Below are positions 1-39,246 of a DNA stretch of 39,246 bases, one piece after another. The translations under genes and the position numbers were made by a program. The stretch covers positions 1 to 39,246 of the forward strand of contig JAAYMA010000078.1 in NCBI GenBank assembly GCA_012521615.1. The letters run 5' to 3'. This DNA is from Clostridiaceae bacterium. GTDB lineage: Bacteria; Bacillota; Clostridia; DSM-8532. Below the pieces are notes generated by a model that was not told where the DNA came from, did no database searches, and saw only the letters and a program-made list of their open reading frames with translations. Positions within the stretch are counted from its first letter, which is position 1. Each line of letters starts with the position of its first letter.

Positions 1-200
1 ACAACGAATGTAATGATTTATATTAATTGTTATAAACAGGATATTTCAATTGTTACTATTTGTCAATATTGATTATTGCTGCAAGTTTAATTTTGTAAGG
101 ACATTATGAAAATGTCATCAGATGTGAAACAGAATTAATATGGATAATAAATAGACTAACCTAAAAAATCAGAGGAAAACTTTGCTAACACGAATCTTTT

Positions 201-237
201 AAATAAAAAATCCATCCTGAAACTCCAGGATGGATTT
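201..237 (-). terminator. Intrinsic terminator of the ACT/DUF711 operon
   Basis: A 12-bp perfect stem (208-219 with 226-237, six-base loop) lies just beyond the stop codon of the DUF711 gene. Reading on the minus strand it is followed by a T-rich tract (TTTTTTATTT). Nothing gene-like is visible between base 1 and this hairpin; that stretch is AT-rich and has no convincing open frame. Confidence 0.88.
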
Positions 238-247
238 AAAACGGGGA

Positions 248-1606
248 TTAGTTTTTAAGGCTCTGTAAAGGTGCAGGGATTCTTCCGCCCCTGTTTATGA
301 ACTCTTCTGAAGAGAACGGGTTTACCCTCATAATAGGTGCCTTGCCGAAAAGACCACCGTATTCAACCACATCCCCTTCTTTTTTGCCCGGAACGGGAAT
401 AATCCGGACAGCTGTTGTTTTATGGTTTACAACTCCAATTGCAGCTTCATCTGCAATTATGGCTGAAATTGTTGAAGCAGGGGTATCGCCGGGTATGGCT
501 ATCATATCAAGACCAACAGAACAAACGCAGGTCATGGCCTCCAGTTTCTCTATAGACAACGCCCCGCACATAGCAGCCTCTATCATGCCTGCATCTTCGC
601 TTACAGGAATGAATGCGCCGCTTAGCCCTCCCACATATGAGCTTGCCATTACGCCACCTTTTTTAACAGCATCATTTAAAAGTGCCAATGCTGCTGTAGT
701 TCCGTGAGCACCACACTTTTCAAATCCCATTGCCTCCAGGATATGAGCCACACTGTCACCTATGGCCGGAGTAGGAGCCAGTGACAAATCCACAATGCCG
801 AAGGGCACATTCAGCCGTGAAGAGGCTTCCTGAGCAACGAGCTGACCCATGCGTGTTATTTTAAAAGCTGTTTTTTTGATAGTTTCCGCAACTGTTCCCA
901 GATCTGCGCCTTTAAGTTTTTTAAGCACATGTGCAACAACCCCGGGACCGCTGACCCCAACATTGATAACACATTCCGGTTCCCCTACACCATGAAAGGC
1001 TCCGGCCATAAACGGGTTGTCCTCCGGCACATTGGCAAACACTACCAATTTGGAACAAGCAACTGCATCCTGATCCTTCGTTTTTTCGGCACACTCTTTT
1101 ATTACTAAGCCCATCTCTCTTACAGCGTCCATATTGATACCAGCCCTGGTAGTAGCCACGTTTACTGACGAACATACCCTTTCAGTTGTTGACAGAGCTT
1201 CAGGAATGGCCTTTATAAGTAGTCTGTCACCCTTGGTATAACCTTTGTGAACAAGAGCTGAAAACCCTCCAATAAAATTAACACCTACACTTTTTGCCGC
1301 ATCCTCCATTGTCTTTGCAAAAACAGAATAATCTTTGGTGTCGCTGCTTTCTGCGATTAATGCTATGGGGGTAACTGAAATGCGCTTGTTAATGATGGGA
1401 ATGCCGAAATCCCGCTCTATATCCTCCCCGGTTTTAACAAGGTTTTGGCTATAGCGGCAAATTTTATCGTAAATCTTTTGACATGCAATCTTTGCACTGT
1501 CGGAAGCACAATCCCTGAGCGAAATGCCCATGGTTATAGTACGGATATCAAGATTTTCCTGTGCTATCATACTAATGGTCTCAAGAACATCATTTACATT
1601 AAACAT
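248..1606 (-). CDS. DUF711/UPF0210 family (PFL-like) protein
   Basis: A 452-residue cytoplasmic protein of the DUF711 (UPF0210) family, whose members share a pyruvate-formate-lyase-like fold but have no established reaction. The length, the glycine-rich central segments and the C-terminal RGGRIPAPL-type end match the family. No glycyl-radical loop was recognised. A GTG at 1615 could extend the frame by three codons, but AGAGGG sits immediately against it. The ATG at 1606 has that Shine-Dalgarno sequence eight bases upstream and is preferred. The gene lies 12 bases after the ACT-domain gene, a pairing found in many Firmicutes, so the two are surely co-transcribed and probably work together. 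The strong terminator downstream ends the unit. The biochemical role is unknown; regulation of amino-acid or glycyl-radical metabolism is only a guess from the ACT partner. Confidence 0.9.
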
Positions 1607-1618
1607 AACTTTCACCCT

Positions 1619-1888
1619 CTAAATGCGATGCATACTGGTAAATATTTCCTCACGCTGAAGTCTGACTTCTACGCCAAGCTTTTTGCCTGCTTCTTCAAGA
1701 AGTTCTCCTAAACGTGAGAACTCACAATTAAGTTTTGTAAGATCAACAAGCATAACCATTGTAAACAGGTTCTGCATGATTGTCTGAGAGATATCAAGAA
1801 TGTTTACCTGTGTTTCTGCAAGTACCTTTGTTATGGCTGCAGTTATACCTATCTTATCTTGCCCTAGAACTGTTATTACTGCTTTCAT
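1619..1888 (-). CDS. ACT domain protein (UPF0237 family)
   Basis: A single ACT domain of 89 residues, opening with KAVITVLGQDKIGITAAI, the beta-strand and ligand-loop pattern of the GcvR/UPF0237 group. ACT domains usually bind small ligands such as amino acids and regulate partners. Here the partner is the DUF711 protein encoded 12 bases downstream. An upstream GTG/ATG would lengthen the frame by 13 codons, but GGAGGG lies six bases before the ATG at 1888, so the short form is chosen. No other domain is present, so it is a stand-alone regulatory subunit. The ligand cannot be told from the sequence. Confidence 0.88.
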   Translation of the reverse strand: MKAVITVLGQDKIGITAAITKVLAETQVNILDISQTIMQNLFTMVMLVDLTKLNCEFSRLGELLEEAGKKLGVEVRLQREEIFTSMHRI

Positions 1889-1927
1889 CAAAAACCCTCC
1901 AACTTTAGTCCATGTATAATTATTCAA

Positions 1928-1954
1928 TTTATATTATTATAACGTTTCAGTCAA
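1928..1954 (-). promoter_or_regulatory. Possible promoter of the ACT/DUF711 operon
   Basis: On the minus strand TTGACT (1949-1954) is followed after 15 bases by TATAAA (1928-1933). A TATAAT also lies at 1936-1941 but has no good -35 at the right distance. The spacing is short, so the call is tentative. Confidence 0.35.
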
Positions 1955-2201
1955 CGCCGGGTATACATAAAAATTTCAATTATGCAACGGAAACTATCGG
2001 ATTATGTCGACAAAAAAGATAAGGTTAAAATGAATTATAAGTCATTAGAATATTGTCCAGCTGCATAAATTTTATTAGAAATCAAACCGGAAAACTTCTA
2101 AAAAAACTAAGGAGCGTGATTGCCCCGCAAACTTTTTTAATAAGATGCAACAATTTAAAGAGCTTCTTTGACAAAAAATTATAATATGCCTTTAAGGGTA
2201 A

Positions 2202-2222
2202 GACAGGGATCCGACCCCTGTC
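2202..2222. repeat. GC-rich palindrome resembling a REP-type element
   Basis: Arms GACAGGG and CCCTGTC are separated by a seven-base loop inside an AT-rich gap. Hairpins of the form GGGACAGGGGTCGGA...CCTGTCCC recur in many bacterial genomes, often near IS200-like/RAYT transposases. Only one copy was noticed here, so its repeat nature is not shown by the window. Confidence 0.4.
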
Positions 2223-2246
2223 CCATCTACAGTCACTATGTAAAAT

Positions 2247-2305
2247 CCTGTTACTTTAAGTAGCAGGTTAGGCGGAATGGTTAATAAGTGAGAAACCATC
2301 CGCCT
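2247..2305 (-). terminator. Double hairpin, probable terminator of the small secreted protein gene
   Basis: Two hairpins stand back to back downstream of the gene ending at 2373. One is a 12-13 bp stem with a single bulge (2269-2305). The other is CCTG-TACTT/AAGTA-CAGG (2247-2267). On the minus strand the second is followed by ATTTTAC, a weak T tract. The pair could slow or end transcription or protect the 3' end. Confidence 0.5.
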
Positions 2306-2372
2306 ACTTTTATTCTTATCCTAAACAGGTTTAAGATTTACGGATTTAATTCGCAGTTACTTTAACTGGAAT

Positions 2373-2864
2373 CTATTGCTTGTGTTTATGACCCTTTTGC
2401 TTCAACAAATGTTTTGGATATCCTGACCCATCCCATCTATTTATTTTTTCAGTTACTTCTTTTAAAAGTCTCTCAGCTTCCTGCTTATCCATTTTTCCTT
2501 CCTTGACCAGTCTTTCAAGCTCAACGGTAAAGTTGTTTATTATTCTCTTCCTTTTCTCTTCAAGAGGTAAACTCTGAAACTCTTTAATCTCTTCAATTTT
2601 ACTGTCCAGTTTCTTAATTAATTCATCGGCCTTCTCTTTTGAGATTTTGCCTTCCTGTAAAAGTTTTTTGACTCTTTCTTTTTTGTTCTCCAGTACTTTT
2701 ATAGGGTCTCTTTCTTTTTCATTCACCTTTTCCCGCTTTTCAAGCTGAATGTTTTTGTCCTTTGCACCGGGCTCAATATCAGACCTTTTTGCCGTTACCG
2801 TTGATATAGGTGAAAATAGAACTAAAACAAAAGCTGTGGCCGCAGCCAACTTTTTCAATTTCAA
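2373..2864 (-). CDS. Small secreted lysine/glutamate-rich helical protein (DUF2680-like)
   Basis: A 163-residue protein with an N-terminal signal sequence (KLKKLAAATAFVLVLFSP, likely cleaved near TVTA) and a charged, all-helical remainder. Two related segments of about 30 residues are visible: one around RVKKLLQEGKISKEKADELI and one around ELERLVKEGKMDKQEAERLL. This resembles the helical repeat of secreted DUF2680/YckD-like proteins. The start is a TTG at 2864, because AGGAGG lies seven bases before it and the frame then opens with a clean signal peptide. An upstream ATG would add 18 residues without a ribosome binding site. The C-terminus is basic and histidine-rich (GHKHKQ). No enzymatic motif is present; a cell-envelope or spore-surface role is a guess. 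Confidence 0.75.
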   Translation of the reverse strand: MKLKKLAAATAFVLVLFSPISTVTAKRSDIEPGAKDKNIQLEKREKVNEKERDPIKVLENKKERVKKLLQEGKISKEKADELIKKLDSKIEEIKEFQSLPLEEKRKRIINNFTVELERLVKEGKMDKQEAERLLKEVTEKINRWDGSGYPKHLLKQKGHKHKQ

Positions 2865-2947
2865 GTTACCACCTCCTGATTTTATTTTTCCCGCAAAAAA
2901 TAAAATCATAGGTGACAATATCTTAATGAAATGAAAGCATTTTCTGA

Positions 2948-3538
2948 TTAATTAAGCTCATCGAGTGTAAGGCTGAAACTATGTATAAAATGATCCATAA
3001 AGTATTTTACTTCCGGCAGGTCAATCTCCCTTATTTTTTTCAATGTAGCCTGCTCAGCTTTTATAAACTCACTGTTACCGGCCTTGATTTCTTCAATACA
3101 TTTTATATATGCACAGATACGGTCTGCTGCTTTAATAATTTTGCCCTCAATACTGTCTTCGTCATAGAACAATATATTGCGGTATTCATCCCGTAAGGAT
3201 TCAGGCAGCATTGTGAGCAATTTTTCTTTTGATATATTCTCCAAGCCTTTATAGGCTTCCAATATTTCAGGATTAAAATATTTTATGGGTGTGGGAAGAT
3301 CTCCTATGATAGTTTCGTTACTGTCATGAAAAATTGCATAGAGGGCAACTTTTTCTGAATTCACATTTCCATTGAAATGCCTGTTTCTGATCAGAGCAAG
3401 GCAATGCGCTATCATGGCTGCCTGCAGGCTGTGTTCCTGAATATTTTCATTTGTAACATTCCGCATAAGACTCCATCTGTGTATATATTTCATACGTGAT
3501 AAAAAAGCAAAAAAGCTATATTGTTTTTGTTGACTCAT
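2948..3538 (-). CDS. yfbR: 5'-deoxynucleotidase YfbR-like, HD domain
   Basis: A 196-residue HD-superfamily metal-dependent phosphohydrolase that aligns along its whole length with E. coli YfbR (199 aa), which removes the 5'-phosphate from deoxyribonucleoside monophosphates. The metal and substrate residues are in place: R21-W22 in the IHRWSLMRN segment, H36 in QEHS, H71-D72 in FHD, D80 in GDLPTP, and the later Asp in AADRICAY. GGAGGG lies five bases before the ATG. The gene follows murA on the same strand, about 57 bases downstream, with a U-tract-less hairpin between them. Its likely job is dNMP turnover and nucleotide-pool balance in the cytoplasm. Whether it has the broad dNMP specificity of YfbR cannot be read from sequence. 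Confidence 0.93.
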   Translation of the reverse strand: MSQQKQYSFFAFLSRMKYIHRWSLMRNVTNENIQEHSLQAAMIAHCLALIRNRHFNGNVNSEKVALYAIFHDSNETIIGDLPTPIKYFNPEILEAYKGLENISKEKLLTMLPESLRDEYRNILFYDEDSIEGKIIKAADRICAYIKCIEEIKAGNSEFIKAEQATLKKIREIDLPEVKYFMDHFIHSFSLTLDELN

Positions 3539-3557
3539 ATGTACCCTCCATGGGATG

Positions 3558-3578
3558 CAGGTGGAAAACCTCCACCTG
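3558..3578 (-). other. Hairpin between murA and the yfbR-like gene
   Basis: A perfect 8-bp stem (CAGGTGGA/TCCACCTG) with a five-base loop sits in the 57-base gap after murA. It has no U tract on the minus strand, so it is unlikely to be a simple terminator. It lies just upstream of the ribosome binding site of the yfbR-like gene. Confidence 0.5.
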
Positions 3579-3595
3579 TCTCCTTTGAATTTTAT

Positions 3596-4858
3596 TTACA
3601 TTACGCGTCTAATATCAGCGCCAAGCCTTTGTAACTTATTTTCTATAAATTCATAACCCCTGTCAATATGATGGATATCCAGTACTTCTGTAGTCCCTTT
3701 GGCAGCAAGCCCCGCTATGATGAGGGCAGCACCCGCCCGCAAATCAGTTGCTCTTACCTGTGCACCTTGCATTTCCTCTATACCTTCGATTATGGCAGTT
3801 CTGCCATCCAGCCTTATTTGAGCCCCCATTCGTTTAAGTTCATTTACATGCATAAATCTGTTTTCAAAAATTGTTTCCACTATCATGCTCGCCCCTTCTG
3901 CAAAACAAAGATATGCAGATAATGGAGCCTGCATATCTGTAGGGAAACCTGGGAATGGGTGTGTTTTTATATCAACAGCGACCGGTCTCTTATTGTTTCT
4001 TACCCGTATTTCAGACTCGTATTCGATTATTTCTACACCTGATTCCCTGAGCTTTGCAGTAACAGGTTTAATATGTTCAGGGACCACATTGGAAAGGGTA
4101 ATATCACCACAGGTTACTGCAGCAGCTGTCATAAGAGTTCCGGCTTCTATACGATCAGGCATTATGGTATGCTCGGTGCCATATACTCTTTCCACACCTT
4201 CAATAATAATGGTATCAGTGCCTGCACCCGTTATATTAGCACCCATTTTTGTTAAAAAAGAGGCTAAATCTACTATTTCAGGTTCTGATGCAGCGTTTTC
4301 TATAACTGTTTTGCCCTCTGCCAGAACTGCTGCTATGATCAGGTTTTCAGTGGCCCCTACACTCGGAAAGTCAAGATAAATATTGGCGCCTTTTAACTTA
4401 CCGGACGGACATACTGCTTCAATATAGCCATGACCATTTTCAATTACTGCACCCATTGCTTCAAAACCTTTTAAATGCAAATCCACCGGTCTTGAACCGA
4501 TGGGACAGCCTCCCGGGAGAGCCACTTTAGCCCTGCCTGAGCGGGCCAGCAAAGAGCCCATCACCAGAAAAGAAGCTCTTAATTTACTTACCAGTTCATA
4601 ATCTGCAGTATTTCCTGTAAGTTCAGGGGTTTTAACGGATATTTTTCTGCTCTTTCCGTCCACTTCCACCTTCGCGCCCAAATATGATACTAATTCACAC
4701 ATATATGAAACATCATCAAGTCCCGGAATTTCATTAAGATGGCACTCCTCATTTGTCAATAAACATGCAGAAATAATGGGCAGTATTGCATTTTTTGAAC
4801 TTGAAACACGCACATTACCATTTAAAGGCTTACCGCCCTGAATAACAAAAGCTCCCAT
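3596..4858 (-). CDS. murA: UDP-N-acetylglucosamine 1-carboxyvinyltransferase
   Basis: MurA transfers enolpyruvate from phosphoenolpyruvate to UDP-GlcNAc, the first committed step of peptidoglycan synthesis in the cytoplasm. The 420-residue length is normal. K22-N23 in the SSKNAILP motif and the catalytic loop cysteine C118 in PGGCPIGSRP are present, so fosfomycin sensitivity would be expected from the family. The conserved FPTDMQAP segment carries the general-base aspartate. The ATG at 4858 has an AAGGTGA Shine-Dalgarno sequence. Many Firmicutes have two MurA paralogs (MurA/MurZ); which one this is cannot be decided from the window. It lies 150 bases after the giant fibronectin-III gene, in a gap with no clear terminator. 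Confidence 0.97.
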   Translation of the reverse strand: MGAFVIQGGKPLNGNVRVSSSKNAILPIISACLLTNEECHLNEIPGLDDVSYMCELVSYLGAKVEVDGKSRKISVKTPELTGNTADYELVSKLRASFLVMGSLLARSGRAKVALPGGCPIGSRPVDLHLKGFEAMGAVIENGHGYIEAVCPSGKLKGANIYLDFPSVGATENLIIAAVLAEGKTVIENAASEPEIVDLASFLTKMGANITGAGTDTIIIEGVERVYGTEHTIMPDRIEAGTLMTAAAVTCGDITLSNVVPEHIKPVTAKLRESGVEIIEYESEIRVRNNKRPVAVDIKTHPFPGFPTDMQAPLSAYLCFAEGASMIVETIFENRFMHVNELKRMGAQIRLDGRTAIIEGIEEMQGAQVRATDLRAGAALIIAGLAAKGTTEVLDIHHIDRGYEFIENKLQRLGADIRRVM

Positions 4859-5009
4859 ACCAAATCACCTTTCATCAATTATCGTATGTAATGCTTTTGT
4901 TATTAGTATCTTCGATAAGCCTTTTTTCACACGTGGTAAAACAATCTTTAAATAAAATGTAATTTTTAAAAGAAAATTTTTCAAAATTAATTAACCATTC
5001 TGAAGCAAA

Positions 5010-8000
5010 TCAAATTTCTCCACAAAGACGCAAAATTCGTTCAAGCATTGCAATGAAATCTCCATAAGTAATTATTTTATCCGGAAAAACTTGATTTATG
5101 CCATTTCCTTGAACTATGCCATTTTCCAATGCAAACTTAAATGCGTCCTCATATCTTGCATCAACCTGCGACAGATCACTATACCTCGCCCAGACTGAAG
5201 GTTTTGTCGGGACTGCGTTTTCGTAAGTTTTGAATTTGTATAAAGATACCAGCATTTTTACAGCCCAATCCCTTCGCGCCTGTGTATCAGAGGCTTCATG
5301 GAGCGAATCTGTCAGACCTGCTCTGTACGCTTTTATGTTCATGTCTGATTCTGTATACTGGGTTGGAACTACATCCAAAATCAGCTTTAATATTGCTTTT
5401 TTCGTAATAGGCCTTTCAGGTCTAAAATCTATACCTTCAAGACTTGACAGCTTATACACTTTTTGAATGTTCTCCATACTTTGTCTTATATATGATGGCG
5501 TACCGGCTTGAGGTGCCACTCCATACTCTGCAGCCACAATCGGACCCGGCCTGTCCAGCTCTCCTATAATTTGCGAGCTCAGATAATCAGTTCTGCTTGT
5601 AAGTGCGTACCAGCCCATTGTTGGATTAAAGCTGTAAGCTTTAATCTGATCCCGAATATAACTTGATAAGTTACTTATTGGAAGCTCTACCCTGATCGGA
5701 TATGCCAGCTCGTCTACAGTATAGTTTGTCCTTAAATATGAGACATTAATATCTGTTACAGGCGTTTTGATATCCATATTCTTTGAAGGCGAGTACCGGG
5801 TTGCAGGCGATGTGGTTTTTATGCTTATACTTAAATTATTATCCTGCCCCTTTTGCTTAAAATAGCGGTCGGTATGGAAAGTTCCAGGCCGTATAGTAAA
5901 CTGGCCCCAGGGAAGGACTACATACAGTTCCTTTTTGAGTTCCGCCAGGGTATCATAAACTATTGAACCCATATCCAAGCGAATTTGAGAAGTCCTTTCC
6001 GGAGGTTCAGACAAATCCAATTTTACTACAGGACCATATACACCTCGAATCCTTTCAGACAATAAATGAGCATGATCTCCCAGCGAGGTAATAACCCAGA
6101 CCCCATTTTCAAGCTCGGCAGGGATAATAAGCCCGGTGCCGGTAAGTTTTTCTGTCAGGTCGAAACTTCCGTCATACTCGCTTCTGCTTTTGTTGGTATA
6201 TACCAAAATGGTTTTTGTGGGCAGACTTCGAAGCTGAGTTGTATTGTCATAGGCATAAAGTCTTGCATAATACCCCCTGTTGGCTACAAGACCGGTTACT
6301 GTATATTCCCCTCCAGCCACCTCAAAGAGCAGGGCGTCCTCGAATTCAGAATTATCGGCAAACTCAAGGTAATAGGTGAGACCCGGAAGCGTGTTCCAGA
6401 CATATGTAATTGAACTTTCGGTGATACCGTTCAATTTAATGCCAAATCCTGTCGGCGGCGCAGGTGGCGTATAAGGTTCAGTCTTTATTATCAAGGGATT
6501 TGAAAACTCTGACTCTATAACTTGTCCGCCGCTTCCCCTGCTTATAGCTCTTATCCAGAAATAATAAACTGTGTCAGGCTCTAAATTCTCAATCCTTACA
6601 AAAGTATTGCGCCTGATTTCATCATAGCTTACCTCCCGGGTTATTGTTGCCGCGGATAAATCATCCACAAGCCCGCCTCTTATTTCATAGTCCATATCAA
6701 GATAAAATGTCCAGAAAAGGTCTACAAAAGTATCACCCGCAATCCCTCTCAAATCTGTAGGCACAGTGGGTGTGACCGGAATCTCGGGAATATCTGGAGG
6801 CGTAGTTATAACAAGCGGGTCGGATGGATCCGATGAATTTCCATTCTGGTTTTCAATAGTGACCCAAACAATGTAAGTAGTGTTGTGGGTTAAACCATCA
6901 ACTTTAAAAGTAAAACTCTGATCCTCCGCATCCTCGTGTATATTCGGTACAAGTACCGGATCCTGCGGAATTTCAAATGCTTTTATATCAGGTTGCATAA
7001 GATCGCTGTATGTAATATAGTCCCCATCCCGGTTTCCTCTCATCCGGATGGCATTTATTGCATCGTTGTATCTGACCACATGGGGAACAACTCTCCAGCC
7101 CGGCAAATAATTTACTACGGTACTCAATTTTTTGTCGGGATCATCATTTCTTAAAAGTTCATTATCTATATACTCTTCATAAGTAACATACTCCCAGCGA
7201 TTCCTGTCTTTATTATAAAGAGCATGCCACTTCTTCTTCAGCACCAGCTGGGCTTCATCGAAAGTTATACTTTCGTCACCTGAGGCCAGGCCAAAGGGAG
7301 GTACTGAAGGTGCTATGGGTCTGTCGGTACCAGTGTCAGGCTTGGTTATTATGACTTTTACAGCCTGTTTGGAAATATAGGGTTTGGTTATCATAAAACC
7401 GGTATCGGGACTTTCCACCAGAAAACTCTTCTTTGCATATATCACAAAATAGTAAGTGGAATTTGACTTAAGCCCCATAAGGTTATACCTGTAGCCGATA
7501 ACTTCACCTGTGAGTTTGTCCCGGATATGATTTGCTTCACTTATGGTCAGGTCCGAAGCTATTTTATAGTTGTTGGGAGGATTTGCAACATCTCTGATAT
7601 CTTCCACAAGGTATATATCGTAAGTTACATCATAGTCCACTTTTCCTTCCCCTGTGTAGGGAACACGCCAAAATACCGAAGCGCTGTTGGATGTCAAAAA
7701 GTCGTCATAATGCAGCGGCTCGGGATCGGCCTGAGGAAACGCATCCACTATTTCAGGAGCTTCAGGCTGCTGTGGAATTTGTTCTTTTAACATCACCCTG
7801 TTGTTGGACCTGAACTCAACAGGGGTCTCCTGACCAATGGGATAGGCCTTGGCGTCTATTTTAAAACTATAGGTATTGGGATCATCTTTTTTTACAATAA
7901 ATTCATAGCTGTCCTCTTCAGGTATAAGTCTGAAAAGTGTTCCCTGCAGCTCATCATTTACATATCTGTAAAGCTCATAATCCACCCGGGTAAAGGTCTC

Positions 8001-8867
8001 GCCCTTAACGATTGGGTTCCAGAAAAGTCTCCAAATTACATCGCCTTCTGCTGTATATCCTACCCTTTGGGCTTTAAGCAAAATATCTGTCTTTATTGTA
8101 ACCGGTCTGATTTCATTCACATCGGCACAGGCCACATCACTGTTTGGAAGAGGCACAACTTTAATAGAGTACTCCCTTCCCGGAAGGGCAGATGTATATA
8201 TGTATTCCAGTTTTCTTTCCTCACGGTTGACAGTAACAGGCGAATCTTCGGTTCCTATTTCGGATGCAATAATATCAGGAATCGGCGGCGGCTGGGTAAA
8301 GCCTTTTGTATCAGAAATAAGTATCCGATAGTTTATTCTACCCGAAGTATCCCAGACATCATCCCATTTGATTTTGATATAGTTGGTTCCAGGTATTAAT
8401 TCCAAAGACACATGCAGATTAGTCAGGAATTTTACATGGTTGGATTTTTGAGAAGTCACAGTATACTGCCCGTCAGCAGTAGTAGTTTTATAATAGGCTC
8501 TTGCATGGGCTTCATAAATTGTCCCGTGCTTAATTCCTTCAGGAATAAAATCAGTTACCTCATAACCTGTCGAATTTCCCGGCAGAGGAACCTGTATAAC
8601 GTCTACCAGCTTCCTGCCGGTACCATATTCTATCTCATTCAATCCAAAAGTGATGTACCTTTCTTCAGCCTCCGGCGGGAAATGTACAGGATCCCAGTTG
8701 ATTTGAGCATACCAATGGGAAACATACGCATCGTCATAATAACCTATATCAGTTACACGGTTTCTCTGAGGAGGCTGCAGAACTACCGGATCTGCAAACA
8801 CCAGATTTGCCGTTATACTTGCCATCATTACAACTATTAAAATAACTGAAACAATTCTACGCATCAT
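5010..8867 (-). CDS. Giant secreted fibronectin type III protein with SLH-like C-terminus
   Basis: A 1285-residue exported protein. It starts with a signal peptide (cleavage near VFA-D, residues 25-26). About seven fibronectin-III-like beta-sandwich modules follow, roughly 32-150, 150-260, 262-365, 368-500, 510-700, 700-805 and 805-905, seen from repeated patterns such as TYYFVIYAKK, TVYYFWIRA and YARLYAYD ending in proline-rich linkers. Residues about 905-1120 form a different beta-rich region. The last 170 residues resemble S-layer-homology modules, the best being the final one (YSDLSQVDARYEDAFKFALE, then GIVQG and the FPDKIIT segment). This suggests non-covalent attachment to the cell wall or S-layer. 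No catalytic domain, cohesin or dockerin was recognised. It begins 29 bases after the stop of the even larger upstream gene, so the two are co-transcribed paralogs. Function is unknown; a structural or adhesive surface role is inferred. Confidence 0.85.
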   Translation of the reverse strand: MMRRIVSVILIVVMMASITANLVFADPVVLQPPQRNRVTDIGYYDDAYVSHWYAQINWDPVHFPPEAEERYITFGLNEIEYGTGRKLVDVIQVPLPGNSTGYEVTDFIPEGIKHGTIYEAHARAYYKTTTADGQYTVTSQKSNHVKFLTNLHVSLELIPGTNYIKIKWDDVWDTSGRINYRILISDTKGFTQPPPIPDIIASEIGTEDSPVTVNREERKLEYIYTSALPGREYSIKVVPLPNSDVACADVNEIRPVTIKTDILLKAQRVGYTAEGDVIWRLFWNPIVKGETFTRVDYELYRYVNDELQGTLFRLIPEEDSYEFIVKKDDPNTYSFKIDAKAYPIGQETPVEFRSNNRVMLKEQIPQQPEAPEIVDAFPQADPEPLHYDDFLTSNSASVFWRVPYTGEGKVDYDVTYDIYLVEDIRDVANPPNNYKIASDLTISEANHIRDKLTGEVIGYRYNLMGLKSNSTYYFVIYAKKSFLVESPDTGFMITKPYISKQAVKVIITKPDTGTDRPIAPSVPPFGLASGDESITFDEAQLVLKKKWHALYNKDRNRWEYVTYEEYIDNELLRNDDPDKKLSTVVNYLPGWRVVPHVVRYNDAINAIRMRGNRDGDYITYSDLMQPDIKAFEIPQDPVLVPNIHEDAEDQSFTFKVDGLTHNTTYIVWVTIENQNGNSSDPSDPLVITTPPDIPEIPVTPTVPTDLRGIAGDTFVDLFWTFYLDMDYEIRGGLVDDLSAATITREVSYDEIRRNTFVRIENLEPDTVYYFWIRAISRGSGGQVIESEFSNPLIIKTEPYTPPAPPTGFGIKLNGITESSITYVWNTLPGLTYYLEFADNSEFEDALLFEVAGGEYTVTGLVANRGYYARLYAYDNTTQLRSLPTKTILVYTNKSRSEYDGSFDLTEKLTGTGLIIPAELENGVWVITSLGDHAHLLSERIRGVYGPVVKLDLSEPPERTSQIRLDMGSIVYDTLAELKKELYVVLPWGQFTIRPGTFHTDRYFKQKGQDNNLSISIKTTSPATRYSPSKNMDIKTPVTDINVSYLRTNYTVDELAYPIRVELPISNLSSYIRDQIKAYSFNPTMGWYALTSRTDYLSSQIIGELDRPGPIVAAEYGVAPQAGTPSYIRQSMENIQKVYKLSSLEGIDFRPERPITKKAILKLILDVVPTQYTESDMNIKAYRAGLTDSLHEASDTQARRDWAVKMLVSLYKFKTYENAVPTKPSVWARYSDLSQVDARYEDAFKFALENGIVQGNGINQVFPDKIITYGDFIAMLERILRLCGEI

Positions 8868-8896
8868 TTGCAGTTTTTACCCCCTGTCCTCCTGCT

Positions 8897-11800
8897 CTAT
8901 ATTTCTCCAAACTTTTCCAGGACCCTGGATACCATGTCCAGCATCATACCAATGCTTGTACGTTCCTCAGCCTTAAATGTCATGCCTTCGCTGAAATCTG
9001 CCAGCTCCAAATCGAAGCCCAGCATAACATATCTGTAGAGCTGTGGTTTTACATTACTGCCAATATTGAATATTCTGGACGGATTCATATAGGCAGGGTT
9101 TATATTAGCCTTGCTGCAGTATAATTTCACTGCCATGGCTATTGAGGCCTGGTTGTCCATATATCCGGTTAAATAAGCCGGAGTGATAACATCGTTCAGA
9201 CCAAGTACAGTAACTTTGTTTACAGGTGTAAGTCCTGTTACCTCATCATCCTTATGGGTAAGTACGGCAAACAGCATAACCGCCTGATTCCCGCTTATGG
9301 GATTGTCAGGATATATGGTTCCCGTACCGAATACCTTGCTCAAATCATAACGAGAGATCAGTTTTGAAAAATCTTTTTCAAACTGCGTTCCAGGCTGGAC
9401 AATGACTGAATCGGATCTTACAAAAACCGCATACTCTCCTGGTTTCTCTGCCCTGAAAAGCACATATTGCATTACATATGCTTTGGCTCCGGTTGCTTCT
9501 TTCCAGCCGGTACCGTAATTGGTGTAAGGAATGATATAACCATTTTGATATTGATATTCCAGCTTAACACCAATTCTTGCCGGAAACTCCCGTATTGTTC
9601 TTTTCACTGCAAAGTCCGGCAAATAACCACTTCCGCCGTCAATCACATCTTTTAAGTACCTGGATAATTCTTTCTCTACCCCGGCTATTACGCTCTTTAT
9701 CAAATCTTTCAATTCCACATGGCTTCTGTAGCTGTATCTTTCAAGAACAGAGAGTATCTTGGAAAGTTCCCTGTCAAGAATGCCGTATTCAAATGGTCCT
9801 GTCTCGTCAGGATTTTTAAGGATATTGTAAATTATATGGTTAATCTCCTGGTATGTAAGTCTGGAACCTATGGCTGTAGTATTCAGGTCAAAGAACTTTG
9901 ACAAGGCTGTAAACCCTGAGGGTATCTTTGTACCAGGGGTTGATTTCCTGTTTAAAGTCACAAGCAGCATGGCCTCTCTGGCACTGCCGGAAAGAGCCTC
10001 ATTCTTTAATGCTTCAAGATCAATGCTTCCCCGGTTCAATGTGATTTCAGCACCGGCGAATTTAAGATTGAGCCTGCTGTCATATTTCTCTATGGTCTCA
10101 AGAGTTTTATAAGGAATTAATATCTCGTAACAGGATGGATTTACAGCCTCATTGCTGAAATCAACTGTAATAGTAGATCCCCGGGCAACCTTAAGAAGCC
10201 CTGAAACCTTATCATCCTTTATAACAGCCCTGACTTTTCCATGGTCTTTAATATCAATCAGCCAGTACAGCTTCTTTGTAAGATTTTCTGCCTCCTGATC
10301 AAACCAATCTATTACCTCATCCCGTCTTCTTCCCTCATCGTAATCTCCCTGGGAAAAGTCGGTACGTGCAGTCACAGGTCCAATATGCAAAGATTCTTCC
10401 ATGTTATACGCCCATAGTTTGATATAGTAGTCGGTATTGGGTTTCAAATTGGTAATCTTCGCATAGTAAATGTAATAAGGCGAATTTTCCTGAACATAAA
10501 GATTGGTTTTCTCTCTGTAAAACCTGATTCTTCTGCCGTCAGGAAGATCATATCCATAATCTGTTCTTCCATAGCTGGCATAATTGAGCTTTCTATATTC
10601 AACCTCATAGTCAGTACGTATCTCCATAAAATAGTCGTAGGGGTCCCTTCCCTCCCACCTGACTTCAATCTCACTTAAACTGTCCCTTGTCTTGGCTTGA
10701 ACAGGATAGCCGGGACTGCTCTGCCACCTTTCATATCTCCCGTCATACCAGCTGTCGTTCAAGGTATTCTTGACCCGTATATCATACCACTGATCTGATT
10801 CCAGATTATAAATTCGGAAATAGAAGGTTGAGCCGTCTTTGACACAGGTAAACTGGGAACGGTTAAGCTGAACATACTCCGCTTCAGATGCACCTGTCTT
10901 TTTAATGAAGACCTGCATGGAATCGGCCGTTGCTCCCGTTAAGTAGCATTCTATATTAAACCCGATTTCCACATCAATTACAGCTTCCAGGAATCCGGGC
11001 GGTGCCACCATTTTGGTGGTAACAGGAATTGTCACCCAACGGCTCACTGTCTCAATAGACTTTCCTTCATCATCTGTAAGGTCCCTGTTCCTGACAGCTC
11101 TCAAGCTGAAGAAATAAACCCTGTTGGGTCTTAAGAAATCCCTTTCAATAGGCAGCGTCACTTTACCATTTTCATTGACTGTAATACCTAATCTTTCTGC
11201 TTTACTGCTGTTTACATCAAGATGTATCTCATAACTGTCCTCAGGCTCCCTGAAATCATGATAAACTTCCAAAAAATTATGATTGTAAGGATCGTCTTTA
11301 TACTCATCGACATCGGCATCTTTAGAAATACTCACAGAAGTGCATACCATTTCATAGGTAACATCCCTCTCGGCATGCAGCCATGTAAGTGTAACATACG
11401 CATCACTTAAAATGGGCTGACCATCTTCATCCAACGCAATGGAGAACTCTGACGGTGTCCTTGGATAGCGGATAATATCTTCAAGCCCGCCTGAGTCGAT
11501 TTTCGGGGTAGTAATGGCTTTAACGGCAGTATCTGCCGAACGGCCAATGACTACGCCATCTACCACAAGGGAGGCATGAGCTTTTATATAGTAAACAGTA
11601 TTAGGCAGAATTTCTTCGATCGAACCATCAGGTTTCTCAAAATTTTTAATAACTACACGATGTATCAGCTCCTGGACAGGATACTCAACCGTCAGCGTTT
11701 CAGCAAGCACAAAATCTTCAGAAGGGTTACGGCTGATAAAAATGCTGTACTGAATCTCTTTTCCACCACTGACATTGGTATACCTCGCCCAGTCGGCATC

Positions 11801-13921
11801 GGTTAATATACGCTCAAAACTTACTGATATGCCTTCAAGGAAAATATCCCCTGTAGCCGGATCAACATTGGTTTCAGGTTCGATACCAAGTATGATATCC
11901 GGCATTGGAACAGGCTGTTCAGTCAGAGGCCACGTAGTAAAGCTTATTATAGGCGACATGAAGGAAATACGGTTTCTGAGGTCGATGTTCAGACCTTCAG
12001 CATCGCCCCACACATCAGCGTCAATCTCGGCGTTGTCCCTCAGCCTTGAAGTAAATATTTGCATATAATATGTGGTATTCGGTATGAGGAAGTCAGGATA
12101 ATCCCCCGGCGTTCCGTCTTCACTGGGGTCTTCATTATTTTCAGCTGTCAAAGGTTTATCATTTACATAATCATAAAAGAGTTTGTCGCCTGGAATGGTA
12201 CACATTAACCGTCCATCCGGCGTTTCTGTGAAATTTTTCTTGCCGAGGACAAGTACACGCTTCTGTTTAACAGGCATATAAACAGGCAAACTCCTATCAA
12301 GACCGATATTCTTTGTTGGTGTTTCATCGGTTTCTGTATCAGGCAAATATGTAGAAAGGATTATATGGAATGTAATGTCATCATCAGTATATGGCTGGTT
12401 TCTGAAGTCGTCCCAGTCCTCAATCGCCCTCCAGGCTAAAGGCTTTTCAAAAGATATTTGTAAATCACTTAGCGGAATTTCGACTTCGCCCTGTGATATT
12501 TCTGTAAATGGTACTTCTACTTTTTTTCTGCCTGCGTATATGGTCTCAGCCTCTATCTCTTTCGGCATGGGCGGTTTACCCGTGTCAATGCCAAGGAGCT
12601 GCAGGTTAATACACAGTGAAGAACTTCTCGGCAGAGCTGAAGAACTGTCATAATAAACTACCCTGAAGTAATATTCAGGATGGGTAATATCAGGAATATT
12701 AATAGTTATAATTTCCGATCCATACTCATCTTCCTGGGGAAGCGACGTCTCAGGTATTTTTACCCATTTATCTGATTGGGAGTACAGATCATCTATCCTG
12801 GGTGCATACTGAACCTGATAATACAGTTGGGGATATACACCATTGGTGATTTTTCTGAACTTAACCTCCACCTTGTCAGTATCCACTTTTGATAATTCTA
12901 TCTGCATGGGTGTAAAGATGGAGCTCAGACTTGGTCCAACATTTGAAAAAGCATTATCTATATTACTGACCAAAAAACGGTTGCCCGAATCTGTCTGCAA
13001 TTTTGTCCTTCTTATAGGAATCTGATCTGAAGCTTCGTTCTTAAAAATTATACCGATGTTTGTATTCTCATACTCGGTGCCGGGCTCTATTCCCTGTTCC
13101 CTGGTCAAAAGAACCGAGACAAACCCGCCTCCGTCTGAATCAGGCTCACCATAACTTATACCCTCAACAATGACATCATCGCCTTGGTCATTACCTTCAA
13201 TAATCATGTGCCCGCCATCATAATCGGTATTAAAAACAAGCATTCTGGTTGAACCACGTCCAACTGTCATGCTTATCTGGAAACATGCCTTTTCTATCGG
13301 CACATCAGGCTCGGAAAGATCTTTCAAAACAGCTTTATCACCTTCATAAGAAGTCAGGTATGTGATCTTGCCTAAGCTTTCACTGTAAATGGTAGGTATT
13401 TTCCACTTAAGCCTTATTTTCGGATTCTCACCACTTTTCACAACAGCAGCCTCACCGGGCAAAGAACCTGAAGGTATAAGAACAGGGTCATTATCCTCAA
13501 TATCAGCCATCTTGGCCATTACATTGAAGGATTCGCCGGTAAAAGTCAGCCTTGCAAGATAATATACCTTTCCCACAGCTACGGGATGTTCATCAGTCAT
13601 ATTATGATACAATTCCATAGTAATGTCGTAAATATGATCCGGTTTCAAATCAAGACTGACAATAACTCTGTTATTGACATAGTTTTCTTCGCCTATCAGA
13701 TATGTCAGACTTCCGTCAGGATTATGATAATAAACCTCGGTTTTTGCAGGACGGGTAAGTGAATAGCAGCTTACCTCATACTTGTTTGTCAAAGTATTAT
13801 ATGAAACCTGAAGATTTATATCATCTGGCTGGGCAAAACTTTTCACCATAAATGGCATGCTTGTAAATATAAAAGCAAGTATCAGCAATAAAGAAATAAC
13901 TCTTTTAAATCCTGTTCGCAT
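8897..13921 (-). CDS. Giant secreted fibronectin type III protein, paralog of its downstream neighbour
   Basis: A 1674-residue exported protein with a signal peptide ending near SFA-Q (about residue 30). At least seven fibronectin-III-like modules are visible to about residue 1190, with recurring signatures such as NTTYYMQIFTSR, NTVYYIKAHA, NRVYFFSLRA and NTDYYIKLWAYN. A long region without Fn3 signature follows (about 1200-1560). It includes a segment ending GEYAVFVR, which resembles the domain preceding SLH repeats in other clostridial surface proteins. The C-terminus is degenerate SLH-like and closes with the same GEI ending as the downstream protein. An in-frame GTG at 13927 is possible, but GGAGGA touches it; the ATG at 13921 has the correct spacing. 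The gene lies 134 bases after the asparaginase-like pair. No enzymatic motif was found. Confidence 0.85.
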   Translation of the reverse strand: MRTGFKRVISLLLILAFIFTSMPFMVKSFAQPDDINLQVSYNTLTNKYEVSCYSLTRPAKTEVYYHNPDGSLTYLIGEENYVNNRVIVSLDLKPDHIYDITMELYHNMTDEHPVAVGKVYYLARLTFTGESFNVMAKMADIEDNDPVLIPSGSLPGEAAVVKSGENPKIRLKWKIPTIYSESLGKITYLTSYEGDKAVLKDLSEPDVPIEKACFQISMTVGRGSTRMLVFNTDYDGGHMIIEGNDQGDDVIVEGISYGEPDSDGGGFVSVLLTREQGIEPGTEYENTNIGIIFKNEASDQIPIRRTKLQTDSGNRFLVSNIDNAFSNVGPSLSSIFTPMQIELSKVDTDKVEVKFRKITNGVYPQLYYQVQYAPRIDDLYSQSDKWVKIPETSLPQEDEYGSEIITINIPDITHPEYYFRVVYYDSSSALPRSSSLCINLQLLGIDTGKPPMPKEIEAETIYAGRKKVEVPFTEISQGEVEIPLSDLQISFEKPLAWRAIEDWDDFRNQPYTDDDITFHIILSTYLPDTETDETPTKNIGLDRSLPVYMPVKQKRVLVLGKKNFTETPDGRLMCTIPGDKLFYDYVNDKPLTAENNEDPSEDGTPGDYPDFLIPNTTYYMQIFTSRLRDNAEIDADVWGDAEGLNIDLRNRISFMSPIISFTTWPLTEQPVPMPDIILGIEPETNVDPATGDIFLEGISVSFERILTDADWARYTNVSGGKEIQYSIFISRNPSEDFVLAETLTVEYPVQELIHRVVIKNFEKPDGSIEEILPNTVYYIKAHASLVVDGVVIGRSADTAVKAITTPKIDSGGLEDIIRYPRTPSEFSIALDEDGQPILSDAYVTLTWLHAERDVTYEMVCTSVSISKDADVDEYKDDPYNHNFLEVYHDFREPEDSYEIHLDVNSSKAERLGITVNENGKVTLPIERDFLRPNRVYFFSLRAVRNRDLTDDEGKSIETVSRWVTIPVTTKMVAPPGFLEAVIDVEIGFNIECYLTGATADSMQVFIKKTGASEAEYVQLNRSQFTCVKDGSTFYFRIYNLESDQWYDIRVKNTLNDSWYDGRYERWQSSPGYPVQAKTRDSLSEIEVRWEGRDPYDYFMEIRTDYEVEYRKLNYASYGRTDYGYDLPDGRRIRFYREKTNLYVQENSPYYIYYAKITNLKPNTDYYIKLWAYNMEESLHIGPVTARTDFSQGDYDEGRRRDEVIDWFDQEAENLTKKLYWLIDIKDHGKVRAVIKDDKVSGLLKVARGSTITVDFSNEAVNPSCYEILIPYKTLETIEKYDSRLNLKFAGAEITLNRGSIDLEALKNEALSGSAREAMLLVTLNRKSTPGTKIPSGFTALSKFFDLNTTAIGSRLTYQEINHIIYNILKNPDETGPFEYGILDRELSKILSVLERYSYRSHVELKDLIKSVIAGVEKELSRYLKDVIDGGSGYLPDFAVKRTIREFPARIGVKLEYQYQNGYIIPYTNYGTGWKEATGAKAYVMQYVLFRAEKPGEYAVFVRSDSVIVQPGTQFEKDFSKLISRYDLSKVFGTGTIYPDNPISGNQAVMLFAVLTHKDDEVTGLTPVNKVTVLGLNDVITPAYLTGYMDNQASIAMAVKLYCSKANINPAYMNPSRIFNIGSNVKPQLYRYVMLGFDLELADFSEGMTFKAEERTSIGMMLDMVSRVLEKFGEI

Positions 13922-14054
13922 TAGCACTCCTCCGATGGGATGATAAATTGGATAAAGGGTATACTTTACTATTATTTTATCGGCATCCTGGAGCCTTCAT
14001 ATTATGCGAACAGAATTACAATTCCTTTACACTTTCTATTGAAATGCTTCCTTT

Positions 14055-15086
14055 TTATTTGATTTTCTGACCGATATATATGTCGTCATTCTGTCTGAAT
14101 ACAGGTATAATATCCCCCACATTTTCTTTACGATGATTCAAAAGTTCGGCTCTGTGCCAGTGCTTAAGCTTTTCATATTCACTTTTGTCGAGCACATCAA
14201 GCTCTAAAAGCATTTCCATCACTACGGGAAAAACAGCCCGCTCCCCGCCATCTGCAATCTTTATACACATGCCCAGTTTTTTATCTTTAACACCGACACA
14301 ATAAACTGATTCTGCACCTATCTTTGCGATTAACTTGCCCTTTGTGGCCTGCATCAGTTCAGTACAGAATTCCTTTGTGCCTGCCACCATTTCAGGATAT
14401 TCGTTCATAGCTTCAAAAATGGTTTTACAGGCTTCATAATATTCACTGTTCCGGTCCTGAGCATACTGTACTATTCTGGCATAGGACAGGGCTATTTTTT
14501 TAATTGGCAGCATAAAAATCGGAAGCCCGCATCCATCAGTGCCAGTGGCTATGGTGTCTTCCTCTTCACCTGTGAAATAGCTTAAAGTTTTTAATATTTC
14601 TTTCTGTACGGGATGATCAGGTTTTTCATAAGTCCTGATATCATAGCCTTTATATCTGCAATAAGCCAGCATGGCCGCATGCTTGCCTGAACAGCTGACA
14701 TGAAGGACAGTCGGCTTTTCATTTCTTGCAATAAGCCTTTTGTTTTCATCGTGATTATACGGGCTCATAATCCCGCAATGAAGATCGTCGGTATTTAAGC
14801 CCAATCTTCTTAAAATTCCCAAAACCGTCTCCTGATGCATGACTTCACCGGTATGGGACGCACAGGCAATGGCTATTTCCTTTAAACTGTAACCCATTTT
14901 CTGAGCTCCCCCGGAATGGATAAAAGGAATGATCTGAATAGGTTTCGCAGCTGATCTGAAAAAAATACTCGTATTTATATCACCTTTTTGGTAAATAACT
15001 CTTCCTTCACTATCGACTACACAGATGAAGCCCTGATGTATACTCTCAACATAGCCGCCCCTTGTTACCACAGCCAGCGTTTTCAT
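14055..15086 (-). CDS. Asparaginase II family protein, second of a tandem pair
   Basis: A 343-residue protein of the asparaginase-II family (the group of the Rhizobium etli inducible enzymes), unrelated in fold to the classical E. coli L-asparaginases and expected to hydrolyse L-asparagine to aspartate and ammonia. The residues described for the R. etli enzyme appear conserved: an S45-A-A-K48 motif, S77 in CASHTGE, C132-S-G-K135, C186 in TDGCGLP and K255 in AKIGAE. The cysteine/lysine set matches the reported zinc site. There is no signal peptide, so it should be cytoplasmic. Its ATG overlaps the stop codon of the upstream paralog (ATGA), implying translational coupling. The substrate could differ between the two copies. 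Family assignment is firm, activity is inferred. Confidence 0.88.
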   Translation of the reverse strand: MKTLAVVTRGGYVESIHQGFICVVDSEGRVIYQKGDINTSIFFRSAAKPIQIIPFIHSGGAQKMGYSLKEIAIACASHTGEVMHQETVLGILRRLGLNTDDLHCGIMSPYNHDENKRLIARNEKPTVLHVSCSGKHAAMLAYCRYKGYDIRTYEKPDHPVQKEILKTLSYFTGEEEDTIATGTDGCGLPIFMLPIKKIALSYARIVQYAQDRNSEYYEACKTIFEAMNEYPEMVAGTKEFCTELMQATKGKLIAKIGAESVYCVGVKDKKLGMCIKIADGGERAVFPVVMEMLLELDVLDKSEYEKLKHWHRAELLNHRKENVGDIIPVFRQNDDIYIGQKIK

Positions 15087-16141
15087 ATTCTTGTCCCTTC
15101 CTTTGGGTAGTTATCGCCAAGTTCGAAACTTCCTGTCTCATTATTCAGTAAGCTAAAGCTGGTATGAAGATACCCTACCGTATCGCCCTTGTCATTCCTG
15201 ACTTTCGGAAAGGTCCATTGATCAAGTTTCCTTACAGTTTCAGCATCCAATATGCCCAGTTCCTCCAAAACACGGACAACAACGGGATAACTTGTCCGGG
15301 GATGCCCGTCGAACATTTTAATGCATACACCCAGTTTCCTTTCAGGTATTGCAATACAGTAAATTCCCTCTGCACCGATTTTCCCGACTGCTCTTCCCTC
15401 TGAATAATAAATAAGGTCTGTGCAAAATGTACCTTTACCTTTTACAGCCTTCGGATAACGTGTCATGGCATTTTTTATAATTTCAAAAGAATCACTGTAT
15501 TTTCCCTTATGCTGCTTTCCATGGGCAAGTAACGAATACAGGTATGAAACCTGATATAGAGACAGATTGTATGTGGGCATAGTACATCCGTCCATGCCGA
15601 CAATAATATTCTCTGTGCCTAAATTCAGAATATCAGCAATGGTGCTTCTGATCAGCTGCTGAACCGGATGAGCAGGATTTGTATAGCCTTCAACCGGATA
15701 ACCATAATATTTGCACAACGCAAGTACACCGGCATGCTTGCCTGAACAATTGCTGAAAATTGGACCAGGACGAATATTCAGCATCATCAGAGCCTTCTTG
15801 ACCTTAGGACTTTCAGGGTTTTTTCTTCCGCATTCCAGATACTTTTCGCTTACTCCAATTTTATTAAGTATGGACTTTACTATTCTTCTGTGATAAGCCG
15901 TGCCATCATGGGACGAAACAATGACTGCGAGCTCTTTAAGACTTAAATTAAATTTTTCTATTGCACCCGAGTTGACCAGGGCATTGGCTATAATTGGCTT
16001 TCCTGATGACCTTAAAAATATTCTTGCCTGAGGGTTACCTATACTGTAAACTATTTTTCCATCGGAATCTGTTATGCATATATATCCGTGATGAATACTT
16101 TCGACCCTTCCAGAACGTGTTCTGACAACCAATTGGGGCAT
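15083..16141 (-). CDS. Asparaginase II family protein, first of a tandem pair
   Basis: A 352-residue paralog of the following gene, aligned with it without gaps through the first 186 residues. The same candidate active-site and metal positions are present: S45-S-G-K48, S77 in SSHDG, C132-S-G-K135 and C186 in MDGCTMP. It is probably a cytoplasmic asparaginase or a related amidohydrolase. GAGGTGAAAC precedes the ATG at 16141. A good promoter (TTGAAA, 17 bases, TAATAA) lies upstream, divergent from the dnaD-like gene. The C-terminus is about ten residues longer than its partner and ends in the four-base overlap. Two full-length copies suggest a duplication followed by specialisation or formation of a hetero-oligomer; neither is shown by the sequence. 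Confidence 0.88.
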   Translation of the reverse strand: MPQLVVRTRSGRVESIHHGYICITDSDGKIVYSIGNPQARIFLRSSGKPIIANALVNSGAIEKFNLSLKELAVIVSSHDGTAYHRRIVKSILNKIGVSEKYLECGRKNPESPKVKKALMMLNIRPGPIFSNCSGKHAGVLALCKYYGYPVEGYTNPAHPVQQLIRSTIADILNLGTENIIVGMDGCTMPTYNLSLYQVSYLYSLLAHGKQHKGKYSDSFEIIKNAMTRYPKAVKGKGTFCTDLIYYSEGRAVGKIGAEGIYCIAIPERKLGVCIKMFDGHPRTSYPVVVRVLEELGILDAETVRKLDQWTFPKVRNDKGDTVGYLHTSFSLLNNETGSFELGDNYPKEGTRI

Positions 16142-16200
16142 GTTTCACCTCATGAATTCAAAGCTGATACTTTTTTGTATTCTTCCTCACTTTTAGATTT

Positions 16201-16229
16201 TTATTACACAGGGCATATGTGCTTTTCAA
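16201..16229 (-). promoter_or_regulatory. Promoter of the asparaginase-like pair
   Basis: On the minus strand TTGAAA (16224-16229) and TAATAA (16201-16206) are separated by exactly 17 bases, about 60 bases before the ATG at 16141. It fits a housekeeping sigma-A promoter. Confidence 0.6.
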
Positions 16230-16237
16230 TTTATGCC

Positions 16238-16254
16238 TCCCCTTTAAGAGGGGA
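16238..16254. promoter_or_regulatory. Small palindrome in the divergent promoter region
   Basis: Arms TCCCCT and AGGGGA around a five-base centre. It overlaps the -35 region of the rightward promoter and lies just upstream of the leftward -35 box, so it could be a shared operator. Short arms make chance a real alternative. Confidence 0.35.
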
Positions 16255-16271
16255 ACTCAATGTGATATAAT
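16243..16271 (+). promoter_or_regulatory. Promoter of the dnaD-like/dnaC-like operon
   Basis: A consensus TATAAT at 16266-16271 is preceded by TGA, giving an extended -10 (TGnTATAAT). The -35 region 17 bases upstream (TTTAAG) is weak, as is common with extended -10 promoters. Confidence 0.65.
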
Positions 16272-16273
16272 AA

Positions 16274-16291
16274 TTTTGCTTTAAAGCAAAA
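16274..16291 (+). promoter_or_regulatory. Perfect 18-bp palindrome at the transcription start of the dnaD-like gene
   Basis: TTTTGCTTTAAAGCAAAA begins two bases after the -10 box, so the expected start of transcription (about 16278) falls inside it. The position is that of a classic repressor operator; the repressor is not known. As RNA it would sit at the extreme 5' end. Confidence 0.55.
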
Positions 16292-16314
16292 CGAAAAATT
16301 AACGAGGTACATAA

Positions 16315-17289
16315 ATGCAATTCGAGTGTTGTAGAGATATTCTTTTATCTGATACATTAATCCCGGATATATTTTTAGGAGATATAATGCCCGATCTTCC
16401 TTCAGATGCAGTGAAGGTCTATTTGTACTGTATCTTTTTGTGTAAATACAAAAAAAAAGCTGAACCTCAGGATCTGGCCGCAAAACTTGGACTACCCCTT
16501 GATTCCGTAAAAGCGGCTTTTGTTATCCTTGAACAGGAAGGGCTTATAACATTTAATTCAGATGTTATCACCATCACAGATATAAAAGAGGCAGAGCTTA
16601 ACAAACTATATAAAAGAAAAACTGCTTCTGATCCTGAAAATATCAACTCAAAAACCTCTGCCAATATAAAGAGGATTCAGTGTATAGAATCAATCAACGC
16701 GAGATTTTTCCAGGGTCTTATGTCCCCAAGCTGGTACACAGCAATTGACAACTGGTTTTCGGCCTACCGGTTTGATGAGGATGTTATGGTGAGCCTTTTT
16801 CAGTACTGTTATGACAACAAAGCCTTAAACATGAAATATATAGAGAAAGTAGGCGCTACATGGCATCAAAAAGGCATAACATCCCATTGGGAACTGGAAA
16901 AATACCTGTTAGGTCAGGAGAAAATAAAAAAGATAGGCAGCAAAATACGCAGAATTTTAAGACTTAACAGAAATCTTACCGAATTCGAAGAAGAATATAT
17001 CGATACATGGATAAACAAATATAAATTTAGCATGCAAATAATTGAGGAAGCTTTAAGAAAAACAGCGGGGAAAGCAAATCCCAGTTTCAAGTATGTACAT
17101 GCCATATTAACAGCCTGGCACAACGATGGTATTAAAAATATTGAACAGCTTAAGGCATACCTGGAAGCTGTTCCGGGACCTCAGTCAAAAACATCTGGCA
17201 AAAAGAAAGTTGAGCGCAGGGACAATTTTCAGCAGCGTCAATATGACGACGAATTTTTTGAAAAGCTTAACCAGTCAAACATAAATTGA
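16315..17289 (+). CDS. DnaD domain protein (DnaB_2 type)
   Basis: A 324-residue protein with an N-terminal winged-helix region (about 25-95) and two DnaD/DnaB_2 domains (about 120-200 and 205-285). The second carries the conserved YVHAILTAWHNDGI-type segment that contacts single-stranded DNA in DnaD. The C-terminal tail is basic and disordered. DnaD and DnaB of Bacillus help load the replicative helicase at origins and stalled forks. The DnaC/DnaI-like ATPase gene begins 15 bases downstream, so this pair is probably the helicase-loading module of the host. A GAGGT Shine-Dalgarno sequence lies seven bases before the ATG. The neighbourhood contains no phage genes, so a prophage origin is unlikely. 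Confidence 0.9.
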   Translation: MQFECCRDILLSDTLIPDIFLGDIMPDLPSDAVKVYLYCIFLCKYKKKAEPQDLAAKLGLPLDSVKAAFVILEQEGLITFNSDVITITDIKEAELNKLYKRKTASDPENINSKTSANIKRIQCIESINARFFQGLMSPSWYTAIDNWFSAYRFDEDVMVSLFQYCYDNKALNMKYIEKVGATWHQKGITSHWELEKYLLGQEKIKKIGSKIRRILRLNRNLTEFEEEYIDTWINKYKFSMQIIEEALRKTAGKANPSFKYVHAILTAWHNDGIKNIEQLKAYLEAVPGPQSKTSGKKKVERRDNFQQRQYDDEFFEKLNQSNIN

Positions 17290-17304
17290 AAGGACAAGGC
17301 TTAA

Positions 17305-18330
17305 ATGTCGGATATCAGGCGAAATCTTGATAATGAATTTGCTTACCGCCGGGACAGGGCATTATGGGAAGCTGAAAGGCGCAAAAAAGAAGTAATCGAA
17401 AAAATTCCTGAGATCGGTTCAATAGAAACAGAAATCACCCTTACCGGACTCAGGTTTGCACGTGGCATCATTTCAGAGGACTCACCTTACCATGACAGTG
17501 AGACTTTAACTGAGCGCATCAACCAGCTTAAAAAGAGAAAAGAAAAGTTGCTTCTTGCTGCTAACTATCCCATAGACTATCTTGAACCCAGGTTTGACTG
17601 CAAATCCTGCGAAGACCGGGGCTATATCACTGATGAAAACGGCAATTATGTTCCCTGTTCATGCTATCAGAAACTTTACCTGCAAAGACTTTACAAGTTC
17701 TCGAATATACTTGACGACGGGAATACCGGGTTTAAATTTTTTAATGAAGAATATTTTTCTGATAAAGTAAACAAACAAAAGTACAAAGTCGATATCTCGC
17801 CCAGAGAAAATATTATGGCCATTAAAAATCACTGTCTGAAATTCATAGAGAATCTCAATGACCAGAATACCAGAAACATGTACTTTTTTGGTCCCACCGG
17901 CACAGGGAAAACATTTTTGGCAAAAAGCTGCGGCCTTGAACTTATTAAGAGAGGATATTCGGTTTTATACCTTTCTGCCCCGACATTGTTCTCGATTATA
18001 CACCGGTACCGCATTAATGTTGATGATTATAGCAGTGAACAGGCCTACAACAACCTTATCACATCAAACCTCTTAATACTTGATGATTTGGGTACAGAGC
18101 CAAGAAGTGACGCCAGATATGCTGAACTTTTAACTCTCATTGAACTTAGAAAAAACCGTGACAGCACCTGTACCACCAAAACAATAATTTCTTCAAATTT
18201 GGATATAAAACGGCTGTTCCAGGAATATAATGAGCGAATAGCTTCCCGTATTGTAGGTGAATTTGATACATTCCGCTTTTTTGGAGACGATATACGGATA
18301 GTTAAAAAAATTAAGAAAATCTCTGATTAA
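17305..18330 (+). CDS. DnaC/DnaI-like helicase-loader ATPase
   Basis: A 341-residue AAA+ protein of the DnaC/DnaI/IstB group, expected to load the replicative helicase onto DNA with ATP. The N-terminal helical part is followed by a zinc-binding cysteine cluster (C99, C102, C118, C120), the adaptor region that contacts the helicase. Walker A is GPTGTGKT (196-203), Walker B is LLILDD with D260-D261, a sensor-1 segment ISSN follows, and RIASRI holds the likely arginine finger. It is co-transcribed with the DnaD-like gene 15 bases upstream. AAAGGA precedes the ATG. An IstB role is unlikely because no IstA transposase is next to it. Confidence 0.9.
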   Translation: MSDIRRNLDNEFAYRRDRALWEAERRKKEVIEKIPEIGSIETEITLTGLRFARGIISEDSPYHDSETLTERINQLKKRKEKLLLAANYPIDYLEPRFDCKSCEDRGYITDENGNYVPCSCYQKLYLQRLYKFSNILDDGNTGFKFFNEEYFSDKVNKQKYKVDISPRENIMAIKNHCLKFIENLNDQNTRNMYFFGPTGTGKTFLAKSCGLELIKRGYSVLYLSAPTLFSIIHRYRINVDDYSSEQAYNNLITSNLLILDDLGTEPRSDARYAELLTLIELRKNRDSTCTTKTIISSNLDIKRLFQEYNERIASRIVGEFDTFRFFGDDIRIVKKIKKISD

Positions 18331-18398
18331 AAGAGAGCAAATCAATTGTTCCTGTTTCAACAAATTCCTTAACTATAATGCTTTTTTTTGCGAATACA

Positions 18399-18429
18399 AA
18401 AACCACCAGCCAAGTCTGCCGGTGGTTTT
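18399..18429. terminator. Bidirectional terminator between the dnaC-like gene and ypeB
   Basis: A 12-bp stem with one mismatch (AAAACCACC on the left, GGTGGTTTT on the right, seven-base loop) lies between two convergent genes. The minus strand has a good T run after the stem (TTTTTGT), and the plus strand has TTTTATGT. It can serve both genes. Confidence 0.85.
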
Positions 18430-18460
18430 ATGTCATTCACGAGGTTAGCGCACAATAAAG

Positions 18461-19861
18461 TCACATGGTGAGTATTCCTTCCTCTGAGTTGATTATCAGA
18501 AGCACTTCTTCCTCAGCCCCTGTATCGGCATTGATATAGATAAGAAAATCTTTATCCTGGAGTTTTCCTATAAACTCATAGCAGAGAATTTCTGTTCCGT
18601 AATTGGTAGGTATCAGAGCCAGACCAGATTCTTTTACATCCTCGCCCCGGATTACCTTTGCCCTTGCTTCCTCAAGACTGATTTTGGGTGCCCCGAGATT
18701 GCGTTCGGTATGGTTCATGTAATAACCCTTTGCTTCATAACCTACTACTTCCCCATTATCCAGTGCCACCTTAACCTTTATAAGATCTGTATAATATGTT
18801 ATACCATCTTTGGTGTAGGCATAGTTTATAGTGGCAACGCCATTGCTTTCAAGATAATAGGTATCTTTCATATTGGCAATGCCTCTGTCTTCAAGAAACT
18901 TTTTCCCTATATTTTTAGCCTCATCAATGCCTATTTTGGCCTCTGATACCGGTCTGTTGTACAGATACCAGATTATATGGCCACCTTTTTTGGATACATC
19001 GGCTTCTACCACGCTGTGGTCTTTCCTGTTGGCAAGCTCAATCCTGAAATTATACGTGTCTATAACTCCGTTATTGTTGTCAGCAACCTTCGTTACATTG
19101 TTTATATTCTTTTTCCCTAAAAATCTCCCTATGCTTTCTATGGCCTGGTTCTCGGTTACTTCCTTACCGGTAAGACCCAGCGCCTTACGATTCAGCATAT
19201 GCTCGGAAAACGGTCCGTCATAAATTAAAGTCGGCATTTCAGAGAAATTTTCATCAAGGGATGAGAATGTGACCGGCATATGTTCTGATGCTTCGCCCAA
19301 ATCCTCCTCTTTCTCTCTGGCGACATTCTCCCATTTAAAATTCCCGTTGTTAAGGTCGTTTTTAAGATCATTCAAGCTTTTCTCCAATTCGAGTGCGTAG
19401 CTGTGCAGACTCAAAAAAGTATTATACTGCTCATCTGTCATGGGAACTCCCCGGGCTGTCTGTTTTGCAACACTTTGACTCAGGTCAGACACCTGGGATA
19501 AAAACTTTTCAGTATTGGAAAGAGTTCCAAATGAGACAGGGAGTCGCGACAAATTGTTTGCCGCATTATAGGCATCCTGGCATACATCCCTTAAAGTAGC
19601 GACGGTGAGCTCGGGAGATGAGGTCATCAAGGTTTTCAAAAGCTTTATCTCAACGTTGTTGACATAGTCCACCAGCTCATGAAAAGCCCTGTTATAAGTA
19701 TTGTTCAGGTGATTTTGAAGCCGCCTTGCCCTGTCATACTGGTAAGCTCCAAATATAGTTGTAAGAAGCAGAATAGCAATTACGAAATTTTTCGCTCTGT
19801 TTCTTGCCAAGATCCTGTAAAAAGTTTTCATATGATGGCGTAATCTATTGTCGTTTTCCAT
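18461..19861 (-). CDS. ypeB: Germination protein YpeB
   Basis: YpeB is a spore inner-membrane-associated protein needed for stability and localisation of the cortex-lytic enzyme SleB; loss blocks SleB-dependent germination in Bacillus. The 466-residue product has one N-terminal membrane segment (about residues 24-42), a helical outer region to about 170, then a typical SEHMPVTFSSLDENFSEMPTLIYDGPF-like core. PepSY/YPEB repeats follow in the C-terminal half (DEAKNIGKKFLEDRGI and later SLEEARAKVI). sleB lies 56 bases upstream on the same strand, the standard pair. AGGA precedes the ATG by five bases. Sigma-G-type forespore expression is expected from the family; no clear sigma-G promoter was recognised. 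Confidence 0.95.
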   Translation of the reverse strand: MENDNRLRHHMKTFYRILARNRAKNFVIAILLLTTIFGAYQYDRARRLQNHLNNTYNRAFHELVDYVNNVEIKLLKTLMTSSPELTVATLRDVCQDAYNAANNLSRLPVSFGTLSNTEKFLSQVSDLSQSVAKQTARGVPMTDEQYNTFLSLHSYALELEKSLNDLKNDLNNGNFKWENVAREKEEDLGEASEHMPVTFSSLDENFSEMPTLIYDGPFSEHMLNRKALGLTGKEVTENQAIESIGRFLGKKNINNVTKVADNNNGVIDTYNFRIELANRKDHSVVEADVSKKGGHIIWYLYNRPVSEAKIGIDEAKNIGKKFLEDRGIANMKDTYYLESNGVATINYAYTKDGITYYTDLIKVKVALDNGEVVGYEAKGYYMNHTERNLGAPKISLEEARAKVIRGEDVKESGLALIPTNYGTEILCYEFIGKLQDKDFLIYINADTGAEEEVLLIINSEEGILTM

Positions 19862-19917
19862 TACATTCCTGTCCTTTCTATAAGAATATTTTTGCTTACA
19901 CCCTGTTCATTTCTGTA

Positions 19918-20376
19918 TTATTTTCCAAAGTTGTGTTTTCCAATCTTTACGACAATTTCTCTTGACCATATCCATTTACTTGTGGCTGTCTCAGGATTCC
20001 AATAATAAAGACAGCCGTATGTGGGATCCCATCCATTCAGTGCATCCTGTGCGGCTTTCACAACTGTTGAGTTGGGATCAATCGGAACATTGATCTGTCC
20101 GTCAGATACAGCTGTAAATGCCCCTGGCTGATATATTACTCCTGCAATGGTATCGGGGAAATTTGGGGAATTGACACGGTTCAATATAACCGCTCCCACT
20201 GCTACCTGTCCTTCATAGGGTTCACCCCTGGCCTCGCCATTGATGGCTCTTGCCAAAAGCTGAACATCGCTGACCCTACTTGTATTTTGCCCCATAGTTT
20301 TCTGGGGTACAAATATAACAGAGACAATGATAAGAAGTGATGCTAAAATAAAAAAGTTTCTTGTCCACCTTTTCAT
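19918..20376 (-). CDS. sleB: Spore cortex-lytic enzyme SleB-like (hydrolase_2 domain only)
   Basis: A 152-residue exported cell-wall hydrolase. A signal/anchor segment (about residues 8-24) is followed by one SleB/CwlJ catalytic domain with the catalytic glutamate E48 in AINGEARGEP and the NRVNSPNFP and YYWNPETA motifs. SleB acts as a lytic transglycosylase on muramic-delta-lactam cortex peptidoglycan during germination. Bacillus SleB (about 300 aa) also has an N-terminal peptidoglycan-binding domain, which is absent here, so targeting may rely on YpeB encoded next. GAGGTG precedes the ATG. A perfect 16-bp inverted repeat brackets the start site and includes codons 4-9. The lack of the binding domain leaves CwlJ-like as an alternative name, but the signal sequence and ypeB linkage favour SleB. 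Confidence 0.92.
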   Translation of the reverse strand: MKRWTRNFFILASLLIIVSVIFVPQKTMGQNTSRVSDVQLLARAINGEARGEPYEGQVAVGAVILNRVNSPNFPDTIAGVIYQPGAFTAVSDGQINVPIDPNSTVVKAAQDALNGWDPTYGCLYYWNPETATSKWIWSREIVVKIGKHNFGK

Positions 20377-20444
20377 AACCTTTCACCTCAAGGAATATTC
20401 TTTCAAAAAGGTCTTAAGATTATGCTTAGGACAAGAAACTTTTT
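20351..20444 (-). promoter_or_regulatory. 16-bp perfect inverted repeat around the sleB start codon
   Basis: GGACAAGAAACTTTTT occurs at 20429-20444 and its exact reverse complement at 20351-20366, 62 bases apart. In the sleB mRNA the outer arm lies in the leader and the inner arm covers codons 4 to 9, so pairing would enclose the ribosome binding site and ATG in a loop. It could control translation or RNA stability. Confidence 0.6.
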
Positions 20445-20479
20445 AGGTTCTGTGATAAATGCCGGAATAGAGCACAAGC

Positions 20480-22873
20480 TTAATTCTCACCAGACAACCG
20501 GATGCGGTTCATTTTGTCTCCAAAAACCTCACTGGCCAGTTCAAACTCTCTTTTCCTGCAGGTAAAGAAAAATACCTGGCGATCTTCAGAAATTTTCTTT
20601 AAAAGTTCAAAGGCCTGTCTTACACGCTTTTCATCATATTGAGAAAAGGGCTCATCCAAAAATATCGGAAGTTTTTCCCTTCCCTTTTCCATAAGGTTTA
20701 CAGCAGCCATCCGCATACTGAAATATACCTGGTCAACTGTACCGCCGCTCAGGCGGTTTACTAAAATCAGTTCATCTGTTTCAGGCACCTCCAGATTAAT
20801 CTGGAGCTTGTCATTTGCCAAAACTCTCTGATATTTGTCAGAACTTAGTTGGCTCATGTACCTGCTCATTTCATTATTCAGGGCAGGAGTAAAATCGCGC
20901 TGAAGTTTTAAAGCAGTCTCATTTAAAATATCAATCGCAAGTGAAAGGCTGTCTCCCAGTTTTTCCAAAGACCGTTTTCTTTCCTTACATATCTCTATCT
21001 CTTCCATGACACTCGCAAGTTCGCCTTCACCCGGAGCATCTTCAAGTTTGGCTTCAAGGGAAGCTATCTGAAGTTCAACATTTTTTATCCGTTCCACCAT
21101 GAGCTTAATTTCTTCATCCAATGTTGCTTCGTCAATTTCCTCCTGAATTTGTCCGTACTTATTTATATAATCTTCTGTTATTTTATCAAGCTCTTCAACA
21201 CTGTTTAAATGTTTTCCCAAAATTGTGGCCGCTTCTCTTAAACAGGCTTTACACTTATCCTCAATACCTTCCTTTTCAGACAGCAGCATAATTTTCTGCT
21301 GCCGGGCATTCTTAAAAGTCTCCAAACCTTTTACTATTTTTTCTACTGCTTCTCTATGATCCTGACCAGATACCCCAGCTTTTTCGATAATAGTGCTAAG
21401 TTCATGATTTATATTTTCCAGATTTTCTTTGAGTTTATTAATACGTTCCTGGTTTTCAATCAGCTCTTGTCTTAAAAATTCAAGCTCGCTCCTATATTTT
21501 ATCTGGTCTTCCTTATAGGAAAGATAATCATTTAAATCATCAAATCCATTATCCGAAAGTACCTGTGGCAGTCTGTCAACCTTGGTTTCTTCCTTTACCT
21601 TATATTTTGAAGAATTACGGAGAAACAAAAAAGAGATTACCCCAAAGATCAGAACTGCACCAAGAAAAACCGGAGAAAGCACAGATAAAACTAAAAATAT
21701 GGCAGCAAGAACTGCTCCCACAGTTCCAATCCTTTTATATTTCTGATGATTTTTATTCAGCCCGCTTCTATGTTTTGCATCTTCTTGCTGAAAGCTGCGC
21801 TCCCTTAACGCTTCCTCAACCGAGACAGTTTTCTGCTTAAATGCTTCTTCAGAATCCAAAACCTCTTCTGTTTTTTGGATTTTATCCCGTATATTTCTGG
21901 CTTCTTCGCCTAAAGACAATATCTCCTCTTCTGCCCGGTTTTTATCGTGCAGGAAAAGCTGTGCTTTTGATACAGTTTCCTCATCAATATTGGCAAAACT
22001 TCTGTGTTTTTCAATCGTGCCTGTATATTTTTCAATCTCAACATTCAGTTCTTCAGTTTTATTGATAAGCGCATTATATTCATTTCTAAGGCCAGCAAGC
22101 CTGTTTAATCTTGCTCTTTCCCTCAGCTCCTTCTTTTCTTTAAGGTCACCTTCAAGCCTGACGAGTAAACTTCTTTTTTCCTGATACTCAAAAGCAGTAT
22201 CAAGATATTTTTCGTTTAACCCGGCCAGTTCCTCTTTTTCCTGCTCCAGCTCACGTAACCGGTTATTTACAATGTTTAATGGTCTTACAGAACTTCTGTC
22301 TGTGCCCACTCTTTCAAGGAGCTCCGTTTCAAGACATTTAACTGCTCTGGTAAGGGAGAGCTCTTCTGAACCTGTGGTTGTCAAATTCGACAGTTTCTCA
22401 ATCAATGTTTTTCTTCCGTCACTTCCTATTTCACACTGCATCTGACCGATAAATACACTGCTGCTGAAGGTTTCTTCATCAAGTCCAAGGTGTTCTTCGG
22501 CAAATTTAGGTCCTACGTCCTTTGCATGCGGAAACTCATTGGTGACATTATTGGCATTTCCGTCATAGATATTTACAGTACCTTTTTCAAAATTCCGCCC
22601 TACACGGAATACCGAATTATCACTTAATGTATACTCCATTACTCCTGCGTATTGGTCTCCGTTCCAGGGTTGATAATGTTTTAATGGAGGCAGAGTTCCA
22701 TCCCTGGATTTTCTGCCGCTTTTAAGGCCATAGAACATAGCTTTGATAAAAGCCTGCAGAGTAGACTTTCCTGCCTCGTTATCTTCATATATTATGTTAA
22801 AACCCTCATCAGGTCTTATAATCAATTTTTTTAGTTTCCCGAAACCTTTTATGTCCAGTAAACTGATTTTCAT
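20480..22873 (-). CDS. YhaN/SbcC-like AAA ATPase with central membrane hairpin
   Basis: A 797-residue SMC/Rad50-type ATPase. Walker A (EDNEAGKST, near residues 30-39) lies at the N-terminus. Long coiled coils follow. The ABC signature LSGGTVDQ and Walker B LPIFLDEPF lie near the C-terminus. In the middle, between the coils, is a strongly hydrophobic pair of segments (GTVGAVLAAIFLVLSVLSPV onward) as in Bacillus YhaN, so the apex may sit in the membrane. Its partner is the metallophosphoesterase gene one base upstream; together they would form a Rad50/Mre11-like nuclease acting on DNA ends. The ATG at 22873 has a GGGGGG Shine-Dalgarno sequence within the partner's last codons. A start 21 bases earlier is possible but unnecessary. 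Confidence 0.88.
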   Translation of the reverse strand: MKISLLDIKGFGKLKKLIIRPDEGFNIIYEDNEAGKSTLQAFIKAMFYGLKSGRKSRDGTLPPLKHYQPWNGDQYAGVMEYTLSDNSVFRVGRNFEKGTVNIYDGNANNVTNEFPHAKDVGPKFAEEHLGLDEETFSSSVFIGQMQCEIGSDGRKTLIEKLSNLTTTGSEELSLTRAVKCLETELLERVGTDRSSVRPLNIVNNRLRELEQEKEELAGLNEKYLDTAFEYQEKRSLLVRLEGDLKEKKELRERARLNRLAGLRNEYNALINKTEELNVEIEKYTGTIEKHRSFANIDEETVSKAQLFLHDKNRAEEEILSLGEEARNIRDKIQKTEEVLDSEEAFKQKTVSVEEALRERSFQQEDAKHRSGLNKNHQKYKRIGTVGAVLAAIFLVLSVLSPVFLGAVLIFGVISFLFLRNSSKYKVKEETKVDRLPQVLSDNGFDDLNDYLSYKEDQIKYRSELEFLRQELIENQERINKLKENLENINHELSTIIEKAGVSGQDHREAVEKIVKGLETFKNARQQKIMLLSEKEGIEDKCKACLREAATILGKHLNSVEELDKITEDYINKYGQIQEEIDEATLDEEIKLMVERIKNVELQIASLEAKLEDAPGEGELASVMEEIEICKERKRSLEKLGDSLSLAIDILNETALKLQRDFTPALNNEMSRYMSQLSSDKYQRVLANDKLQINLEVPETDELILVNRLSGGTVDQVYFSMRMAAVNLMEKGREKLPIFLDEPFSQYDEKRVRQAFELLKKISEDRQVFFFTCRKREFELASEVFGDKMNRIRLSGEN

Positions 22874-22874
22874 A

Positions 22875-24032
22875 TTATTCCCCCCACCATTCAATCTTTC
22901 CGGTCTCTAAGGCTTCAAGACCGAATATCAGAGCCATTTCCAACTTTTCTGCCTCTTCCTTCAAAAGCATATTTTCAGGGTGGTTTTTAATTTCTTTTTC
23001 TATGCTTTTCAGCCTCTCCCTTATTTCTCTTACAAAAGCACCTTTAAGTGTGGGACTCTTTTCAATTAAATCCAGGTCAAAGGCCTTCCTGGTTTCGTTA
23101 CGGATTTTAAAGTACAACCAGTCTGAGAACATATCGGATATTTCTTCGGGGTCAAGTGCCAGCTCAGTCCTGCCTTTTAAAGTCAGCCTTACAAGATCTC
23201 TCTGTTTGTCAAGACCTTCAACTGCCTCAAGAATTCTCATCTTTACTTCCTGAAGCGAACCTGCTTCTGTAATATCTAAATACTTTTGATGATACTGTCT
23301 TTGGGAAGTTTTGAAAAACTGGGAATTATTCTGAACCTGACCGTTTTCCAATGTCATGGTAACAAGAAAGGCACCATGCTCCCCGGGCTCGTCGAATCCC
23401 AGAGGCTCCGGACTTCCCGGATAAACTATATTGTCAACATTTCTGATGGTGTGGAAATGTCCCAATGCGTAGTAATCATAGTTTAAAGCCTTGAGTTCAT
23501 CGCTGCTTACAGGTTTATAGTCCTGCTCTGTAAAATCCATGTCAAGTGTACCGTGGAAAATCAGGATATTAAAATAACCTTCTTCGGGAGGATTAATCCG
23601 GGATAAATCGGGTTTTCCCTCTTTAAAAGCACTGAACCCTATACCATATACTGATAGCTTTAATTCTTCCAAAATGACATGGGGTCTTTCAGGCGAGAGT
23701 ATATGTACATTTTCAGGCCAATCCCATACTTTGTACCAGGAGTTTCTTATGTAGGGATCGTGGTTTCCGGGAATAATAAAAACAGGTGTTTCTGCTTCCG
23801 TCAGAACCATGTTAAGCCAGTCCATGGTCTTTTTAGTTACATAATCATGCTCGTATAAATCGCCTGAAATTATAAGAAAATCTGCCTGTGTCTCTTTTGC
23901 CTTGTTTAAAATATTGAGAAATGCCGTTTTTATATCTTGTCTTCTGATTTCAGCATATTTCTGCGTGCCATGATCCCTGAATGGTGCGTCCAGATGTATA
24001 TCTGCACAGTGTATGAATCTAAGCTTTTGCAT
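22875..24032 (-). CDS. YhaO/SbcD-like DNA exonuclease, metallophosphoesterase
   Basis: A 385-residue calcineurin-like phosphoesterase of the SbcD/Mre11/YhaO type. The metal-binding motifs are complete: D11-I-H13 in CADIHLD, D58 in SGDLYEHD, N90-H91-D92 in PGNHDP, then FHG and the GHFH motif. The C-terminal capping region is helical and charged. It should act with the YhaN-like ATPase encoded directly downstream as an ATP-dependent nuclease for broken or abnormal DNA. GAGGTG before the ATG overlaps the end of acpS, whose TGA lies nine bases upstream, so acpS, this gene and the ATPase form one operon. SbcD itself is the alternative name; the membrane hairpin in the partner favours the YhaO group. 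Confidence 0.9.
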   Translation of the reverse strand: MQKLRFIHCADIHLDAPFRDHGTQKYAEIRRQDIKTAFLNILNKAKETQADFLIISGDLYEHDYVTKKTMDWLNMVLTEAETPVFIIPGNHDPYIRNSWYKVWDWPENVHILSPERPHVILEELKLSVYGIGFSAFKEGKPDLSRINPPEEGYFNILIFHGTLDMDFTEQDYKPVSSDELKALNYDYYALGHFHTIRNVDNIVYPGSPEPLGFDEPGEHGAFLVTMTLENGQVQNNSQFFKTSQRQYHQKYLDITEAGSLQEVKMRILEAVEGLDKQRDLVRLTLKGRTELALDPEEISDMFSDWLYFKIRNETRKAFDLDLIEKSPTLKGAFVREIRERLKSIEKEIKNHPENMLLKEEAEKLEMALIFGLEALETGKIEWWGE

Positions 24033-24041
24033 GGGCTCACC

Positions 24042-24425
24042 TCATTTTATAAGAATAACAGCCTGAGCTGCAGCATAGTCCCTGCTATGGCTAAGACTTA
24101 TATCAATACTTGTACCGCCTACTTTGTCGAAAACTTTCTTTGCCTCATTATGCAGAACTACAAAGGGTTTTCCATTATCATCCTTTAATATTTCTATATC
24201 CAAAAAGGATACTCCTTTGGAAATGCCTGTGCCAAGTGCCTTTGAAACAGCTTCCTTAGCAGAAAAACGGGCAGCATAACTGTTAAGCGATGCTTTACCC
24301 ATGGATTCACAGTATTGCCTTTCTGCTTCAGTGAAAATCTTGTTCTTGAACCTGTCACCAAATCGGGATAAAGCCTTGTCAACCCTTTCGAGTTCTATTA
24401 TATCTATACCACAGCGTATATTCAT
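24042..24425 (-). CDS. acpS: Holo-[acyl-carrier-protein] synthase
   Basis: AcpS transfers 4'-phosphopantetheine from CoA to apo-acyl carrier protein, activating it for fatty acid synthesis. The 127-residue product has the family motifs: GIDIIELERV with the magnesium ligand D8, RFSAKEAVSKALGTG with the second acidic ligand, and the C-terminal SLSHSRDYAAAQAV. The ATG at 24425 has GGAGG ten bases upstream. Reading the frame further back would run into the tRNA gene, which confirms the short start. A terminator separates it from that tRNA, and it leads into the exonuclease pair. Confidence 0.96.
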   Translation of the reverse strand: MNIRCGIDIIELERVDKALSRFGDRFKNKIFTEAERQYCESMGKASLNSYAARFSAKEAVSKALGTGISKGVSFLDIEILKDDNGKPFVVLHNEAKKVFDKVGGTSIDISLSHSRDYAAAQAVILIK

Positions 24426-24446
24426 TAAATAAAAACCTCCGCATAT

Positions 24447-24476
24447 TAAAAAGCACAGGCTAAAATTTAAGCCTGT
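24447..24476 (-). terminator. Terminator of the tRNA-Arg gene
   Basis: A 7-bp stem (ACAGGCT/AGCCTGT, eight-base loop, 24455-24476) followed on the minus strand by GCTTTTTAA. It lies between the tRNA and acpS. Confidence 0.8.
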
Positions 24477-24485
24477 ACTCCAAGA

Positions 24486-24560
24486 TGGCGTCCCGTGCAG
24501 GAATCGAACCCACATTAATGGAACCGGAATCCATTGTCTTATCCATTAGACCAACGGGAC
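24486..24560 (-). tRNA. tRNA-Arg (anticodon CCG)
   Basis: A 75-base cloverleaf on the minus strand. The acceptor stem is GTCCCGT/ACGGGAC, and CCA is encoded after a G discriminator. The anticodon stem ATGGA/TCCAT frames the loop TTCCGGT, giving anticodon CCG for the codon CGG. The T arm GTGGG-TTCGATT is standard. Confidence 0.96.
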
Positions 24561-24590
24561 CCGTTCCCTCCGATATTGAAGGTACAATTT

Positions 24591-24619
24591 ATTATATCCT
24601 CTTTCCTTCCGGATATCAA
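24591..24619 (-). promoter_or_regulatory. Promoter of tRNA-Arg
   Basis: TTGATA (24614-24619) and a perfect TATAAT (24591-24596) are separated by exactly 17 bases, about 30 bases before the tRNA 5' end. Confidence 0.88.
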
Positions 24620-24646
24620 GAGGCGCATAATAACAGTGAAAGAGGT

Positions 24647-25309
24647 TTACAATCCGAATAACCCCTGATAGAACCGATGAAAAACATCTATTAAGTAGAC
24701 AATTACCTCTCCGGTTATCTGCATCCAATAATATGATGCAAAGACAAGTATTAATTTTCCAAAAGTCTGCAGTCTTGTCCTGACGCTCAATGTTCTGTAG
24801 AAAATACCGTACTGGACATAAGGTAAAAACATCATCAGGGTTACAATAATCGAAAAAATTACCCTTATATTATTGGGGGACGAAGGTCCTACATCCAGCC
24901 AGTCGATACCCGAATAAATAAAAATAGCCGTTGGGATAACAAAAAGTAAATGAGAAAGAGCATATGACTTCATAAGTATTACAGGAATTTTTCTGTGGAC
25001 AAATTTCTTACTTCTTCGGCCTATGATAACTGCAAACTCTGCAATTGGAACAACCGTACAGATTATATCGATAGCACCAATAACCAGTGACATTAACAGA
25101 AACATCAGAACCTGGCTGCCAAGATTCACCGAATCCCCTTTAAAATAGCCTTTATTTATTATATTGTCATAAAAGACCATGTTGAAAATTCCTACAAATA
25201 AAAATGCGGGGAAAAGTCCCTTAATGCTTGCAGAAATATTTTTATGGACTCTTACAGGTAAAAGGAATATGTCCCAAGGATTAAAGTGGTTTTCATAAAC
25301 TTTTTCCAT
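24647..25309 (-). CDS. Polytopic membrane protein, possibly Yip1-like
   Basis: A 220-residue integral membrane protein with about five hydrophobic segments (roughly 30-50, 65-90, 110-135, 145-170 and 180-205) and a short N-terminal cytoplasmic stretch containing NPWDIFLLP. That opening and the layout recall Yip1-domain proteins, a broad membrane family of unknown role in bacteria, but the match is only an impression. There are no catalytic motifs. AGGGA lies eight bases before the ATG. It is followed by the tRNA promoter and preceded by the GH18 gene. No function is proposed. Confidence 0.7.
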   Translation of the reverse strand: MEKVYENHFNPWDIFLLPVRVHKNISASIKGLFPAFLFVGIFNMVFYDNIINKGYFKGDSVNLGSQVLMFLLMSLVIGAIDIICTVVPIAEFAVIIGRRSKKFVHRKIPVILMKSYALSHLLFVIPTAIFIYSGIDWLDVGPSSPNNIRVIFSIIVTLMMFLPYVQYGIFYRTLSVRTRLQTFGKLILVFASYYWMQITGEVIVYLIDVFHRFYQGLFGL

Positions 25310-25368
25310 AATCTTATCCCTAAGAATAAATTTTACTTTATTTTAGCACAGTAACAAATTCTTATCAA

Positions 25369-27147
25369 TCATTTCGGTTGTTCGGGCCGACTAAAATACA
25401 TTTGCCATTCATTATAACTTTCCACCTGTTTTAAATTCCTTTCAAATATGTGGAAAACCCTTTCATCGGCAAAATTTGCAGCCCATACACAGGCTCCTGC
25501 CAAATCGTACTTAAGAATAAGCGAAGTTTTCATATTTACCGCATTTTCATCCTCGATCCAAAGCTGATATCTTACCCCATCCTTGTCAAAGGACGCTTCA
25601 TACTGTCCTGACACGTCATTCCATGCAGTTACTGCCTCATTTTCTTCGACTTCCTTCCATGCACTTGTAATATTAAGTGCTCTGGAACTGAGCTTATTCT
25701 CTGTAGTGTTAAAAGCCCAGAGCCTTGTATATAGTGGTATGCCGAGCAATAGTTTATTATTGGGAACTTCTCTTAAGGTCTTTATAAGGTTTTCTTCCAC
25801 CCAGGCAAGCTCAGCTGTGGATCCGGCCTTAGGACTGGAGCTCCAATGCTGGTCATAGGTCATGAGACATACATAATCCACGCTCTCTGCCAAAGCTTTT
25901 CTGTCATAGCATTTGGACCATGTATCACTGCCATCAGGTACTGTAACATCCACTGAGACAATAAGCCCCTGCTCTTTGGCAAGCGGATAAAACTCCCTTA
26001 CAAACTGGGTATACGCGTCTTTATCCTTTTTATACATATTCTCAAAATCAAGGTTTATACCATCCAGATTATAGAGAGATGCATAGGCAAGAATATTTCT
26101 TATTACTTCCTGACGTATATCGGAGTTATTTAATATAATGCTCGTACCCTCTATGTCATTAAAGTTATTGGAGAAAAGTGCCCAGACCTGCCATCCGTTG
26201 GCATGGGCATTGGTTATGTAGTCTGGTGTAGCCCTGTTTTTAATAGTCCCCTTTCTGTCCACTATTTCAAACCAGGTCGGTGAAATCACATCAATCCCGG
26301 GTGTATTATCCCTGGACAATTCTATATTATGTTTTGAATAGGTCATGTCCCATACAAGATTAATCCTGCCTTCCGTAAGTAAAGGAGGCTCTTCATCTTC
26401 TGGCTTCTCTTCCACTGCATGAAAGCGGTCTGTTTCAACCTCTTCTTTTTTTACATATCCCAGGGCACCATCATATGTTCTTACCCTGTACCATTCATCT
26501 GTCTCGTCAAATATATAAAGACAATTCTGCGGTGATTTTTCTACCGCTGTTTCCCCTTCAATACGAGCTTCAAATTTCTTTATTATCGGCTCTTTGATAC
26601 TCATGCCTTTCCTTACAACAGTATTTACATCCAAAGGATATGCAATTGGACAGGATTGGTTCTGGAAATCAATAATTACCACATCATTTACCGCAGAGTA
26701 GCGGACAGAGATCTGGTAAAATTCTTTTAGAAAATATATAGGAAGATAAATTTCCCCATTTTGCTCAACAGCAGGAAAATTAAGATCCATGGGCTTTTCA
26801 TTTACCAAAGCCTCGAGACTTCCCGTTTTCATTCTTATTACCCTGTCTTTTGTTGTTACGATTACTTTTTGCAGGGCTTCATCAAACCATATGTAAGGGT
26901 CAATATATTCTTTAACAGATTTAAAAGGCAGGAGAATTTGCCCTTCAGAAAGAATTGGAGGATGGGTTGAAATTACTTCTTCCCCGCCGATAACAAGCCT
27001 TGTACCAGGTGTATCAAAAGGAAATACGACATTTGTGTTTGGCGCAAACTCAGCTTTGTATATGACATATACTCCTGTAATAATCAGTAAGGAAACAAGT
27101 ACTACAGATAATATGTAAAGACTATTTCTCCTCATGCTGCTCCCCAT
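25369..27147 (-). CDS. Membrane-anchored GH18 glycosidase with copper-amine-oxidase-like and SH3 domains
   Basis: A protein of about 592 residues in four parts. One N-terminal membrane segment or uncleaved signal (about 10-30) comes first. Two copper-amine-oxidase N-like beta hairpins follow (about 50-105 and 110-165), a module common in clostridial wall proteins. An SH3-like domain lies at about 175-240, and a glycoside hydrolase 18 barrel fills 260-580. The GH18 signature reads DGINLDFEN; the catalytic glutamate is near residue 369, with one Asp of the usual DxxDxDxE pattern replaced by Asn. Members of this YaaH/YdhD-like branch cleave peptidoglycan or cortex N-acetylglucosamine linkages. 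ATG codons at 27162, 27147 and 27135 are possible; 27147 has GGAG nine bases upstream, 27135 has GGGGAG four bases upstream. A spore-cortex or wall-remodelling role is inferred. Confidence 0.87.
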   Translation of the reverse strand: MGSSMRRNSLYILSVVLVSLLIITGVYVIYKAEFAPNTNVVFPFDTPGTRLVIGGEEVISTHPPILSEGQILLPFKSVKEYIDPYIWFDEALQKVIVTTKDRVIRMKTGSLEALVNEKPMDLNFPAVEQNGEIYLPIYFLKEFYQISVRYSAVNDVVIIDFQNQSCPIAYPLDVNTVVRKGMSIKEPIIKKFEARIEGETAVEKSPQNCLYIFDETDEWYRVRTYDGALGYVKKEEVETDRFHAVEEKPEDEEPPLLTEGRINLVWDMTYSKHNIELSRDNTPGIDVISPTWFEIVDRKGTIKNRATPDYITNAHANGWQVWALFSNNFNDIEGTSIILNNSDIRQEVIRNILAYASLYNLDGINLDFENMYKKDKDAYTQFVREFYPLAKEQGLIVSVDVTVPDGSDTWSKCYDRKALAESVDYVCLMTYDQHWSSSPKAGSTAELAWVEENLIKTLREVPNNKLLLGIPLYTRLWAFNTTENKLSSRALNITSAWKEVEENEAVTAWNDVSGQYEASFDKDGVRYQLWIEDENAVNMKTSLILKYDLAGACVWAANFADERVFHIFERNLKQVESYNEWQMYFSRPEQPK

Positions 27148-27266
27148 CAAGATACACTCCATTTAAAATAAAATATCCATTAATGCCTGTAGTACTGGCA
27201 GAACGTATTATTAACCAGCCGGCTTATTTTTCTGTTTATATATAAATCCTATGAGAAAAATTCTAC

Positions 27267-27306
27267 TAAAATGCAAAAGAGGCAGCATCAGCTTGATGTG
27301 CCTCTT
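27267..27306 (-). terminator. Terminator after the small membrane protein gene
   Basis: An 8-bp outer stem (AAGAGGCA/TGCCTCTT) continues inward through GCATCA/TGATG and is followed on the minus strand by TTTTGCATTTT. It stands just after the gene that ends at 27320. Confidence 0.82.
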
Positions 27307-27319
27307 AAGTACATAACAA

Positions 27320-27817
27320 TTAATATCTGTATACAACTCTTGGTGCAAAGGTAAACAAGCTGTCCACCATTTTGGGAGTTGGCTCGAATAAAATAACTGT
27401 AGGTTCTCCTTTATTGATGTAGATAAACCAGACTTCTGCATTTTTGTTATTTGAAGAATAATCTTTTACATTCTTGCACTGTTTAATCTGGTTGGTATAT
27501 TTGTCTGAATTTACTCTGGCAACTACTTCAAACTCTTTTACATTACCGCTGAAAATACGCTTGCGCTTCCTCTGATTTATTATTTTGTCAATATCAAGAT
27601 CCCCATTGGTAACAGCATATTCAAATTCAATATTTCTGTTTGTAATGAGCCAGTACGCAAGGTATATAACCCCAACTACCAGAAAAGTCGAAAATCCCGG
27701 TACCAGAATTAAGAGCAAATAGCTTAATATAATAGCTGCAAGAACAATGCCGATAATAATAAGGAAGTCCAGTACATTCTTTTGTTTTTTTACGATTTTT
27801 TCGAGAAATATATCCAT
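27320..27817 (-). CDS. Small two-helix membrane protein, DUF6106-like
   Basis: A protein of about 165 residues with two adjacent hydrophobic helices (about residues 12-55) and a cytoplasmic beta-rich C-terminal domain containing FEYAVTNGDLDIDKII and RKRKRIFS. This arrangement resembles a clostridial family of unknown function (DUF6106), although the name is from memory. The frame can begin at a GTG (27832) that is fused to its own GAGGTG, or at the ATG at 27817, which is preferred though its spacing is long. It is a single-gene unit between two terminators. No function can be assigned. Confidence 0.7.
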   Translation of the reverse strand: MDIFLEKIVKKQKNVLDFLIIIGIVLAAIILSYLLLILVPGFSTFLVVGVIYLAYWLITNRNIEFEYAVTNGDLDIDKIINQRKRKRIFSGNVKEFEVVARVNSDKYTNQIKQCKNVKDYSSNNKNAEVWFIYINKGEPTVILFEPTPKMVDSLFTFAPRVVYRY

Positions 27818-27877
27818 ATCGCTTAAAATCACCTCTTCCCGTGTATGATTTTAACATATTCTTTAATGGCGTGGCAA

Positions 27878-27912
27878 CATAAAAACAGAGGCAGATTTTA
27901 CTCTGCCCCTGT
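27878..27912 (-). terminator. Terminator of the SpoIVFA/SpoIVFB-like pair
   Basis: An 11-bp stem with one mismatch (27885-27895 with 27902-27912) is followed on the minus strand by TTTTTATG, about 60 bases after the M50 protease gene. Confidence 0.82.
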
Positions 27913-27973
27913 CTGATAAATTTAAAACATATTTTATTTGAATTGTTTTTCTTAATCTCTATCGAAGAATAGA

Positions 27974-28774
27974 TTATTCTGTTTGCTTTTGTAAAATGAT
28001 GTCAGACAATGTATGAATGTCCCCTGAACTTTGTATAGCCATTATGACCTGCTGCTCGTTTATGCTTCCGACTATGTCCATATCATTGTTGATGACATAA
28101 ATAATGTGAAACCTGTCGTAGTCGAGTTTCTTTATTAGCTCCCCAAGCGTGCAGTCTTCCAGGGCAACAATATGCCTTACCTCATAGATTCTTTTTTTCA
28201 AGATTCTTTGTCTACGGTTCAGGAAATTTTCAAGTTTCATAATTCTCATCTTCTCCTCAAGAACTTTAGTTGTGGGAAGGAATAAGGCAGCAATCAAAAA
28301 ACTCGGATTATACAAAAAAACAGCCTGTATCAGACCAATCACTGCCAAAACTACCTTTACTGTTATTGAAAGTTTTTTTATAAGTTTAAATGTCCTTGTG
28401 ATGCCTATCAATTTATAAAAAACAATTATAAAAATCTGGCTTCCATCAAGTGGGTAAACCGGCAGCATATTAAAAATCCCTATTGCCAGATTAGCCTCCG
28501 AAAGATTGTGTAAAAAACCGCTTCTGCCTATAAATAACATTGCAAGCAGAATGTTTCCCAAAGGACCTGCAATAAATATGGCCGCCTGCTTTTTAAAGCT
28601 CTTTGGACTTTGTTTAAGGCGTGCTTTGATACCAATTGGCGTGGGTCTGAAATCGTATAGCCTCGCTTTAAATATCAGTGCAGCAATAATATGAAATATT
28701 TCATGGGATATAACTGCTATAATGCAAGCCAGTAAAATTTTTATCAGGGGGTCCCTCCTAAGAAGCGTGAACAT
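27974..28774 (-). CDS. spoIVFB: SpoIVFB-like M50 intramembrane metalloprotease with CBS domain
   Basis: A 266-residue site-2-type protease. H24-E25-x-x-H28 is the zinc motif, and N102-x-x-P-x-x-P-L-D110-G provides the third ligand. Several membrane segments precede a cytoplasmic CBS-like domain (about 205-260), as in Bacillus SpoIVFB, which cleaves pro-sigma-K during sporulation. The N-terminus is unusually short: HExxH begins at residue 24, against residue 43 in B. subtilis, so the usual first membrane segment is reduced or missing. The ATG at 28774 lies inside the upstream gene (31-base overlap), and the nearest GGAGG is about 13 bases away. A start nearer AGGAGG at 28755-28760 would need a non-standard codon. 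Family and zinc site are clear; substrate and start are inferred. Confidence 0.85.
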   Translation of the reverse strand: MFTLLRRDPLIKILLACIIAVISHEIFHIIAALIFKARLYDFRPTPIGIKARLKQSPKSFKKQAAIFIAGPLGNILLAMLFIGRSGFLHNLSEANLAIGIFNMLPVYPLDGSQIFIIVFYKLIGITRTFKLIKKLSITVKVVLAVIGLIQAVFLYNPSFLIAALFLPTTKVLEEKMRIMKLENFLNRRQRILKKRIYEVRHIVALEDCTLGELIKKLDYDRFHIIYVINNDMDIVGSINEQQVIMAIQSSGDIHTLSDIILQKQTE

Positions 28775-29412
28775 GCTTTTATCAAATCCTCCACGCCGTT
28801 AAAGACTGTTTCGTACTCAATATGATTCTCCACCAGATGTTCCCTTAAAAAATTAAGTACTCCCGAGAAACTGTTAATTTTCTGCATAAGTACAACAAGA
28901 CCCAGAATAGCAAAACATGCAATGCACTGCTTTATAATCTTAATTGCCAGCAATGTGGCCCTGTTATCTTCTACTTCGGCTGAATATCTGGAAGGACTCT
29001 GATAAGAGGCTGTGCTCCTGCGGTATATACTGTCGCTCCATCGCCTGCCTGATTTGGTGACATCACGGAACATCGGGCTTTTGCCGCTTTCATACTTGTC
29101 CTCTTTAAAAAGATCTTTTAAAGGACTTACCCGCTCAATACTGCTTTCATTAATACTGCCGGAACCAGGATCTCCAAACAGGCTGTCTAAATCAGACCTG
29201 GCTTTTTTAGTATTTTGAGCGAAGAATTCATCAATATTATCCATATTTACTTCGGTAATGCTACTGACTTTGGATTTATCCTTCCGGTCCTCATTCTGAA
29301 ATACCTTTTCTGCAGTATCAGACTTTAAGCCGGTTTCCGGCTTATCATCCACTCTCCGTCTTTGGATATAGCTTCTGTATTCACTAAGGTTTTCAGCCTG
29401 CGCACCTCTCAT
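28744..29412 (-). CDS. spoIVFA: SpoIVFA-like protein lacking the LytM (M23) domain
   Basis: A 222-residue protein with a long hydrophilic, low-complexity N-terminal part starting MRGAQAENLSEYRSYIQRRR, one membrane segment (about 160-178, IACFAILGLVVLMQ), and only some 40 residues beyond it. Clostridial SpoIVFA proteins have the same opening and layout but normally continue into a LytM/M23-type domain in the intermembrane space, which SpoIVB cleaves to release SpoIVFB. Here the frame stops at GGTP, overlapping the M50 gene. AGGGATG lies seven bases before the ATG at 29412; earlier ATGs lack a good site. Assignment rests on the neighbour and topology, not on a signature motif. Confidence 0.65.
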   Translation of the reverse strand: MRGAQAENLSEYRSYIQRRRVDDKPETGLKSDTAEKVFQNEDRKDKSKVSSITEVNMDNIDEFFAQNTKKARSDLDSLFGDPGSGSINESSIERVSPLKDLFKEDKYESGKSPMFRDVTKSGRRWSDSIYRRSTASYQSPSRYSAEVEDNRATLLAIKIIKQCIACFAILGLVVLMQKINSFSGVLNFLREHLVENHIEYETVFNGVEDLIKACSRFLGGTP

Positions 29413-29473
29413 AGCATTCATCCCTGTATTTATTCTTCTGTAAAATAATATGAGGGGAGGATGAACAGATATG

Positions 29474-29508
29474 TATAAAAAAACTGCCCTCGCTATAAGG
29501 ACAGTTTT
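29474..29508 (-). terminator. Terminator of the maf-mre-min-mgsA cluster
   Basis: An 11-bp stem with one G-T type mismatch (AAAACTGCCCT at 29480-29490 with AGGACAGTTTT at 29498-29508). The minus strand runs into seven T residues. It lies 66 bases after the mgsA-like stop codon. Confidence 0.85.
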
Positions 29509-29574
29509 TTGCATATATAAGAATACTTGTATTCGATTTTCGGCTAAAACATATATAAAGTACCAGCGTCAGAC

Positions 29575-29967
29575 TCACCTGTTGGTTACAAGTTCACGCC
29601 AGTCAAAGTCTCCTCGTTCAAGACCATTTATGAGTATTTCTGCTGTAGCCAGATTGGTCGCAATAGGAATATTATTTGCATCGCATAGAGCAAGCAGCTG
29701 ATTCAATCCGCTTGAATGCAATTCATCAGGATCATGGAAGTATATAACCAAATCCATTTCATTGTATGCGGTCCGGGCAATTATCTGTTCTTCGCCCAAA
29801 CGACCGTAATCAAGGGTAAATACATCCAGGTTGGTGGACTCAGAAACAATTGCACCTGTACCTCCCGTAGCAAAGAGTTTATGCTTCGAAAGGATGAATT
29901 TGTATGCTATGCAAAAAGCCTCCATAAGCTCTTTTTTTCTGTCGTGTGCTATAAGCGCAATGTTCAT
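29575..29967 (-). CDS. mgsA: Methylglyoxal-synthase-like protein with altered active site
   Basis: A 130-residue protein clearly of the MgsA family, opening with NIALIAHDRKKELM and containing NIPIATNLATAEILI. MgsA converts dihydroxyacetone phosphate to methylglyoxal and phosphate. Compared with E. coli MgsA, H19, K23, T45 and T48 have equivalents (H8, K12, T34, T37). T47 is G36, S65 is Y54, the catalytic base D71 is E60 (GEEQ instead of GGDQ), and D101 aligns with G87. One residue is missing after the D71 site and about two near the PHDPD loop. Activity is therefore doubtful. GGGAGG precedes the ATG. Linkage behind minE is usual in Clostridia. The original enzyme role, or a new ligand-binding role of the fold, are both possible. 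Confidence 0.85.
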   Translation of the reverse strand: MNIALIAHDRKKELMEAFCIAYKFILSKHKLFATGGTGAIVSESTNLDVFTLDYGRLGEEQIIARTAYNEMDLVIYFHDPDELHSSGLNQLLALCDANNIPIATNLATAEILINGLERGDFDWRELVTNR

Positions 29968-29992
29968 AAGTTTCCTCCCAACACTAGAAGTT

Positions 29993-30277
29993 TTATCTGC
30001 CTGCATTTTTCATATTTTTGATTGGTATATTTGCTACCAGGGCCGGAACAACCCGTTCACCGTCATCGCTATTGGTCCTGGTAAGTTGTATATCCAAACT
30101 CTCTTCATCAATTTCCATATAATTTTGTATAACCTTAATTATCTCACTTTTAACCATTTCCAAAAATTGAGGCGAAACATTTGCTCTGTCATGTATTAAA
30201 ACGAGTTTCAGCCGCTCTTTTGCCACATCTTTGGAGGATTCCTTTCTTCTCGTTAATAGTCTGAACAAATCCAACAT
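29993..30277 (-). CDS. minE: Cell division topological specificity factor MinE
   Basis: A 94-residue MinE. The N-terminal membrane-binding and MinD-activating region (LDLFRLLTRRKESSKDVAKE, then RLKLVLIHDRA) and the C-terminal dimer domain (SPQFLEMVKSEIIKVI and EIDEESLDIQL) are complete. MinE stimulates the MinD ATPase and drives pole-to-pole oscillation so that MinC inhibits FtsZ away from mid-cell. Presence of MinE rather than a DivIVA-only system is common in Clostridia. AGGAGG precedes the ATG, and the gene lies 12 bases after minD. Confidence 0.96.
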   Translation of the reverse strand: MLDLFRLLTRRKESSKDVAKERLKLVLIHDRANVSPQFLEMVKSEIIKVIQNYMEIDEESLDIQLTRTNSDDGERVVPALVANIPIKNMKNAGR

Positions 30278-30289
30278 CTTAATTCCTCC

Positions 30290-31090
30290 TTAAGCAGATT
30301 TGAAACCGAAAAGTTTCTTCATTTTGGACAGAAATCCGTCCGATACATTTAAATCCAGAAGCGGCACATCTTCACCCATGACACGCTTTGTAATATTCCT
30401 GTAGGCTTGTCCCGCCAAAGATTTATTGTCAATAACTGCAGGTTCACCTCTGTTAGTTGAGATAATTATATTTTCATCATCAGGTACTACACCAATCATC
30501 TTTATGGCAAGGATATCCACAATATCTTCCATACTCATCATGTCGCCGCGTTTGACCATATCAGGTCTCACACGGTTTATAAGCAATCGGGGATTTCTAA
30601 TTTCCTGGGATTCCAGAAGTCCTATAATTCTGTCTGCGTCACGTACTGCTGAAACCTCCGGAGTGGTTATTACGATTGCCCTATCGGCACCTGCAATTGC
30701 ATTTTTAAATCCCTGCTCAATTCCTGCCGGGCAGTCAATAAGAATATAGTCAAATTCTTTTCTAAGCTCATCACACAGCCACATCATCTGCTCCGGAGAA
30801 ACTGAGTTCTTGTCCCTTGTCTGTGCGGCGGGAAGCAAATAAAGACCATCAAAACGCTTGTCCTTAATAAGTGCCTGTTTAAGACGGCAAGTGCCTTCCA
30901 CTACATCTACCAGGTCATAAACTATTCTGTTTTCAAGTCCCATAACCACATCAAGATTACGCAGTCCTATATCGGTATCGATGAGAACGACTTTTTTCCC
31001 ATGCACAGCGAGACCTGTGCCAATATTTGCAGTCGTGGTAGTTTTACCTACGCCACCTTTACCAGATGTGATAACAATAACCTCACCCAT
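30290..31090 (-). CDS. minD: Septum site-determining ATPase MinD
   Basis: A 266-residue deviant-Walker ATPase. The P-loop SGKGGVGKTT (9-18) has the signature lysine K11. The switch DTDIGLRNLD, the segment ILIDCPAGIE and a C-terminal amphipathic helix (FLSKMKKLFGFKSA) for membrane binding are present. MinD recruits MinC to the membrane and is released by MinE. The ATG at 31090 is chosen because GGAGG lies ten bases before it and the protein then begins GEVIVITSGKGG as in all MinDs; the frame is open 35 codons further upstream. It has its own strong promoter in the 88-base gap after minC. Confidence 0.97.
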   Translation of the reverse strand: MGEVIVITSGKGGVGKTTTTANIGTGLAVHGKKVVLIDTDIGLRNLDVVMGLENRIVYDLVDVVEGTCRLKQALIKDKRFDGLYLLPAAQTRDKNSVSPEQMMWLCDELRKEFDYILIDCPAGIEQGFKNAIAGADRAIVITTPEVSAVRDADRIIGLLESQEIRNPRLLINRVRPDMVKRGDMMSMEDIVDILAIKMIGVVPDDENIIISTNRGEPAVIDNKSLAGQAYRNITKRVMGEDVPLLDLNVSDGFLSKMKKLFGFKSA

Positions 31091-31123
31091 ATGTAATTTT
31101 CCTCCGATTCTTATCTTAATGTA

Positions 31124-31152
31124 AATATATCTTTTTTTAACATAAAAGTCAA
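31124..31152 (-). promoter_or_regulatory. Internal promoter for minD-minE-mgsA
   Basis: TTGACT (31147-31152) and TATATT (31124-31129) are separated by exactly 17 bases on the minus strand, in the gap between minC and minD. Confidence 0.75.
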
Positions 31153-31178
31153 CGTAAGTGTAAATGCGTAAGGAAAAA

Positions 31179-31835
31179 TTAAAATTGCTCCACAATAATT
31201 CTGCCGTCTTTAGCTGTTGCCATTTCCGGACGAACTAAACCATCATCCGCAATATCTTCTTCGGGCATTCTTGCTATGGCTTCAGCAATTCTTATCTGAG
31301 TTGGCAGCAGTTTAAGCGCATATATAAAAGCGTCCTTATCGCCTCTGGCTCCGGCATGAACCATACCTCTCAAGGTGCCAAGCACAACCACATTCCCTGT
31401 GGCTATAATTTCAGCACCCGGGTTGACATCGCCGAGAACCACAACATGCCCGTTGAAATCTATACGAGTACCGTTTCTGACAGTATTTCTGATAAATTTG
31501 CAGTTTCCTTCATCACTGCTGGTGCTGAAGAAGTTTCTTATAGTCTTGACCCTGTTGTTTTCCTGGAAAGTTGGAGTCTTTACCTCTTCTCTTGTAAAGC
31601 TTTCGATAATTGCACCGCTTTTTTCGTCCAATACTTTTTTTACTTCCTGCTCCTGACTGGGAGTAAGCTGATAGCCCCTGTATGTGACCTTAATCTTTGC
31701 ACCTTTGAAGAATCTTGAGGCTTTACTTACTTTATTGTCAATCTCCTGAAGGATATCCTCATAAGCATAATCCTCAGGAATTACAATTACCAGACCCTCA
31801 GCATTGCCTTTAAAAACAATCCCCTTTGTCTCCAT
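31179..31835 (-). CDS. minC: Septum site-determining protein MinC
   Basis: A 218-residue MinC with an N-terminal FtsZ-antagonising domain (about 1-100) and the C-terminal beta-helix domain (about 105-205) marked by VVLGDVNPGAEIIATGNVVV and LGTLRGMVHAGARGD, which binds MinD. It inhibits FtsZ ring assembly where MinD places it. It follows the PBP2 gene by 21 bases. The Shine-Dalgarno sequence GGAGGGG is somewhat far (about 13 bases) from the ATG at 31835, hinting at modest translation. Upstream genes of the mre cluster supply its transcription. Confidence 0.95.
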   Translation of the reverse strand: METKGIVFKGNAEGLVIVIPEDYAYEDILQEIDNKVSKASRFFKGAKIKVTYRGYQLTPSQEQEVKKVLDEKSGAIIESFTREEVKTPTFQENNRVKTIRNFFSTSSDEGNCKFIRNTVRNGTRIDFNGHVVVLGDVNPGAEIIATGNVVVLGTLRGMVHAGARGDKDAFIYALKLLPTQIRIAEAIARMPEEDIADDGLVRPEMATAKDGRIIVEQF

Positions 31836-31856
31836 TTTATAACAATTCCCCTCCGG

Positions 31857-33968
31857 TCACCATATAATATCAATAACTTCTTTCACTTCTGCACTTTTTA
31901 TATTTTTTTCCTCATTTAATCGGAAGTACTCCATCATTATATCTCTTGCAATGGGAGCTGTCCATGACCCCCATACACCATGTTCAACCACGACAGCGAT
32001 TGCTATTTGCGGATTATCGTAAGGAGCATAACAAACGAATAAGCCGTGGGAAGACGATGTAGCCTCAAATCCTGTCTCTGTGGTACCTGTTTTTGCAGCC
32101 ACCTTAAAGGGGAAATCCCTGAAAGCATTGACCGCTGTACCATCCTGAGAATTGGCAACAGCTATCATACCTTTTCTTACCGCCTGCAAAGTATTTTTGC
32201 TTACAGGTATCTCTTCATACTCGCCCGAATACTCCCTAACTATTTTACCATTTTCATCTACTGCCATCTTAATTAAATGGGGAGTAAATTTTTTCCCGTC
32301 ATTGGCTATGGTACTGATATAATTGACTATTTGTATGGGAGTAAAGGCATTATACAGCTGACCGATAGATGCCATGGCCGTATTTGCCGGATACCAGTCC
32401 TCACCAAAATTCAGTTTTTTGTATTCTTTAGAGGCAAGTGAACCGATCTGCTCTCCAATCTCAATTCCGGTTTTCTTTCCAAAACCAAATATCTTTGCCC
32501 ATTTTACTATATTATCGATACCTGTCTGAACACCAATCTTGTAGAAAAACATGTTACTGGAAGTAGCAAGCGCCCTTTCAAGATTTATATGTTTCTGGTT
32601 TCCTTCAAGGTTTGTAAACATCATGCCCCCGATTTCTTCCCTGTAGGGACAGTATACCTTTGTTTCGGGGGTAATTACACCGCTTTCCAGGGCAGCCACT
32701 GCAACAAGAGGTTTGTAGGTAGATCCCGGCGCATATCTTCCTGATGTAGCCCTGTTCAATATGGGGGAATTCGGATCGTTCCAAAGAGCATTGATTGCTA
32801 CAGCATTATTCTCAAGGAAAACTCTCGGATCAAAATCCGGATAGCTCGCCATTGCCAGAATTTCGCCGGTATTTACATCCATCACCACTACCGCTCCGGC
32901 ATTGGCATCTCCGAAGTTCTTTTTATGTGGTGTTTTCCTTATTCTTTCAATGTTCTCTTTCAGCGATCTGACCGCTACTTTTTGAAGTTCCAGATCGATT
33001 GTAAGATAAATATCCTTCCCGGGCACAGCCTCGCGCTCAAGATAAGAAGTTGTTGTCTTTCCGTTTTCATCTACTTCCCTGAAGGTCTGACCTCTTACTC
33101 CCCGTAAAAGTGATTCGGCCGCTCTTTCAATGCCCATTTTTCCGACAATATCATGGGGGGTATACTCTACGCTTCCTTCCTTATTTTCGAGTTCTTTGTT
33201 GAAAGTTTCAAGCTCCTCTGCAGTGATAGAACCTACGTAGCCCAAAATATGGGGCAGATATACCGCTGCTTCATAATATTCCCTGTACGGTTTTACAAAA
33301 GTGGTTACGCCTCTCAATTCGCTGCTTCTTTCTTCGAGTTCTGACATAACTTCAGCCGAAATATCCTCCGCAAGTATCAAGGGATTGTTAAGCTGCGGCT
33401 GAGTAAGCAAAATTTCATATCTCAGCCTCATTATCTTAAAAACCTCTTCATCCGTATATGAAGGATCTATCTCAAAAGTCTTTTCCCTCATATACCTGAA
33501 AGCCTGTTCAGCTATAATAATGCTTTTAGCATCCTCTTTGGTCTTAACTATGCTGTTTATAAAGGTTTCAGGATCCTCCACCTTGAAGTGTACGGGATTT
33601 ATTCCGATATAATTGTCCAGCCTGCTTCTAACAGTCTTGTTATCTTTTTCGAGAATTTTAATGAGTTCAAGAAGCATTTTATTTTTTTCATCATTGGTCA
33701 TTGTGACATCTACATATTGAACACAGTAGCCCATTCTGTTGCCGGCTATGGGTATTCCATTCCGGTCAAAAATATCGCCTCTTTTGGGATAAATGTTTCC
33801 TTTGGCCGAAAGTCTGTATGTGGACTCTTCTCTGTATTTCTGGCCGTCTACAATCTGAATTTTTGCAAGATTATATATAATAGCCACTGAAGCTAACATA
33901 ATGAAAACTGCCAGTATTATATAACGGTCCAAGCCTTTATGCCTGTTTTCTTTATGGTTGCGGTTCAT
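31857..33968 (-). CDS. mrdA: Penicillin-binding protein 2, elongation transpeptidase
   Basis: A 703-residue class B PBP that crosslinks peptidoglycan during lateral wall growth with MreBCD and RodA. It has an N-terminal membrane segment (about 15-36), the pedestal/dimerisation domain (about 60-320) and a transpeptidase domain with S416-T-Y-K419, S470-S-N472 and K626-T-G-T629. The length is greater than E. coli PBP2 (633) because of extra residues in the pedestal (about 110-215), usual for Clostridia. Its ATG overlaps the mreD stop codon (ATGA), so translation is coupled. rodA, often in this cluster, is not in this window. Confidence 0.95.
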   Translation of the reverse strand: MNRNHKENRHKGLDRYIILAVFIMLASVAIIYNLAKIQIVDGQKYREESTYRLSAKGNIYPKRGDIFDRNGIPIAGNRMGYCVQYVDVTMTNDEKNKMLLELIKILEKDNKTVRSRLDNYIGINPVHFKVEDPETFINSIVKTKEDAKSIIIAEQAFRYMREKTFEIDPSYTDEEVFKIMRLRYEILLTQPQLNNPLILAEDISAEVMSELEERSSELRGVTTFVKPYREYYEAAVYLPHILGYVGSITAEELETFNKELENKEGSVEYTPHDIVGKMGIERAAESLLRGVRGQTFREVDENGKTTTSYLEREAVPGKDIYLTIDLELQKVAVRSLKENIERIRKTPHKKNFGDANAGAVVVMDVNTGEILAMASYPDFDPRVFLENNAVAINALWNDPNSPILNRATSGRYAPGSTYKPLVAVAALESGVITPETKVYCPYREEIGGMMFTNLEGNQKHINLERALATSSNMFFYKIGVQTGIDNIVKWAKIFGFGKKTGIEIGEQIGSLASKEYKKLNFGEDWYPANTAMASIGQLYNAFTPIQIVNYISTIANDGKKFTPHLIKMAVDENGKIVREYSGEYEEIPVSKNTLQAVRKGMIAVANSQDGTAVNAFRDFPFKVAAKTGTTETGFEATSSSHGLFVCYAPYDNPQIAIAVVVEHGVWGSWTAPIARDIMMEYFRLNEEKNIKSAEVKEVIDIIW

Positions 33969-34486
33969 GCTGATAGCCTGTTCCTCCTTCTGTCCACATT
34001 ATCAAGTATAGTATAGACTTTGGAAATGGGCTTAAACAAAGGTAAAATGAGGATACTGTTATATAATGCTTCAGGCAGGATTGTTCTTGCGAAAATATGA
34101 TGTAATATCGAATAATCCTTGAACAAGAATATTATCAAATAAAACAATGTTTCCACGGCCAGTGTACTTAAAAAAGTAAAAGAGAATAACACCAGAAATT
34201 TTTCCTTGTACAGTTTTTCATTGACCATTGAAATAGGTATGGATACAAGAAAAAGTAATAGTGCATACCAGCCCAATGTTTTCCCCATCATAATATCCAT
34301 TGTCAGTCCAAAAAACAGACCCATGGCAGCACTTTCATAAACACCTCTTAAAAGAGCGATAATGACAGTTATAACAATGAAAAAGTTGGGCCTTACTGAT
34401 AATATCTCTATGTATTCAAAAACAGAACCCTGAATAAACGCTGCAACCATTACAAGAAGAACAGCTGCAGATATACGGTATTTCAT
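33965..34486 (-). CDS. mreD: Rod shape-determining protein MreD
   Basis: A 173-residue integral membrane protein with five or six hydrophobic segments and the usual position between mreC and the PBP2 gene. MreD links MreC and the wall-synthesis enzymes at the inner membrane. The sequence itself is poorly conserved, so the name rests on size, topology (SAAMGLFFGLTMDIMMGKTL is typical) and gene order. GAGGGG lies a few bases before the ATG, and its stop overlaps the next gene. Confidence 0.9.
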   Translation of the reverse strand: MKYRISAAVLLVMVAAFIQGSVFEYIEILSVRPNFFIVITVIIALLRGVYESAAMGLFFGLTMDIMMGKTLGWYALLLFLVSIPISMVNEKLYKEKFLVLFSFTFLSTLAVETLFYLIIFLFKDYSILHHIFARTILPEALYNSILILPLFKPISKVYTILDNVDRRRNRLSA

Positions 34487-34519
34487 TTTTCCCCTCTTTT
34501 ATTTAAATCATTTATTAGG

Positions 34520-35344
34520 TCATTTCTTTTTAAGTACTATTACATCCTCCAGACGCTTGAAATCTACTACCGGTTCTATAATTGCATAGGAATCATACTG
34601 GCCTTCATTCTGCACAACTTTGACCACCTTACCGATAATTATACCTTTGGGAAAGATACCGCCCATCCCCGAGGTTTCTATGGTATCGCCCGGAAGCACG
34701 TCTGCATCAGGAGGAATATAGTCTGCCCTGCACTGTCCTTTATTCCTGAGCTCTAAGTCTCCCCTTACCACAATAAGATCCCGGGATTTTGAAAGACGGG
34801 CACTTACAGTACTGTCCATGTCAATTATTGAAACCACTTTTGATGTAAAAGCATCAATTTTCGATACCCGGCCTACAAGCCCGTATGCTGTAATAACAGG
34901 GGAGTTTACCTCTATTCCGTCCTTGCTTCCCCTGTCTATGGTAAATACATCAAACCAGTTTCCAGGATCCTTTGCAATTATATCTGCGCCTACGAAATCA
35001 TATTCTTCATACCGGTTTTTAAAATTCAATGCGTCGCGAAGCTCCCTGTTTTCCTTGCGGAGCTTTTCAATGTCCCTTACATCCTGTTCAAGTTCGCTGA
35101 GCCTCTGCTTTAACTGTTCGTTTTCTTCTTTGGTGGCTTTAACATCCTCAAAATAACTGAAGAAAGAGCTTATTTTTTCGTCAATGAAGCTAACCGCCTT
35201 CTGCATTGGTACGGCAGGTATGCTTACAATATTGCTGATAATGTTGACCCTGCTTCTTTCATTGTGTGAAACGGCGGCTAAAGTCAGCAGGAGTACAACA
35301 ATCAGCACAAATATGATTATCTTGTTTGTAAAGATCCTTTTCAA
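34520..35344 (-). CDS. mreC: Rod shape-determining protein MreC
   Basis: A 274-residue bitopic protein: one N-terminal membrane helix (about 8-25), a coiled coil (about 65-105, rich in KEENEQLKQRLSELEQ-type heptads), and the beta-barrel MreC domain (about 115-272) with GLVGRVSKIDAFTSKV and the late GIIIGKVVKV segment. MreC forms filaments in the outer space that activate PBP2. The start is a TTG at 35344, with AGGGGG nine bases upstream and no ATG nearby. It lies 16 bases after mreB. Confidence 0.95.
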   Translation of the reverse strand: MKRIFTNKIIIFVLIVVLLLTLAAVSHNERSRVNIISNIVSIPAVPMQKAVSFIDEKISSFFSYFEDVKATKEENEQLKQRLSELEQDVRDIEKLRKENRELRDALNFKNRYEEYDFVGADIIAKDPGNWFDVFTIDRGSKDGIEVNSPVITAYGLVGRVSKIDAFTSKVVSIIDMDSTVSARLSKSRDLIVVRGDLELRNKGQCRADYIPPDADVLPGDTIETSGMGGIFPKGIIIGKVVKVVQNEGQYDSYAIIEPVVDFKRLEDVIVLKKK

Positions 35345-35360
35345 ATAAGGAATCCCCCTC

Positions 35361-36380
35361 TTATCTTCTCCTTGCAGATAAAAGAACCGTGCTCAAATTA
35401 TCTATTTCTTCCAGAACTTTGCCTGTGCCCAATGCCACACAGTCCAAAGGATTTTCTGCTATAAATACAGGTATTCCTGTTTCTTCATAAATAAGCTGGT
35501 CGAGACCTTTTAACATTGCTCCGCCACCGGACAGCATAATACCTCTTTCCATTATATCAGCAGCAAGTTCCGGCGGAGTTTTTTCCAATGTAAGCTTTAT
35601 TGAATCTATTACTGAATTGATGGGCTCTTTTAAGGCCTCCCTTATCTCCATGCTTGATATGGTAAGTTCTTTAGGAAGACCTGTAACCAGATCCCTTCCA
35701 CTTACAGTATGAGTCTCTTCCTGTTCAGGTGGATAGGCCGATCCGATTTTGAGTTTTATATCCTCGGCGGTTCTTTCACCTATCATAAGGTTATATTCTT
35801 TTTTGATGTACGAAATAATTGAATCGTCAAAATCATCCCCGCCAATTCTCAAGGAACGGCTAACAACAATTCCGCCCAATGATATAACGGCAACCTCACA
35901 AGTACCGCCGCCAATATCCACTACCATGCTGCCCGAAGGTTCGGCAACCGGAAGCCCGCCACCTATGGCTGCGGCCATTGGCTCTTCTATGAGGAAAGCC
36001 TCTTTTGCACCTGATGTGATTGCAGAATCCACCACTGCTCTTTTTTCCACTTCGGTCACGCCTGAGGGCACGCAAATTATAACTCTTGGTCTTGTAAGCG
36101 GATTATTGCCTACAGCTTTTTTGATGAAATATTTGAGCATACCCTGAGTTGTTTCAAAATCAGCTATGACACCGTCCTTAAGAGGGCGAATGGCAGTTAT
36201 ATTTCCCGGTGTTCTGCCTATCATCTGCTTTGCATCCAGCCCTACTGCCAAAATCTGTCCTGTATGATTGTTCACAGCAACTACTGACGGCTCACGAAGA
36301 ATTACACCCTTGCCTTTAAGATAAACCAGTGTATTTGCTGTGCCAAGATCAATCCCAACCTCTTTACTAAAAAGTCCCAT
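35361..36380 (-). CDS. mreB: Rod shape-determining actin homologue MreB
   Basis: A 339-residue bacterial actin. The phosphate-1 motif [12 protein letters not shown] near the N-terminus, the catalytic segment [11 protein letters not shown], phosphate-2 [14 protein letters not shown] and the adenosine motif [15 protein letters not shown] are present. The N-terminal MGLFSKE is the usual amphipathic membrane-binding start. An ATG seven codons earlier exists, but AGGAG lies between the two, so the ATG at 36380 is preferred. MreB organises the elongation machinery. It is the first gene of mreBCD and follows maf by 69 bases. Confidence 0.97.
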
Positions 36381-36449
36381 TTTATCGTTTCTCTCCTTCA
36401 TTGTTTTCTTTCGTTCATTATTATTTCTTTGATTTTTTACAACTAAACC

Positions 36450-37049
36450 TTATATCCAGGATAAAATCTCATATCCCATATTTTCCAACATTCTGGAAAC
36501 TCTTAAAAGAGGAAGACCTACAACATTAAAGTAGCATCCCTCTATCCGTTCAACTATCAGACTTGCAAGGCCCTGCACCCCATAACCCCCCGCCTTGTCG
36601 AAGGGCTCGCCTGATAAGATGTACCGTTCAAGAAACTCCCCGGGATATTCAGACATCTTTACCCGGGTTACTTCCTTCTCAGTTATTGCTTTCATGCTCT
36701 TGGCATGGACCAGCGTTACTCCAGTTGTCACTTCATGCCAGCGGTTTTCCAGCATATTGAGCATGTCTTGGGCTTCCTTTTTATCAGCCGGTTTTCCCAG
36801 AATATGTCCATCTATACCTACAACTGTGTCAGCACCAATGACTATTGTATCATCATCTGCTGTCAAGTGGACTTTTTCGGCTATCCACAGCGCTTTTTTT
36901 CTGGACATTTCCATTGCATATTTCCCGGCATCATCAAAACCATTTGCTTCTTCGTCAATATCTGCCGGCATCACTTCAAAATTAAGTCTCAAAAGCTTTA
37001 ACAACTCTGATCTGCGGGGCGATCCTGAAGCCAATATAATTTTTAACAT
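36450..37049 (-). CDS. maf: Maf-like nucleotide pyrophosphatase (dTTP/UTP type)
   Basis: A 199-residue house-cleaning nucleoside triphosphate pyrophosphatase that hydrolyses dTTP, UTP and modified pyrimidine nucleotides. The phosphate motif SGSPRRSELL, the ADTVV segment, KMSEYPGEFLERYI and KAGGYGVQGLAS are all conserved as in the YhdE/Maf branch. GAGGTGATT precedes the ATG at 37049; an ATG seven codons earlier lacks a site. In Bacillus maf also precedes the mreBCD region (with radC between, which is absent here). A possible promoter with TATAAT at 37108-37113 lies upstream. Confidence 0.95.
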   Translation of the reverse strand: MLKIILASGSPRRSELLKLLRLNFEVMPADIDEEANGFDDAGKYAMEMSRKKALWIAEKVHLTADDDTIVIGADTVVGIDGHILGKPADKKEAQDMLNMLENRWHEVTTGVTLVHAKSMKAITEKEVTRVKMSEYPGEFLERYILSGEPFDKAGGYGVQGLASLIVERIEGCYFNVVGLPLLRVSRMLENMGYEILSWI

Positions 37050-37220
37050 AATCACCTCATTTATTTCCACCAGGAAATTGGGTATATATTTAAATAAATA
37101 TACTTAAATTATACACATACAGAATGCTGTTTGGAATACTGCAATATTATAAGTTTGTAAATATGCACAAATTATTTTGTTAAATGAATATAATATAAAG
37201 CATTATTTGTTACTTCTCTT

Positions 37221-37249
37221 TTGACGATACTATAAGTATAATATATATC
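37221..37249 (+). promoter_or_regulatory. Probable mecA promoter
   Basis: TTGACG (37221-37226) is followed after 17 bases by TATATC (37244-37249), with further TATAAT-like sequence in the spacer. The leader to the ATG at 37346 is about 90 bases and AT-rich. Confidence 0.5.
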
Positions 37250-37345
37250 AAGATAGAATAAGTATGTCCAGAAAGGGCTGGTTAATTTTTCACTTAATGG
37301 TATGTAAGGCCCGGAAAAAACGGACCATAGAAAAGGAAACGAAAA

Positions 37346-37969
37346 ATGAGAATAGAAAGAATTGGTGAAAATAAAATAAGAATATTTGTATCCTATGATG
37401 ATCTCGAAGAGCGGGATATTGATCTGGATGCTTTCAACTACAACTCTCCTGAAACCCAGGAATTGTTCTGGGACCTTATGGAGCAGGCCGAGCTTGAATT
37501 AGGCTTCGAAGCCCAGGAATCACAGCTTTGCATTGAGGCTGTTTCTGATGTCGAGCATGGTTTTGTTATTACAATAACCCGTGTTGACGAGGAAAATGAC
37601 TTTGAGTCATTCCATAAATTCATAAAAAACAGATATAGGAGCAGGGACCTTGTTTCAAAGAGGAAGCAGACTTCCATTTATTCTACAATGCTTATTTACG
37701 CGATTGATGATTTTGATGAACTGTGCAAGCTGTGCTCCTCCATCAAATCCTTGTTCAAAGGCAGTAGCAGGGTAATGTTCCATGAAGACACATATTATCT
37801 TATTCTAACTTCTATTGATGGTAATATTACTGACCAGAACCTGTTCGACAGCATTATGAGCGAATATGCAGATAAAATGCCAAATGTGGATTTCTTTGAG
37901 GCCTACTTGAATGAATACGGCAAAGTTATTTTAGAAAATGATGCCATATCATTCTTCGCAGATTTTTAG
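37346..37969 (+). CDS. mecA: MecA-family adaptor protein for ClpC
   Basis: A 207-residue MecA. The N-terminal substrate-binding part (MRIERIGENKIRIFVSYDDL to about residue 75) is joined by a charged acidic linker to a C-terminal domain (about 110-205) that binds and activates ClpC. MecA delivers ComK and other substrates to the ClpCP protease in Bacillus; substrates in this organism are unknown. The AAAGGAAAC site lies seven or so bases before the ATG. It is a single gene, divergent from maf and followed by its own hairpin terminator. Confidence 0.92.
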   Translation: MRIERIGENKIRIFVSYDDLEERDIDLDAFNYNSPETQELFWDLMEQAELELGFEAQESQLCIEAVSDVEHGFVITITRVDEENDFESFHKFIKNRYRSRDLVSKRKQTSIYSTMLIYAIDDFDELCKLCSSIKSLFKGSSRVMFHEDTYYLILTSIDGNITDQNLFDSIMSEYADKMPNVDFFEAYLNEYGKVILENDAISFFADF

Positions 37970-38010
37970 CATTATCTTATTAAAACACTACCTTTCAGGA
38001 TTGTTATAAG

Positions 38011-38054
38011 CAGGAAGGCTCTTGTTAACCGCGGAAAAAACAGGAGCCTTCCTG
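38011..38054 (+). terminator. mecA terminator
   Basis: A 16-bp stem with one G-T pair (CAGGAAGGCTCTTGTT with AACAGGAGCCTTCCTG, twelve-base loop) followed by TGTCTTT. The stem is strong, the T tract weak. Confidence 0.75.
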
Positions 38055-38095
38055 TGTCTTTACGGGCAATGAAACATTACACTCGCATGGGTTTA

Positions 38096-38124
38096 TTGAC
38101 TGGCTTCAGTTGGTAATGTAATAT
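38096..38124 (+). promoter_or_regulatory. galU promoter
   Basis: TTGACT (38096-38101) and TAATAT (38119-38124) are exactly 17 bases apart, upstream of galU. The leader to the ATG is about 108 bases. Confidence 0.7.
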
Positions 38125-38238
38125 ATTCTTACATTCGGGAGGGATACCCGTATCTGAATTTTTGATGCCTGAAGACTATGTATTTAGTTCCAACATGATA
38201 TACTAATAAATGTACTACTGAAAAGAGGAGTTGTTAAT

Positions 38239-39114
38239 ATGAAAGTTCGCAAGGCTATTATTCCCGCAGCCGGTCTTGGCACCCGATTTTTGCCTGCCAC
38301 TAAGGCACAGCCAAAAGAAATGCTGCCCATAGTGGATAAACCTACAATACAGTATATTATAGAAGAAGCCATTGCTTCCGGCATAGAAAGCATACTTATA
38401 ATCACCGGAAGAGGGAAACGCGCCATTGAAGACCATTTCGACAGGGCTTTTGAGCTTGAGGAAGAGCTCAGAAAAAAAGGCAAGGAAAAACTCCTTGCAC
38501 AGGTACGGGAGATAGCCAATCTGATAGATATACATTATATCCGGCAGAAAGAGGCAAAAGGTCTTGGACATGCCATATATTGCGCCAGAAATTTTATTGG
38601 CGATGAACCTTTTGCAATACTCCTGGGGGATGATATTGTAGATGCAGAAAAACCCTGCCTGAAGCAAATGCTTGAAATATTTGATGAATATAAAACATCT
38701 GTTTTAGGCGTTCAACATGTAAGCATGGATGATGTCTCAAAATACGGGATAGTTGCAGGAAAACAAATTGACGACAGGATTTATAAAGTAAAAGATCTGG
38801 TTGAAAAACCTGAAAAAGAAAAGGCTCCGTCAAACATCGCCATACTGGGAAGGTATATAGTAACCCCAAGGATTTTTAAATTCCTTGAAAAAGCAAGACC
38901 GGGTATAAACGGGGAGATTCAACTGACAGATTCTCTGTGTGAACTTGCCAAAGTTGAACCTATGTACGCCTATGATTTTATCGGAAAAAGATATGACGTA
39001 GGCAATAAGCTGGGTTTTCTCCAGGCGACTGTCGAGTTTGCCCTTAAACGTGATGATTTAAGGAATGAGTTTGCGGATTATTTAAAAGGTATAGTAAGTG
39101 GACTTGATAAATAA
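38239..39114 (+). CDS. galU: UTP--glucose-1-phosphate uridylyltransferase
   Basis: A 291-residue GalU that makes UDP-glucose from UTP and glucose-1-phosphate, for wall teichoic/glycolipid and polysaccharide synthesis. The N-terminal nucleotidyl-transfer motif AAGLGTRFLPATKAQPKEM, the LLGDDIV metal site, and GRYIVTPRIF followed by GEIQLTDSL are conserved. GAGGAG lies eight bases before the ATG at 38239, and a good promoter stands upstream. The stop codon at 39112-39114 is followed immediately and in frame by a transposase remnant, so any 3' untranslated region or terminator may have been displaced. Confidence 0.97.
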   Translation: MKVRKAIIPAAGLGTRFLPATKAQPKEMLPIVDKPTIQYIIEEAIASGIESILIITGRGKRAIEDHFDRAFELEEELRKKGKEKLLAQVREIANLIDIHYIRQKEAKGLGHAIYCARNFIGDEPFAILLGDDIVDAEKPCLKQMLEIFDEYKTSVLGVQHVSMDDVSKYGIVAGKQIDDRIYKVKDLVEKPEKEKAPSNIAILGRYIVTPRIFKFLEKARPGINGEIQLTDSLCELAKVEPMYAYDFIGKRYDVGNKLGFLQATVEFALKRDDLRNEFADYLKGIVSGLDK

Positions 39115-39246
39115 TCGAGACTTGGACCTATAGAATTAAATATTCCGCGTGACCGCAAAGGTGAATTCGAACCTAAAATTGTACCAAAACACAAAAGAGA
39201 TGTATCGGGGATCGAAGAAAAAGTAATATCTCTTTATGCCAGAGGA
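39115..39246 (+). pseudogene. 5'-truncated IS256-family transposase remnant (runs off the window)
   Basis: Directly after the galU stop, an open frame without any start codon reads LGPIELNIPRDR, then FEPKIVPKHKRDVSGIEEK and VISLYARG. This is the conserved region of IS256/mutator-type transposases that normally lies about 70-110 residues from the N-terminus. The first part of the transposase, its ribosome site and any terminal repeat are missing, so this is a broken copy. It continues beyond the right edge, so the length and the catalytic DDE residues are unseen. Confidence 0.8.

Follow-up and report, generated by a model that had tools for sequence, protein, structure and literature searches.

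The shortened gene pair in the window

The window, as we call the whole 39,246-nucleotide stretch analysed here (contig JAAYMA010000078.1 of a Clostridiaceae bacterium), carries a gene for a small membrane protein directly before a spoIVFB-like gene, an order that is shared by the loci of the same family (Table 1). We refer to the product of the first gene, which occupies the position of SpoIVFA, as the partner. The pair is flanked by a DUF6106 gene (27320-27832) and by a gene at 29575-30006 that we take, from its sequence, to be methylglyoxal-synthase-like. Elsewhere in the window, two very large adjacent frames of 1285 and 1676 aa (5010-13927, minus strand) look by eye secreted and repetitive.

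Table 1. Features of the partner and protease genes, in window coordinates
Feature	Position	Strand	Basis or remark
SpoIVFA-position protein (partner), 222 aa	28744..29412	-	ATG at 29412, TGA at 28746-28744; one membrane helix, no LytM/M23
Membrane helix core of partner, about residues 160-177	28882..28935	-	Hydropathy and conservation; helix in low-confidence AF2 model
M50/SpoIVFB-like protease from first ATG (28774), 266 aa	27974..28774	-	No TM1; CBS-like C-terminus
Same M50 gene from proposed CTG start	27974..28747	-	CCC-TGA in 13/13 g1 and g7 loci; g7 frames
AGGAGG, proposed ribosome-binding site of protease	28754..28759	-	Inside last partner codons
CTGA, proposed start overlapping partner stop	28744..28747	-	Conservation
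HExxH (HEIFH) of M50 protease	28691..28705	-	Sequence

The partner has a single strongly hydrophobic helix and, as the initial annotation had described, ends shortly past it, after about 45 residues, without a LytM domain. It matched no Pfam family above the cut-off and none at E 0.01, and no NCBIfam model; Pfam gave no LytM/M23 domain, and there is no room for one ahead of the protease start. The one helix predicted from hydropathy also appears in an AF2 model of the last 81 residues, which is of low confidence (pLDDT 63) and was used for helicity only. Placement of the C-terminal part outside is an assumed orientation. Another M23 sporulation protein might shield the protease in trans, given that clostridia are described as having M23/LytM proteins of sporulation, the CD0125 family among them (in passages of PMC3533761). 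Counter to this, no M23 gene adjoins the pair among the window's frames, and we consider the arrangement very improbable.

The second gene encodes an M50 protein by its PF02163 match (42.4 bits against a cut-off of 27.2), with the catalytic motifs HExxH and PxDG kept. A CBS domain (PF00571) was matched weakly, under the cut-off, and residues 200-266 of the AF2 model align with CBS domains. If the first ATG (28774) is the start, the gene overlaps the partner gene by 31 nt and HExxH falls at residue 24; the equivalent position in B. subtilis SpoIVFB is 43-47, from the catalytic E44 given in passages of PMC11486902. In all 24 family loci that have both genes, the region before HExxH in which TM1 would be expected either has too few residues for a score or reaches no more than 0.77. 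A sample of 60 loci was taken from 37 other families of Clostridia, and HExxH was located in every one. All 60 have a TM1-like stretch, with an open frame of 34 or more residues ahead of HExxH and a score of at least 1.2 (median 2.23).

In the AF2 model of the protease (12 sequences, pLDDT 78, pTM 0.58), HExxH lies in the first helix. The best structural match is SpoIVFB (8vjl/8vjm; Z 15.0, rmsd 4.7, 251 aligned), at Z values of a size that calls for care with helical folds, and Foldseek likewise puts SpoIVFB first (E 5.9e-11). Residues 7-263 of the model pair with residues 25-288 of SpoIVFB; M. jannaschii S2P is matched from its residue 33 by model residues 3-185, and RseP from its residues 1-3 by the model from residues 3-8 on. 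The six-helix SpoIVFB architecture, TM1 included, appears to be absent from this protease.

Distribution across the family

All 24 family loci with both genes, which represent six genera and include the window, combine a LytM-less partner with a TM1-less protease, and in all of them the partner stop lies at, or a few bases from, the proposed protease start (at L011 the 5' end of the partner is beyond the contig). A protease match was found in 11 of 14 genomes of the genus and in 25 of 32 genomes of the family, in G007 by the CBS part only; the partner was found in 28 of the 32. The pair of the family is also present at loci L064 and L065, which, by their identical partner sequences, look like the records behind G023 and G019.

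Its occurrence in 24 of 24 loci confirms that the shortened pair in the window is real and beyond chance. Given a draft assembly of 133 contigs, one could suspect an error of sequencing or assembly, or a deletion that happened recently in this organism, but the same anatomy in 23 other family genomes rules these out, and we regard their probability as close to nil. The initial annotation had treated the pair as peculiar to this organism and had named LytM-less partners in all close relatives as the finding that would speak against it; this is what the family loci hold.

The partner is also maintained. Its start region and C-terminus are conserved across the genus, and a conserved core of about 105 aa is found in g2, g3, g4 and g6. 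The dN/dS ratio over the partner gene is 0.16-0.27 in five pairs, which indicates purifying selection; a sixth pair (G007-G010) is saturated.

The border between the two genes

The initial annotation placed the protease start inside the partner, with HExxH at residue 24. This holds for the ATG at 28774, but conservation suggests that the true start is CTG 28747, which would reduce the overlap to 4 nt and move HExxH to residue 15. The suggestion draws on a conserved CCC-TGA, on the AGGAGG upstream, and on start codons that lie at this point, or adjoin it, in other genera. Specifically, the partner ends in CCC-TGA in all 13 g1 and g7 loci with both genes, which places a CTG of the protease frame across the stop; these loci are related and do not represent 13 independent events. 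Of the proline codons in 25 genes of the window 24% are CCC, as are 20 of 88 elsewhere in the 12 other partner genes. The AGGAGG of the window lies six bases upstream of CTG 28747, and the corresponding place is GG-rich in all 13 loci, reading GGGGGG rather than GGAGG in L006, L007, L008, L049, L050 and L051. The three g7 loci have no ATG, GTG or TTG between the upstream stop and HExxH.

At the border in the 11 loci of g2, g3, g4 and g6, nine have TGATG, L062 has TAATG and L058 has GTG. The coupled border is conserved, in a form that varies by genus. Where the catalytic part of the protease was lost (G007), the partner ends in CCA-TAA, which fits a CTG start; in G030 and G031 the partner ends in CCC-TGA even though the protease has been lost, which is of no help to it. 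A -1 frameshift fusing both genes was considered and rejected, because the GGGGGGA run is found in the six loci with GGGGGG but, by eye, is absent from the window and the other g1 loci, and is thus not conserved.

Possible kinship of the partner with SpoIVFA

To compare proteins at this position, we aligned profiles of the helix and linker with hhalign. The family partner matched the Clostridia LytM proteins at 92% with a score of 34.8 (best of 15 linker shuffles, 29.3), a match to which the helix contributes much. Other short partners matched the LytM proteins at 97% (54.6; best shuffle 30.2), and these in turn matched six Bacilli SpoIVFA proteins at 94% (36.0; best shuffle 19.5). The direct match of the family partner to Bacilli SpoIVFA is weak (4.6%, 17.3; best shuffle 13.1), close to the controls, which reached at most 16.4 with reversed targets and at most 16.7 with four unrelated membrane segments. 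Thus, the family is tied to SpoIVFA only via the other Clostridia proteins. In passages of PMC3533761, the Clostridia proteins at the place of SpoIVFA are treated as a non-orthologous displacement with unrelated N-terminal parts. Contrary to this, the profile matches suggest that Clostridia proteins before spoIVFB share helix and linker with SpoIVFA.

LytM-less partners elsewhere in Clostridia

Protease matches were obtained in 185 of 293 genomes, 14 of them in the window's family, and the 60 sampled loci come from the 171 outside it; they were hand-picked among the matches listed, one to few per family, and are mostly long matches. The partner is long with a helix at 44 of the 60 and short at 9 (7 families), after removal of a spurious 100-aa frame at L196 from the short set. 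No partner was assigned at the remaining 7 (L215, L217, L218, L229, L230, L234 and L242). At L234 (G246), a 144-aa M23 frame without a membrane helix (980-1414, gene orientation) lies before SpoIVFB; its N-terminal part may have been split off or lost. PF01551 was matched by 44 of 54 proteins scanned (53 partners and that of the window), a bare count without protein names. By eye, short partners also occur in Clostridium loci L067, L068, L073 (C. tyrobutyricum) and L066. In a separate contig scan, most of the matches listed (at least 80 loci) were unrelated M50 proteins.

A quick M50 tree, in which long branches are flagged, was labelled for LytM at 74 of its 81 rows (10 named rows among them by eye). 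The label needs about 8 changes among the 74 rows; the starred branches by themselves require at least 5 when the short group is set against all others. The nine rows of the clade beside the window's family all have LytM, the two being joined at 86, a branch that is not starred. Repeated loss of LytM is the natural reading, with a change count that gives no direction.

These patterns bear on how the family's pair arose. The initial annotation explained both truncations by one deletion. A single event across the junction is still a simple way to account for both, since they co-occur only in this family among the loci examined. A history in two steps is just as possible, for at all nine short-partner loci sampled in seven other families LytM is absent and TM1 of SpoIVFB is kept. 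In the sister family, represented by one genome (G032), the partner also lacks LytM. LytM was probably lost before the two families split, to judge from that one sister genome, and the protease TM1 probably before the window's family diversified. The pair looks like an old, inherited redesign of the sporulation switch, not an error or a recent deletion.

Relatives without an intact protease

In four genomes (G007, G030, G031 and G032) the partner persists but the protease is missing or partial, without HExxH, and G001, which is 99% complete, has neither gene. In G030 and G031 (L271 and L270, minus strand), SpoIVFB is gone from between the partner and the DUF6106 gene, where about 200-240 nt remain. 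In G007 (L015/L272) it is cut to an 87-aa CBS-only frame (L272 1526-1789) with a ribosome-binding-like AAGGAG before it, and in G032 (L167 1483-1926) to a 147-aa frame that has the last membrane and CBS parts, lacks HExxH and overlaps the partner. In all five genomes the only other M50 genes are two housekeeping-like ones, plus one hit under the cut-off in G030. SigK with a pro-sequence is retained in G001, G007, G030 and G031. Some of the protease losses may reflect draft genomes.

Perhaps the partner also acts independently of SpoIVFB, or else the protease losses are recent. In the stronger form of the first case, the partner would now serve mainly a task unrelated to SpoIVFB, for example the placing of engulfment proteins, a role that SpoIVFA has in B. 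subtilis according to parts of PMC3533761. Arguing for this, G007 and G032 keep the partner beside a mere remnant of SpoIVFB, and between G030 and G031, where SpoIVFB is gone, partner dN/dS is 0.19 for the whole gene and 0.13 for the last 81 residues. Counter to this, the border with SpoIVFB is conserved in every two-gene locus of the family, and selection in G030 and G031 may predate the loss of the protease. We consider such a change of function quite improbable.

Sporulation pathway content

SpoIVB is present in the window's own genome and in 29 of the 32 family genomes, and BofA in the own genome and in 27 of the 32. SigK scored above the cut-off in 13 of 14 genus genomes, and in those 13 the pro-sequence sought since the initial annotation is found ahead of the FPQPL region. 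In the own genome, an ATG that follows a GAGG lies 27 residues before FPQPL, which we take to be the B. subtilis length. Because BofA, SpoIVB and pro-sigma-K with its pro-sequence are present, the pathway, judged by its genes, has not been lost, and the earlier proposal that the checkpoint may have gone is not borne out.

The suggested search for a second SpoIVFB in the own genome found none; its two other M50 genes lie in housekeeping-like settings, one presumably between dxr-like and ispG-like genes and the other near what we take to be trpS-, dgkA- and ybeY-like genes. We rejected these as a second SpoIVFB, as both occur in all 8 genomes compared, including the five without intact SpoIVFB.

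How the pair may work

In B. subtilis SpoIVFA, as described in sections of PMC3808539, SpoIVB cuts at 104, 116, 146 and 154 and CtpB at 131, LytM spans 160-255, and inhibition is relieved when 131-154 is removed. Counting residues past the helix, the family partner ends near B. subtilis 135. Given that LytM and, by length, most of the segment 131-154 are absent, release must differ; shedding of LytM in the B. subtilis manner is impossible here, as had been pointed out in the first reading of the locus.

We lean towards an intact, translationally coupled mini-SpoIVFA/SpoIVFB pair that works with altered release. The partner would consist of a membrane helix and a short outer linker, and SpoIVFB would begin at its catalytic helix. 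Through helix and linker, together with BofA, the partner may hold SpoIVFB and keep pro-sigma-K away until the forespore acts; release would then be a cut of the short linker, of BofA or of both, by SpoIVB or a CtpB-like protease, and cuts at sites comparable to 104 and 116 would still be feasible. Arguing for this are the constancy of the pair across the family, purifying selection, the coupled border, the presence of BofA, SpoIVB and SigK, a predicted fold that follows SpoIVFB from residue 25, and a helix-plus-linker match to Clostridia LytM proteins that exceeds shuffles. Arguing against it, the direct Bacilli match is barely above the membrane-segment control, a partner that ends near 135 may not inhibit at all, and four genomes keep the partner without an intact protease.

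In another reading, the checkpoint is relaxed: with LytM and the inhibitory segment gone the partner no longer gates, SpoIVFB is active once made, and sigma-K is timed by transcription or by BofA alone. The short linker, set against the B. subtilis data (parts of PMC3808539), is in keeping with this, as are the precedent for looser sigma-K control in some clostridia (passages of PMC9042235) and the several relatives that have no protease altogether. It is rather unlikely, as selection still acts on the partner and most family genomes keep SpoIVB and BofA.

In sections of PMC12632252 (2025), crosslinking places BofA beside the SpoIVFA helix, and models have the linker of SpoIVFA lying in the TM1-TM6 gate of SpoIVFB. 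A gate of this kind could be split in the family, with the partner helix in the place of TM1. The helix is assumed to run from inside to outside like the missing TM1, and it would be translated from one coupled message with the protease. First helix and regulator would then be combined in one separate subunit, and its cutting or displacement would open the protease. We consider this version unlikely. The published B. subtilis model has the SpoIVFA helix packed on TM4.

Comparison with known systems

Passages of PMC9042235 (2022) describe spore-forming clostridia without recognisable SpoIVFA, and those of PMC12632252 (2025) only two spore-forming clostridia with one; in both, whether and how clostridial SpoIVFB is regulated is posed as a question. 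Within the open-licence PubMed Central literature, we did not find a pair of LytM-less partner and TM1-less SpoIVFB described. The partner resembles SpoIVFA of Bacilli (B. subtilis) in lying directly before spoIVFB and in having one helix followed by a linker that is presumed to lie outside; it differs in lacking LytM, in a much shorter linker and in a direct profile match that is not convincing. With the Clostridia LytM/M23 membrane proteins before spoIVFB it shares place, single helix and an apparently related linker profile, whereas the M23 domain found there (44 of 60 sampled loci) is absent from it.

The protease has the HExxH, PxDG and CBS-like C-terminus of SpoIVFB (8vjl/8vjm), but starts at the equivalent of residue 25 and is missing TM1, one side of the proposed gate. 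Like RseP/RasP-type M50 proteases it has HExxH in the first helix, with a model that aligns from RseP residue 1-3; unlike them, it lacks PDZ, has a CBS-like end and stands in a spoIVFB setting. Taken together, the comparison suggests that several separate lineages of Clostridia lack LytM, and that one family has also lost a gate helix of the protease. As deletion variants that occur in nature, these proteins offer a means to ask on which region of SpoIVFA the control of the protease depends.
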